In this document: positions 1-64,000 of the stretch, piece after piece
Layout of the letters: every line of letters starts with the position of its first letter
How positions within the stretch are numbered: the stretch's first letter is position 1
DNA from: Thermotoga maritima MSB8
GTDB taxonomy: Bacteria; Thermotogota; Thermotogae; Thermotogales; Thermotogaceae
Length of the DNA stretch: 64,000 nucleotides
Assembly (NCBI RefSeq): GCF_000008545.1
Contig: NC_000853.1
Span: 1,688,465-1,752,464, forward strand
Direction: 5' to 3'
Program-made: the position numbers and the translations under genes
The notes under the pieces: model-generated
What the model was told of the DNA's origin: nothing
The model's database searches: none
Seen by the model: the letters and a program-made list of their open reading frames with translations, nothing else

Positions 1-858
1 CTCTACAAGAAAAGGCTCTGCCAGAATGGTGTTCTGTATGTTTTCAGCGTCGATCTCCACGAAATCACTGCCCTCTTTTCTATACCTTTCGAGCACCTCT
101 TCAGAAGGTTTGCGGGTGTTCACCAGCACAAAATCGACGCTTTGCTCCAGGTACCTTTCGAGTTCTTTAACGTGGTCCGAGACCCTGTATCCTGTTGTTT
201 CACCTGGCTGGGTCATGAGGTTACACACGTATATTTTCTTCGCCTTCGATTTTTTAATCGCATCCTTCACACCGTTTACGAGAACGTTTGTGATGATACT
301 CGTGTAGAGACTCCCTGGGCCAAAGATGATGATATCGGCCCTTTCAATCGCCTCGAGGACTTCAGGAAGTGCATCGATCGGTCTATCCAGCCTGACTTCG
401 ACTATCTTTCCACCTTTTCTGACGATGTTCGTTTCACCGATCACCTCTTCTCCATCTTCGAACCTTGCCACAAGTCTTGCGTGATCTTCGCTTACGGGTA
501 AGACTCTCCCTTTTATAGCGAGCACCCTCTCCAAGATCCTTATGGCCTCCGAAAAACTTCCTTCGATCTTGGTAAGAGCCGCTATTATCAGGTTTCCCAG
601 ACTGTGTCCCTTAAAAGACCCCTCACTGAAACGATAGCTCATCAGCTTCGCAAGAAGATCTTCATCTTTTGCCAGAGCCACGATGTTGTTTCTCACATCA
701 CCGGGAGGAGGTACGTTCAGCTCTTTTCTTAACTTTCCGGAGCTTCCCCCTTCGTCAGTGACTGAGACAACAGCGGTTATTTCAAAAGAATCGATGTTTT
801 TCAAGCCTTTCAAAAGAGTGGAAAGTCCCGTCCCTCCACCTACAGCGACCACCTTCAC
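1..858 (-). CDS. yvcK: YvcK/CofD-like gluconeogenesis factor (partial, 3' end outside window)
   Basis: The first 286 codons are visible. The product starts with the nucleotide-sugar-binding motif VAVGGGTGLSTLLKGLK typical of YvcK/CofD-like proteins, followed by VVSVTDEGGSSGKLR, both hallmarks of the family. YvcK proteins bind UDP-sugars and are needed for cell-wall homeostasis and growth on gluconeogenic carbon in Firmicutes. I chose the GTG at 856-858 because the similarity starts there and it lies 3 bases after the rapZ stop, preceded by AGAAGGTG. The rapZ-yvcK pair is the order seen in many Gram-positive genomes. The family is a little over 300 aa, so only a short C-terminal piece should be missing. 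Confidence 0.88.
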   Translation of the reverse strand, partial: MKVVAVGGGTGLSTLLKGLKNIDSFEITAVVSVTDEGGSSGKLRKELNVPPPGDVRNNIVALAKDEDLLAKLMSYRFSEGSFKGHSLGNLIIAALTKIEGSFSEAIRILERVLAIKGRVLPVSEDHARLVARFEDGEEVIGETNIVRKGGKIVEVRLDRPIDALPEVLEAIERADIIIFGPGSLYTSIITNVLVNGVKDAIKKSKAKKIYVCNLMTQPGETTGYRVSDHVKELERYLEQSVDFVLVNTRKPSEEVLERYRKEGSDFVEIDAENIQNTILAEPFLVE

Positions 859-861
859 CGC

Positions 862-1708
862 TCACACCTTCTCTATGTCCCTGTGTTTCTCAATGACCGT
901 AAAACCTTCTTTTTCCAGCATTTCTTTCAGCCTGTGTGCGATATACACAGATCTATGCTTGCCGCCGGTACATCCTATTCCCACAGTGATTATCCTTCTT
1001 CCAGTTCTCTGGTACTCTTCTATCGCCACTTTGAGTACTTCATAGATCTTCTTCGATGAACTCTTCCACCACTGGATAATTTTTAAAGTACGCTTCTACC
1101 TCGCTATCCAAACCCGTCTTTGAAGAAAGTTCCGGTACGTAGTGTGGGTTCGGGAGAAAACGAGCATCAAAAACGAAATCCGCGTCCATTGGGATTCCGT
1201 GTTTGAATCCGAAACTCATTATTCTGACAGAGGTTCCACCGGCCTGGTTCACGAGAAAATGCGTCAGAGTTTCACGCAGTTGATGTGTGTTCATGCTGGT
1301 TGTATCTATCACAACGTCCGCGATTTCCCTTATACGAGACAGGATTTTCCTCTCCTTCTCTATGGCATCTTCCAGCCCTATTCCGTCCTTCTGAAGAGGA
1401 TGCCTTCTTCTCGTTAGAGCGTATCTCCTCAGAAGTTCCTCCGTGGACGCCTCCAGAAAAATTACCAGAGCATTCGTCTTTTCTTTTATTCTCTCAACCG
1501 TCGATATGGGATCTCCAAGGTGTTCGCTTCGCACATCAATGGCCATCGCCATCTTTTCAAGATCGGAACTCATGAAGAGCTTCAAAAGTTCCTCCAGTAT
1601 GTTACCGGGAACGTTATCAACACAAAAATACCCCAGATCCTCCAGAAAACCCATCGCGGTGGTTTTTCCCGCCCCCGAAAGCCCGGACACAACGACTATT
1701 CTCTTCAA
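862..1708 (-). CDS. rapZ: RapZ-family P-loop nucleotide-binding protein, interrupted by a frameshift
   Basis: The RapZ/YvcJ family has an N-terminal Walker A ATPase and a C-terminal RNA/signal-binding domain. Walker A GLSGAGKT is at residues 9-16. The open frame from ATG 1708 stops at 1040 after 222 codons, just after EEFIEED. The missing C-terminal domain (VLKVAIEEYQRTG, then VGIGCTGGKHRSVYIA) continues directly in another frame and ends at TGA 862. Removing one base near 1045-1057 restores a 281-codon protein, the usual family length. The start overlaps the ZapA-like stop by 4 nt and yvcK follows after 3 nt, so the operon is intact. Either the strain makes a truncated RapZ, the two parts are joined by frameshifting, or this is an assembly error. 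Confidence 0.85.
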
Positions 1709-1971
1709 GGTTCCTGATCACCTTCCCTGAGTGCCTGAGAAAGTTTTTTCTTCAGATTTCTAATTCTCTCACTCATTTTCACGTTTTCGAGCACGGTGTT
1801 GGCCAACATGACGAACAGGATGTTATCTATCCCCACTTCGTCGATGAATTCTTCGTACCGCTTGAAGTCTTTTTCTATTTTTTCTATGGTTTGATTGACT
1901 ATCTCCAGATCCTCATCCGTAACGAGGTTGTACACTTTCTTTCCAAGTCTAACGCTTATTTTCTTCTTCAT
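1705..1971 (-). CDS. ZapA-like cell division protein
   Basis: This 88-aa protein has the ZapA layout: a short beta-rich head (KKISVRLGKKVYNLVTDED) and a long helix (IVNQTIEKIEKDF, then NILFVMLANTVLENVK) ending in a coiled coil. ZapA promotes FtsZ bundling at midcell. It overlaps the preceding coiled-coil gene by 23 nt and rapZ by 4 nt, indicating translational coupling. The head and the position of the helix agree with ZapA; sequence identity to characterised ZapA is probably low, so the call rests on architecture. Confidence 0.7.
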   Translation of the reverse strand: MKKKISVRLGKKVYNLVTDEDLEIVNQTIEKIEKDFKRYEEFIDEVGIDNILFVMLANTVLENVKMSERIRNLKKKLSQALREGDQEP

Positions 1972-2215
1972 CCTGTATCATCCCCTGATCGGTTGTGAGG
2001 GAGAGAAAACGCTGAATTTTCTCCACGAGTGTGTTCAGAGACCTTTTATGTTGCTCGATGGTCTTTTCCAGCTGCTCCTTCTCCTTTTCTAAGTGAAGTA
2101 TCCTTTCATTCAACTGTTTCACCTTCGACCACAGTTCCTTATTTTCCTCTTTCAACTTTTTGTAATCCTCTATCATTGAATCGAGAATCCTTTCGAGATC
2201 CTCCAGTTCTTTCAT
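1949..2215 (-). CDS. Small coiled-coil protein upstream of zapA
   Basis: An 88-aa, highly charged protein that is nearly all heptad-repeat helix (LERILDSMIEDYKKLKEENK onward), with no signal peptide or membrane segment. The ATG has GAAGGAGGG about 10 nt upstream; a second ATG 4 nt earlier is out of frame. It is the first gene of the minus-strand operon coiled coil-zapA-rapZ-yvcK, and a TATAAT hexamer (minus strand) lies at 2235-2240. Its position next to a ZapA-like gene suggests a divisome role resembling ZapB, but this is inference from context; low-complexity coiled coils cannot be assigned by similarity. Confidence 0.7.
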   Translation of the reverse strand: MKELEDLERILDSMIEDYKKLKEENKELWSKVKQLNERILHLEKEKEQLEKTIEQHKRSLNTLVEKIQRFLSLTTDQGMIQDEEENKR

Positions 2216-2235
2216 TCATTTTCCCTCCTTCGTGA

Positions 2236-2811
2236 TTATATTAACACATCACGAATCGTTTTTATAACCAGGTTTTCAGGTACTTCAAGACCACGAAGCA
2301 GGATTTTTGCACCCCTCTCTGTGTAGTCCATCTCAACGAGCTCCAGCCCCATCATCTCCACAACTCTGAACACATTGTTCAGTTCCTGATAATCTACTTC
2401 CACTTCGAACTCTTTCATGAGCCTCAGCTTTCTCAATTCTGCTCCCTTGACCGCCATCTCAGCGGCCGAAGAGTAAGCTTCTATGAGTCCACGAACACCC
2501 AGTTTCACTCCACCAAAATATCTTGTGACAACGATCGCCGTGTTCATAAGATCGTATTTTTTTAGAGCCCCGAGGATTGGTCTGCCCGCCGTTCCACTCG
2601 GCTCACCGTCGTCCGAACTGTGTTCAAGAATACCGTTTGGAGAGAAGATCCTGTAAGCCCAGCAGTTGTGAGTTGCATCTCTCTTCGAAACTTCTTTCAG
2701 CTTCTCACGAAAGTCTTTTTCATCCTTTACTGGAAAGATCGTGGCATAGAACTCCGATCTTTTAACGTTGATTCTTTCTGTATGGGGTTTCACCACCGTC
2801 TTCCATTCCAC
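2236..2811 (-). CDS. IMPACT/YigZ family protein (UPF0029)
   Basis: This 191-aa protein carries the YigZ/IMPACT signature: HNCWAYRI, SDDGEPSGTAGRPIL and VTRYFGGVKLGVRGL at residues about 49-112, followed by a C-terminal ferredoxin-like domain. The family is cytosolic and linked to translation regulation in eukaryotes (IMPACT, binding GCN1); the bacterial role is unsettled. The length is typical. It overlaps the end of murB by 22 nt and is probably cotranscribed with it. Its stop codon lies inside the promoter region of the next minus-strand operon. Confidence 0.88.
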   Translation of the reverse strand: MEWKTVVKPHTERINVKRSEFYATIFPVKDEKDFREKLKEVSKRDATHNCWAYRIFSPNGILEHSSDDGEPSGTAGRPILGALKKYDLMNTAIVVTRYFGGVKLGVRGLIEAYSSAAEMAVKGAELRKLRLMKEFEVEVDYQELNNVFRVVEMMGLELVEMDYTERGAKILLRGLEVPENLVIKTIRDVLI

Positions 2812-3692
2812 CAGATTTCAACCTCCGTTTCCAGCTCCACACCGTATTTCTCCTTCACCTTTTTTCTCACAAAATCAATGAGTTTCATCACGTCATCAAA
2901 AGTAGCACTTCCTGCGTTCACAATGAATCCCGCATGTTTTTCCGATATCTGAGCCCCTCCAATTCTGTAACCTTTCAGACCCAGGGATTCTATGGCCTTT
3001 CCCACGTAGAAATCCTCTCTTGGCCTTTTGAAAACACTACCCGCACTCGGAAGGTCAAGGGGTTGTTTTTCCAGACGCCTCCTCATGTAATCGTCCATCT
3101 TCGCTTTTATGGTTTCCTTCTTTTCTTTTTTGAAACTCATCATCACACGTGTTATGATCAATTTCTCCCTTTTAAACGTACTGTCTCTGTAGCCGAAAAA
3201 AATCTCGTTCCTCGAAAGCCAGGTCTTTTCTCCATCTCTTAGAACCTCGACCGCTTCGACGAACTCTCCAATCTCTCCTCCGTACGCTCCCGCGTTCATA
3301 TAGATGGCTCCCCCCACGCTCCCCGGTATCCCGTATGCGAACTCCAGTCCCCCGAGTTCCGCTTCCATCAAAAATAGACAGAGTCTCTTCAGGGGAGTTC
3401 CACTTTCTACCAGTACTTTTTCTCCCTTTATTTCAATTTGATTCAACCTTTCTGTTTTCAACACTGCGATATCCAGATCTTCATCTTGAACCAGAAGGTT
3501 CGTGCCAAGTCCCATTATTTGAAACGGAAGATCCTTCAGAACAGTGATGGCTCGTTCCAGAGAAAAAACATCGTTTGGAAGAACAAGATATTTCACTCTT
3601 CCACCGATTTTTATGCTGGTGTGACAGGAAAGTTTTTCGAACATTCGCACGTCACAGCCTGCTTTGTGAAGAGATCCAAAAATTTTGTCCAA
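2790..3692 (-). CDS. murB: UDP-N-acetylenolpyruvoylglucosamine reductase
   Basis: FAD- and NADPH-dependent reduction of UDP-GlcNAc-enolpyruvate to UDP-MurNAc, the second committed step of peptidoglycan synthesis. An N-terminal FAD-binding domain contains GLGTNLLV and GSVGGAIYMNAGAYGGE; the C-terminal substrate domain has the catalytic-serine motif LPSAGSVFKRP and EKHAGFIVN, with the shorter C-terminal domain typical of type II MurB. I chose the TTG at 3690-3692 (300 aa) because AGGAGG lies 7 nt upstream; a later ATG (at RMFEKLSCH) would give 284 aa and has no such site. Confidence 0.95.
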   Translation of the reverse strand: MDKIFGSLHKAGCDVRMFEKLSCHTSIKIGGRVKYLVLPNDVFSLERAITVLKDLPFQIMGLGTNLLVQDEDLDIAVLKTERLNQIEIKGEKVLVESGTPLKRLCLFLMEAELGGLEFAYGIPGSVGGAIYMNAGAYGGEIGEFVEAVEVLRDGEKTWLSRNEIFFGYRDSTFKREKLIITRVMMSFKKEKKETIKAKMDDYMRRRLEKQPLDLPSAGSVFKRPREDFYVGKAIESLGLKGYRIGGAQISEKHAGFIVNAGSATFDDVMKLIDFVRKKVKEKYGVELETEVEIWWNGRRW

Positions 3693-3744
3693 AGATATCC
3701 CTCCTTAAACTCTATAGTATAATTTCAAACTGGGAGGTGTTGAC
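3693..3744. promoter_or_regulatory. Divergent murB / rlmN promoter region
   Basis: This 52-bp gap separates the divergent murB and rlmN. It holds the murB ribosome-binding site (minus), the rlmN site GGGAGGTG (plus), and overlapping -10-like hexamers: TATAAT reading right at about 3717-3722 and TATACT reading left. Neither has a good -35 element by eye. Confidence 0.5.
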
Positions 3745-4776
3745 TTGAAGAATCTACTCGATCTTTCTTACGAAGAACTGGTAACCGAGATCACTAACCT
3801 GGGTCTCGAGCGCTACAGGGCAGATCAGATTCTGGACTGGGTGTTCGATAAAAAGGTGAACAACTTCGACGAGATGACAAACCTTTCGAAAAAGCACCGT
3901 GCTCTTTTGAAAGAGCACTTCTCCATTTCTTTCTTGAAACTCCTCGACAAGAAGGTTTCCAGAATAGATGGTACCACCAAATTCCTCTGGGAACTCGAGG
4001 ATGGAAACACAATAGAATCTGTGATGCTTTTCCATCCGGACAGAATAACGGCCTGCATTTCAACCCAGGTTGGATGTCCTGTGAAATGCATCTTCTGTGC
4101 CACAGGAATGAGCGGATTTGTCAGAAATCTGACCACAGGAGAAATCGTAGCACAGATCCTTTCCATGGAAAAAGAAGAGAAGAAAAAAATAGGAAACGTT
4201 GTGTACATGGGAATGGGAGAACCTCTTCTGAACTATGAAAACACAATAAAAAGTATAAGAATACTGAACCACAAAAAGATGGGAAACATAGGTATCAGGA
4301 GGATCACAATCTCAACAGTTGGAATCCCGGACAGAATAATTCAACTGGCTGAAGAAGGGCTCGATGTGAAGCTCGCTCTTTCACTCCACGCTCCAACGAA
4401 CTTCAAGAGAGATCAGCTCGTTCCTTTGAACAAAAAGTACTCCATCGAAGAGATCCTGAATGCGGTGAAGATCTATCAGAGGAAGACAGGAAATCGTGTA
4501 ACGATAGAGTACGTGCTCATAAGGGGTATAAACGATGAAATAAGCGACGCAAAGAAACTGGCCGAAATTTTGAGAAACATGAAGGTCTTCGTGAATCTGA
4601 TCCCTGTTAATCCAACGGTGGAAGGCTTGAGAAGACCGTCGAGGGAACGGCTTTTGACCTTCAAGAGGATACTACTGGAAAACGGAATCGAAGCAGAAAT
4701 CAGACGAGAAAAGGGTACCGACATCGAAGCGGCCTGTGGTCAGCTGAGGCTGAAGAGAATAAAATCAAGATCATGA
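3745..4776 (+). CDS. rlmN: Dual-specificity 23S rRNA/tRNA adenine-C2 methyltransferase
   Basis: Radical SAM enzyme that methylates C2 of A2503 in 23S rRNA (and A37 in some tRNAs). The cluster motif CxxxCxxC is seen as CPVKCIFCATGM near residue 115, with VYMGMGEPLLNY after it and the C-terminal family motif IEAACGQL containing the methyl-carrying cysteine. The 343-aa length is standard. The TTG start has GGGAGGTG 7 nt upstream. It opens a tight plus-strand operon with the PASTA gene, rsgA and rpe. Confidence 0.95.
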   Translation: MKNLLDLSYEELVTEITNLGLERYRADQILDWVFDKKVNNFDEMTNLSKKHRALLKEHFSISFLKLLDKKVSRIDGTTKFLWELEDGNTIESVMLFHPDRITACISTQVGCPVKCIFCATGMSGFVRNLTTGEIVAQILSMEKEEKKKIGNVVYMGMGEPLLNYENTIKSIRILNHKKMGNIGIRRITISTVGIPDRIIQLAEEGLDVKLALSLHAPTNFKRDQLVPLNKKYSIEEILNAVKIYQRKTGNRVTIEYVLIRGINDEISDAKKLAEILRNMKVFVNLIPVNPTVEGLRRPSRERLLTFKRILLENGIEAEIRREKGTDIEAACGQLRLKRIKSRS

Positions 4777-5387
4777 GGGTGTTTCTCGGAATAATAATCG
4801 GCATCGTGGTTGGTGGCCTTTTCTTTTTGTTCACAATGAAGTTTTATCAGAGTCAGTACAGCACGGTACCGGACGTTGTCGGGCTTTCTGGAACAGAAGC
4901 GTGTGAAAGACTGAAAACGTCTGGTTTGTTTTGTGACAAGTCTTCTTCCGAAACGGTGGTGGACACTTATCCACGAGCCGGTTCAAGGGTGAAAAAGGGA
5001 AGAACGGTGAATCTCTACTACGAAAACCCCCAGAAAAAAATTGTGCCTCGTCTTTCACAGCTGAATTTCCCAGTCGCAGAAGAGATCCTGAAAAGGCTCG
5101 GGTGGAATTACGAAACCGTTTATTTTCCTTTTGGCACTGAAAAAGACAGGGTTCTCGCAACCTATCCGAAAGAGGGGCAGATCTACAATGGGAAATTAAT
5201 TCTTCTTATTGATACAGGAGAAAAAGAAAGCTATTTTCTGGTAGAAAATTTTGTGGGCAAAAAAGTGGACGAACTGAAGGACGATCCCCGTGTTTTGCTA
5301 CTTGGAACAGGTGATACGGTGGTGGCACAGTATCCCCCGGAAGGTTCTATAGCAACGAAAGTTATCCTCATCCTTGGGGAGGAATGA
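4773..5387 (+). CDS. Membrane-anchored PASTA-domain protein
   Basis: A 204-aa protein with one N-terminal membrane helix (about residues 3-25) and an extracytoplasmic part of three PASTA-like repeats, the first starting at TVPDVVGLSGTEACERLK and the others at about residues 90 and 150. PASTA domains usually sense muropeptides or beta-lactams in Ser/Thr kinases and class B PBPs, but here there is neither kinase nor transpeptidase domain. It overlaps rlmN by 4 nt and rsgA by 4 nt. In Firmicutes rsgA often follows a PASTA kinase gene (prkC-rsgA-rpe), so this could be a kinase-less relic or replacement at that place; that is inference. Confidence 0.82.
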   Translation: MRVFLGIIIGIVVGGLFFLFTMKFYQSQYSTVPDVVGLSGTEACERLKTSGLFCDKSSSETVVDTYPRAGSRVKKGRTVNLYYENPQKKIVPRLSQLNFPVAEEILKRLGWNYETVYFPFGTEKDRVLATYPKEGQIYNGKLILLIDTGEKESYFLVENFVGKKVDELKDDPRVLLLGTGDTVVAQYPPEGSIATKVILILGEE

Positions 5388-6271
5388 ACTTGAGAAGAAG
5401 AGGAATAGTGGTGAGTTTTCACTCGAACATGGTCACGGTCGAAGACGAGGAAACTGGTGAAAGAATCCTCTGCAAACTGAGGGGGAAATTTCGCCTGCAG
5501 AATCTCAAGATATACGTTGGAGACAGGGTGGAGTACACACCGGATGAAACAGGATCCGGAGTCATAGAGAACGTGCTACACAGGAAAAATCTACTCACCA
5601 AACCTCACGTCGCCAATGTGGATCAAGTGATTCTCGTGGTAACGGTGAAAATGCCGGAAACTTCGACCTACATAATCGATAAATTTCTTGTTCTCGCTGA
5701 AAAGAACGAACTGGAAACGGTGATGGTCATCAACAAGATGGACCTCTACGATGAAGACGATCTGAGGAAGGTAAGAGAGCTGGAAGAGATCTATTCTGGA
5801 CTCTATCCAATCGTGAAAACCAGTGCGAAAACCGGAATGGGAATCGAAGAGCTCAAGGAATATCTGAAGGGAAAGATCAGCACGATGGCCGGACTCTCCG
5901 GAGTTGGAAAAAGTAGCTTGCTCAACGCCATAAATCCCGGTTTGAAATTACGGGTGAGCGAAGTTTCAGAGAAACTCCAAAGGGGAAGGCATACTACAAC
6001 AACTGCCCAGCTCTTGAAATTCGATTTCGGAGGTTACGTAGTCGATACTCCGGGTTTCGCAAATCTGGAGATCAACGACATAGAACCCGAGGAACTGAAA
6101 CACTACTTCAAGGAATTTGGAGACAAACAGTGTTTCTTCTCGGACTGCAACCACGTGGATGAACCGGAGTGTGGAGTGAAAGAAGCCGTGGAGAACGGAG
6201 AAATCGCAGAAAGTCGATACGAAAACTACGTGAAGATGTTTTACGAGCTTCTGGGAAGGAGGAAAAAGTAA
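5384..6271 (+). CDS. rsgA: Ribosome small subunit biogenesis GTPase RsgA
   Basis: Circularly permuted GTPase that acts late in 30S maturation. Seen in order: an OB-fold N-terminus, G4 NKMD, G5 TSAKTG, G1 GLSGVGKSS, G3 DTPGF, then a C-terminal zinc knuckle (CFFSDCNH, EPECGV). The permuted order G4-G5-G1-G3 is diagnostic. 295 aa, typical. The stop TAA shares a base with the rpe ATG (TAATG). Confidence 0.96.
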   Translation: MNLRRRGIVVSFHSNMVTVEDEETGERILCKLRGKFRLQNLKIYVGDRVEYTPDETGSGVIENVLHRKNLLTKPHVANVDQVILVVTVKMPETSTYIIDKFLVLAEKNELETVMVINKMDLYDEDDLRKVRELEEIYSGLYPIVKTSAKTGMGIEELKEYLKGKISTMAGLSGVGKSSLLNAINPGLKLRVSEVSEKLQRGRHTTTTAQLLKFDFGGYVVDTPGFANLEINDIEPEELKHYFKEFGDKQCFFSDCNHVDEPECGVKEAVENGEIAESRYENYVKMFYELLGRRKK

Positions 6272-6933
6272 TGGTGAAAATAGCAGCTTCAATTCTCGCG
6301 TGTGACCTTGCAAGACTGGCCGATGAAGTGAAAAGGGTGGAAGAGCACGTGGATATGATCCATTTCGATGTCATGGATGGTCATTTTGTTCCAAACATTT
6401 CCTTTGGACTTCCCGTTCTGAAAGCCCTCAGGAAAGAAACAAAACTTCCCATAAGTGTACACCTGATGATCACCAATCCCGAAGATTACATCGACCGCTT
6501 CATAGAAGAAGGAGCAGATATGGTCGCCATCCATTACGAATCGACCTTTCATCTCCACAGACTGGTCCATCGTGTTAAAGACCTTGGAGCACGGGCCTTT
6601 GTGGCCATAAACCCGCATACCCCCATCAATCTTCTTTCAGAGATCATAACCGACGTCGACGGTGTACTTGTGATGAGCGTCAATCCTGGTTTCTCTGGTC
6701 AGAGGTTCATAGCAAGGAGTCTTGAGAAAATAAGAAATCTGAGAAAGATGGTGAAGGAACTGGGATTGGAAACAGAAATCATGGTCGACGGCGGTGTAAA
6801 CGAAGAGAACGCATCGATACTGGTTAAAAACGGTGCGACGATCCTTGTGATGGGATACGGTATCTTCAGAAACGACAATTACGTTGAACTGATAAAGAGC
6901 ATCAAACAGGAAAGAGAGGAATTTGCTGACTGA
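6271..6933 (+). CDS. rpe: Ribulose-phosphate 3-epimerase
   Basis: TIM-barrel enzyme that interconverts D-ribulose 5-phosphate and D-xylulose 5-phosphate in the pentose phosphate pathway. Motifs: ASILACDLARL, HFDVMDGHFVPN (metal-binding His/Asp), VHLMI, VMSVNPGFSGQ, MVDGGVN. The ATG at 6271 is chosen because GGAAGGAGG precedes it by about 8 nt and it gives 220 aa starting with the expected MVKIAASIL; a longer reading back to 6169 only runs through rsgA. The tail overlaps that of convergent mutS by 32 nt. Confidence 0.95.
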   Translation: MVKIAASILACDLARLADEVKRVEEHVDMIHFDVMDGHFVPNISFGLPVLKALRKETKLPISVHLMITNPEDYIDRFIEEGADMVAIHYESTFHLHRLVHRVKDLGARAFVAINPHTPINLLSEIITDVDGVLVMSVNPGFSGQRFIARSLEKIRNLRKMVKELGLETEIMVDGGVNEENASILVKNGATILVMGYGIFRNDNYVELIKSIKQEREEFAD

Positions 6934-9283
6934 ATCTGTTCGATTTTCCGTTTTTCTTCGTGTTGTTTTTGAAATTCCTCTCCAGAATTTCATAGGCTCT
7001 GTTTATAACCCTGTCAGGAATACCCGCTATCTTTGCGACCTCTATTCCGTAACTTCTGTCTGCCACACCGTCCACCACCTTGTGGGTGAATATCACGTTT
7101 TTGCCTTCTTCTTTTACCAGAATGGTTTTGTTCTGAACCTGCGGAAAGTGTTTTTCGAGTTCCGTGAGTTCCGTGAAATGAGTGGCAAACAGCACCTTAC
7201 ATCCTCTCTTTATGAGTTCCTCTGAGATTGCCCAGGCTATGCTGACGCCGTCCTGGGTGCTTGTACCTCTTCCCACCTCGTCCAGGAGAACCAGACTCTT
7301 ATTTGTTGATTTCAGAAGGATGAGCGCCATCTCGTTCATCTCGACAAGGAACGTACTTCTACCACCAGCGAGATCGTCTCTGGCACCCATTCGCGTGAAA
7401 ATCCTGTCGAACACTGGAAGAATCGCCTTCTGCGCCGGCACAAACGATCCTATCTGCGCCATGAGGGATATGAGACCCACCTGTCTGATGAAAGTGGACT
7501 TCCCGCTCATGTTGGGACCCGTTATTACCACAAATCTCTTCTCGTTGTCCATGTAAATATCGTTTTCAACAAAATTCTGTGTGAACCTTTCAACGACCGG
7601 GTGTCTTCCACCTTTGATCTCCAGTCTGTCTTCTGAAAAGACGGGTTTTGTGTAGTTGTACATAATAGCGTCGTATGCTAACGTCGAAAGCGCATCTATC
7701 TTTGCCAGATCCTCCGAGATCTCAAGGAGAACTTCTTTGTGCTTTTTCACCTCTTCGCACACGCTTTTGAAGAGTTCCTTTTCCAGTTCTTCTATTCTCT
7801 CTTTAGCGGCCATTATCTTTGTCTCGAACTCCTTCAATTCGGGTGTGATGAATCTTTCAGAATTGACGAGTGTTTGTTTTCTTTCGTAATCGTCGGGAAT
7901 CTTATCCAGATTCGCCTTCGTCACCTCTATGTAGTAACCAAAAACCTGGTTGTATCCAACCCGCAGTTTTTGGATGCCTGTTCTTTCTCTCTCCTTCTCC
8001 TCGAACTCTTTGAGCCTCTCTTCGGCATGTTCCAGAAGATCCCTGTATTCGTCGAGTTCAGATGAGAATCCTCTCTTTATAACTTTTCCCTCGCCGGGGC
8101 TTCCCACCGGATCATCTTCAATGGCTTTTCGAAGCAGATCAACCAGTCCTTCCGGGAAAGCGAGTTTCTTGAACACACCGAAGGTTGAAAGAACTTCGTT
8201 CAGTTTCGGGATGATCTCCAGTGTCTCTCTGAGTGCCACTAAGTCCCTGGGAACGGATCTGTTGTACTCCACCCGCGAAACGATCCGCTCCACATCCCTC
8301 ACGTTCGAAAGAAGGTTCCTCATCTCCTCCAGGCTCACCCTGTCGTTCACCAGTCTTTCCACAGCCTTGAGCCTTTCTTCGATCTGTTTTCTGTCGACCA
8401 GAGGGTGGAGAATCCACTTTTTCAAAAGACGAGCCCCCATAGGAGTTTCCGTGTTGTTCAGCACATCGAAAAGATTCTTTCCCCTGTCACCGGGAATCAA
8501 AGAAAGATTTTCCACCGTTGCGGAATCGAGTATCATGTAGTCTCTCTGGGAGATGAGAAGAGGGGGTTTCAGATTCAGATCTTCCGCGATCATCGTGTAC
8601 TTGACATACTTTATCAGCGCCGCAAGGGCTTTCAGCGCAAGGGGCGAAAGCTCGAAATGATGAATGTCTTTCAGATTGTAGGCTTTTTCCACTTCTTCCA
8701 GATCTGAGAAATACCACTCGCTTATGGTTTCTGTGTAAACACCTGGAAAGCGTTCCTTCAAAGAAGATTTCAGGTGCTCTGGACAGATGATCTGGGAAAT
8801 GGAGTAATTCTTCAGCAGGTCCAAAGTTTCCTGTTCGTCTGAACTTTCATGAACCAGGACCTCACCTGTCGAGACATCACAGAAAACCGTACAGTACCGT
8901 CCTTTCTCTTCTGAGACAACGGCCATGTAGTTGTTCGTTTCGCTGAGAAACTCATCCTCTACGATGGAGCCGGGAGTGACAACGCGCGTGACTTCCCTTC
9001 TGATCAATTTCTTCGACTTCGAAGGTTCTTCCATTTGATCGCAGATTGCCACCTTGTAGCCCGCTTCGACGAGCTTTTTCAGGTAGGTGTTCAGCGCGTG
9101 GTACGGGATGCCCGCCATGGGAGCGTCCTGCCTTCTTGTGAGAACTATGTTCAGAACCTTCGAAACGATCTTTGCGTCTTCGAAAAACGCCTCGTAAAAA
9201 TCTCCCAGTCGAAACAGCAGAATGGAATCTTTGTACTGTTCTTTTATTCTCAGGTACTGTTCCATGAGGGGAGTTACCTTCAC
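6902..9283 (-). CDS. mutS: DNA mismatch repair protein MutS
   Basis: A 793-aa MutS with all domains: mismatch-recognition domain containing the Phe-x-Glu motif (GDFYEAFF, residues about 27-34), connector, lever and clamp, and the C-terminal ABC ATPase with Walker A GPNMSGKST, DEVGRGTST and ATHFTEL. It binds mispairs and loops and recruits MutL. The gene is on the strand opposite its neighbours and its start overlaps the GNAT stop by 4 nt, so both probably share a transcript. mutL is not in this window. Confidence 0.96.
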   Translation of the reverse strand: MKVTPLMEQYLRIKEQYKDSILLFRLGDFYEAFFEDAKIVSKVLNIVLTRRQDAPMAGIPYHALNTYLKKLVEAGYKVAICDQMEEPSKSKKLIRREVTRVVTPGSIVEDEFLSETNNYMAVVSEEKGRYCTVFCDVSTGEVLVHESSDEQETLDLLKNYSISQIICPEHLKSSLKERFPGVYTETISEWYFSDLEEVEKAYNLKDIHHFELSPLALKALAALIKYVKYTMIAEDLNLKPPLLISQRDYMILDSATVENLSLIPGDRGKNLFDVLNNTETPMGARLLKKWILHPLVDRKQIEERLKAVERLVNDRVSLEEMRNLLSNVRDVERIVSRVEYNRSVPRDLVALRETLEIIPKLNEVLSTFGVFKKLAFPEGLVDLLRKAIEDDPVGSPGEGKVIKRGFSSELDEYRDLLEHAEERLKEFEEKERERTGIQKLRVGYNQVFGYYIEVTKANLDKIPDDYERKQTLVNSERFITPELKEFETKIMAAKERIEELEKELFKSVCEEVKKHKEVLLEISEDLAKIDALSTLAYDAIMYNYTKPVFSEDRLEIKGGRHPVVERFTQNFVENDIYMDNEKRFVVITGPNMSGKSTFIRQVGLISLMAQIGSFVPAQKAILPVFDRIFTRMGARDDLAGGRSTFLVEMNEMALILLKSTNKSLVLLDEVGRGTSTQDGVSIAWAISEELIKRGCKVLFATHFTELTELEKHFPQVQNKTILVKEEGKNVIFTHKVVDGVADRSYGIEVAKIAGIPDRVINRAYEILERNFKNNTKKNGKSNRFSQQIPLFPV

Positions 9284-9714
9284 CGTTTCACCACCTTCAC
9301 CATCCTCACGTGTGGAATGTTCGCTTCGTAGAAGATCTCTCCTTCTGCCCTGTAACCGAGTCTCTCGTAGAACTCTCTCACCTGGATTTGAGCGTTCAAA
9401 ACGATCTTCTGAACTCCTTTAGAGGAAAGCTCTCTTTCTATACTCTCCATGAGGAACCTTCCATGGCCCTTCCTTCTTTCTTCTTTCAGAATCGCCACAC
9501 GTTCTATCTTGAACGTTCCATCATCGATCTTTCTTATCCTTGCGGTTCCTATGAACTTTCCTTCCTTTTCGAGAAGCACGTGAACACTCTCAGGATCTTT
9601 CCCATCGAGTTCTTCTTCCTCGGGAACTCCCTGCTCTTCGACGAAAACCTTCCTTCTAATGTTCAAAGCTTCTCTCAGGAGTTCTTCGTCGTTCTCAAAA
9701 AAGATCACCTTCAT
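9280..9714 (-). CDS. GNAT-family N-acetyltransferase
   Basis: 144 aa with the GNAT fold: REALNIRRKVFVEEQGV at the N-terminus, the acetyl-CoA pyrophosphate-binding motif EERRKGHGRFLM and a C-terminal FYERLGYRAEGE. The N-terminal RxxVFVEEQ pattern resembles the ElaA/YjcF subgroup, whose substrates are unknown. It lies immediately upstream of mutS with a 4-nt overlap. Confidence 0.85.
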   Translation of the reverse strand: MKVIFFENDEELLREALNIRRKVFVEEQGVPEEEELDGKDPESVHVLLEKEGKFIGTARIRKIDDGTFKIERVAILKEERRKGHGRFLMESIERELSSKGVQKIVLNAQIQVREFYERLGYRAEGEIFYEANIPHVRMVKVVKR

Positions 9715-9778
9715 CTCGAATCACCTCTCAGGATATTTTAACCCCGGGTGATAGAATCTTCAGAAGGAGGTGAAAATT
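9715..9778. promoter_or_regulatory. Divergent promoter region, GNAT-mutS / DUF4139 gene
   Basis: This 64-bp gap separates divergent genes. Reading right, TAGAAT preceded by TGA (extended -10 style) lies about 20 bp before the strong site GAAGGAGG; reading left, a TAAAAT hexamer is present. No convincing -35 element was found for either. Confidence 0.4.
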
Positions 9779-10957
9779 ATGAGAAGCTTGTTGTTTCTTT
9801 TATTCGCATCGACAACGATCTTTGCAACACCCGTTCTCATTCTTTTTCAGGACAGTGCGATCCTCATGGAAAGTTTATCCGTGAGCGGTACAGAAACCGT
9901 CTCCGTTCCTCAGGACTGGAACGTGATGGATGTAATAGGAGCAAAAAGCTGGTACGTGGTTTCGGAAAAAGAACCTTCCTGGGAAGAAATTATAAAAGGA
10001 AAAACCGTCGAAGCGGTGGACGAACCTCCCTCACGGTTCGAAGTGATAAGTACTTCTCCTCTCGTTTTGAAAAAAGACACGAAGTACTACATCTACAACT
10101 CCACGTTGAAAAAGTGGCTTGTTCTGGAATACGAAGAACCTCAGAGCAGTCGGAAACTCGTGATGAACGGGCAGGGAAAGGTAACTTTGCTTCTGCGTTC
10201 CTCAGGAAGCTGGAACGTCAGGTACTATCTCTTCGAAGATACTCTCACGGGAAACGCCTTTCTATCAGTCTCCGGTGTGGAAAGCGCGGATGTTTTCTTA
10301 ATTTCCAGGCCCGCTGGGGAAGCTTCCATTTGGAAAGGGATGTACCTCAGCGCTTCACCCTCAAGAGAAATGCCCGAAGAACACGAGTCTGAGGAAGTCA
10401 AGGTGTATCACCTCGGCAAAGTGAAAGATCTGGACAAATCTCCTGTTGTGAATCTCATAGAAACGAATCTGTTCAACGTAAATGAGTACTACTCGTACTC
10501 TTTTGCAGTGAACGATTCAATTTTCGATTATCAGAAAACCACCTTCACGAGAAGTTTCATGACTCCTGTGGATCTTCCGGGAGGCACGGTGAGCATATTC
10601 TCTAACATTTCCGGTGTGGATATAATGATTGGGGAAACAAGCATCCCCGACACTCCGAAAAACTCCCTTCTGGAGCTTCCCGTAACGGACTCCTGGGATG
10701 TTCGTGTGAAAGGGGAGATTCTGGACGAGAGGAACTACAAAGACACATACGAATACGAAAGGACCTGGAGAGTGACCGTTCAGAACCTGAACGAAACGGA
10801 ATCGAAGGTGAGAATCAACATCTATGGAAACATGATGAGATTGCTACGATCTTCCATCAAACCGTTGAAAGAAACTTCGGACCAGATCGTTTTCGAATTG
10901 ATCGTTCCGCCCAATTCAGAGAAAGAATTCGAATTCAAAGTGAGGAGCGGGTGGTGA
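9779..10957 (+). CDS. Exported DUF4139-like beta-rich protein
   Basis: A 392-aa protein with a signal peptide (MRSLLFLLFASTTIFA). The C-terminal half matches the DUF4139 pattern: a DLPGGTVSIF strand, SIPDTPKNSLLELPV, a WRVTVQNLNETESKVRI section and a final PPNSEKEFEFKV strand. The N-terminal half is unassigned beta-rich sequence. The family is thought to be surface or periplasmic; biochemical function is unknown. ATG 9779 is preferred over GTG 9770 because the GTG overlaps the Shine-Dalgarno sequence itself. A transporter gene follows after 3 nt. Confidence 0.78.
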   Translation: MRSLLFLLFASTTIFATPVLILFQDSAILMESLSVSGTETVSVPQDWNVMDVIGAKSWYVVSEKEPSWEEIIKGKTVEAVDEPPSRFEVISTSPLVLKKDTKYYIYNSTLKKWLVLEYEEPQSSRKLVMNGQGKVTLLLRSSGSWNVRYYLFEDTLTGNAFLSVSGVESADVFLISRPAGEASIWKGMYLSASPSREMPEEHESEEVKVYHLGKVKDLDKSPVVNLIETNLFNVNEYYSYSFAVNDSIFDYQKTTFTRSFMTPVDLPGGTVSIFSNISGVDIMIGETSIPDTPKNSLLELPVTDSWDVRVKGEILDERNYKDTYEYERTWRVTVQNLNETESKVRINIYGNMMRLLRSSIKPLKETSDQIVFELIVPPNSEKEFEFKVRSGW

Positions 10958-10960
10958 AGA

Positions 10961-11827
10961 TTGGTAAAGGCACTTTTCAGCTTACTCTTCGTTGCGTTCA
11001 TCTGGGGATCGACATTTCCCATACAGAAGATCGTACTGGTGGGAGTCTCTCCCACCTTTTATATCGCCGTTAGATTCTTCATCGCAGCACTGGTTTCTTA
11101 TTTTCTATTTGGAAAGGGGAACGTCAAGTACGGATCGATCCTTGGAACACTCCTGGGAATTGCCTACACCACACAAACGTGGGGACTCACAATCACCACC
11201 TCCACGAAGAGCGGTTTCATCACATCGATGTACATCGTTTTCGTTCCGGTCTTTGCGTATCTTCTGGAGAGAGAAATTCCAACGATATTCCAGATCGTTT
11301 CCTTTTTTGCTGCAAGTCTGGGACTTTACATGATCTCCGGTGGAATCAAAGATTTCAACTTCGGGGACTTTCTCACCCTGATCTGCGCTGTGAGCTTTGC
11401 TTTGCATGTTGTTCTGATAACGATGTTTTCAAAACGAGTCAAAGAAGTGGATCTCCTCTTTCCACAGTTTCTGGTGGTGGGAATTTTGAACCTGATACTG
11501 AACTTTTTCTGGAAGAACTGGAACTTCACACTCCCGGCTCTTGGGAGCGCAGTCTTCACCGCTCTTGCGGCCACCATTCTGGCCATCTACCTTCAGGCAA
11601 AATACCAGAAAGCGCTTGGAAACAACGTGTCTGCGATTGTTTTCCTGGGAGAACCTGTTTTCGCAGCAGTTGTTTCTTATTTCATGCTGGGCGAGACGAT
11701 GGCAGGGAAACAGCTTTTAGGGGCAGCACTCCTTTTGATCTCCATGCTGTTTTCCAGTCTGGAACGTGTTAAAATAGTTCGTGATGCGAACCAAAAGGGG
11801 AGGGATGAGTGTGAAGATTCTCTTTAA
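10961..11827 (+). CDS. EamA/DMT-family transporter
   Basis: A 288-aa integral membrane protein with about ten hydrophobic helices in two EamA repeats; the first contains the family motif FVAFIWGSTFP near residues 9-19 and RFFIAALVSY. Likely an exporter of metabolites or amino acids in the inner membrane; substrate not predictable. TTG start, 3 nt after the previous stop. Its end overlaps the amidohydrolase start by 17 nt, so the two are translationally coupled. Confidence 0.88.
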   Translation: MVKALFSLLFVAFIWGSTFPIQKIVLVGVSPTFYIAVRFFIAALVSYFLFGKGNVKYGSILGTLLGIAYTTQTWGLTITTSTKSGFITSMYIVFVPVFAYLLEREIPTIFQIVSFFAASLGLYMISGGIKDFNFGDFLTLICAVSFALHVVLITMFSKRVKEVDLLFPQFLVVGILNLILNFFWKNWNFTLPALGSAVFTALAATILAIYLQAKYQKALGNNVSAIVFLGEPVFAAVVSYFMLGETMAGKQLLGAALLLISMLFSSLERVKIVRDANQKGRDECEDSL

Positions 11828-12965
11828 AAACGCCACGGTCTTTCCCATAACCTCCAGACCTTTCAAAGGAGATGTGCTTGTCTCGAACGGAAAAGTGGAA
11901 AAGGTGGGAGAAAACATAGAAGATCCCGACGCGGAAATCGTTGATCTGACGGGAAAATTCCTGTTTCCCGGTTTCGTAGATGCGCACTCCCACATCGGAC
12001 TCTTCGAGGAAGGAGTAGGGTACTACTACAGCGATGGAAACGAAGCCACGGATCCCGTCACACCGCACGTGAAAGCACTCGACGGTTTCAATCCGCAGGA
12101 TCCGGCCATAGAACGAGCCCTTGCCGGTGGAGTCACGTCCGTGATGATCGTTCCTGGAAGCGCCAACCCGGTGGGTGGGCAGGGAAGCGTGATAAAGTTC
12201 AGATCCATAATTGTGGAAGAGTGCATTGTGAAGGATCCCGCAGGTTTGAAGATGGCGTTCGGAGAAAATCCAAAGAGGGTCTACGGTGAGAGGAAACAAA
12301 CTCCTTCAACGAGAATGGGAACAGCTGGAGTGATCAGAGACTACTTCACTAAAGTGAAGAATTACATGAAGAAAAAGGAACTCGCCCAAAAAGAAGGAAA
12401 AGAATTCACCGAAACCGACCTGAAAATGGAAGTCGGTGAGATGGTCCTCAGAAAGAAGATTCCTGCCAGGATGCACGCCCACCGCGCAGACGATATTCTC
12501 ACCGCCATCAGAATAGCAGAGGAGTTCGGTTTCAACCTCGTCATAGAACACGGAACGGAAGCGTACAAGATTTCTAAGGTGCTAGCGGAGAAAAAGATAC
12601 CCGTCGTTGTGGGACCACTCCTCACCTTCAGAACAAAGCTGGAACTGAAAGATCTGACGATGGAAACTATCGCAAAACTCCTGAAAGATGGGGTTCTTAT
12701 AGCCTTGATGTGTGATCACCCGGTGATTCCTCTCGAGTTTGCAACCGTTCAGGCGGCAACTGCCATGAGGTACGGTGCTAAGGAAGAAGATCTGCTGAAG
12801 ATCCTGACGGTGAATCCTGCTAAGATCCTCGGACTCGAAGATAGAATCGGTTCCATCGAACCTGGAAAGGACGCGGATCTTGTGGTCTGGAGCGGACATC
12901 CGTTCGATATGAAATCCGTGGTGGAGAGGGTCTACATAGACGGAGTGGAAGTCTTCAGAAGATGA
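11811..12965 (+). CDS. Metal-dependent amidohydrolase (imidazolonepropionase-like)
   Basis: A 384-aa amidohydrolase-superfamily protein. Metal ligands: VDAHSHIGLFEEG (HxH), ARMHAHRADD, VIEHGTEA (two His), and MCDHPVIP (Asp). The C-terminal sheet closes with GSIEPGKDADLVVW, the usual ending of the superfamily. Substrate unknown; related proteins include imidazolonepropionase and isoaspartyl or cyclic-amide hydrolases. I chose GTG 11811 because GGGGAGGG lies 6 nt upstream; ATG 11805 would sit directly on that site. Confidence 0.87.
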   Translation: MKILFKNATVFPITSRPFKGDVLVSNGKVEKVGENIEDPDAEIVDLTGKFLFPGFVDAHSHIGLFEEGVGYYYSDGNEATDPVTPHVKALDGFNPQDPAIERALAGGVTSVMIVPGSANPVGGQGSVIKFRSIIVEECIVKDPAGLKMAFGENPKRVYGERKQTPSTRMGTAGVIRDYFTKVKNYMKKKELAQKEGKEFTETDLKMEVGEMVLRKKIPARMHAHRADDILTAIRIAEEFGFNLVIEHGTEAYKISKVLAEKKIPVVVGPLLTFRTKLELKDLTMETIAKLLKDGVLIALMCDHPVIPLEFATVQAATAMRYGAKEEDLLKILTVNPAKILGLEDRIGSIEPGKDADLVVWSGHPFDMKSVVERVYIDGVEVFRR

Positions 12966-12988
12966 GGGGCCTCAGATCACGAGGCCCC
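12966..12988. terminator. Hairpin between convergent amidohydrolase and fabG
   Basis: An 8-bp perfect stem (GGGGCCTC / GAGGCCCC) with a 7-nt loop occupies the 6-bp gap and the fabG stop codon. No T-tract follows on either strand, so it may block or stabilise 3' ends of both transcripts without being a classic intrinsic terminator. Confidence 0.55.
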
Positions 12989-13712
12989 CATCTATTCCTA
13001 TCACCTGTCCGGTGACGTAACTCGACTCGTCCGATGCGAGGAAGAGTATAACCTGCGCCACCTCTTCTGGCTTCCCAAACCTTCCCAGCGGTATTCTGGA
13101 AAGGGCCGTTTCACGGGCTTTTTCTGGAAGTTTTTCGGTCATGGGGGTTTCTATGAATCCGGGTGCCACAGCGTTCACCCTGATGTTTCTTCCAGCGAGT
13201 TCCTTCGCCCACGTCTTGGTCATTCCTATGACTCCCGCCTTCGACGCCGCGTAATTCGTCTGACCAGGATTCCCGTATATTCCAACGACAGAGGAGACGT
13301 TCACGATCGAACCGTTCCTCTGTTTGATCATGTAGGGCACCACCATCTGAGTCACGTTGAAAACACCCTTCAGATTCACGTTTATTACCGCATCCCAGTC
13401 TTCTTCTTTCATCCTCACAAGAAGCGCATCCCTTGTTATTCCCGCGTTGTTCACCAGAACATCGATTCGACCGTACTTTTGAACGACTTTTTCCACAACT
13501 TCCTTTATCTGATCCCTGTCGGTCACGTTCAAAACGTAGGGATCAACCTTCCCCGGAAGTCCTTCTGCCTCTTTCACAAGAGAGTCGAGATTTTCTTTCG
13601 AGATATCGCCAGCGATCACCGTAGCTCCTTCCTGTGCGAAAAGAAGCGTGGTGGCTTTCCCTATCCCGCTTGCAGCCCCTGTGATCAGACACACTTTCCC
13701 TTCAAGCCTCAT
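12972..13712 (-). CDS. fabG: 3-oxoacyl-[acyl-carrier-protein] reductase
   Basis: A classical short-chain dehydrogenase/reductase of 246 aa. Cofactor motif TGAASGIGKAT, NNAG, catalytic Ser in NVSSVVG, and YAASK (Tyr/Lys). The closing SSYVTGQVIGIDGGLVI is typical of FabG, which reduces 3-oxoacyl-ACP with NADPH in fatty acid elongation. The ATG at 13710-13712 has AGGAGGTG 6 nt upstream, whereas an upstream extension of 12 codons lacks support. It is alone on the minus strand. Confidence 0.92.
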   Translation of the reverse strand: MRLEGKVCLITGAASGIGKATTLLFAQEGATVIAGDISKENLDSLVKEAEGLPGKVDPYVLNVTDRDQIKEVVEKVVQKYGRIDVLVNNAGITRDALLVRMKEEDWDAVINVNLKGVFNVTQMVVPYMIKQRNGSIVNVSSVVGIYGNPGQTNYAASKAGVIGMTKTWAKELAGRNIRVNAVAPGFIETPMTEKLPEKARETALSRIPLGRFGKPEEVAQVILFLASDESSYVTGQVIGIDGGLVI

Positions 13713-13817
13713 GAACGCACCTCCTCGCGTTTTTTTAAATTGTATCACGTGTTCTATTTAAGAAACCATTAAAGTTACCCCGGAAGGAGTATAATCCTCT
13801 CATAAGGAGGTGAAACA
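13713..13817. promoter_or_regulatory. Divergent promoter region of fabG and the decayed ATPase locus
   Basis: Reading left, TACAAT at 13739-13744 is a fair -10 for fabG. Reading right, TATAAT at 13790-13795 with a weak TTAAAG upstream, then AAGGAGGTGA at 13805-13812, looks like an intact promoter and ribosome-binding site that now lead only into broken coding sequence. Confidence 0.5.
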
Positions 13818-14169
13818 ACGCGCTCCTTTTTGATAGGAATAGCAATTACCATGATCGGACTGTCCGTTTTGAAAGTTCTGGATACTTACCTGTTCGTTTT
13901 ACCGGAGAAAGATCTGGTGTGCTAGAGCAACCAGAAGATCTATCGCTTCTATCGTAGGTAAAAGGAACTTGCCAAGCACCGACAGACTGTATCTCAGATT
14001 GAGATGAAAATAGAAAGTGAAGAAAAGGGTCAATGCTCTGGAGAACGTGGTGATCCCCCAGCTCAAAGAAACGATAAAATACATTCAGGATACCCTCGAA
14101 GAACAAGAAAGAGAAGAGTTCTTCAAGATCAAGCGATTGAAAGAAAGGGTGCAGGTTGGAAGAAGATGA
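13818..14169 (+). pseudogene. Remnant of an A/V-type ATPase operon, ending in the C-terminus of subunit D
   Basis: The last 47 codons (about 14026-14169) read [17 protein letters not shown] followed by a YIQ...[14 protein letters not shown] helix, the signature C-terminal helix of A/V-type ATPase subunit D. Upstream, [18 protein letters not shown] in another frame fits the preceding part of the same helix, so at least one frameshift and in-frame stops (TAG 13923, TAA about 13957) break it. At the left end a strong ribosome-binding site is followed 7 nt later by ACG where a start is expected, then a hydrophobic stretch (FLIGIAITMIGLSVLKVL) from a small membrane protein. All other subunits are missing. 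The stop TGA overlaps the ATG of the next gene (ATGA), as in an operon. Confidence 0.72.
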
Positions 14170-15287
14170 CTGCGGGTAGAATAAGAATAGACGAGGTTAT
14201 AAAAGATGGTGAGAAAATCATCGCCGTTTCGAGAACAAGCCCTTTCTATCCAGACGGAAAGGGTGGACAGCTTGGTGATAGAGGAAAGATCGGTCCTGCA
14301 AATGTTCTGAAGGTGAAGGAAAAGAATGGATACATCCTTCATTATCTGGATGCTCATCTCGAACCGGGTGACTACGAGTGCGAAATAGACCCTGCCAGAA
14401 GAAAAGACATTGCCTGTCAGCACACCGCTCAGCACATCCTCTCAGCCGCTTTTCTGAAGGTGGCCGATCTTGAAACGGTGAGTTTCCACATGGGAGAGAG
14501 GGTCTCCACCATAGATCTGAACGCTCCGTTCGTTCTCGAAGATGTCCTGGAAGAAGCTGAGGATCTGGCCAACGAAGTAGTGAGAAGCTGTGAGAGAGTT
14601 GAAATTCTCGAGATAGAAAAAGAAGAAGCAGAGAAAATGAACCTCAGAAAACTGCCCAATGTGGAAGGAAAAGTCAGAGTGGTGAAGATAGGAGATTTCG
14701 ATGTCACCGCCTGCGGAGGGTTTCATGTAGAAAACACTGGAGAAATCGGTCTGATAAAGATCGTGGACACGGAGAAGGTGAAGAAGGTACTAACAAGGAT
14801 CTATTTCACTGCAGGCGATCGAGCCTTGAAAGATTACAGAGAAAAAGATAAACTCCTGAAGTCGCTCTCCAGAGTGCTGACCACATCCACAAAGGAACTC
14901 CTGAAGAGAGCAGAGAATCTTCTCGAAGAAGTCAAAGAAAAGAGTGCAAAGCTCGACAAACTGTCGGAAAAGTACGCCGAGATTCTCTCAAAAGTAGCAG
15001 AACCAGAAAAGGTCGGAAAGTACTATCTGTATCACTTCTCTGGAACTCCAGAGGAAATGAAATACCTGCCCAAGTTCCTCGCAGATCGCAAAGACACAAT
15101 CGTTCTTTTAGAGCATCCTGACCGGATAGAGATCGTTTCGAACTGGATAGATTGCAGAAAGATCTTCGAGAAATTGAAAGACCAGTTGAACGTAGAAGGT
15201 GGGTCGAGCCAGAAGAGGGCTGTGATAACAGCGAACTCCGCTTCGAGAATCGTTGAAAAATTGAGGGAGATATTGAAATGGTTCTGA
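14166..15287 (+). CDS. AlaX-like alanyl-tRNA editing domain protein with DHHA1-like tail
   Basis: A 373-aa protein related to the editing half of alanyl-tRNA synthetase. N-terminal [17 protein letters not shown], zinc motifs CQHTAQHIL (HxxxH) and CGGFH (CxxxH), then a coiled coil at about residues 235-275, and a C-terminal DHHA1-like segment ([17 protein letters not shown]). It lacks the aminoacylation domain, so it should deacylate mischarged Ser- or Gly-tRNA(Ala) in trans. ATG 14166 is preferred: the longer frame upstream runs through the ATPase remnant. Followed by the DUF2520 gene with a 10-nt overlap. Confidence 0.85.
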
Positions 15288-16072
15288 ACTTTGTGGGTAC
15301 CGGAACCCTCACGAGGTTTTTTCTTGAGTGTTTGAAAGATCGGTATGAAATAGGATACATCCTGTCCCGCAGTATAGATAGGGCTCGAAACCTTGCTGAA
15401 GTTTACGGGGGAAAAGCCGCCACGCTGGAAAAGCACCCTGAGTTGAACGGTGTGGTCTTCGTTATCGTCCCGGACAGATACATAAAAACGGTGGCGAACC
15501 ACTTGAATCTTGGAGACGCTGTTTTGGTACATTGTTCTGGTTTTCTCTCGTCGGAGATTTTCAAAAAGAGTGGAAGAGCATCGATTCACCCGAACTTTTC
15601 TTTTTCCAGCCTCGAAAAAGCCCTTGAAATGAAAGACCAGATCGTCTTTGGATTGGAAGGAGACGAAAGAGGACTTCCGATTGTGAAAAAAATCGCAGAA
15701 GAGATCTCCGGAAAGTATTTCGTGATCCCTTCGGAAAAAAAGAAAGCTTACCATCTCGCCGCGGTCATTGCTTCAAACTTTCCGGTGGCACTTGCCTATC
15801 TTTCAAAGAGGATATACACTCTTCTTGGTCTGGATGAACCGGAACTCCTCATTCACACCCTGATGAAAGGTGTGGCGGACAACATAAAGAAGATGAGAGT
15901 GGAATGTTCTCTGACAGGCCCTGTGAAAAGAGGAGACTGGCAGGTGGTAGAGGAAGAGCGCAGGGAGTACGAAAAGATCTTCGGAAACACCGTGCTCTAC
16001 GATGAGATTGTGAAGCTGCTCAGGGAGGTGGCAGAAAGTGAACGTCGAGAAGCTCAAGAAGATGAAAGGTAA
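15278..16072 (+). CDS. Rossmann-fold/DUF2520 oxidoreductase-like protein, candidate ketopantoate reductase
   Basis: A 264-aa two-domain protein: an N-terminal Rossmann fold ([14 protein letters not shown] at residues 2-15; VFVIVPDRYI; LVHCSGFLSS) and a helical C-terminal domain (HLAAVIASNFPVALAYLS) typical of DUF2520, related in shape to ketopantoate and 6-phosphogluconate reductases. It overlaps panB by 35 nt, a strong coupling with pantothenate synthesis. Inference: it may supply the ketopantoate reductase step, as proposed for PanG-type proteins. Other dehydrogenase roles remain possible. Confidence 0.8.
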   Translation: MVLNFVGTGTLTRFFLECLKDRYEIGYILSRSIDRARNLAEVYGGKAATLEKHPELNGVVFVIVPDRYIKTVANHLNLGDAVLVHCSGFLSSEIFKKSGRASIHPNFSFSSLEKALEMKDQIVFGLEGDERGLPIVKKIAEEISGKYFVIPSEKKKAYHLAAVIASNFPVALAYLSKRIYTLLGLDEPELLIHTLMKGVADNIKKMRVECSLTGPVKRGDWQVVEEERREYEKIFGNTVLYDEIVKLLREVAESERREAQEDER

Positions 16073-16850
16073 GGAAAAGATCGTGATGGTCACCGCGTAC
16101 GATGCTCCCAGCGCCAGAATCGCGAGAGATGCCGGCATAGATGTCATTCTCGTTGGAGACTCCCTTGGAAACAACGTTCTCGGGTACGAAAACACGATTC
16201 CCGTAACTATGGAAGAAATGCTGATACACGTGGCAGCCGTGAAAAGGGGAGCCCCAGACGCTTTCATAGTAGCAGACATGCCTTTCCTTTCCTACCAGAC
16301 TTCCGTGGAAAAAGCCGTGGAGAACGCTGGGAAGTTCTTGAAGGTCGGTGCGAATGCCGTGAAAATAGAGGGTGGAGAGGAATTCGGTGAACTCGTTCAA
16401 AAACTGGTCGAAAGCGGTATTCCGGTGATGGGCCACATAGGCCTCACACCTCAGTTCGTGAACCGTTTCGGTGGTTACAGAGTCCAAGGAAAGACGGAAA
16501 AAAACAGAGAATACCTCTTGAGGAGCGCCAGGGAGCTTGAAAAGAGGGGGGCTTTTGCTATCGTTCTGGAGCTCGTTGTTGAGGAAGTCGCTAAGGAGAT
16601 CACCGAAAGCGTCTCCATTCCAACCATTGGCATCGGTTCAGGCCGTTTCTGTGATGGTCAGGTTCTCGTCTGGCACGACCTTCTCGGTCTGAATCCGGAC
16701 TTCGCACCTCGCTTTTCCAAGAAATACGCGAATCTGTACGAAGTCATATTGAAAGCTCTGCAAGAGTTCAGAAGAGAGGTAAAAAAGGGTCTGTTCCCCA
16801 CCGAAGAACATTCATTCACAGATAAATCTAAAGGAGGTGTGTCTTCATGA
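16038..16850 (+). CDS. panB: 3-methyl-2-oxobutanoate hydroxymethyltransferase
   Basis: Transfers a hydroxymethyl group from methylene-tetrahydrofolate to 2-oxoisovalerate, giving ketopantoate, the first step of pantothenate synthesis. Motifs: VMVTAYDAPSARIARDAG, LVGDSLGNNVLGY, ADMPFLSYQ, KIEGG, MGHIGLTPQ, IGIGSG. 270 aa, standard. GTG start with GGGAGGTG 7 nt upstream, inside the end of the DUF2520 gene. 2-Oxoisovalerate is also a likely substrate of the oxidoreductase encoded at 45.4-48 kb. Confidence 0.95.
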   Translation: MNVEKLKKMKGKEKIVMVTAYDAPSARIARDAGIDVILVGDSLGNNVLGYENTIPVTMEEMLIHVAAVKRGAPDAFIVADMPFLSYQTSVEKAVENAGKFLKVGANAVKIEGGEEFGELVQKLVESGIPVMGHIGLTPQFVNRFGGYRVQGKTEKNREYLLRSARELEKRGAFAIVLELVVEEVAKEITESVSIPTIGIGSGRFCDGQVLVWHDLLGLNPDFAPRFSKKYANLYEVILKALQEFRREVKKGLFPTEEHSFTDKSKGGVSS

Positions 16851-18058
16851 AGAAGCTTCTGGTGTTCGTTCTGATGCTTGGAGCATTCGTCGGAATTTCA
16901 CAGCAGTTCAAAGACGTCCCCGTCAACCACTGGGCCTACGAAGCGGTAATGGAAATGTCGAAACTCGGTGTTCTCACTGGAATGCCGGATGGAACGTTCC
17001 AGGGTAACTCCTACCTCACCAGGTATCAGGCAGCGGTGGCGTTCTACAGACTCTACAACATACTCAAACAACCTTCTGCGGACGTTTCCGGACTGATAAA
17101 CAAAGTCTCTACTCTCGAGGATCTCGTCAGCACTGCCTTGATGAAGGTTCAGAACCTATCTGACAATTTTGGGGGAGTAACGTCCGATCTTGAAACTCTC
17201 AAGAACGATGTGGCGAACTTGAAAGCCACTCTCGTTGACCTCAAAAACCTCAGAGTCGAAGTCATGAGTCAGGTTCAGAGTCAGTCAGATGAACTCCAGA
17301 GCCTGGATGCTAAAGTGAACGAAGCGCTTTCGAAAATCGCCGCTCTCGAATCCAAACTTTCGGGGGACTTCGTGAACAAAGACTACGTCGACAGCAAGAT
17401 CGCCCAGACCGTCTCGAAACTGAGCGATCTCGAAGGAAGGCTCTCCGCCGTTGAGACGAAAACGGCGAACCTTGAGGCACTCGTGAGAAATTCCGAAGCT
17501 TCTCTCAAAGATTACGTGGAAAAAACTCTCAAATCCTACACAGATACTCTCGATCAGAAACTCTCCGAACTCTCTGCCAGTGTCGAGAAAAACAACACCG
17601 CCCTGTCTGGAGAGATAGGAAACCTCAAGGTGCTCGTCTCCAAACTCCAGAGCGACCTTGAAACTCAGCAGAAGACGGCAAGAGCTCTCGATGCTCGTGT
17701 GAGCGTTCTTGAAGGTCAGATCACGACCGTGAACAGCCGTGTTGAGAGTCTGGAAAAGAGAGTTTCTCAGGTGGAGTCGGCAGTTGACAAGGTGAACTCA
17801 CTCGAAAGAAGCATGGGAGCAGTCACAGCAAGAGTCACCAAAGTCGAAGAAGAAGTTAAGAATCTCAATCAGAGTAACGCAGAACTCTCCCAGAAAGTTG
17901 ACGAGGTCGTCTCTTCGAAACCATGGATGGAAGATGTAAACAGCGTGAGCGCCACCCTCAGCAAGAAGATCTCCGATGTTCAGACCATGGCCCTTGCGGG
18001 TGTCGCCATCGGAATCGTCGGTGTGATAATCGGTTTTGTGATGGGAAGCGGTAAGTGA
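16847..18058 (+). CDS. Outer membrane protein alpha (Omp-alpha), toga spacer protein
   Basis: 403 aa with the known Omp-alpha plan: signal peptide (MKKLLVFVLMLGAFVGIS), an S-layer homology domain (FKDVPVNHWAYEAV, then MPDGTFQGN and LTRYQAAVAFYRLY, residues about 22-80) binding the cell wall, a rod of some 280 residues with heptad repeats, and a C-terminal hydrophobic anchor (ALAGVAIGIVGVIIGFVMG) in the outer membrane. It holds the toga at a fixed distance from the cell body. A strong AAGGAGGTG precedes the ATG, which overlaps the panB stop by 4 nt; a terminator follows at once. Confidence 0.93.
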   Translation: MKKLLVFVLMLGAFVGISQQFKDVPVNHWAYEAVMEMSKLGVLTGMPDGTFQGNSYLTRYQAAVAFYRLYNILKQPSADVSGLINKVSTLEDLVSTALMKVQNLSDNFGGVTSDLETLKNDVANLKATLVDLKNLRVEVMSQVQSQSDELQSLDAKVNEALSKIAALESKLSGDFVNKDYVDSKIAQTVSKLSDLEGRLSAVETKTANLEALVRNSEASLKDYVEKTLKSYTDTLDQKLSELSASVEKNNTALSGEIGNLKVLVSKLQSDLETQQKTARALDARVSVLEGQITTVNSRVESLEKRVSQVESAVDKVNSLERSMGAVTARVTKVEEEVKNLNQSNAELSQKVDEVVSSKPWMEDVNSVSATLSKKISDVQTMALAGVAIGIVGVIIGFVMGSGK

Positions 18059-18074
18059 TCTTCTTTTTCAGGAA

Positions 18075-18104
18075 AGAAAAGGGGGCGCAAGCCCCCTTTT
18101 TTGT
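18075..18104 (+). terminator. Rho-independent terminator after omp-alpha
   Basis: GGGGGC-GCAA-GCCCCC stem with flanking A/T pairs and a run of six T, 16 nt beyond the stop codon. A classic intrinsic terminator that ends the panB-omp-alpha transcript. Confidence 0.93.
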
Positions 18105-18109
18105 TCGAG

Positions 18110-18118
18110 TGGTATAAT
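18110..18118 (+). promoter_or_regulatory. Extended -10 promoter of ruvB
   Basis: TGGTATAAT (TGn plus consensus -10) lies about 37 nt before the ruvB start. The expected -35 position falls inside the terminator stem, where no match exists, so this would be an extended -10 promoter. Confidence 0.6.
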
Positions 18119-18154
18119 TTTTTCGAGAAAAAGGAAATCAGAAGAGGTGGAAAG

Positions 18155-19159
18155 GTGAGTGAATTTCTCACACCTGAAAGGACCGTTTACGACTCTGGTG
18201 TACAGTTTCTAAGGCCCAAAAGCCTCGATGAATTCATTGGTCAGGAAAACGTGAAAAAGAAACTCTCCCTCGCTCTCGAAGCCGCGAAGATGAGGGGAGA
18301 AGTGCTCGATCATGTCCTCCTCGCAGGACCACCGGGACTCGGAAAGACGACCCTTGCACACATAATCGCCAGCGAACTCCAGACGAACATCCACGTTACG
18401 AGCGGACCGGTTCTTGTGAAACAGGGAGATATGGCCGCTATCCTCACAAGTCTGGAACGGGGAGACGTTCTTTTCATAGACGAAATACACCGATTGAACA
18501 AGGCAGTGGAAGAGCTTCTTTACTCTGCCATCGAAGACTTCCAGATAGACATCATGATCGGAAAGGGCCCGAGTGCAAAGTCCATTAGGATAGACATCCA
18601 GCCTTTTACGCTCGTTGGAGCCACGACGAGAAGTGGTCTTTTGAGTTCTCCTCTCAGAAGCAGGTTTGGTATCATCCTCGAACTGGACTTCTACACTGTG
18701 AAAGAACTGAAGGAAATCATAAAAAGAGCGGCCAGCTTGATGGACGTTGAGATAGAAGACGCAGCAGCAGAGATGATCGCGAAAAGATCGAGAGGCACAC
18801 CGAGGATCGCTATAAGACTCACGAAGAGAGTGAGGGACATGCTCACGGTGGTAAAGGCAGACAGAATCAATACCGATATCGTTTTGAAGACCATGGAAGT
18901 TCTGAACATAGACGACGAGGGACTTGATGAGTTCGACAGGAAGATCCTGAAGACGATCATAGAGATTTACAGGGGAGGCCCCGTCGGATTGAACGCCCTC
19001 GCCGCTTCACTCGGTGTAGAAGCGGACACCCTGAGCGAAGTTTATGAACCTTACCTCCTCCAGGCAGGATTCCTCGCCAGAACTCCCAGAGGAAGGATCG
19101 TCACTGAAAAGGCTTACAAACACCTGAAGTACGAAGTCCCGGAAAACCGTCTTTTCTGA
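18155..19159 (+). CDS. ruvB: Holliday junction branch migration ATPase RuvB
   Basis: AAA+ hexameric motor that drives branch migration with RuvA. Walker A GPPGLGKTT, Walker B FIDEIHRL, sensor 1 GATTRSG (with SPLRSRFG), then a winged-helix C-terminus (GPVGLNALAASLGVEADTL). The GTG at 18155 gives 334 aa, the known length in Thermotoga; preceded by GAAGAGGTGG. ruvA and ruvC are not in the window. Confidence 0.96.
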   Translation: MSEFLTPERTVYDSGVQFLRPKSLDEFIGQENVKKKLSLALEAAKMRGEVLDHVLLAGPPGLGKTTLAHIIASELQTNIHVTSGPVLVKQGDMAAILTSLERGDVLFIDEIHRLNKAVEELLYSAIEDFQIDIMIGKGPSAKSIRIDIQPFTLVGATTRSGLLSSPLRSRFGIILELDFYTVKELKEIIKRAASLMDVEIEDAAAEMIAKRSRGTPRIAIRLTKRVRDMLTVVKADRINTDIVLKTMEVLNIDDEGLDEFDRKILKTIIEIYRGGPVGLNALAASLGVEADTLSEVYEPYLLQAGFLARTPRGRIVTEKAYKHLKYEVPENRLF

Positions 19160-19170
19160 GGTGATCTCCC

Positions 19171-19860
19171 ATGGGATTGAAAGAAAACCTCGAAAGGGTT
19201 CTCAACAGAATGAAAAACGCTGCTCTTCGAGCAAACAGGGATCCATCCGAAGTGAGGCTCGTAGTTGCTTCAAAATACGCCAGCGTCCAGCAAATGGAAG
19301 AACTCGTGTTCCTTGGTATCAGAGAGTTCGGAGAAAACAGAGCGCAGGATCTCGTCAAAAAGAGCGAATATTTCAAGGGCAAACCCATCATCTGGCACTT
19401 CATTGGAAGAATACAGACGAACAAGGTGAAATACATCGTACCGAGATGTGAACTGATCCACTCCGTCTGGAGGGAAGAGGAGCTGAAAGAAATAGAAAAA
19501 AGGGCAGAAAAACTTGGGAAAATCCAGAAGATTCTCCTTGAGGTGAACGTCTTCAAAGAAGAAACGAAGGCCGGACTTCTGGTCGAAGAAGTGGAAGGGT
19601 TCTTGAAGCTCTGTCAGGAATTCCCACATGTCGAAGTTCTCGGTTTTATGACCATGGCTCCCTACGTTGGAGATCCCGAAGAAGTTCGGTGGGGTTTCAG
19701 AACTCTCAGAGAGCTAAGGGACGAGCTCGCCAGCAGGTTCAACGGGAACGTGAAACTCAAGGAGCTTTCCATGGGCATGAGCAACGATTTCGAAGTAGCG
19801 ATAGAAGAAGGAGCAACCATGGTGAGGATTGGAAGCGCCATATTCGAAGGAGGGAAGTGA
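19171..19860 (+). CDS. PLP homeostasis protein, YggS/PROSC family
   Basis: A 229-aa fold-type III PLP-binding barrel without a dehydrogenase-like second domain. PLP lysine in VVASKYAS (about residue 34), REFGENRAQD, HFIGRIQTNK, and the phosphate-binding end MSNDFEVAIEEGATMVRIGSAIF. The family buffers PLP and affects amino acid pools; it has no strong enzymatic activity. Followed without a gap by yggT, the usual bacterial pairing. Confidence 0.92.
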   Translation: MGLKENLERVLNRMKNAALRANRDPSEVRLVVASKYASVQQMEELVFLGIREFGENRAQDLVKKSEYFKGKPIIWHFIGRIQTNKVKYIVPRCELIHSVWREEELKEIEKRAEKLGKIQKILLEVNVFKEETKAGLLVEEVEGFLKLCQEFPHVEVLGFMTMAPYVGDPEEVRWGFRTLRELRDELASRFNGNVKLKELSMGMSNDFEVAIEEGATMVRIGSAIFEGGK

Positions 19861-20157
19861 ATGTTCGTGATAGCCAATCTGCTCAGATCGATCGCGGTGG
19901 TTCTGAGAACGTTCATATACGTGGAGATTGTGTCCATCGTTGTCTCTGCGATCTTCAGCTGGACTACACCTTACTATTATCACCCTGTAAGAAGGTTTTT
20001 CGATGCTTTATCTTCGATCGTTTTGAATCCCATTCGACGTGTTGTACCTCCAATAGGTTCTGTTGACATATCTCCTATGATAGCCATCTTCATTCTCATG
20101 TTCCTGGACGGTTTCCTTGTACAAACCCTCTTCGATCTGGCGGTGAGACTTTCATGA
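19861..20157 (+). CDS. YggT-family membrane protein
   Basis: 98 aa with two hydrophobic segments (about residues 8-33 and 70-92) and the conserved NPIRRVVPP between them, the mark of YggT. The role is not firmly known; it is often placed beside yggS and division genes. The ATG directly follows the yggS-like stop, and its end overlaps nadK by 4 nt. Confidence 0.88.
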   Translation: MFVIANLLRSIAVVLRTFIYVEIVSIVVSAIFSWTTPYYYHPVRRFFDALSSIVLNPIRRVVPPIGSVDISPMIAIFILMFLDGFLVQTLFDLAVRLS

Positions 20158-20930
20158 AAATCGCCATTCTCTACAGAGAAGAGCGGGAAAAAGAGGGAGA
20201 GTTCTTGAAAGAAAAGATTTCAAAAGAACACGAAGTAATCGAGTTCGGTGAAGCGAACGCTCCAGGAAGGGTTACGGCAGATTTGATAGTGGTGGTTGGA
20301 GGAGACGGAACCGTGCTCAAGGCAGCGAAAAAAGCGGCCGATGGAACACCGATGGTGGGCTTCAAGGCAGGCAGACTGGGGTTCCTCACATCCTACACCC
20401 TCGATGAGATAGATCGATTTCTCGAGGATCTCAGAAACTGGAACTTCCGGGAAGAAACAAGATGGTTCATACAGATCGAAAGTGAACTCGGAAACCATCT
20501 CGCCCTGAACGATGTCACCCTCGAACGTGACCTGAGTGGAAAGATGGTCGAAATAGAGGTCGAGGTGGAGCACCACTCTTCCATGTGGTTCTTCGCAGAC
20601 GGAGTGGTGATTTCCACACCGACAGGTTCCACGGCTTATTCTCTTTCCATAGGAGGTCCCATAATATTCCCGGAATGCGAGGTGCTGGAGATCTCTCCCA
20701 TTGCACCACAATTCTTTCTCACCCGAAGCGTTGTGATACCCTCGAATTTCAAAGTGGTGGTTGAATCCCAGAGAGATATAAACATGCTGGTGGATGGAGT
20801 CCTGACGGGAAAAACAAAACGAATCGAAGTAAAGAAATCCAGAAGATACGTTAGAATTCTGAGACCTCCTGAGTACGATTACGTGACGGTGATAAGAGAC
20901 AAACTCGGTTACGGGAGGCGTATCGAGTGA
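20154..20930 (+). CDS. nadK: NAD kinase
   Basis: Phosphorylates NAD to NADP with ATP or polyphosphate. Motifs: VVVGGDGTVLKAAKKA with the GGDGT catalytic motif (about residue 44), LALNDVTLERD, and TPTGSTAYSLSIGGPII. 258 aa, typical. It overlaps the upstream and downstream genes by 4 nt each. Confidence 0.95.
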   Translation: MKIAILYREEREKEGEFLKEKISKEHEVIEFGEANAPGRVTADLIVVVGGDGTVLKAAKKAADGTPMVGFKAGRLGFLTSYTLDEIDRFLEDLRNWNFREETRWFIQIESELGNHLALNDVTLERDLSGKMVEIEVEVEHHSSMWFFADGVVISTPTGSTAYSLSIGGPIIFPECEVLEISPIAPQFFLTRSVVIPSNFKVVVESQRDINMLVDGVLTGKTKRIEVKKSRRYVRILRPPEYDYVTVIRDKLGYGRRIE

Positions 20931-21634
20931 ATAGACTCTTAAACGAAAAGGTGGAAGAATTCAAGAAAGGCGTTCTCAAAGCGGGATGGTTCATAGAAAA
21001 GATGTTCAGAAACTCCATATCCTCACTTGTCGAAAGAAACGAGTCCCTCGCCAGGGAAGTGATCGCAGATGAAGAGGTTGTCGATCAGATGGAAGTGGAG
21101 ATTCAGGAAAAAGCAATGGAGGTGCTCGGCCTCTTTTCTCCCATAGGAAAGCCCCTTCTCACAGTAACAGCGGGTATAAGGGTGGCAGAGCTCATTGAAA
21201 ATATAGCCGACAAATGCCATGACATCGCAAAGAACGTCCTTGAACTCATGGAAGAACCTCCCTTGAAACCTCTCGAAGACATTCCAGCCATGGCGAATCA
21301 AACTTCAGAAATGTTGAAGTTCGCTCTCAGGATGTTCGCCGATGTGAACGTAGAAAAGTCTTTCGAAGTTTGCAGGATGGATTCGAAGGTTGATGACCTG
21401 TACGAGAAGGTGCGTGAAGAACTCTTGCTCTACATGATGGAGTCACCCAAATATGTGAAAAGGGCTCTTCTCCTCTTAGAAATAGCCGGCAACATAGAGA
21501 TCATAGCCGATTACGCCACCAACATCGTGGAAGTCTCCGTTTACATGGTTCAGGGAGAGGCCTACAAGTGCTACCACGATGAACTCCTTCTCTTCAAAAA
21601 ATCCGGAGGGGTGCTCTTTGAAAGTTCTGATTAA
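20927..21634 (+). CDS. PhoU-like phosphate signalling protein
   Basis: A 235-aa all-helical protein with two PhoU repeats: LAREVIADEEVVDQMEVEIQ and VCRMDSKVDDLYEKVREELL carry the E/DxxxD metal-binding motif. PhoU proteins repress phosphate uptake through the Pst transporter and its sensor kinase; the T. maritima relative is known to bind iron clusters. No pst or phoBR genes are near. GTG start overlapping the nadK stop. Its 3' end overlaps the start of the Lpt-like fusion gene by 17 nt. Confidence 0.88.
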   Translation: MNRLLNEKVEEFKKGVLKAGWFIEKMFRNSISSLVERNESLAREVIADEEVVDQMEVEIQEKAMEVLGLFSPIGKPLLTVTAGIRVAELIENIADKCHDIAKNVLELMEEPPLKPLEDIPAMANQTSEMLKFALRMFADVNVEKSFEVCRMDSKVDDLYEKVREELLLYMMESPKYVKRALLLLEIAGNIEIIADYATNIVEVSVYMVQGEAYKCYHDELLLFKKSGGVLFESSD

Positions 21635-24600
21635 GTATCTTCTGAAACTCTCCGTTGTCCCTTTCTTGATCGGTCTTGGTGGTTTCATCGTTTTCGTCAG
21701 TCTTGAGATTCTCTACCAGCTCTCCGATCTGATAGTGAGGCACAGGGTGGGAATCGAAAAACTCTTTCTCATGCTGTACTACTACCTTCCTTACTTCGTC
21801 GCAATGGGTGTTCCCGTTGGAGTACTCCTCGCCATCTTCTGGACGTTCTCACGACTCTCCGAAGAAAGAGAGCTCATGGCCATACAGGTTCACGGAATCT
21901 CCCAAAAGAATCTGATCGTTCCCTTTCTGATTCTTGGAGCCCTTCTCTCCATAGCCGTCTTCTTCCTCAGCGATCAAATCGTTCCCGAGTACCAATCAAA
22001 AGCAGAAGAAGCAATGTCGAAGTACGTTCTGAAAAAACCCGAGGTTTTTGTCGTTGAAAACGTCATCTCAAAGATAGGAGACGACCAGTATTTCTATGTG
22101 GAAAAATACGACGAAAGAACAAGCACGATGTGGAACGTGGTTATTTTCAGATACGGGCATGAAGAGACGATAGTCACCGCAAAAAGGGTGCAGAAAAAAG
22201 GTAACGACTGGTACCTCTTCGATGGAAATTACTACACCGTCGATAAAGATGGCTTCTTAAAACTCGACGTGCACTTTTCTGAGATGAAACTGGATATTAC
22301 AGAGGACATAGAAAAACTCCTTCGTGTGGGAAAGACACCGAAAGAGATGACGGGAAAAGAACTCAAGGAAAAGATAGAATTCTTCAAAAAAGTGGGAGTG
22401 AAACCTTCTCCCTGGGTCGTAGAACTTCACAGCAGATACGCGAACTCTCTGACGCCGATAGTAATAGTGCTCGTTGGAGTGCCGCTCTCTCTTCTCTTTC
22501 AGCTGAGAAGCAAATCCTGGGGTGTGATCTTCACCTTCGTGCTCGTTGTCCTTTATCAGGGAAGCGGGGCATGGCTCAGCGCCATGGGAAAGGAAAATCT
22601 CCTCAATCCTGTACTCGCACCGTGGATTCCAAACATCGTGTTCACGATCGTTGGAACGCTCCTGTTTATCCTTCTCGACACCTTTTTTGCCTACAGAATC
22701 ACGGAATTTCTCTCGAGACTGTTTTTCGTTGCCTTCATCTTCACCGTCTCTTCTCTTTTTTCATCACAGGTTGTCATAGTGTCCGATCGAATGGAGAAGT
22801 TTCCGGAGGAAATGGTCTTTCATGGAAGCGTTGAAATAGCGTACAAAGATATGACCGTCCAGGCGAGCGAAGCCACAATTCAGCTCACTGAAGAAGGAAA
22901 AGCGAAAAAACTCGAAGCTTCGGGTGGAGTGATATACAGAAAGGCCGACACGATCCTGATGGGTGAACATTTGATCTTCTATCTGGAAAATGAAAAAAGC
23001 GTTCTTACTCACATTCGGGGAAGCACTGTCCTCGAAATAGAAAAAGAAAAGAAAAAAATTTACCTGTCCGGTGAAGATCTCACCTCTGAAGGCTCGAGAA
23101 CGATCGTGGACATGGGTTCCATCTCCACCTGCTCGGAAACTCCGCCCCATTACAAGCTCAAGGCCAGGTACATAGAAATAAAAGAGAACGACTACCTCCT
23201 GGCAAAGGATGTGGTTTTCTATCTTCTGGAGATACCGCTGTTTTATCAACCTATCTTTTTCACTTCACTATCCGATAAACCGCAACCGTTCTCCGTTGAA
23301 GTGGGTGTGGGAAATAACCCGCATCTGAAAACCTCCTACAACGTGTCTTACCCCTCTGGGCTCCTGTATTTCTCAACCAAAAGTGTACTGAGTGGAGGCC
23401 TATCTAAGGAACTCAACTGGAACCACAAGATGGGAAGCTGGTCCCTCAATCTAGACTACAAAGAATCGACATCCCACAGCGTTCTGGTGAAGATCTTCGA
23501 CAGCAAAAATACCTTCCTTTTCTCACAGAAAAACGAAGAGAGAATCCATCAGTTCGAAAGAAAGGAGAAGATTCTGAACGGAAGCCTGAACGTGGTTCTC
23601 AGAAAAGAATCGGACGGCGAAGACAGTTACATACTCCCACGAGTAACTGTGAAAAAAGTGAGCGTCAAGACGGGTGTAGGAACTTTTTCTGTGGACAGTT
23701 TCAATCACGAAACCCGCATAGAAGATCAAGAAAAGAGGAACTCCGGGTCGGTGAGCCTTTCTTTTCGTTCTGTTCCCTTCTTGCTTTTTCAGTCCGTGAG
23801 CGTCAGTACCACTGGAAAGTACTTGTTTGAAAACCAAAACCTCGACGAACGAACGAGCTACCTCAAAACAGATTCCATATGGGATTTTCAGAACCTTTCC
23901 CTCGGGAAGTTTCTCGTACTGGATGATAAAATATACGCTGGCGTGTACAGATCGAACGAAGACGGCTACCGTGTTGGAAATCTGTTCACAACCACACTCA
24001 GAGTGCCTCTGGGGCCTTTTTCCTTCGAGAGTTACTACAAACTCTTCACGGTTTCCGGAGAAAACCTCAGAAAGTTTTCCCAGAATGAATCAAAAAACGA
24101 GGTGGATCTGAAAGTATCGTTCTCTTATGAAAATTTCAAATCTTCCTTAGAAACAACCTACGATTTCCTCGAAAAGGAGTTCTCGGATCCGTATCTCAAA
24201 ACCTCTTACTCGTTCAAAACAGGAGATATCACTCACACTGTGGACTCCACTACCCGGTTCGTTCTGGACGAGATCAGCAGAAGTTACACCACCTGGAACT
24301 TCCAGCAGAGAATGGGAGCTTTCCTGAACAGATTCTACTTCACCTACTACTACAGAGAACCACACGTTAAGTACGTCGAGGATCAGATGAGGATATACGG
24401 AAAGAATTTCCTTTTCATGGAAAACCCGCGAATAACCACGTACACAAAGCTGAGCGTTGATCCCTTTGAACTGGATGAATTCTGGATACGCGGGACGTTT
24501 AAAAAAGGAGAGTCCACCCACTCTTTGAAAATGAGTTATTCCAGTGACAACCTGGAATTTTCTTATCAGACAAAGAACGGTGATCCGGCGCTGGAAATAT

Positions 24601-24803
24601 CTTTTTCATTAAAGGACTGGAACGTGGAGAAGTTTTCTCTGTCTGTTGAAAAGGCTTTGCACTGTCTTGGAACGAAGATTTCAACTTCATTCGGCAGGAA
24701 TTTCACTCTTGAGAGTTTCTCCATTCTTTTCTTCATAAGAGATTTTCCGAACAGCGGTATCGGTTTCGACACGGAAGAAGGGATAGGGCTCAACGTTTTT
24801 TGA
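21618..24803 (+). CDS. LptF/LptG-type permease fused to an LptA/LptD-like beta-rich protein
   Basis: 1061 aa. Residues 1-360 are a YjgP/YjgQ (LptF/LptG) permease: three helices, a beta-rich periplasmic insert (about 125-245), three more helices (SLTPIVIVLVGVPLSLLFQL; WIPNIVFTIVGTLLFILLD). Residues 367-384 (RLFFVAFIFTVSSLFSSQ) look like a signal peptide. Then come an OstA/LptA-like part (VFHGSVEIAYKDMTVQASEA) and an LptD-like part (STCSETPPHYKLKA, then EIPLFYQPIFF), and about 500 residues of alternating beta strands ending in Phe, as in outer-membrane barrels. The TTG at 21618 has GGAGGGG about 7 nt upstream. Lpt proteins move LPS to the outer membrane, but Thermotoga is not known for canonical LPS, so the cargo is open. 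Confidence 0.85.
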   Translation: MKVLIKYLLKLSVVPFLIGLGGFIVFVSLEILYQLSDLIVRHRVGIEKLFLMLYYYLPYFVAMGVPVGVLLAIFWTFSRLSEERELMAIQVHGISQKNLIVPFLILGALLSIAVFFLSDQIVPEYQSKAEEAMSKYVLKKPEVFVVENVISKIGDDQYFYVEKYDERTSTMWNVVIFRYGHEETIVTAKRVQKKGNDWYLFDGNYYTVDKDGFLKLDVHFSEMKLDITEDIEKLLRVGKTPKEMTGKELKEKIEFFKKVGVKPSPWVVELHSRYANSLTPIVIVLVGVPLSLLFQLRSKSWGVIFTFVLVVLYQGSGAWLSAMGKENLLNPVLAPWIPNIVFTIVGTLLFILLDTFFAYRITEFLSRLFFVAFIFTVSSLFSSQVVIVSDRMEKFPEEMVFHGSVEIAYKDMTVQASEATIQLTEEGKAKKLEASGGVIYRKADTILMGEHLIFYLENEKSVLTHIRGSTVLEIEKEKKKIYLSGEDLTSEGSRTIVDMGSISTCSETPPHYKLKARYIEIKENDYLLAKDVVFYLLEIPLFYQPIFFTSLSDKPQPFSVEVGVGNNPHLKTSYNVSYPSGLLYFSTKSVLSGGLSKELNWNHKMGSWSLNLDYKESTSHSVLVKIFDSKNTFLFSQKNEERIHQFERKEKILNGSLNVVLRKESDGEDSYILPRVTVKKVSVKTGVGTFSVDSFNHETRIEDQEKRNSGSVSLSFRSVPFLLFQSVSVSTTGKYLFENQNLDERTSYLKTDSIWDFQNLSLGKFLVLDDKIYAGVYRSNEDGYRVGNLFTTTLRVPLGPFSFESYYKLFTVSGENLRKFSQNESKNEVDLKVSFSYENFKSSLETTYDFLEKEFSDPYLKTSYSFKTGDITHTVDSTTRFVLDEISRSYTTWNFQQRMGAFLNRFYFTYYYREPHVKYVEDQMRIYGKNFLFMENPRITTYTKLSVDPFELDEFWIRGTFKKGESTHSLKMSYSSDNLEFSYQTKNGDPALEISFSLKDWNVEKFSLSVEKALHCLGTKISTSFGRNFTLESFSILFFIRDFPNSGIGFDTEEGIGLNVF

Positions 24804-24814
24804 GAGGTGAGAAC

Positions 24815-26170
24815 ATGCGTGTTCCCCCGCACAACTTAGAGGCCGAAGTTGCTGTGCTCGGAAGCATATTGATAGATCCGTCGGTAATAAACGACGTTCT
24901 TGAAATTTTGAGCCACGAAGATTTCTATCTGAAAAAACACCAACACATCTTCAGAGCGATGGAAGAGCTTTACGACGAAGGAAAACCGGTGGACGTGGTT
25001 TCCGTCTGTGACAAGCTTCAAAGCATGGGAAAACTCGAGGAAGTAGGTGGAGATCTGGAAGTGGCCCAGCTCGCTGAGGCTGTGCCCAGTTCTGCACACG
25101 CACTTCACTACGCGGAGATCGTCAAGGAAAAATCCATTCTGAGGAAACTCATTGAGATCTCCAGAAAAATCTCAGAAAGTGCCTACATGGAAGAAGATGT
25201 GGAGATCCTGCTCGACAACGCAGAAAAGATGATCTTCGAGATCTCAGAGATGAAAACGACAAAATCCTACGATCATCTGAGAGGCATCATGCACCGGGTG
25301 TTTGAAAACCTGGAGAACTTCAGGGAAAGAGCCAACCTTATAGAACCCGGTGTGCTCATAACGGGACTACCAACGGGATTCAAAAGTCTGGACAAACAGA
25401 CCACAGGGTTCCACAGCTCCGATCTGGTGATAATAGCAGCGAGACCCTCCATGGGAAAAACCTCCTTCGCACTCTCAATAGCGAGGAACATGGCTGTCAA
25501 TTTCGAAATCCCCGTCGGAATATTCAGTCTCGAGATGTCCAAGGAACAGCTCGCTCAAAGACTACTCAGCATGGAGTCCGGTGTGGATCTTTACAGCATC
25601 AGAACAGGATACCTGGATCAGGAGAAGTGGGAAAGACTCACAATAGCGGCTTCTAAACTCTACAAAGCACCCATAGTTGTGGACGATGAGTCACTCCTCG
25701 ATCCGCGATCGTTGAGGGCAAAAGCGAGAAGGATGAAAAAAGAATACGATGTAAAAGCCATTTTTGTCGACTATCTCCAGCTCATGCACCTGAAAGGAAG
25801 AAAAGAAAGCAGACAGCAGGAGATATCCGAGATCTCGAGATCTCTGAAGCTCCTTGCGAGGGAACTCGACATAGTGGTGATAGCGCTTTCACAGCTTTCG
25901 AGGGCCGTAGAACAGAGAGAAGACAAAAGACCGAGGCTGAGTGACCTCAGGGAATCCGGTGCGATAGAACAGGACGCAGACACAGTCATCTTCATCTACA
26001 GGGAGGAATATTACAGGAGCAAAAAATCCAAAGAGGAAAGCAAGCTTCACGAACCTCACGAAGCTGAAATCATAATAGGTAAACAGAGAAACGGTCCCGT
26101 TGGAACGATCACTCTGATCTTCGACCCCAGAACGGTTACGTTCCATGAAGTCGATGTGGTGCATTCATGA
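24815..26170 (+). CDS. dnaB: Replicative DNA helicase DnaB
   Basis: 451 aa, hexameric 5'-3' helicase of the replication fork. N-terminal primase-binding domain (PPHNLEAEVAVLGSILIDP), RecA-like C-terminal domain with ARPSMGKTSFALSIA (Walker A), FVDYLQLM (Walker B) and LSDLRESGAIEQDADTV. No intein is present. ATG 24815 with GAGAGGTGAG upstream fits the family N-terminus; the longer in-frame reading overlaps the upstream gene. Confidence 0.96.
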   Translation: MRVPPHNLEAEVAVLGSILIDPSVINDVLEILSHEDFYLKKHQHIFRAMEELYDEGKPVDVVSVCDKLQSMGKLEEVGGDLEVAQLAEAVPSSAHALHYAEIVKEKSILRKLIEISRKISESAYMEEDVEILLDNAEKMIFEISEMKTTKSYDHLRGIMHRVFENLENFRERANLIEPGVLITGLPTGFKSLDKQTTGFHSSDLVIIAARPSMGKTSFALSIARNMAVNFEIPVGIFSLEMSKEQLAQRLLSMESGVDLYSIRTGYLDQEKWERLTIAASKLYKAPIVVDDESLLDPRSLRAKARRMKKEYDVKAIFVDYLQLMHLKGRKESRQQEISEISRSLKLLARELDIVVIALSQLSRAVEQREDKRPRLSDLRESGAIEQDADTVIFIYREEYYRSKKSKEESKLHEPHEAEIIIGKQRNGPVGTITLIFDPRTVTFHEVDVVHS

Positions 26171-26207
26171 TAGAATTTTCTTGAAAAAGACCAGGGAGGT
26201 GTTCGAC

Positions 26208-27044
26208 GTGGACATAAAGGCCTACAAAGAAAGAGTGGAAAAAGCGGTTGAATATCTGAAAGGTCAGATCGATGAAACACCCGAAATAGCGATAATACTG
26301 GGTTCTGGTCTTTCCGTCATAGCGGATGAGGTGGAAAAGGAGGGAACCTCCAAGAAGATACCCTACAGCGAGATACCAGGATTTCCCATTTCCACAGCTC
26401 CGGGTCACAAGGGTGAGCTGATCTTCGGAAAACTCTTTGGAAAGAACGTCATGCTGATGAACGGAAGGTTTCACTACTACGAGGGTTATTCAATGAAGGA
26501 AGTCACATTCCCCATCAGAGTGATGCAGCTTCTCGGTGTTGAAATTCTGATTGTTACCAACGCCGCTGGTGGGTTGAATCCGGATTTCGAAGTGGGAAGA
26601 CCCATGATCATAACCGATCACATCAACTTCATGGGTGACAATCCTCTCATAGGCCCCAACGTGGATGAATGGGGTCCCAGGTTTCCGGACATGTCGGAGC
26701 CCTACGACAAGGAACTCATAGAACTCGCTTACAACAGTGCCAGAGAACTGGGAATTCCCGTCTATCAGGGTGTCTATGTGGCCGTTACGGGTCCATGCTT
26801 CGAAACACCCGCTGAGCTCAGGATGCTCAGAAAATTCGGAGCCGATGCAGTTGGAATGTCAACCGTTCCGGAAGTCATAGTGGCAAGGCACGGTCAGATA
26901 AGGGTCCTTGGAATCTCCGCCATCACCGACAGGGCCGTTCCTGAAGACCTCAAGCCGCTCACCGCAGAGGAGGTCCTGGAAGTCGCTGAGAAGACGGGAA
27001 GAAAGATCGCACAGATCATCTTCGAGGTCGTCAGAAAACTCTGA
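26208..27044 (+). CDS. Purine nucleoside phosphorylase
   Basis: Phosphorolysis of purine nucleosides to base and ribose 1-phosphate. 278 aa of the trimeric PNP/MTAP class: IILGSGLS, FPISTAPGHKGELIFG, GRFHYYEGYS, TNAAGGLNP, GPCFETPAE, DAVGMSTVPEV. GTG 26208 is chosen because GGGAGG lies 8 nt upstream; GTG 26199 overlaps that site. A TAGAAT hexamer lies just after dnaB, so it may have its own promoter. Confidence 0.93.
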   Translation: MDIKAYKERVEKAVEYLKGQIDETPEIAIILGSGLSVIADEVEKEGTSKKIPYSEIPGFPISTAPGHKGELIFGKLFGKNVMLMNGRFHYYEGYSMKEVTFPIRVMQLLGVEILIVTNAAGGLNPDFEVGRPMIITDHINFMGDNPLIGPNVDEWGPRFPDMSEPYDKELIELAYNSARELGIPVYQGVYVAVTGPCFETPAELRMLRKFGADAVGMSTVPEVIVARHGQIRVLGISAITDRAVPEDLKPLTAEEVLEVAEKTGRKIAQIIFEVVRKL

Positions 27045-27053
27045 GGTGAAGGG

Positions 27054-28702
<1,649 letters not shown>

Positions 28703-28706
28703 AAGA

Positions 28707-29129
28707 GTGGAAAAACTCTTCAGATTCGAAGCAGAACCGGAGAAACTGCCACCGGCCGTTCTAGCGTATCTGGGAGATGCCGTTCTGGAGCTCATCTTCA
28801 GATCGAGATTCACAGGAGATTACAGAATGTCCGTCATACACGAGAGGGTCAAGGAACACACCTCGAAACACGGTCAGGCATGGATGCTGGAGAATATATG
28901 GAATCTCCTCGACGAAAGAGAGCAAGAAATAGTTAAAAGAGCGATGAATTCGAAGGCAGCGAAAAGACACGGGAACGACCCTACATACAGAAAGAGCACC
29001 GGTTTCGAAGCTTTGATCGGGTATCTATTCTTGAAAAGAGAATTCGACAGAATTGAAGAACTGCTTCGGGTGGTGATGGATCTTGAGAGTCTACGGAAGA
29101 AAAATCCTGGAGGAAGCGCTCAGGAATAA
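28707..29129 (+). CDS. mrnC: Mini-ribonuclease 3
   Basis: 140 aa, an RNase III catalytic domain without a dsRNA-binding domain, as in MrnC, which trims 23S rRNA precursors. AYLGDAVLELIFRS gives the catalytic Asp/Glu; EALIGYLFL is the second half-site. The GTG at 28707 is preferred: GGGAG lies 8 nt upstream. Overlaps the following RNA methyltransferase gene by 47 nt. Confidence 0.9.
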   Translation: MEKLFRFEAEPEKLPPAVLAYLGDAVLELIFRSRFTGDYRMSVIHERVKEHTSKHGQAWMLENIWNLLDEREQEIVKRAMNSKAAKRHGNDPTYRKSTGFEALIGYLFLKREFDRIEELLRVVMDLESLRKKNPGGSAQE

Positions 29130-29811
29130 CGTTCCGATAAAGAAAGTATTCTTCCAAAAAATGAAAAATCCTGGCAGTTACTTTCTTTCTCTTGTGAAAG
29201 AAGTCGAAAAGAGAGGTATCAAGTACTCTTTTGAATCAGAAGAAAGATTGAAGAATCTCTCGGGAACAAAGAAGCATCAGGGGGTTGTTTTCGATATAGG
29301 AGAGTACCGGTACAGTTCTGTAGAGGAAATTCTTGAAGCAAAGACTCCACCCTTGATAGTTCTTCTCGATCAGATTCAGGATCCACACAACCTCGGTGCA
29401 ATCGTGAGAACGTCCGTGGGTGCGGGAGCGAACGGAATCATCATTCCGAAGGACAAGTCAGTAAAAGTAACAGAAACCGTCGTGAAGGTTTCGGCTGGAA
29501 CGGTTTTCAGAGCCAGAATCGCCGTTGTGACCAATCTGGCAAGAACGATAGAAGAGTTGAAGGAAAAAGGTGTCTGGACTTACGCTTCAGACATAGACGG
29601 TACACCCATCTACGAGGAAGATTTCACCTTCCCCACCGCCTTCGTCTTCGGTAACGAGGGAGAAGGCATCAGAAGACTCGTGAGAGAGAAGTGCGACAGG
29701 GTGGTCACCATTCCGATGGAGAACGACATAGATTCTCTGAACGTTTCGGTGAGTGTGGGAGTAGTTCTCTTTGAAGCTGTGAGACAGAGGAGGATGAAAG
29801 GTGCTGGATAA
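29083..29811 (+). CDS. TrmH/RlmB-family RNA 2'-O-ribose methyltransferase
   Basis: A 242-aa SPOUT enzyme. N-terminal RNA-binding domain, then LLDQIQDPHNLGAIVRT (motif 1), VFGNEGEGIRRLV (motif 2) and IPMENDIDSLNVSVSVGV (motif 3), the knotted SAM site. Closest in type to RlmB, which modifies G2251 of 23S rRNA. TTG start within mrnC; both genes act on rRNA, so the coupling makes sense. Confidence 0.92.
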   Translation: MRVYGRKILEEALRNNVPIKKVFFQKMKNPGSYFLSLVKEVEKRGIKYSFESEERLKNLSGTKKHQGVVFDIGEYRYSSVEEILEAKTPPLIVLLDQIQDPHNLGAIVRTSVGAGANGIIIPKDKSVKVTETVVKVSAGTVFRARIAVVTNLARTIEELKEKGVWTYASDIDGTPIYEEDFTFPTAFVFGNEGEGIRRLVREKCDRVVTIPMENDIDSLNVSVSVGVVLFEAVRQRRMKGAG

Positions 29812-30580
29812 AATAGAACTCTTCATTTTAGATATGGACGGGACTTTCTATCTGGACGATTCGCTTCTTCCCGGATCTCTGGAATTTCTGGAGACTTTGA
29901 AAGAGAAAAACAAAAGATTCGTCTTTTTCACCAACAACTCCTCGCTCGGCGCACAGGACTACGTGAGGAAGCTGAGAAACATGGGAGTGGACGTACCGGA
30001 CGATGCTGTCGTAACCTCTGGAGAAATCACCGCGGAGCACATGCTGAAGCGGTTCGGAAGGTGCCGTATCTTTCTTCTGGGAACCCCTCAGCTGAAGAAG
30101 GTCTTCGAGGCTTACGGACACGTCATAGATGAGGAAAATCCGGATTTTGTGGTCCTGGGTTTCGACAAAACGCTAACGTATGAAAGACTGAAAAAAGCTT
30201 GTATTTTACTCAGAAAGGGAAAATTCTACATAGCCACCCATCCGGACATCAACTGTCCTTCGAAAGAAGGACCCGTTCCAGACGCTGGAAGCATCATGGC
30301 AGCGATAGAAGCCTCGACGGGAAGAAAGCCAGACTTGATCGCTGGGAAACCCAATCCACTGGTTGTGGATGTGATATCCGAGAAGTTCGGTGTTCCAAAA
30401 GAAAGAATGGCAATGGTAGGAGACAGGCTGTACACGGATGTGAAACTGGGAAAGAACGCCGGGATAGTCTCCATTCTCGTTCTCACCGGTGAGACTACCC
30501 CGGAAGACCTTGAAAGGGCTGAAACAAAACCGGACTTCGTCTTCAAAAACCTTGGAGAATTAGCCAAGGCTGTCCAGTAG
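29801..30580 (+). CDS. HAD-superfamily phosphatase, NagD/PNPase-like (type IIA)
   Basis: 259 aa, HAD type IIA. Motif I LDMDGTFYLDD, motif II FFTNNSS, a capping domain between, GKPNP and motif IV VGDRLYTDV. Such enzymes hydrolyse sugar phosphates or nucleotides; physiological substrate unknown. GTG start overlaps the preceding gene by 11 nt. The tail overlaps that of the convergent reductase by 21 nt. Confidence 0.9.
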   Translation: MLDKIELFILDMDGTFYLDDSLLPGSLEFLETLKEKNKRFVFFTNNSSLGAQDYVRKLRNMGVDVPDDAVVTSGEITAEHMLKRFGRCRIFLLGTPQLKKVFEAYGHVIDEENPDFVVLGFDKTLTYERLKKACILLRKGKFYIATHPDINCPSKEGPVPDAGSIMAAIEASTGRKPDLIAGKPNPLVVDVISEKFGVPKERMAMVGDRLYTDVKLGKNAGIVSILVLTGETTPEDLERAETKPDFVFKNLGELAKAVQ

Positions 30581-31384
30581 CTTCATTTCCTCTTCGGAGA
30601 GTTTGATCTCCGTTGCTTTTAGATTCTCCCTGAGATGTTCTACTCTGCCGGCCTTTGGAATGGCAACAACATTTGGTTTTGCGAGAAGCCACGCGAGCAT
30701 AATCTGATAGATAGTTGCTCCATGATTCTTCGCTATTTCTTCGAGTGTTCTCTTCGTTTTTTCTGAAAGAAGAGTTCTTCTCAGTGGAGAGTAGGCCACC
30801 AGGGTCACTCCGTTCTTTTGGCAGAACTCGAGAAGTCCATCTCTTTCTGGATCTCTGTCTTCTATGTTGTACTTGACCTGATCGCAGACTATGGGTTCTT
30901 GAGACTTGCTGATGGCCTCCTCGAGGAGTCTTCTGTCGAAATTCGAAACTCCTATGTACCTGATGAGCCCCTGCCTGACGCCCTCTGCCATTGCGGAAAG
31001 GGTCTCTTCGAGGGGAATCTCTGGATTCGGCCAGTGAATCAGGTAAAGATCCACGTAGTCCGTGTCGAGTCGTTTGAGGGTGTTCTCGAGGGAGCGCAAA
31101 AGATCGTCCCTTCTCAGATGCGTCGGCCACACCTTGGACACTATGAAAAGATCCTCACGCCTGAAATCCTTTATCGCCTTGCCGATGAGTTCCTCTGTGT
31201 GCCCTCCACCGTAGTACTCTGCCGTGTCTATGTGTGTGTATCCCATTTTGATCGCCGTCTTCAAAAGCTCAACCATCTCTTCGTCTCTGGAGTAATCGGG
31301 TGTTTCAAAACCGCCGATACCCCAGGTGCCCAGACCCAGAGCCGGAATTTCTTCTCCTGTTCTTCCAAGTTCTTTGTATAACAT
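30560..31384 (-). CDS. Aldo/keto reductase
   Basis: 274 aa, (beta/alpha)8 NADPH-dependent reductase. Catalytic tetrad visible: Asp and Tyr in HIDTAEYYGGG, Lys in IVSKVWP, His in LIHWPNP; cofactor end AIPKAGRVEHLREN. Substrate uncertain. ATG 31384 with AGGAGGTGG 6 nt upstream is preferred to a 20-codon longer reading without one. Confidence 0.92.
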   Translation of the reverse strand: MLYKELGRTGEEIPALGLGTWGIGGFETPDYSRDEEMVELLKTAIKMGYTHIDTAEYYGGGHTEELIGKAIKDFRREDLFIVSKVWPTHLRRDDLLRSLENTLKRLDTDYVDLYLIHWPNPEIPLEETLSAMAEGVRQGLIRYIGVSNFDRRLLEEAISKSQEPIVCDQVKYNIEDRDPERDGLLEFCQKNGVTLVAYSPLRRTLLSEKTKRTLEEIAKNHGATIYQIMLAWLLAKPNVVAIPKAGRVEHLRENLKATEIKLSEEEMKLLDSLG

Positions 31385-31468
31385 TCCAACCACCTCCTGA
31401 ATTAGTCTAGTATTATTATTATAACCTGAGGTGTTAAAATTCAATCAAATCGTGTGGGAGGTGACAGG
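31385..31468. promoter_or_regulatory. Divergent promoter region, aldo/keto reductase / threonine aldolase
   Basis: This 84-bp AT-rich gap contains TATAAT on the minus strand within a TTATTATTATAA stretch (about 31413-31424) for the reductase, and TAAAAT reading right at about 31434 for the aldolase. The two sites lie within 30 bp, so they may compete. Strong GGGAGGTG precedes the aldolase. Confidence 0.5.
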
Positions 31469-32500
31469 ATGATCGATCTCAGGTCCGACACCGTTACAAA
31501 ACCAACAGAAGAGATGAGAAAAGCCATGGCACAGGCTGAGGTGGGAGACGATGTGTACGGAGAAGATCCAACCATCAACGAACTCGAAAGGCTCGCCGCA
31601 GAGACCTTTGGAAAGGAAGCGGCTCTCTTTGTACCCTCCGGCACCATGGGAAATCAAGTGAGCATAATGGCTCACACCCAGAGGGGCGATGAAGTGATAC
31701 TGGAGGCAGACAGCCACATCTTCTGGTACGAGGTCGGAGCCATGGCGGTTCTCTCCGGAGTCATGCCCCATCCTGTACCTGGAAAAAATGGAGCCATGGA
31801 CCCCGATGATGTGAGGAAGGCCATAAGACCCAGAAACATACACTTCCCCAGAACTTCGCTCATTGCCATCGAAAACACACACAACCGTTCCGGTGGAAGA
31901 GTGGTCCCGCTTGAAAACATAAAAGAGATTTGCACGATAGCCAAAGAACACGGCATAAACGTTCACATAGATGGTGCGAGGATCTTCAACGCCTCAATCG
32001 CTTCAGGTGTTCCCGTGAAGGAGTACGCCGGGTACGCCGATTCCGTGATGTTCTGTCTTTCAAAAGGTCTCTGCGCACCCGTCGGTTCGGTGGTTGTAGG
32101 AGACAGGGACTTCATAGAAAGAGCGAGAAAGGCGAGAAAGATGCTCGGTGGAGGGATGAGACAGGCAGGTGTTCTCGCTGCCGCTGGAATAATCGCCTTG
32201 ACAAAGATGGTAGATCGATTGAAAGAAGATCATGAAAACGCCAGATTTCTCGCCCTGAAGTTGAAAGAAATAGGGTACTCCGTGAATCCCGAAGATGTGA
32301 AAACCAACATGGTGATTCTGAGGACCGACAACCTGAAGGTGAACGCGCACGGGTTCATAGAAGCGCTCAGAAACAGCGGGGTGCTCGCGAACGCCGTATC
32401 CGACACGGAGATCAGACTGGTAACCCACAAAGACGTTTCAAGAAACGACATAGAAGAGGCTCTGAACATCTTCGAAAAACTCTTCAGAAAATTCTCCTGA
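31469..32500 (+). CDS. ltaE: L-threonine (allo-threonine) aldolase
   Basis: PLP enzyme (fold type I) that cleaves threonine to glycine and acetaldehyde. 343 aa. Motifs: [17 protein letters not shown] at the N-terminus, [28 protein letters not shown], and the PLP lysine in [14 protein letters not shown] 31469 matches the known N-terminus of the T. maritima enzyme. Stands alone, divergent from the reductase. Confidence 0.95.
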
Positions 32501-32578
32501 AACAGGAAAAAATTTCACGTTTTTTTCACGGTCGAAGCATTAAGATGAAGCTGGAGACTCTGAAGAGGAGGTGGAAGT

Positions 32579-33202
32579 ATGAAAAGGTTTTTTGTGGTGA
32601 TGCTCGTACTGACAGTGGCACTAGGTGTGTTCGCGGCGGGCTACAGAGGTTTCGCAGAACGGCCAGCTTTTGAAAGACAGCCCATGGGTTACGCTCAGCA
32701 GTTCCCGGGTTGCGGAGGAGGTCTCGGCTACGGTCCTAACGCTCCCATGTATGAAAGGCCTCAGATGAGAGCCGAAAGAGGTTTTGGCTACGGTCTCAAG
32801 CTCCAGATCAGAGACGAAGAACAGCTGAAACTCGCTCTCAAGACAAGGATCGCAGAAGCACTGAACAATCTGGATCTGAACGACGATCAGTTGAAAGAGC
32901 TCTACAATGTCGCGAAAGAAACAAAAGAACAGCTCGATTCCCTGAAAGAAAAGTTCGTTCAGCTCCATGAGGAGTACTACAACGCTCTCGTAAAAAGGGA
33001 TACAAAGACAGCAGAAGACCTGAAAGACCAGATAGACGACCTCAGAGATGAAGTGCAGGATATCTACAAAGATTTCGCTGACAAAGTAGACGACATCATC
33101 ACCGTGGATCAGTACAGAAAATTCAGAGGCGACAAAAGAATGCTCTTTGTTCTCCTCACCGACGAAGGCTTTGAAGTGCTGGAAGAAATGGTTCAGGAAT
33201 AA
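32579..33202 (+). CDS. Exported Spy/CpxP-like helical protein
   Basis: 207 aa: signal peptide (MKRFFVVMLVLTVALGVFA), a Gly/Pro/Arg/Tyr-rich segment (about residues 20-75), then a helical domain with LDLNDDQLKELYNVAKETKE reminiscent of the LTxxQ repeats of Spy/CpxP periplasmic chaperones. No catalytic motif. AAGAGGAGGTGG precedes the ATG. Monocistronic, with its own terminator. Family assignment is tentative. Confidence 0.68.
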   Translation: MKRFFVVMLVLTVALGVFAAGYRGFAERPAFERQPMGYAQQFPGCGGGLGYGPNAPMYERPQMRAERGFGYGLKLQIRDEEQLKLALKTRIAEALNNLDLNDDQLKELYNVAKETKEQLDSLKEKFVQLHEEYYNALVKRDTKTAEDLKDQIDDLRDEVQDIYKDFADKVDDIITVDQYRKFRGDKRMLFVLLTDEGFEVLEEMVQE

Positions 33203-33223
33203 CCCTCTTTCCCCACACCCCGG

Positions 33224-33251
33224 CGGGCCCGCAGTGGGCCCGTTTTTTTTT
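33224..33251 (+). terminator. Rho-independent terminator
   Basis: CGGGCCC / GGGCCCG stem with a 5-nt loop followed by nine T, 21 nt after the Spy-like gene. Strong intrinsic terminator at the left border of the AT-rich island. Confidence 0.93.
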
Positions 33252-33371
33252 CAAAGATTCATCTTCCACCACGCACTTAACCCTGTCGCTTCGAAATGAC
33301 AATAATTCAAAATAAATGGATATATCCCAAAATGATTTCTAATATTGCGGAATAATTACTCTTCACTTCGT

Positions 33372-33401
33372 TTGGAACTCAATATCACAGTCTGATAAAA
33401 T
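33372..33401 (+). promoter_or_regulatory. Promoter of the sugar ABC transporter operon
   Basis: TTGGAA (33372-33377) and TAAAAT (33396-33401) are spaced by 18 bp, about 70 bp upstream of the binding-protein ATG. The surrounding gene-free stretch 33252-33469 is very AT-rich and also holds the palindrome GGATATATCC at 33318-33327; no gene was found in it. Confidence 0.55.
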
Positions 33402-33430
33402 ATCCATAACATAATCTTTTTATTAGTAAG

Positions 33431-33445
33431 TGTTATTTATTAACA
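33431..33445 (+). promoter_or_regulatory. Palindrome, candidate operator of the transporter operon
   Basis: TGTTA-TTTAT-TAACA is a perfect 5-bp inverted repeat with a 5-bp spacer, 30 bp downstream of the predicted -10 and 25 bp before the start codon. Position fits a repressor site. No regulator gene is nearby. Confidence 0.4.
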
Positions 33446-33469
33446 TCCATTTAAAGGAGGGGATGTTGT

Positions 33470-35398
33470 ATGAGAAAGTTCGTTGTGGGGTTCCTGATGG
33501 TTTTAGTCGCTGCATTTTATTTTAGTGAAGTCGAGGTACAGCTTCCATGGTTTGGTGTAACAAACTTCGATCCCTACTACTGGCAAGCCCAGCATATTCT
33601 GGCTCAAGGAACCATTTTCGAAGGTTTGTTTGGTTATGTTCCAGATCCCAAATCGCTTGGCGGTGTAAAGGTTGTACCAGCTGTCTGTGAAAGTTATACA
33701 GTATCTGAAGATGGTTTAACCTATACCTTCTACTTGAGAAAAGATAAAAGATGGTCAAATGGTGATCCCGTTACTGCCTATGATTTCGAATTTGCTTGGA
33801 AAAGGGCTGCCAGTCCCGAAACACCAACTCTTCCACTCTGGGCTTCTCCTGTTCAGTACATAAAAAATGTCTACGATTGTAAATCCGGTGCCAAACCTCT
33901 TGATGAACTTGGAGTAAAAGCCCTGGATGACTACACACTTCAAGTTACTCTCTCAAGACCAATGCCATCTTTCATTAATATGCTTGTTCTCGGTGGAGCA
34001 ATGCCTCTGCATAGGAAAACTGTTCAGGAACACCCTGAAGACTGGTGGAAGCCCGAGTATTTTGTTGGAAATGGACCGTATGTTATTGAATCCTTTACAC
34101 CTAATTACGAGATAGTCCTGGTCAGAAATAAATACTATGTGGGAGATTTTCCTGGCAATGTTGATAGAATTGTGCTCAAAGCAGGCGGGCTTGGATTGCA
34201 GCAGTATTTAGCTGGAGAGATAGATGCTGTTTTTATCACCGCAGTTGGAGATTATGTGTTTGCATTGAAAAACAAACAACTTTCCAAGGAACTTCATGAA
34301 GAATCTGGTGTTCAATGGGTGGGATACGAAATCACAAGAAGCCTAAGTCCTGTTTTTGACGATATACGAATAAGAAAAGCACTTGCAATGGCTATTGACA
34401 AGAAAGTCTTAACTGACATTGTTCTTGGTGGTATGGCCATTCCAACACACGCATATTGTTCTCCTGATAGTGAAATAGCGGAAGCTGTGAAGGGAATACC
34501 CTATGATCCAGAACAGGCAAAGAAGTTACTAGCGGAAGCAGGTTATCCAAACGGAAAAGGTTTTCCAAAAGTGAAGTTCTACATAACAGGAGCGTCTGAT
34601 CCTGTAGCGGAAGCACTGGTTGACCAGTGGAAAAAAGTTCTTGGAATCACTTTTGAAATTGAAAATATAGAGTCCGGTCAATTTTCAACACTGCAATGGA
34701 GTGATTTTGTGCCTTGGGCAGAACCAGGTGTATGTACAATTGGTGGGCCCGTCAACTGGCAAGACAGTGGTTCTCTTATGCAAACTGCCGATCATACATT
34801 CTGGTTCTACGATTACCCCGCTGAGGTACGTCAAAAACTCTATGAATTAAGAGAGAAAAGAGAAAGTGTCCTCAGAGAAGAAGGTGGAAAAACAGAAGAA
34901 GAGTGGAAGGAGATACTAAACCGCGCCCAGGAACTCTGGGAGAAGTGGCAAGAAGTTGTTAACTCCGAACCAGATGAATTCTTGAAAAAATACTTCCTTC
35001 TTCCTGCCCCCGGAGAATTGACCTTCATAGAACAAATCAACAAGTTGTATGAAGAATGGAAAAAAGCCACAACCGACGAGCAAAAAATTCAGCTCTGGAG
35101 ATTGGCAATGAGAGCTATATACAATCAGGAATATTCTCTGGTTGAATACACCGGAATGAACCCAACTAATAGGGAAGCCAGAAGACTATGGGCAAGAATT
35201 CTCTATTCACCCTACGATAAAGCCGTCGAATATGCAAAGAAACTCCAGCAATTGTGTGTAGATCTTGCCTACGAAGTTCCTCTGTACGTTCAGAAAGTTG
35301 TGTATCTTGCCAAACCATACCTCAAGGGAATAGTTCCTTACAAATTCTCGTGGGGTCCCACTTTCTTCCTCTTCAAATACTTAACTGTTGAGAAGTGA
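33470..35398 (+). CDS. ABC transporter substrate-binding protein, family 5 (probable oligosaccharide binder)
   Basis: 642 aa, SBP_bac_5 fold. N-terminal signal segment (MRKFVVGFLMVLVAAFYF) without a lipobox cysteine, then SYTVSEDGLTYTFYLRKDKRWSNGDPVTAYDFEFAW and a C-terminal LAKPYLKGI. The family was named for oligopeptides, but in Thermotoga several members, including the close T. maritima homologue in the same context, bind beta-linked mannan or glucan oligosaccharides. The adjacent GH5 genes support a sugar ligand. AAGGAGGGG precedes the ATG. Codon use is AT-rich, unlike genes to the left. Confidence 0.88.
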   Translation: MRKFVVGFLMVLVAAFYFSEVEVQLPWFGVTNFDPYYWQAQHILAQGTIFEGLFGYVPDPKSLGGVKVVPAVCESYTVSEDGLTYTFYLRKDKRWSNGDPVTAYDFEFAWKRAASPETPTLPLWASPVQYIKNVYDCKSGAKPLDELGVKALDDYTLQVTLSRPMPSFINMLVLGGAMPLHRKTVQEHPEDWWKPEYFVGNGPYVIESFTPNYEIVLVRNKYYVGDFPGNVDRIVLKAGGLGLQQYLAGEIDAVFITAVGDYVFALKNKQLSKELHEESGVQWVGYEITRSLSPVFDDIRIRKALAMAIDKKVLTDIVLGGMAIPTHAYCSPDSEIAEAVKGIPYDPEQAKKLLAEAGYPNGKGFPKVKFYITGASDPVAEALVDQWKKVLGITFEIENIESGQFSTLQWSDFVPWAEPGVCTIGGPVNWQDSGSLMQTADHTFWFYDYPAEVRQKLYELREKRESVLREEGGKTEEEWKEILNRAQELWEKWQEVVNSEPDEFLKKYFLLPAPGELTFIEQINKLYEEWKKATTDEQKIQLWRLAMRAIYNQEYSLVEYTGMNPTNREARRLWARILYSPYDKAVEYAKKLQQLCVDLAYEVPLYVQKVVYLAKPYLKGIVPYKFSWGPTFFLFKYLTVEK

Positions 35399-35403
35399 AT
35401 TCT

Positions 35404-35427
35404 GAGCCCTGGGATTTCCCAGGGCTC
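35404..35427 (+). terminator. Intercistronic hairpin between binding protein and first permease
   Basis: GAGCCCTGGG-ATTT-CCCAGGGCTC gives a 10-bp perfect stem just after the stop codon. No T-run follows. Likely a partial terminator or 3' stabiliser that keeps binding-protein mRNA more abundant than permease mRNA. Confidence 0.75.
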
Positions 35428-35457
35428 CTGCTAAACATGTCGAATGGGGTGGTTGAT

Positions 35458-36420
35458 ATGAGATTTTTAAAATTTCTCTTAAAAAGACTTTTGACCATTG
35501 CTATTTCTATGGTAGTTGTTATTGTAATAACATATGTTCTAATGTGGCTTGCCCCTGGAAATTTCTTTGAACTTCAACGCGTACGAGATGCGATAGCGAG
35601 AGTCACAACACCCGACGATCCTGCTTATCAAGCTACCCTGAAAGGTTTTGAAGAGAGATATGGTTTGAATAATCCTCTGTGGAAACAGATCCTTATGTAT
35701 TTAAAAGGAGCTGTGGTTTTCAAATTCGGTCCTTCTTTTTCTGATCCTGCAAGAAACATAGAAGATTTGATAAAGGAGAAATTTCCTATTACTTTCACCC
35801 TTGCCCTTTCAAGCATCCTTTTCGCACTCGTGGTGGGAGTTCCTCTAGGAATCTTAGCAGCTCTCAAAAAAAACACATGGATTGACTATACTGCAATGAC
35901 CGTTTCTGTTATAGGAGTTGCCATCCCATCGTATGTAGTAGCAGTCTTTCTCATACTGATTTTTAGCATCTATTTGGGATGGCTTCCCACTTCCGGATGG
36001 GAAGGAATAAGAACTAAAATCCTTCCAACCATAGCTTTGGCACTCGGTCCACTCGCTTCTGTTGCCAGATTTACAAGAGTCAGTCTTCTAGACACATTGA
36101 ACCAAGACTTCATAAGAACCGCTTATGCAAAAGGTGGCGATGACAGAACGGTAATTATGAAACATGCTCTAAGGCCATCCATGATTCCTCTAGTAACGAT
36201 AGTAGGCCCTCAAATGGCTTATCTCATGGTTGGCACCGTTTGGGTCGAGAACATCTTCAGAATACCAGGTTTGGGACAACTCTTTGCTAATGCAGCAGTC
36301 ACTAGAGACTATCCACTTTTAGTAACTTCCACATTTATACTTGCCCTTACCGTTATGATCATGAACCTTATAGTTGATGTTCTTTATGCAATTCTCGATC
36401 CCAGAATAAAACTGGATTAA
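35458..36420 (+). CDS. ABC transporter permease (DppB/OppB family)
   Basis: 320 aa with six helices and the binding-protein-dependent permease signature (DFIRTAYAKGGDD, the EAA loop contacting the ATPases, about residue 220). First helix FLLKRLLTIAISMVVVIVIT. ATG 35458 with GGGGTGGT upstream is preferred to a longer reading that begins within the previous stop codon and passes through the hairpin. First of two permeases of the transporter. Confidence 0.92.
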   Translation: MRFLKFLLKRLLTIAISMVVVIVITYVLMWLAPGNFFELQRVRDAIARVTTPDDPAYQATLKGFEERYGLNNPLWKQILMYLKGAVVFKFGPSFSDPARNIEDLIKEKFPITFTLALSSILFALVVGVPLGILAALKKNTWIDYTAMTVSVIGVAIPSYVVAVFLILIFSIYLGWLPTSGWEGIRTKILPTIALALGPLASVARFTRVSLLDTLNQDFIRTAYAKGGDDRTVIMKHALRPSMIPLVTIVGPQMAYLMVGTVWVENIFRIPGLGQLFANAAVTRDYPLLVTSTFILALTVMIMNLIVDVLYAILDPRIKLD

Positions 36421-36437
36421 GGAGGTAATAAATCGGC

Positions 36438-37307
36438 ATGTTAAGAAAAAATAAAACGGAATCCATTGGTTACTGGAAAGCCTTCTGGTTAAGATTCAAA
36501 AAAAACAAAATGGCAGTAATAGGGGGAGTTTTTGTTTTAATCCTTATAGCACTTGCAATACTGGCTCCCTATATTGCTCCATATCCTTACGACGAGCCTC
36601 ACTATATCAGGGCTTTCGAGGGACCAAGCAAGGATTTCATATTCGGAACTGACGCATTGGGAAGAGATCTTTTCAGTAGAATTCTGTATAGTTTGAGAAA
36701 CGCATGTATTATAGGTTTCGGTTCTCAATTTGTTGTCCTGATCATAGGAGGCATTCTGGGTGCTGTCGCTGGTTTCAAGGGAGGCTGGATAGACAAATTT
36801 ATTATGAGTATTGTAGATATTATGTTTGCTTTTCCAACTTTTCTCTTCAACGTGATACTGGTTACAGCCTTAGGCAGGGGGCTTTTCACCATCTTCTTAG
36901 CTATAGGATTGACCGGATGGGCGGGAATGGCCCGACTTGTAAGAGGGCAAGTGTTGTATCTGAAGAATAGCGAATTTGTTGAAGCTGCAAAAGCCGCTGG
37001 TGCCAGCACCTTCTATATCATCAGAAAACATATTCTTCCCAATATGATAGGACCCATTCTTGTGAATCTTGCATTCGGAGTACCTGGAGCAATGATGACT
37101 GAAAGTGGTTTAGCAGTGATAGGAATGGGGGTAAGGCCTCCGATGCCGAGCTGGGGAAATCTTATAGGTGAAGGGATCGGGATGATGATGGCGTTCCCTC
37201 ATCTGCTAATATTTCCTGCTGTCACTTTTGCTTTTACCTTGATAAGTTTCACGTTTCTTGCAGATGGCTTAAGAGATGCCTTTAATCCAAGGAGTGAGAT
37301 ATCATGA
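36438..37307 (+). CDS. ABC transporter permease (DppC/OppC family)
   Basis: 289 aa, second transmembrane subunit. N-terminal WLRFKKNKMAVIGGVFVL and the DppC signature GTDALGRDLFSRILYSLRN (about residues 72-90), followed by five more helices and the EAA loop EFVEAAKAAGASTFYII. GGAGG lies 13 nt before the ATG, somewhat far. Overlaps the ATPase gene by 4 nt. Confidence 0.93.
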   Translation: MLRKNKTESIGYWKAFWLRFKKNKMAVIGGVFVLILIALAILAPYIAPYPYDEPHYIRAFEGPSKDFIFGTDALGRDLFSRILYSLRNACIIGFGSQFVVLIIGGILGAVAGFKGGWIDKFIMSIVDIMFAFPTFLFNVILVTALGRGLFTIFLAIGLTGWAGMARLVRGQVLYLKNSEFVEAAKAAGASTFYIIRKHILPNMIGPILVNLAFGVPGAMMTESGLAVIGMGVRPPMPSWGNLIGEGIGMMMAFPHLLIFPAVTFAFTLISFTFLADGLRDAFNPRSEIS

Positions 37308-38278
37308 TGGAACTGCTAAACGTGAATAATCTCAAGGTAGAGTTTCATAGAGTTGAAGGTATTGTCAAAGCAGTGGATGGAATCAGCTACAAATTGAACA
37401 AAGGCGAGAGTCTTGGAATAGTTGGTGAAAGTGGTTCTGGGAAGTCTGTATCAGTCCTTTCTCTTTTGAGATTGATAAATCGGAACGGGCGAATCGTTGA
37501 TGGTGAGGCTATATTCCTAGGAAAAGACCTTTTGAAATTGAATAAAGAAGAATTGAGAAACATAAGAGGGAAAGATATAAGCATCATTTTTCAAAATCCA
37601 ATGACCTCTCTTAATCCAATAATAAGAGTAGGAATTCAAGTAATGGAACCCATCATCTGGCATCGACTTATGAAGAATGAAGAAGCCAGAGAAAGAGCTA
37701 TAGAACTCCTGGAACGTGTTGGAATCCCTGAATCACCAAAAAGATTTCTGAACTATCCGTTCCAATTCTCTGGCGGAATGAGACAAAGAGTAATGATCGC
37801 AATGGCACTTGCATGCCATCCTAAACTCTTAATAGCTGATGAGCCAACAACTGCTTTAGATGTGACTATTCAGGCACAAATAATGGAACTACTTCAGGAA
37901 TTGAAAGAAGAATACGGTATGAGTGTTATATTCATAACACACGATCTTTCTGTGGCAACGAATTTTTGCGATCGAATAATTACAATGTATGCCGGAAAAA
38001 TTGTTGAAGAAGCACCAGTAGAAGAAATTTTAAAAACACCCCTACACCCTTATACCAAGGGTTTGTTGAACTCTACCCTTGAAATAGGCTCCCGCGGAAA
38101 AAAACTGGTACCAATACCGGGAAACCCACCAAACCCCACGAAACATCCTTCTGGTTGTAAATTTCACCCGAGATGTAGTTTTGCAATGGAAATTTGTCAA
38201 AGAGAAGAACCGCCCCTCGTAAATATTTCTGAAAATCATCGTGTTGCATGCCATTTGATCAAGGGGGAATCAAAATGA
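37304..38278 (+). CDS. ABC transporter ATP-binding protein (DppD/OppD type)
   Basis: 324 aa. Walker [10 protein letters not shown]-loop [12 protein letters not shown], signature [16 protein letters not shown], Walker [16 protein letters not shown]-loop ITHDLSV, and a C-terminal oligopeptide/dipeptide transporter domain with [14 protein letters not shown]. Partner of the next gene to form the ATPase heterodimer. Overlaps its neighbours by 4 nt on both sides. Confidence 0.95.
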
Positions 38279-39234
38279 AGCCTCTTTTACAAACCGTAGA
38301 TTTAAAAAAATATTTTCCTCAGGGGAAAAGAATACTTAAAGCAGTTGATGGAATATCAATAGAAATAAAAGAAGGAGAGACACTTGGGTTGGTCGGTGAA
38401 AGCGGCTGTGGAAAATCGACTCTGGGGAGAACGATTCTCAAACTCCTCAGACCTGATGGCGGTAAGATTTTCTTCGAAGGAAAAGATATAACAAACTTGA
38501 ATGACAAGGAGATGAAACCTTATAGGAAAAAGATGCAAATAATCTTCCAGGATCCTTTAGGATCTTTGAATCCACAGATGACTGTTGGAAGAATTATAGA
38601 AGATCCTCTCATAATTCACAAAATTGGAACGAAAAAAGAGAGGAGAAAACGAGTAGAAGAACTTTTAGATATGGTGGGAATAGGTAGAGAATTCATTAAC
38701 AGTTTTCCACACGAATTTTCCGGAGGGCAGCAGCAAAGAATAGGAATAGCTCGAGCTTTAGCTCTGAATCCGAAATTTATAGTCTGTGACGAGCCAGTAT
38801 CTGCTTTGGACGTTTCGATTCAGGCACAAATAATAGATCTTCTTGAAGAAATACAGCAGAAAATGGGTATCTCATACCTTTTCATTGCACACAATCTTGC
38901 AGTAGTCGAACATATAAGCCATAAAGTAGCTGTTATGTATCTCGGGAAAATTGTTGAGTATGGAGATGTAGATAAAATCTTCTTAAATCCAATTCATCCG
39001 TACACTCGAGCACTTTTGAAGAGCGTTCCTAAGATTCCATGGGACGGTCAAAAACAAAGATTTTATTCATTGAAAGGTGAACTTCCTTCTCCAATTGATC
39101 TTCCTAAAGGATGCAGATTCCAAACTAGATGTACAGAAAAAAAGGCAATCTGCTTTGAAAAAGAACCTGAACTCACAGAAGTGGAAAAAAATCATTTTGT
39201 GTCTTGTCATTTAGTCAGAAGCTATAGGGGGTGA
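38275..39234 (+). CDS. ABC transporter ATP-binding protein (DppF/OppF type)
   Basis: 319 aa. Walker A GESGCGKS, IIFQDPLGSLNP, FSGGQQQRIGIARALA, VCDEPVSALDVS, IAHNLAVVEH, and the C-terminal CRFQTRCTEKKAIC cysteine-rich tail. ATG 38275 with AGGGGGAATC upstream is chosen; it overlaps the previous stop as ATGA. Second ATPase of the transporter. Confidence 0.95.
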   Translation: MKPLLQTVDLKKYFPQGKRILKAVDGISIEIKEGETLGLVGESGCGKSTLGRTILKLLRPDGGKIFFEGKDITNLNDKEMKPYRKKMQIIFQDPLGSLNPQMTVGRIIEDPLIIHKIGTKKERRKRVEELLDMVGIGREFINSFPHEFSGGQQQRIGIARALALNPKFIVCDEPVSALDVSIQAQIIDLLEEIQQKMGISYLFIAHNLAVVEHISHKVAVMYLGKIVEYGDVDKIFLNPIHPYTRALLKSVPKIPWDGQKQRFYSLKGELPSPIDLPKGCRFQTRCTEKKAICFEKEPELTEVEKNHFVSCHLVRSYRG

Positions 39235-39239
39235 TTTTC

Positions 39240-40247
39240 TTGAAAAATTTTTTATTGTTTTTGCTTATGATCTTGATAATGGGAGGTATTGTTATGGGTG
39301 TTGATCCTTTTGAAAGGAACAAAATATTGGGAAGAGGCATTAATATAGGAAATGCGCTTGAAGCACCAAATGAGGGAGACTGGGGAGTGGTGATAAAAGA
39401 TGAGTTCTTCGACATTATAAAAGAAGCCGGTTTCTCTCATGTTCGAATTCCAATAAGATGGAGTACGCACGCTTACGCGTTTCCTCCTTATAAAATCATG
39501 GATCGCTTCTTCAAAAGAGTGGATGAAGTGATAAACGGAGCCCTGAAAAGAGGACTGGCTGTTGTTATAAATATTCATCACTACGAGGAGTTAATGAATG
39601 ATCCAGAAGAACACAAGGAAAGATTTCTTGCTCTTTGGAAACAAATTGCTGATCGTTATAAAGACTATCCCGAAACTCTATTTTTTGAAATTCTGAATGA
39701 ACCTCACGGAAATCTTACTCCGGAAAAATGGAATGAACTGCTTGAGGAAGCTCTAAAAGTTATAAGATCAATTGACAAAAAGCACACTATAATTATAGGC
39801 ACAGCTGAATGGGGGGGTATATCTGCCCTTGAAAAACTGTCTGTCCCAAAATGGGAAAAAAATTCTATAGTTACAATTCACTACTACAATCCTTTCGAAT
39901 TTACCCATCAAGGAGCTGAGTGGGTGGAAGGATCTGAGAAATGGTTGGGAAGAAAGTGGGGATCTCCAGATGATCAGAAACATTTGATAGAAGAATTCAA
40001 TTTTATAGAAGAATGGTCAAAAAAGAACAAAAGACCAATTTACATAGGTGAGTTTGGTGCCTACAGAAAAGCTGACCTTGAATCAAGAATAAAATGGACC
40101 TCCTTTGTCGTTCGCGAAATGGAGAAAAGGAGATGGAGCTGGGCATACTGGGAATTTTGTTCCGGTTTTGGTGTTTATGATACTCTGAGAAAAACCTGGA
40201 ATAAAGATCTTTTAGAAGCTTTAATAGGAGGAGATAGCATTGAATAA
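39240..40247 (+). CDS. cel5A: GH5 endo-beta-glucanase/mannanase, Cel5A type, with a possible alternative start
   Basis: GH5 barrel enzyme cleaving beta-1,4-glucans and mannans. Acid/base Glu in FEILNEPHG, nucleophile Glu in IGEFGAY, plus GRGINIGNALEAP and HVRIPIRWS. From TTG 39240 (GGGGGTGA about 6 nt upstream) the product is 335 aa with an N-terminal hydrophobic stretch MKNFLLFLLMILIMGGIV. A second in-frame start, ATG 39294, has its own GGGAGGT 7 nt upstream and yields the 317-aa form known for T. maritima Cel5A. Overlaps the next gene by 8 nt. AT-rich codon use. Confidence 0.93.
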   Translation: MKNFLLFLLMILIMGGIVMGVDPFERNKILGRGINIGNALEAPNEGDWGVVIKDEFFDIIKEAGFSHVRIPIRWSTHAYAFPPYKIMDRFFKRVDEVINGALKRGLAVVINIHHYEELMNDPEEHKERFLALWKQIADRYKDYPETLFFEILNEPHGNLTPEKWNELLEEALKVIRSIDKKHTIIIGTAEWGGISALEKLSVPKWEKNSIVTIHYYNPFEFTHQGAEWVEGSEKWLGRKWGSPDDQKHLIEEFNFIEEWSKKNKRPIYIGEFGAYRKADLESRIKWTSFVVREMEKRRWSWAYWEFCSGFGVYDTLRKTWNKDLLEALIGGDSIE

Positions 40248-41229
40248 CACCATTCCAAGATGGCGTGGTTTCAACCTTCTGGAGGCCTTTTCCATTAAAA
40301 GTACAGGAAATTTTAAAGAGGAAGATTTTTTGTGGATGGCTCAGTGGGACTTTAATTTTGTTAGAATCCCTATGTGTCATCTTCTCTGGTCAGACCGGGG
40401 CAACCCATTTATTATCAGAGAAGATTTTTTTGAGAAAATCGATCGTGTAATTTTCTGGGGAGAGAAATATGGAATACATATATGTATTTCTCTTCACAGG
40501 GCACCTGGCTATTCTGTTAACAAGGAAGTAGAAGAGAAAACCAATCTGTGGAAAGATGAAACAGCTCAAGAAGCGTTCATTCATCACTGGTCTTTTATCG
40601 CACGTCGTTACAAAGGAATTTCTTCCACACACCTGAGTTTTAACTTAATAAATGAGCCTCCATTTCCTGATCCACAAATCATGAGTGTTGAAGATCACAA
40701 CTCTCTTATCAAGAGAACTATTACAGAAATTCGAAAAATAGATCCCGAAAGATTAATTATAATAGATGGATTAGGCTATGGGAATATTCCAGTGGATGAT
40801 TTAACAATTGAGAATACAGTGCAATCATGCAGAGGGTACATTCCCTTCAGTGTTACTCATTACAAAGCGGAATGGGTGGATAGTAAGGACTTTCCTGTTC
40901 CTGAGTGGCCAAATGGATGGCATTTTGGGGAATACTGGAACAGAGAAAAGTTATTGGAACATTATTTAACGTGGATAAAACTCAGACAAAAAGGAATAGA
41001 AGTATTCTGTGGAGAAATGGGAGCTTACAACAAAACACCTCACGATGTGGTTTTAAAATGGCTTGAAGATCTTTTAGAAATTTTTAAAACTTTGAACATA
41101 GGGTTTGCCTTATGGAATTTTAGAGGTCCTTTTGGTATTTTAGATTCGGAAAGGAAAGACGTTGAATACGAAGAATGGTATGGACATAAACTGGATAGGA
41201 AAATGTTGGAACTATTGAGAAAATATTAG
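40240..41229 (+). CDS. cel5B: GH5 glycoside hydrolase, Cel5B type
   Basis: 329 aa, GH5 family, distantly related to the preceding Cel5A. N-terminal PRWRGFNLLEAF, acid/base Glu in NLINEPPFP, nucleophile Glu in FCGEMGAYN. No signal peptide, so presumably cytoplasmic and acting on imported oligosaccharides. TTG start with GGAGGAGAT 7 nt upstream. Last gene of the transporter operon; no terminator was found after it before the uvrB fragment. Confidence 0.9.
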   Translation: MNNTIPRWRGFNLLEAFSIKSTGNFKEEDFLWMAQWDFNFVRIPMCHLLWSDRGNPFIIREDFFEKIDRVIFWGEKYGIHICISLHRAPGYSVNKEVEEKTNLWKDETAQEAFIHHWSFIARRYKGISSTHLSFNLINEPPFPDPQIMSVEDHNSLIKRTITEIRKIDPERLIIIDGLGYGNIPVDDLTIENTVQSCRGYIPFSVTHYKAEWVDSKDFPVPEWPNGWHFGEYWNREKLLEHYLTWIKLRQKGIEVFCGEMGAYNKTPHDVVLKWLEDLLEIFKTLNIGFALWNFRGPFGILDSERKDVEYEEWYGHKLDRKMLELLRKY

Positions 41230-41273
41230 CAAGTTATGCCTTAAGACGAGGAAACGTAATCAAGCAATCTGAA

Positions 41274-41526
41274 GAGTGATACCGTGTTTTCTATTGTACT
41301 CGAGCTGAATTCTCCTTCTTCTGTTCGTTTCTTCGATGGCTCTCTTCATCGCGTTTGTTATCCTGTCGGCGTACATGATGACCTTCCCGTTGACGTTCCT
41401 TGCGGTTCTCCCTATAATCTGGATGAGCGTTGTTTCAGATCGCAGGAAGCCTTCCACGTCCGCGTCCATGATCGCCACCGGTGACACCTCGAGAAGATCG
41501 AGACCCTCCCTCAGAAGGTTCACACC
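41274..41526 (-). pseudogene. Duplicated internal fragment of uvrB
   Basis: 253 bp that match 48357-48609 inside uvrB with only three mismatches by eye, in the same orientation, 7083 bp apart. The piece covers UvrB residues 497-581 (helicase motifs [14 protein letters not shown]). Two of the three differences change amino acids (Pro to Leu, Leu to Pro), as expected without selection. An open frame of 99 codons remains (41260-41559) but lacks a good ribosome-binding site. It has no ends of the gene and no partner domains. Confidence 0.93.
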
Positions 41527-41560
41527 CCTGTAATTAACCTGCTTTTCTTCTTCTCTCAAA

Positions 41561-41648
41561 ATGTTGACAAATTTTGATCTTGATGTTTCTGTATGGTAAT
41601 ATTCTTATGGAACATTACATAAAACTTTGTGTAATCTTTTGTCAACAT
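41561..41648. promoter_or_regulatory. Inverted repeat flanking the buk promoter
   Basis: ATGTTGACAAA at 41561-41571 and its perfect reverse complement TTTGTCAACAT at 41638-41648 enclose 66 bp. A promoter lies between: TTGATC at 41574-41579, 17-bp spacer, extended -10 TGGTAATAT ending at 41602. A smaller nested repeat, ATTACA-N10-TGTAAT, is at 41614-41635 in the leader. The arrangement suggests paired operator sites for one regulator. Confidence 0.55.
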
Positions 41649-41661
41649 AAGAGGTGATCGG

Positions 41662-42731
41662 ATGTACAGAATCCTCGTGATAAATCCAGGTTCCTCCTCC
41701 ACAAAAGTAGCAGTTTTCGAAGATGAAAAAAAGATCGCTGAAAAGAACGTCTCCCACAGCGTTGAAGAGCTGAAGAAATTCAAAAGGTCTATGGATCAGG
41801 AACCTTTGAGAAGAAAAGCGGTGGAAGACTTCATAGACGAGGTCGGCTACAGGATAGAAGACTTCAGCGCGATCGCTGCCAGAGGTGGTGTACTCGAGCC
41901 GGTTCCGGGGGGAACTTATGTTGTAAATGAATACATGGTGGATTACCTCATCAATCGTTCTCCCGTTGATCATGTATCCAATCTGGCAGCCGTAATCGGC
42001 TACAAACTGGGAAAACCCCACGGGATACCCTGTTTTGTGGTAGATCCGGTTTCAGTGGATGAGATGTGTGATGAGGCGCGTTTCTCTGGCATCCCTGAAA
42101 TCGAAAGAAAAAGCTATTCTCACGCTCTGAACATCAAAGCGGTATTGAGAAAGGTTTCCAGAGAGATGGGCAAAACACCAGAAGAAGTGAAGATCGTAGT
42201 GGCACATCTTGGAAGCGGAATCTCTGTTTGTGCCTGTAAAAACGGAAAGATAATAGACGTGAACAACGCCAACGACGAAGGACCCTTCAGTATAGAGCGA
42301 ACGGGAGAGCTTCCCGTTGGAGACGTTGTGAAGACGGCCTACTCCAGTAAACACTCAGCCGCCGAACTGAAAGAAGAATTCACCAGAAAAGGAGGGCTCC
42401 TGGCGTACCTTGGAACAAAGAACCTCAAGAAAGCCCTCGATAGTATGGAAACCTCGAGGAAAGCGAAACTGGTCGTTGAAGCCATGGCCTATCAGATCGC
42501 TAAAGAAATCGGTGGAATGTGCGCTGTCCTTGGAGAAAAACCCGACGCCATAGTGATAACGGGTGGTATGGCCCACGAAATCAGATTCGTCCGGATGATC
42601 ACAGATTACATCGAAAAGTTCGGAAAAGTAGAGGTGATTCCAGGAGAGCTGGAAATGGAAGCCCTCGCGCTCGGTGTTTTGAGGGTGCTCAGAGGAGAGG
42701 AAAAAGCGATGGACTATCGGAGTGTGGTCGA

Positions 42732-42735
<4 letters not shown>
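41662..42735 (+). CDS. buk: Butyrate kinase (first copy)
   Basis: 357 aa of the ASKHA acetate/butyrate kinase fold: N-terminal ILVINPGSSSTKVAVF, ARGGVLEPVPGGTYVVN, VAHLGSGISVCACKNGKIIDVNN, GGLLAYLGTK, and ITGGMAHE. Converts acyl phosphate plus ADP to acid plus ATP (or the reverse). GAGGTGAT precedes the ATG. It overlaps ptb by 4 nt and heads a seven-gene run. Buk enzymes often accept branched chains such as isobutyrate. Confidence 0.94.
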
Positions 42736-45366
<2,631 letters not shown>

Positions 45367-45370
<4 letters not shown>

Positions 45371-45600
45371 GAGGCTACATAACGATCGATTCAGAAAGGT
45401 GCAAGGGTTGCGGTCTATGCATCTCCGTGTGTCCTGCAAAGGTGATCGAGTTCTCCCACAGATACAACTCGAAAGGCTATCACCCCGCGGTGTACAGGGG
45501 AGATGACTGCATAGCCTGCGGTTTCTGTTATCTCACGTGCCCGGATGTTTGTATAACCGTGTTCAGAGAGGTTCAGAAGAAAACCAACGTAAAGGTTTGA
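45367..45600 (+). CDS. 2x[4Fe-4S] ferredoxin subunit of 2-oxoacid:ferredoxin oxidoreductase (delta)
   Basis: 77 aa with two CxxCxxCxxxC/P motifs: CKGCGLCISVCP and CIACGFCYLTCP. In this context it is the ferredoxin-like delta subunit that passes electrons from the thiamine site to external ferredoxin. Overlaps the ATPase gene by 4 nt. Confidence 0.92.
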
Positions 45601-45612
45601 GGAGTGGTGCTT

Positions 45613-46674
45613 ATGAAAAAACTCATGATGAAAGGAAACGAAGCGATAGCGGAATCTGCGATAAGAGCGGGTTGCAGATTGTACTTTGCTTATCCAATCA
45701 CTCCCCAGAGCGAAATAGCAGAATACATGGCAAGAAGACTTCCTGAAGTAGGAGGTGTTTTCCTTCAGACCGAAAGTGAAATAGCAACGGTCAACATGGT
45801 TTATGGAGCCGCTTGCACCGGAAAACGTGTTATGACATCGACATCGTCTCCTGGTTTCAGCCTGATGCAGGAGGGGATCTCCTACATTGCAGGCGCAGAA
45901 CTTCCCTGCGTTTTCGTCGACGTGGTGCGTGGAGGTCCCGGACTTGGAAACATCCAGCCTTCTCAGGGTGATTATTTTCAAGCCGTGAAAGGAGGAGGCC
46001 ACGGGGATTACAGACTGATCGTTCTTGCACCATCAACACTTCAGGAAGCCGTGGATCTGACCCAGCTGGCTTTTGATCTCGCTGACAGATACAGAAATCC
46101 CGTTCTCATACTGGCGGATGGAATGATCGGCCAGATGATGGAACCTGTTGAGCTGCCGGAGATGAGAGATTTGTCCACCCTTCCAGATCATTCGGATTGG
46201 GCACTTCGAGGTGCCAGAAACAGAGAGCCGCACAGAATAGCCGCTTTCAACATAGATCCTGTCGGTCTTGAGAAAATGAACAAGCGCTTACAGGAAAAGT
46301 ACAGGCTGATAGAAGCGTCAGAACAGCGATGGGAAGAGTACAGAGTGGATGGTGCAGAGTATCTGATGGTTGGCTACGGTACGATGGGAAGAATCCTCAA
46401 GAGCGTTGTGGACTCTCTGAGAGAAGAAGGAATACCGGCTGGCCTGTTCAGACCTGTGACACTCTGGCCTTTCCCGAAAAGAAGGCTCAAAGAACTGGCC
46501 AAAAAAGTGCAACTCATCTTCGTTGTGGAAATGAGTTCCGGACAGATGGTCGAAGACGTTCAGATTTCGGTAGAAGGGAAAGTGCCGGTACACTTCTACG
46601 GACGCATGGGAGGAGTTGTTCCAACACCCGAAGAAATACTGTTTGCTTTCAAGGAGGTGAGGAAATGGAAGTGA
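45613..46674 (+). CDS. 2-oxoacid:ferredoxin oxidoreductase, alpha subunit (VorB/KorA-like)
   Basis: 353 aa: [60 protein letters not shown], and a C-terminal domain II ([11 protein letters not shown]). The YPITPQSE motif marks the pyrimidine-binding subunit. With beta and gamma it oxidatively decarboxylates 2-oxoacids to acyl-CoA. ATG 45613 with GAGGAG 8 nt upstream is preferred to GTG 45604/45607 inside that site. Overlaps the beta gene by 10 nt. Confidence 0.9.
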
Positions 46675-47408
46675 TATTCAAAAGACCGAAAGCCTTGAGT
46701 GATAGAGAATTCACTTACTGTCCAGGATGCCACCATGGAATAATACACAGGCTGATAGCAGAAGTGATAGATGAGCTGGACATTCAGGAAAAAACCATAA
46801 TGGTTGCCCCCGTCGGATGCTCTGTTTTCGCTTACGAGTTTTTCGATGTGGATGGGACGGTAGCCCCGCACGGAAGAGCACTCGCAGTGGCAACCGGTAT
46901 AAAAAGAGCACTCCCGGACATGATAGTCTTCACCTATCAGGGAGATGGGGATCTCGCGGCCATCGGAATCGCAGAGACAATCCACGCGGCGAACCGAGGA
47001 GAAAAATTGACAACGATATTTGTCAACAACGCGGTGTACGGTATGACGGGTGGACAGATGGCACCCACCACCCTTTTGGGGCAGAAAACCACCACGACCC
47101 CATACGGTAGAACCGCAGCAAATGACGGATATCCTCTTCACGTTTCTGAAGCTCTGAGTACGATCGATGGAGTCGCTTACCTTGAACGTACAACGGTGAG
47201 TACCACAAAGGATATTCTGAACACAAAAAAAGCCATAAAGAAAGCTTTCCTCGCACAGATAAAGGGATTGGGATTCGGAATGGTGGAAGTGCTCAGCACC
47301 TGCCCTACAAACTGGGGGATGAGTCCAGTGGAAGCTCAAAACTGGCTTCTAGAGAACATGGTAAAGGAATTTCCTCCGAAAGTTTTTGTTGACAAGGTGG
47401 GCGATTGA
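46665..47408 (+). CDS. 2-oxoacid:ferredoxin oxidoreductase, beta subunit (TPP-binding)
   Basis: 247 aa: [15 protein letters not shown] (first Cys pair of the cluster/TPP region), [23 protein letters not shown], the thiamine-diphosphate motif [19 protein letters not shown] ending in [25 protein letters not shown] precedes the ATG. The sequence type, and neighbouring buk/ptb, favour branched-chain (VOR) or general 2-oxoacid substrates over pyruvate. Confidence 0.92.
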
Positions 47409-47409
47409 T

Positions 47410-47970
47410 ATGGCGTATCACGCGATAATAATAGCCGGCTTTGGTGGTCAGGGAATCATGCTCACAGGACAGATAATTGCCGCAGCTGCTGTTAAAGAAG
47501 GGAAAAACGCCACCTGGCTTCCTTCGTACGGTCCCGAAATGAGAGGAGGAACCGCCAACTGCACCGTGATCGTGGATGAAAAACCAATCACTTCCCCCGT
47601 GGTTGATCATCCCACGGAAGTGATAGTAATGAACTTTCCCTCCATGATGAAATTTGGAGCAAAACTCAGATCCGGTGGTCTGCTCTTGGTCAATTCTTCT
47701 GTTGTTGAACAAATCGTAGAAAGGGACGATATAGAAACGATCGAAATACCAGCGAACGAAATGGCGGAAGAAGCGGGAAGCGTGAAAGCCGCGAACATGG
47801 TGATGCTCGGAGCCTTTCTGGAACTAACAAGAACAGTGAGCTTTGAAGCTGTAGAAGAAGTACTCAGAGAGAAACTTTCAAAAACCAAGGAAGATCTTCT
47901 CAAAATCGATCTGATCGCTATAAAAAAAGGCAGGGAGTTCATCGGTAGTTTGCACCACAAATCCTCTTGA
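47410..47970 (+). CDS. 2-oxoacid:ferredoxin oxidoreductase, gamma subunit
   Basis: 186 aa: IIIAGFGGQGIMLTGQIIA at residues about 6-24, TWLPSYGPEMRGGTANCTVI, DHPTEVIVMN and the final ELTRTVSFEAVEE. This is the coenzyme A-interacting gamma domain. ATG 47410 directly follows the beta stop. Completes the four-subunit complex. Confidence 0.92.
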   Translation: MAYHAIIIAGFGGQGIMLTGQIIAAAAVKEGKNATWLPSYGPEMRGGTANCTVIVDEKPITSPVVDHPTEVIVMNFPSMMKFGAKLRSGGLLLVNSSVVEQIVERDDIETIEIPANEMAEEAGSVKAANMVMLGAFLELTRTVSFEAVEEVLREKLSKTKEDLLKIDLIAIKKGREFIGSLHHKSS

Positions 47971-47995
47971 CAACCCGTGACTTTTCTGAGAAAAT
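47967..47995 (+). promoter_or_regulatory. Promoter of tRNA-Asp
   Basis: Consensus -35 TTGACA (47967-47972), 17-bp spacer and GAAAAT as -10 (47990-47995), ending about 14 bp before the tRNA. The -35 overlaps the gamma-subunit stop codon. Confidence 0.65.
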
Positions 47996-48008
47996 AGTAT
48001 TCGGTTCA

Positions 48009-48086
48009 GGGGACGTGGTGCAGCCTGGTTAGCATGCCGGTCTGTCACACCGGTGGTCGCGGGTTCAAATCCCGTCGTCCCCGCCA
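48009..48086 (+). tRNA. tRNA-Asp (anticodon GTC)
   Basis: Full cloverleaf: acceptor GGGGACG / CGTCCCC, anticodon stem CCGGT / ACCGG with loop CTGTCAC giving anticodon GTC, T arm CGGGTTCAAATCCCG, discriminator G and encoded CCA. A hairpin terminator follows within 15 nt. Confidence 0.97.
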
Positions 48087-48094
48087 GAAAGAAG

Positions 48095-48124
48095 AAAGGG
48101 GCTCAGAGCCCCTTTTTCTTTTTT
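48095..48124. terminator. Shared terminator of tRNA-Asp and uvrB
   Basis: AGGGGCT / AGCCCCT stem with a 3-nt loop, flanked by A-rich sequence on the left and T-rich on the right, so it can act on both strands. The uvrB stop codon lies in the loop, an unusually economical layout. Confidence 0.88.
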
Positions 48125-50097
48125 ATCTCTTCCCTGATTCTGAACAGCTCATCCCTCAAGGCCGCTGCATCTTCGTACCTGAGCTCACTTGCAGCCCGAT
48201 ACATTTCCTCTTCGAGAACGGCCATGTACTCCTCTGGGGAGAGCGTTTTCTTCATCTCAAAGATGTTTTTCACAGTGTCTCCGTACCTCTCAGGCTCTTC
48301 TTTCACCATGAACTGTTCGAATACTTCTATCTCCAGAGGCTTTATCACGGAACGTGGAGTGATACCGTGTTTTCTATTGTACTCGAGCTGAATTCTCCTT
48401 CTTCTGTTCGTTTCTTCGATGGCTCTCTTCATCGCGTTTGTTATCCTGTCGGCGTACATGATGACCTTCCCGTTGACGTTCCTTGCGGTTCTCCCTATAA
48501 TCTGGATGAGCGTTGTTTCAGATCGCAGGAAGCCTTCCACGTCCGCGTCCATGATCGCTACCAGTGACACCTCGGGAAGATCGAGACCCTCCCTCAGAAG
48601 GTTCACACCAACGACCACGTCTACGTCTCCTCGCCTCAGTTTCTTCAGGACCTCAACCCTTTCTATGGCGTCCAGTTCGGAGTGAAGATAGAGCGATCTT
48701 ATTCCAAGTTCCGTCAGATGTTCACTCAAAAGCTCTGCCGTTTTTTTGGTGAGCACCGTAACGAGGGCCCTCTCCCCTCTTTCTTTCACTTTCACGATCT
48801 CGTTCACAAGATCATCCACTTGCCCCGCGGTGGGACGTACCTCCACCTCTGGATCCACGAGTCCTGTGGGTCTAATGATCTGCTCGACGACCTGTTCAGA
48901 GATCGAGAGTTCGAAGTCTCCCGGCGTAGCGGAAACGAAGATGATCTGGCCTGTTTTTTTCAAAAATTCTTCGAAAGTCAGCGGTCTGTTGTCGTAAGCG
49001 GAAGGCAGACGAAAACCGTATTCGACCAGATTTTTCTTTCTGGATCTGTCTCCGTTGTACATGGCCCTGAGTTGAGGAACCGTGATGTGTGACTCGTCTA
49101 TGAAAACGATGAAATCTTTATCGAAATAATCGAGAAGAGTGTACGGAGGCTCTCCCGGCTTTCTTCCATCGAAGTGCCTGGAGTAGTTCTCTATTCCAGG
49201 ACAGTATCCCATGGTCTCCAGCAGCTCTATGTCGTTCAGAGTTCTCTGCTTCAAGCGTTCGTACTCGAGGATCTTTCCCTGTTTTTTGAGCTCTGAGAGT
49301 CTTTCGTTAAGCTCCTCCCTTATTGATTCGACGGCTCTTTTGAGTTTCTCCTCCGTTGTGATAAATTCAACGGCGGGATAGATGATGATCTTGTCAAGGT
49401 GCTCCAGTGTGGTGCGATTGAATCTGTCTATCAACGTTATCGAGTCCACTTCGTCTCCGAAGAATTCGATCCTGATCCCTTCATCCTGATACGTCGGGTA
49501 GATCTCCACCGTGTCTCCCTTCAGCCTGAAACATCCAGAAAGAGACACATCCTCCGTTCTCTGATAGCCTATCCTTGCCAGTCTTTCCGCGAGTTCCAGA
49601 ACGTCTATTCTATCTCCAACAGCGAGATTTATGTTCATCCTATCGAAATCGTTCGGGTCTCCCGTGGCGTAAATACACGAAACACTCGCAACTACCACCA
49701 CATCGCGACGAGTTCTCACAGATTTCAACGTGGACATTCTCATTCGCACGATCACATCGTTGATGTCAGCGTTCTTCTCTATGTAAAGATCCTTCGTTGG
49801 AATATAGGCCTCCGGTTGATAGTAATCGTAGTAACTTATGAAGAACTCCACTCGATTTTCCGGGAAGAACGTTTTGAACTCCTGATAAAGCTGGGCGGCA
49901 AGCGTCTTGTTCGGTGAGATCACAAGGGCGGGTCTGTTCACACGCGCTATCACGTTGGCCATGGTGAAAGTCTTTCCGCTCCCCGTAACACCGAGGAGCG
50001 TTTGAAATCTCATTCCCCTGTTCAAACCTTCTACAAGTTTTTCTATGGCCTGTGGCTGGTCACCCGTTGGCTCAAATTCACTCACCAGCTTGAACAC
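48103..50097 (-). CDS. uvrB: Excinuclease ABC subunit B
   Basis: 664 aa, damage-verification helicase of nucleotide excision repair. Walker [10 protein letters not shown], the beta-hairpin region [24 protein letters not shown], motif [13 protein letters not shown], and a C-terminal UVR domain ([18 protein letters not shown]) that contacts UvrC. GTG 50097 has AGGAGG about 9 nt upstream. Residues 497-581 are duplicated at 41274-41526. Confidence 0.96.
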
Positions 50098-50213
50098 AAT
50101 TTTTTCCTCCTGGAAAACTTTTTAACATATCTATAATGGTAGAATCTCAAAGGACAGATACAACTATCTCTTGATCAATATTATGACCCAGTTGTGGGAG
50201 GTGAGGTTTAACG
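50098..50213. promoter_or_regulatory. Divergent uvrB / tkt promoter region
   Basis: 116 bp with TATAAT at 50132-50137 reading right for tkt and TATAGAT reading left for uvrB, overlapping each other; -35 elements are weak. Good ribosome-binding sites flank both ends (AGGAGG minus; GGGAGGTGAGG plus). No obvious LexA-like palindrome was found. Confidence 0.45.
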
Positions 50214-52121
50214 ATGGAAAGGTTTCCCTATGAAAAACTTCCAGAAAGCGAACTCAAAGAGTTGAAAGAACTCGGAAGGCTCTGCCGTGGCGACATACTG
50301 AAAATGACCTACATAGCTAACTCAGGCCATCCTGGAGGATCCATGTCTTCGATCGATCTTTATCTTACCGTCTTCAAGTACGCAAAACTCAGACCCGTCG
50401 ATGATCCTGCAAGAGACAGAATCGTGATCAGCCATGGACACACTTCTCCGGGTGTCTACGCAGCTATGGCTCGTTTGGGGTTTGTCGATCTCGATGAAGT
50501 CCTCGCAGGATTCAGACACCCCGCTTCCGTTTTTGAAGGACACGTGACCCGAGGTGTTGGGATCATCGACTGGACAACCGGAAACCTCGGTCAGGGTCTT
50601 TCAGCCGGACTCGGTTTTGCCCTCGCATCCAGGTTCACAGGAAAAGATTACCACGTCTTTGTTCTCATGAGTGACGCAGAACAGGCAAAAGGACAGGTGG
50701 CGGAGGCAAGAAGAGTGGCGAAAAAGTACGGTGTCACGAATCTCACAGTGATCATCGACTACAACGACGCCCAGATCAGTGGCCGTGCCAGAGACGTCAT
50801 GCCCGTGAACATAAAGGAAAACTACTTAGCGGACGGCTGGAGGGTCATCGAGATCGATGGGCACGACTACGAACAGATCTATCTCGCACTGAAAGAAGCG
50901 GTAGAAGACGAACTGAATCCCGTTGCCATAATCGCCAAAACGGTCATGGGAAAAGGCGTATCTTTCATGGAAAACGAGGTGAAATACCACGGAAAGCCTT
51001 TGAACAGAGAAGAACTCGAAAAAGCCCTCGCGGAACTCGGAATTGAAAACGATGTTGATGTGTACATCGAAAAAAGAAAACAACTTCCAGTGGAAAAACA
51101 CAAGAAAGTCTACAAAACTTACCCGATCAAGATCGACACGGGAGAGCCCATCACCTACACCTCACCCACTGACAACAGAAGCGCATTCGGAAAAGCTATT
51201 CTGGATCTGGTGAAGAAGAACGTAAACAATCCAGAAACCACACCCATCGTCGCTGTGGACTGCGACCTGAAGGGATCGGTCAAACTCGACCTGCTCGACA
51301 AAGAGTTCCCTGAGAGACTCCTGGAAGTGGGCGTTCAGGAACACAACGCTGCCGCTATGGCGGGGGCACTCTCCGCAGAGGGTGTGATCACGTTCTTCGC
51401 TGATTTTGGTGTTTTTGGAATTTCTGAAACCTACAACCAGCACAGGCTGAACGCCATCAATGGAACGAACCTCAAAGTCGTTGTCACACACTGCGGACTC
51501 AACGTGGGAGAGGACGGAAAAACTCATCACGGACTCGACTACGTTTCCGGGCCGATGAACTGGTACGGTTTCAAAGTGATCGTCCCTGGTGATCCCAACC
51601 AGACGGATAGAGTTGTCAGATACGCCGCGAAGGAATACGGGAACTTCGTAATCGCCATGGGAAGATCTAAGCTTCCCATCATCCTCGATGAAAACGGGAA
51701 ACCTTTCTTCGGAGAGGGTTACACCTTCGAATATGGGAAGATCGATGTCGTTAGAAAAGGTGACGACGCGGTGATCATAACTTACGGTTCTACACTCTGT
51801 GAAGCCGTAAATGCCGCAGACGAACTCAAGAAAGAAGGAGTAAACGTAGCCGTTCTGAATGTCTCCTGTCCGGTGGATCTCGATATAGAGACCTTGAAGA
51901 TGGTCGATGGAAAACCCGTTCTCGTTGTGGAGGATCACAACGTTTTCACAGGACTTGGAAGCTTCCTTGGAACCACCCTTCTTGAAAACGGCATCATCCC
52001 GAAGAAATACGTGAGAGTAGGTGTTCCAGAATTCGCCGTGTCCGGCAGTTACACGATGCTCTACAAACTCTACGGCCTGGATAAAGATGGAATAATTTCC
52101 AGACTCAGAGAGATGCTCTAA
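50214..52121 (+). CDS. tkt: Transketolase
   Basis: 635 aa, full-length single-chain transketolase of the pentose phosphate pathway: NSGHPGGSMSSID, HGHTSPG, TGNLGQGLS, EVGVQEHNAAAMAGALSAEG, HCGLNVGEDGKTHHGLD and YGSTLCEAV. At the thiamine-diphosphate motif the usual GDG reads SDA (LMSDAEQAKGQ), while Asp and a later Asn (DYNDAQISG) are kept. Works with Rpe (6.3 kb). Own promoter region; hairpin after the gene. Confidence 0.9.
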   Translation: MERFPYEKLPESELKELKELGRLCRGDILKMTYIANSGHPGGSMSSIDLYLTVFKYAKLRPVDDPARDRIVISHGHTSPGVYAAMARLGFVDLDEVLAGFRHPASVFEGHVTRGVGIIDWTTGNLGQGLSAGLGFALASRFTGKDYHVFVLMSDAEQAKGQVAEARRVAKKYGVTNLTVIIDYNDAQISGRARDVMPVNIKENYLADGWRVIEIDGHDYEQIYLALKEAVEDELNPVAIIAKTVMGKGVSFMENEVKYHGKPLNREELEKALAELGIENDVDVYIEKRKQLPVEKHKKVYKTYPIKIDTGEPITYTSPTDNRSAFGKAILDLVKKNVNNPETTPIVAVDCDLKGSVKLDLLDKEFPERLLEVGVQEHNAAAMAGALSAEGVITFFADFGVFGISETYNQHRLNAINGTNLKVVVTHCGLNVGEDGKTHHGLDYVSGPMNWYGFKVIVPGDPNQTDRVVRYAAKEYGNFVIAMGRSKLPIILDENGKPFFGEGYTFEYGKIDVVRKGDDAVIITYGSTLCEAVNAADELKKEGVNVAVLNVSCPVDLDIETLKMVDGKPVLVVEDHNVFTGLGSFLGTTLLENGIIPKKYVRVGVPEFAVSGSYTMLYKLYGLDKDGIISRLREML

Positions 52122-52141
52122 AAAATCGTTCATGATAAAAT

Positions 52142-52175
52142 TCTACGAGGGGAGGAAATCCCCTCGTAGATTTTG
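52142..52175 (+). terminator. Hairpin between tkt and efp
   Basis: 12-bp perfect stem (TCTACGAGGGGA / TCCCCTCGTAGA) with loop GGAAA, followed by a moderately T-rich tail. Probably terminates tkt. A TAAAAT hexamer just upstream could instead place this hairpin in the efp leader. Confidence 0.75.
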
Positions 52176-52193
52176 TTGTGAGGAGGTGCTCAG

Positions 52194-52751
52194 ATGATCG
52201 AAGTAGGTGATCTGAAGAAGGGTATGTTCATCATCTACGATGGAGAAATATACAGAGTCCTCGAGGCGAGCAAACACTTCATGGGAAGAGGAAGCGGACT
52301 CATCAGAACAAAACTCAAGAATGTAAAAACAGGATTCGTCAGGGAAGTGAATTTCCCAAGCGGTGAAAAGGTACAGGAAGCAGAGCTCTCTTTTAGAAAA
52401 GCCCAGTATCTTTACAGAGACGGAGATCACTATTATTTCATGACTCTCGATGACTACGAGCAGTATGCTCTCAGTGAAGAGGAAATAGGTGATGCAAAAT
52501 ACTACCTGGTCGAAAATATGGAAGTGGATCTTGTGTTTCACGAAGGAACACCTATAGGAATCGAGCTTCCAACCACTGTCGAACTGACAGTGGTAGAGAC
52601 AGAACCATCCTTTAAAGGCGACACCGTTTCCGGGGGAGGAAAACCAGCGGTCCTTGAAACTGGGCTGAAGATCACTGTGCCATACTTTATCGAAGTTGGT
52701 GATAAAATAAAAGTTGATACGAGAACAGGGGAGTACGTTGGAAGAGCATAA
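52194..52751 (+). CDS. efp: Translation elongation factor P
   Basis: 185 aa, three beta-barrel tRNA-shaped factor that rescues ribosomes stalled at polyproline. [22 protein letters not shown] start, [17 protein letters not shown] and a C-terminal [17 protein letters not shown] signature. The tip residue that is often a modified Lys34 is Arg32 here (FMGRGSG). AGGAGGTG upstream. First gene of efp-asp23-nusB-fhs-folD-xseAB-dxs, a nearly gap-free plus-strand run. Confidence 0.95.
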
Positions 52752-52765
52752 AAGGGGGGATCTTT

Positions 52766-53131
52766 ATGGCGGAAGAATACAAGAACATCGAAATATCCGA
52801 CGGAGTGATAAAAGAAATCGCAATCAGAAGCATCGAAGAGTTTTTGGGAGATGTGAGCTCAAAGGTTATCAAGAAGATCAGAAAGAGCCTCGATGTTACC
52901 AGAAACCCCGATGACAGCCTTGTGATCGAGTTCAAAATCGATGTGCCCTACGGCGAACCGATTCCGGAATACGTTTCCAAACTCACTGAAAAAGTCAAAC
53001 ACGACGTCGAAATGATGACATCCATGAAAGTGGAATCCATCAACGTCACGGTGGAGAACGTTTTTGAGAAAGAAGAGGAGCTGGAAGAAGAACCAGAAGA
53101 AATCAAGGAGGATGAAGAAAAGAAAGAATAA
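52766..53131 (+). CDS. Asp23/Gls24-family protein
   Basis: 121 aa: an alpha/beta Asp23 domain (EISDGVIKEIAIRSIEEFLG, then PYGEPIPEYVSKLTEKVKHDVE) and a very acidic C-terminal tail. Family members are linked with the envelope and alkaline or stress response in Firmicutes; molecular role unclear. AAGGGGGG precedes the ATG. A second Asp23 protein lies at 59.2 kb. Confidence 0.88.
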   Translation: MAEEYKNIEISDGVIKEIAIRSIEEFLGDVSSKVIKKIRKSLDVTRNPDDSLVIEFKIDVPYGEPIPEYVSKLTEKVKHDVEMMTSMKVESINVTVENVFEKEEELEEEPEEIKEDEEKKE

Positions 53132-53152
53132 ATCTGGAAAGGAGATCCAGAC

Positions 53153-53581
53153 ATGAAAACACCGAGGCGAAGAATGAGGCTTGCTGTCTTCAAAGCCCTG
53201 TTTCAGCATGAATTCAGAAGAGACGAAGATCTTGAACAAATTCTCGAGGAAATTCTGGACGAAACCTACGATAAAAAGGCAAAGGAAGACGCCCGGCGCT
53301 ACATAAGAGGTATAAAAGAGAACCTTTCCATGATAGACGATCTCATTTCCCGATACCTAGAAAAGTGGTCTCTGAACCGATTATCCGTTGTGGACAGAAA
53401 CGTTCTGAGACTCGCCACTTATGAACTTCTCTTCGAAAAGGACATCCCCATAGAAGTGACCATCGATGAAGCCATAGAAATAGCCAAGAGATACGGCACG
53501 GAAAACAGTGGAAAATTCGTCAACGGAATACTGGACAGAATCGCCAAAGAACACGCTCCAAAAGAAAAATTCGAACTTTGA
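53153..53581 (+). CDS. nusB: Transcription antitermination protein NusB
   Basis: 142 aa, all helical RNA-binding factor that with NusE binds boxA of rRNA leaders. [18 protein letters not shown] start, [21 protein letters not shown] and the closing [12 protein letters not shown]. efp-asp23-nusB matches the gene order in many Firmicutes. Confidence 0.95.
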
Positions 53582-53592
53582 AGGTGATAATT

Positions 53593-55221
53593 TTGAAACC
53601 GATCAAAGAGATCGCCGATCAGTTGGAATTGAAAGATGACATTCTCTATCCTTACGGCCACTACATAGCGAAGATCGACCACAGATTCTTGAAAAGCCTT
53701 GAAAATCATGAAGATGGGAAACTGATCCTCGTAACGGCAGTTACCCCCACCCCTGCAGGTGAAGGAAAAACTACCACCAGCATAGGACTTTCCATGTCTC
53801 TGAACAGAATCGGTAAGAAATCGATAGTTACTCTGAGAGAGCCTTCCCTCGGCCCCACCCTTGGATTGAAAGGCGGTGCAACAGGAGGTGGCAGGTCGAG
53901 GGTTCTTCCTTCTGATGAGATAAACCTTCATTTCACCGGAGATATGCACGCCGTGGCCTCCGCCCACAATCTGCTGGCGGCCGTTCTGGACTCGCACATA
54001 AAACACGGCAACGAGCTCAAAATAGACATAACAAGAGTATTCTGGAAGCGAACCATGGACATGAACGACCGTGCTTTGAGAAGCATAGTGATCGGTCTTG
54101 GAGGCTCAGCGAACGGATTTCCAAGAGAGGACAGTTTCATCATCACGGCCGCTTCCGAAGTGATGGCCATTCTTGCTCTGTCCGAGAACATGAAGGACCT
54201 GAAAGAAAGACTTGGGAAAATAATCGTGGCGCTCGACGCTGACAGAAAAATCGTCAGGATCTCTGATCTTGGAATCCAGGGTGCCATGGCCGTTCTTTTG
54301 AAAGATGCCATAAATCCCAACCTCGTTCAGACAACCGAAGGAACTCCAGCGCTCATACATTGCGGACCTTTCGCCAACATCGCGCACGGCACCAATTCCA
54401 TCATAGCGACGAAGATGGCCATGAAGCTCTCCGAATACACGGTCACGGAGGCGGGTTTTGGAGCAGACCTCGGTGCTGAGAAATTCATCGACTTTGTTTC
54501 CCGTGTTGGTGGTTTTTATCCGAACGCAGCCGTTCTGGTGGCCACAGTGCGAGCTTTGAAGTACCATGGTGGTGCAAACCTCAAAAACATCCACGAGGAA
54601 AACCTGGAAGCCCTCAAAGAAGGATTCAAAAATCTCAGGGTACACGTGGAAAACCTGAGGAAATTCAATCTGCCCGTCGTGGTAGCGCTGAACAGATTCA
54701 GCACGGACACAGAAAAGGAAATAGCCTACGTGGTGAAAGAGTGCGAAAAACTCGGTGTGAGGGTAGCAGTCAGTGAGGTTTTTAAAAAGGGCAGCGAAGG
54801 CGGTGTCGAACTCGCAAAAGCCGTAGCAGAAGCTGCGAAGGACGTAGAACCGGCTTACCTCTACGAGATGAACGATCCTGTGGAAAAGAAGATAGAGATT
54901 CTCGCAAAAGAAATCTACAGAGCGGGAAGAGTGGAGTTTTCCGATACTGCAAAAAATGCCCTCAAATTCATTAAAAAACACGGTTTTGATGAGCTTCCCG
55001 TGATCGTTGCCAAAACTCCAAAGTCCATTTCCCACGATCCGTCTCTCAGAGGTGCACCTGAAGGATACACGTTCGTTGTCAGCGACCTCTTCGTTTCCGC
55101 CGGGGCAGGCTTTGTTGTTGCGCTTTCAGGAGACATAAATCTGATGCCTGGTCTTCCAAAAAAACCAAATGCTTTGAACATGGACGTAGACGACAGCGGT
55201 AACATAGTAGGTGTTTCGTGA
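53593..55221 (+). CDS. fhs: Formate-tetrahydrofolate ligase
   Basis: ATP-dependent formation of 10-formyl-THF from formate. 542 aa: P-loop [16 protein letters not shown] near residue 54, [29 protein letters not shown] and a C-terminal [14 protein letters not shown] 53593 with AAGGTGATAA just upstream yields the expected N-terminus ([11 protein letters not shown]); a TTG at 53578 would extend it by 5 residues and overlaps nusB. Works with FolD, encoded next. Confidence 0.94.
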
Positions 55222-55234
55222 AGGAGGTCACACC

Positions 55235-56050
55235 GTGTGGATCGACTGTAAGACAATAGCTCGAAGTATCGAGGAAAGAACGAAAGAGAGAGTAGAAAAG
55301 CTCGGTTTCACTCCTAAACTGGTCAGCGTTGCGTGTACAGATGATCCATCGGCCCTTTCTTATCTGAAATCTCAGAGAAAAAAAGCTGAGAAACTCGGAA
55401 TAGCCTTTGAAATAATGAACGTTTCTCCAGAGGAGATAGTTTCCACGCTGAAGAAACTCGGATCGGATGAAAGTGTAAACGGAGTTTTCGTTGCAAGGCC
55501 TTTTCCTCTGGGGCTCGACGAGAAAGAAATCCTTTCCTCAGTTCCCGTTGAAAAAGACGTCGAAGGTGTGAATCCTGCGAACCTCGGACTTCTTCTTTAC
55601 GACGAAGAGATCTTTCCTCCATGCACGGCTGAAGCCGCTGTGAGAATACTCGAAAGAGAGACAAACCTCTCTGGAAAAAGAGTCACCGTTGTTGGAAGAA
55701 GTGTCACCGTGGGAAAGCCGCTCGCTCTGATGCTCTTGAAGAAAGGAAGGGACGCGACCGTCACGGTTTGTCACTCCAGAACGGTGAACCTCGAAGAGAT
55801 AACAAAAAACAGCGACATCGTGGTGGTAGCCGTCGGTAGAGCACACTTTTTGAAGAAGAACATGGTAAAAGAAGGAGCGATCGTGATAGACGTGGGGATA
55901 AATTACGTAGACGGAAAACTCCAGGGAGATGTCGATCCATCGGTTGAAGAAATCGCCAGAGTGACTCCCGTTCCAGGGGGTGTGGGACAGGTAACGACCG
56001 CACTCCTGTTCGAACACGTTGTTAGAGCGGCGGAGAGACAAAGGAAATGA
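55235..56050 (+). CDS. folD: Bifunctional methylene-THF dehydrogenase / methenyl-THF cyclohydrolase
   Basis: 271 aa. SYLKSQRKKAEKLGI contains the catalytic Tyr/Lys pair; NGVFVARPFPLG, DVEGVNPANLG, PPCTAEAA, VVGRSVTVGKPLALML and PVPGGVGQVTTALL follow. It completes the formate to methylene-THF route with fhs and so feeds panB and purine synthesis. GTG 55235 with AAGGAGGT 7 nt upstream is chosen. Confidence 0.95.
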   Translation: MWIDCKTIARSIEERTKERVEKLGFTPKLVSVACTDDPSALSYLKSQRKKAEKLGIAFEIMNVSPEEIVSTLKKLGSDESVNGVFVARPFPLGLDEKEILSSVPVEKDVEGVNPANLGLLLYDEEIFPPCTAEAAVRILERETNLSGKRVTVVGRSVTVGKPLALMLLKKGRDATVTVCHSRTVNLEEITKNSDIVVVAVGRAHFLKKNMVKEGAIVIDVGINYVDGKLQGDVDPSVEEIARVTPVPGGVGQVTTALLFEHVVRAAERQRK

Positions 56051-57231
56051 AGGATTACACCTATTCCGTTACAGAGATAAACGAGTACATAAAAGACCTG
56101 ATAGAAGGAGATCCTTACCTCACCAACGTGAGTGTTTACGGTGAGATCTCTGGTGTTCGCCCCAGGAAGGGGCATATTTTTTTCTCCTTAGTTGAGGAAA
56201 ACGCTAGGCTGGAGTGTGTGATATTCGGCGGAGACAACATGGGAATTCGCCTTCAGGAGGGCAGAATGGCCCTTGTTGAGGGAAGTGTCAGCGTTTACAT
56301 TCCTCATGGAACCTACAGATTCATCTGCTCGAACGTTCGATATCTGGATCAAGCTGGCATGTATCAGATAAAGTTCGAAACCACCCTGAAGAAGCTCCTT
56401 GAGGAAGGTCTCCTCTCCAGACCAAAGAAAACCGTTCCCAGATTTCCCAGAAAAATCGGCATCATCACCTCTCGAGACTCCGCCGCCCTGCAGGATGTGA
56501 TAAGAACTGCCAGAGAAAGAAAGGCCCCAATCGAAATCTATGTCTTCCACACCTCCGTTCAAGGTGACTCTGCAAGAGAAGAGCTCATAAAAGCTTTGCG
56601 AAAAGCGAACGAATACGATCTCGATCTTGTTATGATTGTGAGAGGCGGTGGTTCCAAGGAGGACCTCTGGGTCTTCAACGAAGAAGACGTGATCCGTGAG
56701 ATCCTCAGGCTTCGACATCCTGTTGTAACGGGGATAGGACACGAGATAGACCGTGTGATAGCGGATTTCGTGGCAGATGTATCGATGCACACCCCAACGG
56801 GTGCCGCCGAGTATGTGATACCAGACGCGAGTGAAATACACGAAGACCTTGATTCATTCTTCGAAAAGTTGATAACTTCCCTGTCAAACAGATTCGATAT
56901 GGAAGAGAGAAGATTGGAAACTCTTTATTTTCGCCTCAGAATGATCGGCCGGAGAAAACTCGAGCTAAACGAATTTAAAATAGAAAGGGTCAAAGAATTG
57001 GCCGCAAAGTTGAGAAAGAAACTCATGGATTATTTTGAACACAATCAAAAGAAACTCGACAGTCTCGGCAGAATGCTCGAAAGTTTGAACCCGTTGAGAC
57101 CTCTCGAAAGAGGGTTCGTCCTGGTGAAAAAAGATGAAAAGATCGTCAAAGAATCTACCGATCTGAAACGAGGAGATGTAGTGTCACTCGTTTTCAAGGA
57201 TGGAACGAAGAAAGCGCAGGTGATAGGGTGA
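56047..57231 (+). CDS. xseA: Exodeoxyribonuclease VII large subunit
   Basis: 394 aa: N-terminal OB-fold (SVYGEISGVRPRKGHIFFSL), catalytic domain (GIITSRDSAALQDV, VRGGGSKEDLWVFNEE, GIGHEIDRVIADFVAD, THTPTGAAE-like HTPTGAAEY) and a long C-terminal coiled coil. Degrades single-stranded DNA together with XseB. Overlaps folD and xseB by 4 nt each. Confidence 0.95.
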   Translation: MKDYTYSVTEINEYIKDLIEGDPYLTNVSVYGEISGVRPRKGHIFFSLVEENARLECVIFGGDNMGIRLQEGRMALVEGSVSVYIPHGTYRFICSNVRYLDQAGMYQIKFETTLKKLLEEGLLSRPKKTVPRFPRKIGIITSRDSAALQDVIRTARERKAPIEIYVFHTSVQGDSAREELIKALRKANEYDLDLVMIVRGGGSKEDLWVFNEEDVIREILRLRHPVVTGIGHEIDRVIADFVADVSMHTPTGAAEYVIPDASEIHEDLDSFFEKLITSLSNRFDMEERRLETLYFRLRMIGRRKLELNEFKIERVKELAAKLRKKLMDYFEHNQKKLDSLGRMLESLNPLRPLERGFVLVKKDEKIVKESTDLKRGDVVSLVFKDGTKKAQVIG

Positions 57232-57455
57232 ATTTCGAGGAGATGATGAAAGAACTGGAGGAAATCGTAAACAGACTGGAAAACGAAGATCTTCCTCTCG
57301 AAGAATCCATCAAACTCTTCGAACGCGGAGTGGAACTTTACAGAAAGTGCAAAGAGATCCTTCAGCAAAACAGACTGAAGATCATAGACGTGATGAAAGA
57401 GCTGGAAGGTGAGATAGATGCTTCTGGACGAGATCAAGAGAATGAGCTACGATGA
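57228..57455 (+). CDS. xseB: Exodeoxyribonuclease VII small subunit
   Basis: 75 aa, helical hairpin: MMKELEEIVNRLENEDLPLE, then ESIKLFERGVELYRKCKEIL, the standard XseB pattern. GTG start overlapping xseA by 4 nt; the 3' end overlaps dxs by 38 nt. Confidence 0.93.
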   Translation: MNFEEMMKELEEIVNRLENEDLPLEESIKLFERGVELYRKCKEILQQNRLKIIDVMKELEGEIDASGRDQENELR

Positions 57456-59244
57456 GCTGAAAAGACTGGCAGAAGACATCCGAAAAAGGATCACAGAAGT
57501 TGTCTTGAAGAACGGGGGGCACCTCGCATCGAATCTCGGAACAATAGAATTGACACTTGCCCTCTACAGGGTCTTCGACCCGAGGGAAGATGCTATTATC
57601 TGGGACACTGGCCACCAGGCTTACACACACAAAATTCTCACCGGTCGTGACGATCTGTTTCACACGATAAGAACCTTCGGCGGTCTCAGCGGTTTTGTGA
57701 CGAGAAGAGAGTCTCCACTCGACTGGTTCGGGACGGGCCACGCCGGAACTTCCATAGCCGCGGGCCTTGGTTTCGAAAAAGCATTCGAGCTGCTCGGAGA
57801 GAAAAGGCACGTTGTGGTCGTCATCGGTGATGGTGCACTCACCTCCGGAATGGCACTCGAAGCACTGAACCAGCTGAAGAATCTCAACTCAAAGATGAAG
57901 ATCATACTGAACGACAACGGCATGTCCATCTCACCAAACGTAGGAGGGCTCGCCTATCACCTCTCAAAATTGAGAACCAGTCCAATCTACCTGAAAGGAA
58001 AAAAAGTCCTGAAGAAAGTCCTCGAAAAAACAGAGATCGGATTCGAAGTCGAGGAAGAGATGAAGTATCTGAGAGACAGTCTCAAAGGAATGATACAGGG
58101 AACCAACTTTTTTGAATCCCTCGGTTTGAAATACTTCGGTCCTTTCGACGGTCACAACATAGAGCTACTGGAGAAAGTTTTCAAGCGGATCAGAGACTAC
58201 GATTATTCATCGGTCGTCCACGTGGTAACCAAAAAAGGAAAAGGGTTCACCGCCGCGGAAGAAAATCCCACGAAGTACCACAGCGCTTCACCATCTGGAA
58301 AACCGAAAATGCTCTCCTACAGTGAGCTGCTGGGACACACCCTCTCAAGAGTAGCGAGAGAAGACAAAAAAATCGTCGCCATAACGGCTGCGATGGCCGA
58401 CGGAACAGGACTTTCCATATTCCAGAAAGAACATCCCGATCGCTTCTTCGATCTCGGGATAACGGAACAGACCTGCGTAACCTTTGGAGCCGCTCTCGGT
58501 CTTCACGGAATGAAGCCTGTGGTCGCCATATACTCTACCTTCTTACAGAGAGCGTACGATCAGATCATTCACGATGTGGCTTTGCAGAACGCTCCCGTTC
58601 TCTTTGCGATCGACAGATCCGGTGTGGTGGGAGAAGACGGTCCCACCCATCACGGCCTGTTCGACATAAATTATCTGCTTCCTGTCCCGAACATGAAGAT
58701 CATCTCTCCGTCTTCTCCTGAGGAGTTCGTGAATTCACTGTACACCGTTCTAAAGCACCTCGATGGCCCTGTTGCCATTCGATACCCCAAAGAGTCCTTC
58801 TACGGTGAAGTCGAATCCCTCCTGGAGAACATGAAAGAGATCGACCTTGGCTGGAAGATATTGAAGAGAGGAAGGGAAGCCGCGATAATAGCGACCGGTA
58901 CCATTTTGAACGAAGTTTTGAAGATACCGCTGGATGTAACTGTGGTTAATGCTCTCACGGTGAAACCGCTGGACACAGCTGTTCTGAAAGAAATCGCCAG
59001 GGATCACGATCTCATTATCACCGTTGAAGAGGCCATGAAAATCGGTGGTTTTGGATCTTTCGTTGCTCAGAGACTTCAAGAAATGGGATGGCAGGGAAAG
59101 ATCGTTAATTTAGGTGTCGAAGATCTTTTCGTTCCTCATGGGGGTAGAAAAGAACTTCTTAGCATGCTGGGGCTGGATTCGGAGGGGCTCACCAAAACTG
59201 TGCTAACATATATTAAGGCCAGAAGTAGGGAGGGGAAAGTATGA
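57418..59244 (+). CDS. dxs: 1-deoxy-D-xylulose-5-phosphate synthase
   Basis: 608 aa. Condenses pyruvate and glyceraldehyde 3-phosphate, the entry step of the MEP isoprenoid pathway. GHLASNLGTIELT, WDTGHQAYTHKILTGR, TPP motif VIGDGALTSGMALEALN, FFDLGITEQ and DRSGVVGEDGPTHHG. xseAB-dxs is a common bacterial order. Overlaps the following asp23 by 4 nt. Confidence 0.95.
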   Translation: MLLDEIKRMSYDELKRLAEDIRKRITEVVLKNGGHLASNLGTIELTLALYRVFDPREDAIIWDTGHQAYTHKILTGRDDLFHTIRTFGGLSGFVTRRESPLDWFGTGHAGTSIAAGLGFEKAFELLGEKRHVVVVIGDGALTSGMALEALNQLKNLNSKMKIILNDNGMSISPNVGGLAYHLSKLRTSPIYLKGKKVLKKVLEKTEIGFEVEEEMKYLRDSLKGMIQGTNFFESLGLKYFGPFDGHNIELLEKVFKRIRDYDYSSVVHVVTKKGKGFTAAEENPTKYHSASPSGKPKMLSYSELLGHTLSRVAREDKKIVAITAAMADGTGLSIFQKEHPDRFFDLGITEQTCVTFGAALGLHGMKPVVAIYSTFLQRAYDQIIHDVALQNAPVLFAIDRSGVVGEDGPTHHGLFDINYLLPVPNMKIISPSSPEEFVNSLYTVLKHLDGPVAIRYPKESFYGEVESLLENMKEIDLGWKILKRGREAAIIATGTILNEVLKIPLDVTVVNALTVKPLDTAVLKEIARDHDLIITVEEAMKIGGFGSFVAQRLQEMGWQGKIVNLGVEDLFVPHGGRKELLSMLGLDSEGLTKTVLTYIKARSREGKV

Positions 59245-59570
59245 GGATCATGCTGGAAAACGGGGAACTCGAAATTACACTCAACGCACTGAAAAAAATC
59301 GTGTACTTTGCGACTCTGGAGAGCTATGGAACGGTAGGGCTGGGAGATTCTCGTTCCTTCTTTGAGAGAATCTTTGGAGGAGACAGAGGCATTAAGATCG
59401 AAGAACTGGAAGATTCTTCCCTCAACGTTGATGTGTACATCGAGGTGGAATACGGAGTGAACATCAGAGAAGTCGCCAAGAACATTGCGGACAACGTTGC
59501 TCACAAGCTGAAAACCCTCGCTGGGTGTGAAAAGCTGAACATAACAGTCCATGTGGTAGGTATCAGGTGA
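59241..59570 (+). CDS. Asp23/Gls24-family protein (second paralogue)
   Basis: 109 aa: ITLNALKKIVYFATLESYGTVG, then VDVYIEVEYGVNIREVAKNI and a final TVHVVGI strand; lacks the acidic tail of the 52.8-kb copy. It sits directly before the FakA-like gene, which matches the Asp23-FakA pairing common in Firmicutes. Confidence 0.88.
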   Translation: MRIMLENGELEITLNALKKIVYFATLESYGTVGLGDSRSFFERIFGGDRGIKIEELEDSSLNVDVYIEVEYGVNIREVAKNIADNVAHKLKTLAGCEKLNITVHVVGIR

Positions 59571-59586
59571 AACGGAGGTAGAGACC

Positions 59587-61174
59587 TTGGAAAAAGATCA
59601 CAGGCAGATTTCTCAAAATCATCATAAAGAAGGCAACTGAAAATCTATTAAAACACAGAGATGAAATAAACGCCCTGAACGTGTTTCCCGTTCCAGACGG
59701 AGACACGGGGTCCAACATGTGTTCCACCATGCTGGAGGCGTGCAAGTACATAGACAACGTTAAAAGCGACGATCTCATTGAGGTGTGGAAAGCCGTAAAA
59801 GAAGGCGCACTGATGGGAGCCCGGGGAAACTCCGGGGTGATACTGTCCCAGATTCTGAGGGGAATGGCGGACGCTTCTCCTAGAGAGTACATCACACCAG
59901 CGGATTTCGTAAAAATGATCTCAAACGCCAGAAAAGTCGCTTACAGCGCCGTCATGAGACCCGTTGAAGGAACGATGTTAACGGTCGTGAGGGTTCTGGA
60001 TGAACGGCTACAAGGCAAGAATTTTGAAACTTTCGAGGAACTCTTCGACTGGATTGTCGAAATAGCGAGAGACACTGTGAACAGAACTCCACACATGCTT
60101 CAAAAACTCAGAGAAGCCGGTGTAGTGGATGCCGGTGCAAAGGGCCTCTATTATATATTCGAAGGCATGAGGGACGCCGTAAAGGGAAACATACAGGTTA
60201 ATCTGGAAGAGGTGGAACAGGCTTCCGTTGAAGAGCTCCAGAGAATGGCCTTTGAAGAGATAACGAACCGCTACTGCACGGAAGTGGCCGTCAGGAGGAA
60301 CCAGGTGGTTGAAAAAAGCGAACTCGAAGCTTTCCTCAACGAGATCGGTGACTCTGTTGTCCTCGTCGAGCAGGATGACCTGATAAAACTGCATGTTCAC
60401 ACGAATCATCCGGGTCAGGTACTGGAAAAAGTCATCGAATTCGGAGAAATAGTAAAGGTGAAAATAGACAACATGAAGCTTCAACACGAGCATGTGATTT
60501 CTACACAGCCCACAAAGGAAATCGGGGTTGTCGCTGTTTCCCCTGGAAAGGGTATCTCAGATATACTGAAGAGCCTCGGAGTGGACGTGATAGTGCCCGG
60601 CGGTCAGACTATGAATCCCAGCTTTGCCGATCTGAAAGCAGCCGTGGAACAGACACATGCCAAGAATGTCTTTTTGTTCCCAAACAACGCAAACGTCCTT
60701 CTCACAGCAAAACAAATAGCGGAAGCGTTCGACGATAGAAGAGTGATCGTTGTTCCAACTTCCTTCGTTCAAGAGTGTGTGGCTGCCATGGTGGAGTACG
60801 ATCCCGACGCGGAACCTGAAGACCTTCTAAAGAGGTTTGAAGAAGCCATCTCCCAGTGTGTTCCCATCTCCGTTACAAGGGCAGTGAGAGATTCCAGGTA
60901 CGGAAACAGACGAATAAGGAAAGGCGAGTATCTGCTGTTTGTCAGAAAGGAACTCGTGTCTCACGGGTTCAGCCTCGTGAAGGTCTTGAAAGAAGCTCTG
61001 GAAAAGGAAAACGCACACGAAAAAGAGATACTGACGGTTTTTCTGGGAGATAACTACAGAAAACCAGAACTTGAAAAGATTCAAAAACTCATAGGAGAAG
61101 AATTCCCAAATCTCGATCTTGAAATCTACGAAGGAGGACAGCCTCACTATCCTTATTTGATGCTTTTACAATGA
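59587..61174 (+). CDS. FakA/DAK2-like fatty acid kinase domain protein, start region frameshifted
   Basis: Large cytoplasmic protein of the YloV/FakA family: N-terminal DAK2 (DhaL-like) kinase domain with NVFPVPDGDTGSNM, GARGNSGVILSQI and a C-terminal DegV-like part (VIVPGGQTMNPS). FakA phosphorylates fatty acids held by FakB/DegV. The normal N-terminus (ITGRFLKIIIKKATENLL) is present but its only sensible start, TTG 59587 with GGAGG 8 nt upstream, is out of frame by one base in the run AAAAA at 59591-59595. The uninterrupted frame begins at GTG 59681 (497 aa); correcting the shift gives 528 aa. Confidence 0.83.
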
Positions 61175-62787
61175 GAGGTGGAAATATAAAGGCAATCGTT
61201 TATCTCCCGCTGGATCCAGAAAAAGCGAAACAGAATAATCTTCCAGTGAAACTCCCTGTCCTCGCTGAAGATCTCCCGAAGGTACTGGAAGAAGATAGGA
61301 TACCCCTCGATGTCATATTGAGGGGTCTGGAAGCCCAGTACGAGATCACAAAGGATGAATACTACAGATCCTATTATGTGTTCTTCCTCTACGAGAAATT
61401 CAAACAGCTCCTGCGCGAAGGAAAGCTCGACGAAGCCGAGAAAATTCTGGAAAAAGCCAAGGAAGTTCAGTACGACTACCGCTATCATTTCTACCGTGGA
61501 CTTCTCCTGAAACACAGAGGAGAGCTTGGAGAAGCAGAAATCGAAATGAGGCTCGCCATTTCGATGAACGACCGTTTCGCACCAGCATATTTTGAACTTG
61601 CCGGTATACTCAAAGAGAAAAACGAGATCGAAGACAGTCTTCTCTTCTACGAAAAAGCCTACGAAGTCAACAAAGAGTTTCTCTTACCACTCCTCAAGAA
61701 AGGAGATCTCCTTCTGGAAGAAGGAAGGCTCGAAGAAGCGATCGAAGAATACAGGAGAATCCTCGAGAAAGACTCCAATTTTGTCGAAGTCTACGAAAGA
61801 CTGGGAGTTATCTACAATCAGCTCCAACGATTCAAAGAAGCAGAGAAGTTCTTCAAAAAGGCTCTGGAAATAGAACGAAAAGATCATGTGGAGTACAATC
61901 TCTCTTACACTCTCATAAAACTCGGAAAACTCTTCGAAGCTCTCGAAATCCTAAAGAGACTTTATGAAAAAAACCCCGATGATCCCATGGTAGCCAACGA
62001 ATACGGACTCCTTCTCAAGACACTCGGGCTGTACGAAGAAGCCCTCGAGGTCTTTGAGGATGCTTACCGCAGGCATAAAGAAGAGGAGATTCTGAAGTAC
62101 AACTACGGAACGATCCTGCTTCACTTTGAGAAGGAGAAAGCCGTATCCATCCTCTCGGAAATCTCTGGTGAGCTGAAAGATAGAGCCGAGTTCATGATCT
62201 CACTCGCAGAAAAGGATGTGGTGATCCCCTCTTACGAGGAATTCGAATGGCTGAAAGATTACTTTTTCGAGGGCACCATCGATGTTGTTGCCCTTTCGGA
62301 AGAAATCGATTCAGAAGACGAGGATGCGAAAAGACGAATAGAGAGACTCAGAGAAGGGGAATTTCCGTTTTACGATACAACACTGGACTCTTCAGAAATG
62401 CTCGAAGTGATCCTCGGTATCATGTTCGAATCCCCCGATATCTTCAAAATGGAAGAAAACGCCGTGAAATTCGTCTCCGCGTTCTACGGTAGCTCTGTGA
62501 TGATCGCCTCCACAATCGTTTTGACGAGAACTTTCCAGTATTTTCTCGCTGAAGAAGAACCTACCATGGAGGAACTTTTGAGAGAACTGGTCGCGGAGAC
62601 CCAGGATGTGAACTGGAAATTTTCTCTGAGGCTCGCCAGATTCAGGCACGCAGACAGGTTTGATTTCAACAGACTCTCGGATCTTGTTATCGCGTTTCTA
62701 CAATCCATAGAGCAGGGAACACCTGTATCAGATGACGAAAGGTTAAAATATCTACTGGAGAAACTGACTTTTCAGAAGGAGGGATAG
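61171..62787 (+). CDS. Tetratricopeptide repeat protein
   Basis: 538 aa, with TPR-like helix pairs from about residue 55 to 330 (for example AEKFFKKALEIERKDHVEYN, LGLYEEALEVFEDAYRRHKE); the C-terminal 200 residues are a non-repeat helical domain. No signal peptide. Probably a scaffold; partners unknown. Overlaps the FakA-like stop by 4 nt. Confidence 0.85.
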   Translation: MRGGNIKAIVYLPLDPEKAKQNNLPVKLPVLAEDLPKVLEEDRIPLDVILRGLEAQYEITKDEYYRSYYVFFLYEKFKQLLREGKLDEAEKILEKAKEVQYDYRYHFYRGLLLKHRGELGEAEIEMRLAISMNDRFAPAYFELAGILKEKNEIEDSLLFYEKAYEVNKEFLLPLLKKGDLLLEEGRLEEAIEEYRRILEKDSNFVEVYERLGVIYNQLQRFKEAEKFFKKALEIERKDHVEYNLSYTLIKLGKLFEALEILKRLYEKNPDDPMVANEYGLLLKTLGLYEEALEVFEDAYRRHKEEEILKYNYGTILLHFEKEKAVSILSEISGELKDRAEFMISLAEKDVVIPSYEEFEWLKDYFFEGTIDVVALSEEIDSEDEDAKRRIERLREGEFPFYDTTLDSSEMLEVILGIMFESPDIFKMEENAVKFVSAFYGSSVMIASTIVLTRTFQYFLAEEEPTMEELLRELVAETQDVNWKFSLRLARFRHADRFDFNRLSDLVIAFLQSIEQGTPVSDDERLKYLLEKLTFQKEG

Positions 62788-62789
62788 AG

Positions 62790-63995
62790 ATGTTCGATAA
62801 ACAGGAGTTCGTATCGAAACTCGTCACAGAAGAAAAAGCAAAGATTGTTCTCCTCGTAATGGATGGTCTTGGGGACATTCCCGTGAACGGAAAAACACCT
62901 CTTCAGGCTGCGAACACTCCGAATCTGGACAATCTGGCAAAAGAAAGTGATCTCGGACAGACGATACCCGTTCTTCCCGGAATCACCCCGGGAAGCGGAC
63001 CAGGACACCTTTCGCTCTTCGGATACGATCCCATAAAGTACCAGATTGGAAGAGGGATCCTCGAAGCTCTCGGTATAGGTGTTGAAGTGGGAGAAAAAGA
63101 CGTCGTTGCAAGGGCGAATTTCGCCACCTGGGATGGAAAAGTGGTCCTCGACAGAAGAGCCGGAAGGCCTGCCACAGAAGAATCCGCCAAGGTGGTTCAG
63201 CTGCTCTCGGAAAAGATAAAGAAGATCGAAGACGTTGAGATCACTTTTTATCCTGGAAAAGAACACAGGTTCGTCGTGAAATTCACGGGGGAAGGACTCG
63301 GAGATAAAGTGACGGACGCAGATCCCCAAAAAGAAGGACATCCCATGGTTTGGGCTGAAGGTCTGGACGAACCTTCGAAAAAGACGGCAAGGATCGTCAA
63401 CGAACTGATCAAAAAGATAGCGGAAGTCCTGAAAGACAACCCGAAGATAAACTTCGCTCTCATCAGAGGCTTCTCCAAATACCCGGATCTTCCGAAATTC
63501 CCTCAAGTTTACAAGATGAAAGCGGGAGCCATAGCAACGTACCCGATGTACAGGGGACTTGCAAAACTCGTGGGAATGGAAATAATAGAAACGGGCCAAA
63601 CTGTAGCAGATGAGATAAAAACGCTGAAGGAAAAATGGAACGACTACGACTTCTTCTACGTCCACGTGAAGAAAACCGACTCTTACGGTGAAGATGGAAA
63701 ATTCGAAGAAAAGGTGAAGGTGATAGAAGAAGTCGATGCAATCATTCCAGAGATAGTCTCTCTGAATCCCGACGTTCTTGTGATCACAGGTGATCACTCC
63801 ACTCCCGTTCCGCTGAAAGCGCACAGCTGGCATCCCGTACCTCTTCTCATCTGGTCCAAATATACAAGAAGAGGTCTCTCTCAGGCTTTCAACGAGTTCG
63901 AATGTGCGAGGGGCACACTCGGAACGATCCATGCGAGCGACGTCATGACCCTGGCGCTCGCGTACGCCGGAAAGCTGGAAAAATTCGGAGCATGA
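62790..63995 (+). CDS. apgM: Cofactor-independent phosphoglycerate mutase, archaeal type
   Basis: 401 aa, alkaline-phosphatase superfamily: VLLVMDGLGDIPVNGKTPL with the metal-binding Asp, ITPGSGPGHLSLFGYDP with the nucleophile Ser, DRRAGRPATEE, VITGDHSTP and HSWHPVPLLIW. Interconverts 3- and 2-phosphoglycerate in glycolysis. The ApgM group is best known from archaea, and Thermotogae are among the bacteria that carry it. GGAGGG precedes the ATG. Complete within the window. Confidence 0.93.
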   Translation: MFDKQEFVSKLVTEEKAKIVLLVMDGLGDIPVNGKTPLQAANTPNLDNLAKESDLGQTIPVLPGITPGSGPGHLSLFGYDPIKYQIGRGILEALGIGVEVGEKDVVARANFATWDGKVVLDRRAGRPATEESAKVVQLLSEKIKKIEDVEITFYPGKEHRFVVKFTGEGLGDKVTDADPQKEGHPMVWAEGLDEPSKKTARIVNELIKKIAEVLKDNPKINFALIRGFSKYPDLPKFPQVYKMKAGAIATYPMYRGLAKLVGMEIIETGQTVADEIKTLKEKWNDYDFFYVHVKKTDSYGEDGKFEEKVKVIEEVDAIIPEIVSLNPDVLVITGDHSTPVPLKAHSWHPVPLLIWSKYTRRGLSQAFNEFECARGTLGTIHASDVMTLALAYAGKLEKFGA

Positions 63996-64000
63996 TACTC

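Follow-up and report, generated by a model that had tools for sequence, protein, structure and literature searches.

The cel5A gene (TM1751) of Thermotoga maritima MSB8 contains two in-frame start codons, TTG 39240 and ATG 39294, each with a Shine-Dalgarno (SD) site of functional strength, and the 18 codons between them are predicted to encode most of a signal peptide (Table 1; all positions are those of the window, i.e., the entire 64,000-nt stretch of DNA that was analyzed). Judged from sequence, the 335-aa precursor and its exported form are more likely the main product of the gene. We propose that, in addition to this main exported product from TTG 39240, cel5A gives rise to a smaller leaderless cytoplasmic product from ATG 39294, and we place the rough probability of this dual-product reading at slightly under one half. 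Cel5A is a standard thermostable cellulase that has been studied as a leaderless 317-aa protein. The restored leader would move the enzyme from the cytoplasm to the outside of the inner membrane, ahead of the adjoining oligosaccharide importer, and, if the internal start is used, one gene would serve both compartments.

Table 1. Features of the cel5A region of T. maritima (positions in the window) and SD-led second starts in the leaders of Thermotogales orthologues (positions in codons).
Feature	Position	Strand	Remarks
Oligosaccharide/oligopeptide-type ABC transporter genes	33470..39234	+	Directly upstream of cel5A, same direction
Upstream SD GGGGGTGAT	39227..39235	+	Serves TTG 39240; duplex energy -15.6 kcal/mol
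cel5A, 335-aa precursor from TTG 39240	39240..40247	+	GH5 endoglucanase/mannanase, Pfam Cellulase PF00150
Predicted signal peptide MKNFLLFLLMILIMGGIVMG	39240..39299	+	Rule-based prediction, shuffle test, export signals in relatives
Second SD GGGAGGT	39281..39287	+	Within signal-peptide codons Met-Gly-Gly; -11.6 kcal/mol
317-aa reading from ATG 39294	39294..40247	+	Codon 19 of the long form; crystal-structure form; leaderless, would be cytoplasmic
cel5B, GH5	40240..41229	+	TTG start, SD AGGAGG; 8-nt overlap with the end of cel5A
Second start, orthologue L085	GTG, codon 21		SD -11.7
Second start, orthologue L086	ATG, codon 38		SD -9.7
Second start, orthologue L087	GTG, codon 43		SD -10.3
Second start, orthologue L088 and near-twin L091	ATG, codon 38		SD -10.9
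Second start, orthologue L090	GTG 17/ATG 18		SD -11.2

Two Start Codons and Their SD Sites

The sequence-only reading had described two in-frame starts of cel5A, each with a well-placed ribosome-binding site, and the positions, the frame and both SD sites were confirmed in this study. The two codons are separated by 54 nt, or 18 codons, and ATG 39294 lies 7 nt from the GGAGG core of GGGAGGT. The strength of an SD site was calculated as the energy of its duplex with the 3' end of T. maritima's own 16S rRNA (...GGATCACCTCCTTTC), and the background rates were obtained from sampled stretches of 464 kb, about a quarter of the genome, with 380 genes. With -15.6 kcal/mol, the site in front of TTG 39240 belonged to the best ~10% of the gene starts in the 380 sampled genes, and the site in front of ATG 39294, with -11.6 kcal/mol, was at the median for real gene starts, about half of which reach this value. 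Among in-frame ATG codons deep inside genes of the same 464-kb sample (n = 2192), only ~0.3% had an SD site as strong as that of ATG 39294; the sites reached -11 or lower in 0.41% of these codons and -12 or lower in 0.18%.

Three further codons were considered as starts. GTG 39231, which would overlap the upstream stop codon by 4 nt, as well as ATG 39267 and ATG 39279, lacked an SD site (-1.1, +1.0 and -1.2 kcal/mol, respectively), and no other in-frame candidate rivals TTG 39240 and ATG 39294 in SD strength. RNA folding prediction at 80°C left neither start site sequestered in structure. The ABC-transporter ATPase gene in front of cel5A ends with TGA at 39232-39234, a stop codon that the upstream SD GGGGGTGAT overlaps, and the two genes are therefore probably translated in a coupled manner.

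Predicted Signal Peptide and Export Signals in GH5_25 Relatives

The identity of the enzyme is well supported. Cel5A matched the Pfam family Cellulase (PF00150) with an E-value of 7.5e-56, and its catalytic part is identical to PDB entries 3amc and 3mmu, among other entries. TmCel5A has been classed in subfamily 25 of GH5 (GH5_25; PMC3526467), in which TmCel5A, FnCel5A and Cel5E of Clostridium thermocellum share the catalytic domain of T. maritima Cel5A. The TmCel5A protein of the GH5_25 literature is described without the 18-residue leader seen here, and no statement on the N-terminus of Cel5A was found in the part of the literature naming TM1751 that was consulted.

The leader has the sequence features of a substrate of Sec and signal peptidase I: a positive n-region (K2, net charge of +1), a hydrophobic core of 11 residues with a mean Kyte-Doolittle value of 3.4 and small residues (V18 and G20) at positions -3 and -1. 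The signal peptidase I site is predicted to follow G20 (V18-M19-G20/V21-D22-P23), and cleavage there would leave a mature enzyme of 315 aa that begins with VDPFER and lacks two residues of the 317-aa protein. It should be noted that the signal peptides were called with a rule of our own rather than with SignalP. When the 54 nt were shuffled with dinucleotide composition preserved, 0.3% of the shuffles stayed open and equally signal-like. The same rule found an export signal, either a signal peptide or a lipobox, in 72 of the 82 GH5_25 relatives from many phyla that had a readable N-terminus, a tally that leaves out some minus-strand loci, those of the Thermotogae having been read separately. 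Most of the remaining 10 relatives had a lipobox visible by eye or were cut by the end of a contig. Export thus appears to be the common condition of the GH5_25 family. The leader of T. maritima Cel5A is short and has no linker before the catalytic domain.

These results bear out the earlier view that the 18 upstream residues resemble a signal peptide, given that the leader passed the rule, that few shuffles did as well and that export signals occur across the family. A lack of conservation of these codons in relatives had been named as a finding that would speak against a secreted form; the residues do differ among relatives, but an export signal is present in almost every one of them. Likewise, the 317-aa protein is the form usually described, being the one in the crystal structures, but the 335-aa precursor is more likely the main product. 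Given the export signals throughout the family and the leader upstream of ATG 39294, the 317-aa annotation seems to miss the leader, and the annotated protein would be the enzyme without it.

That the 317-aa cytoplasmic protein is instead the sole product, with TTG 39240 unused, would agree with the median-strength SD site of ATG 39294 and with the fact that this is the form that has been studied and crystallized. We regard this as very improbable, because the 18 upstream codons are open and signal-like to a degree that shuffling rarely reproduced, because TTG 39240 stands behind one of the strongest SD sites sampled, and because the leader matches the position of the export signals in the family.

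The Internal Start in the T. maritima Genome

The comparisons within the genome were less favorable to a role of ATG 39294. Two of the 380 sampled genes had two starts with SD sites of -11 or lower that were 10-40 codons apart, versus ~4 expected from the rates deep inside coding regions, and no excess of double starts was therefore found in the 464-kb sample of the T. maritima genome. The strength of the internal SD is also partly forced by the protein sequence, because Gly-Gly located two residues before Met encodes GGNGG; synonymous recoding kept a strong site in 45% of the trials. From the sequence statistics of T. maritima alone, the internal start looks incidental and its use is not required. 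The cel5A gene was absent from the six other Thermotoga species examined, which makes a codon-level comparison among close relatives impossible.

Consistent with these statistics is the possibility that the exported form alone matters, that ATG 39294 is silent or used only in traces and that the start codon of the 317-aa annotation is wrong, ATG having been preferred over TTG. The SD site is stronger at TTG 39240, signal peptides occur throughout the family, the internal SD is in part a by-product of the Gly-Gly-x-x-Met codons and double starts are not in excess in the genome sample. Start-codon misannotation is, moreover, frequent in T. maritima: in a re-annotation, 370 genes differed in length from their earlier versions, the start codon being the usual site of the change, and for 118 of them the difference was at least 10 aa (PMC3636130). 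We consider export with a silent internal ATG nearly as likely as the dual product. Silent accidents would not, however, be expected to produce the excess of SD-led second starts that was found in the leaders of the orthologues.

Second Starts in Thermotogales Orthologues

For this comparison, the leader of an orthologue was defined as the region from codon 9 to the catalytic domain, a second start as an in-frame start codon with an SD site of -9.5 or lower, and T. maritima was excluded. A second SD-led in-frame start between the signal and the catalytic domain was found in five of the 10 distinct Thermotogales orthologues (Table 1), a small set of related species, and the cut-off of -9.5 was set after the first orthologues had been seen; at -10.5, the count was 3/10 plus T. 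maritima. No strong second start was present in the leaders of L082, L083, L089, and L097, and L084 had only a weaker one near its n-region. Each leader with a match contained a single SD-like element, with an in-frame ATG or GTG at initiation distance.

The frequency of these second starts exceeded that in all controls. There were 22 per 1000 leader codons in the orthologues, versus 0.35-1.1 in the leaders of other exported proteins and 0.6-1.5 deep inside genes of the same organisms, and the rate was zero over the initial 80 codons of the catalytic domain. The five of 10 orthologues compared with 4/291 control leaders (Fisher's exact test without T. maritima, p = 1.5e-6), and with L086 and L088 merged the count was 4/9 (p = 2.5e-5). 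The four control matches comprised one genuine case among 113 leaders of four other exported families and three among 178 sampled exported genes; the four families, from the same order and genomes, had initially given 4/113 matches, three of which were misread first starts. Shuffles of the orthologue leaders that preserved dinucleotides (P = 1.4e-5) or changed only the order of the codons (P = 9e-5), and synonymous recoding (P = 7e-4), failed to reproduce the excess, which argues against AG-rich linkers as its source. Exported-protein leaders in general were rejected as the source as well, since second starts are not enriched in them. Given that second starts were above every control in the orthologues, the dual-product idea is raised well above a guess.

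The SD-like element could have another role, namely to slow the ribosome as the signal peptide emerges and so to aid targeting, without any part in initiation. For other bacteria, SD-induced pausing has been suggested to play a part in protein targeting. The enrichment of SD-like elements in the orthologue leaders, at 6.7% of the positions versus a background of 1.4-3.2%, would fit such pausing. All six elements, including that of T. maritima, were however spaced for initiation at an in-frame start codon, versus the 11-13% expected from elements deep inside coding regions, and such elements were not seen in other exported proteins of the same genomes. We therefore view pausing as an improbable explanation.

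The positions of the second starts are mostly non-homologous among the orthologues, and the pattern would be one of recurrence rather than conservation of a single site. Dual starts thus look recurrent in the Cel5A-type enzyme among Thermotogales. A broader proposal, which we put forward as speculative and rather doubtful, is that Thermotogales repeatedly evolved an SD-led internal start in this glucanase, so that a single gene, rather than the usual pair, would provide an enzyme for the cytoplasm as well as an exported one, often a lipoprotein. If the internal start is used, the recurrence in related species would allow selection for alternative initiation in bacteria to be tested by comparing species.

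Outside Thermotogae, second starts are rare, and many of the organisms concerned rely little on SD sites. Two archaeal-binned GH5_25 relatives (L030 and L009) have a GTG with an SD of -10.7 directly before the catalytic domain, which is a possible second start. A separate observation concerns an exported protein (L147, MMKGILATILLLVALVSFGFDFGGGGPM...) of an orthologue-bearing genome (G019), in which an in-frame ATG at codon 28 lies past the signal peptide with an SD of -11.1.

Possible Roles of the Two Products

In the dual-product reading, the strong SD and the coupling to the preceding stop codon would load ribosomes at TTG 39240, the signal peptide would route the 335-aa chain through Sec and signal peptidase would cut after G20. 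ATG 39294 would also capture ribosomes and yield the leaderless 317-aa enzyme in smaller quantity, which would stay in the cytoplasm and cut oligosaccharides imported by the neighboring ABC transporter. We infer the use of the internal start, the export and cleavage through Sec, and the benefit of the cytoplasmic copy. The 317-aa protein is known to fold and to crystallize, so an enzyme made without the leader should be functional.

The arrangement of the genes is in keeping with a use for each form. Upstream, the transporter genes encode two permeases, two ATPases and a solute-binding protein of family 5 that carries a signal peptide, and downstream is cel5B, whose product was said to have no signal peptide; the signal-peptide rule, applied from TTG 40240, agreed. 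Cel5B would be the resident cytoplasmic GH5 partner. At the same time, Cel5B already provides T. maritima with a GH5 enzyme that lacks a leader, which speaks against a cytoplasmic copy of Cel5A. The proposed division between outside and inside resembles that between Cel12B, with a signal peptide, and Cel12A, with none, of T. maritima, but the latter uses two genes and the proposal for Cel5A uses two starts in one gene (PMC4517919).

Bacterial genes for N-terminal proteoforms, such as infB of E. coli, also have two in-frame starts and a shorter form that is a complete enzyme, as proposed for cel5A. In E. coli, N-terminomics identified two or three in-frame starts in each of 68 genes, and alternative starts are common (PMC13245402). 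In contrast to these proteoforms, the starts of cel5A, predicted from sequence, flank an export signal, so that the two forms would differ in location. Signal peptidase should leave the N-terminus VDPFER and the internal start, after removal of Met, GVDPFER, one residue apart. The calculated [M+H]+ masses are 762.378 for VDPFER, 819.400 for GVDPFER and 950.440 for MGVDPFER, in which Met is retained. The omics study of T. maritima that corrected many start codons also provides peptide lists that were made without protease restriction by matching to a six-frame translation (Table S8; PMC3636130), and these existing data can answer which starts of Cel5A are used, although the enzyme may be expressed only in cells that grow on beta-glucan or glucomannan.

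The AT-Rich Island Carrying cel5A

The ABC transporter genes, cel5A and cel5B are located in an AT-rich island of ~8.3 kb (33203-41661). From the gene for the solute-binding protein to cel5B, the GC content is 37-42% and the GC3 content is 30-39%, versus 48-51% on either side. In four relatives (G001-G004), the two flanking genes were found without the island between them; in one relative, the 97%-identical G002, these genes are 866 nt apart, versus 9.2 kb in T. maritima. The island was probably gained by horizontal transfer. At its right edge is a uvrB fragment of 253 nt (41274-41526) that is 98.8% identical to the copy at 48.4 kb (48357-48609) and may mark how the island was inserted. In the Thermotoga species represented by G004, a gene for a BtuF-like binding protein was found in pieces, with a stop codon (G004:C1:255393-256446).
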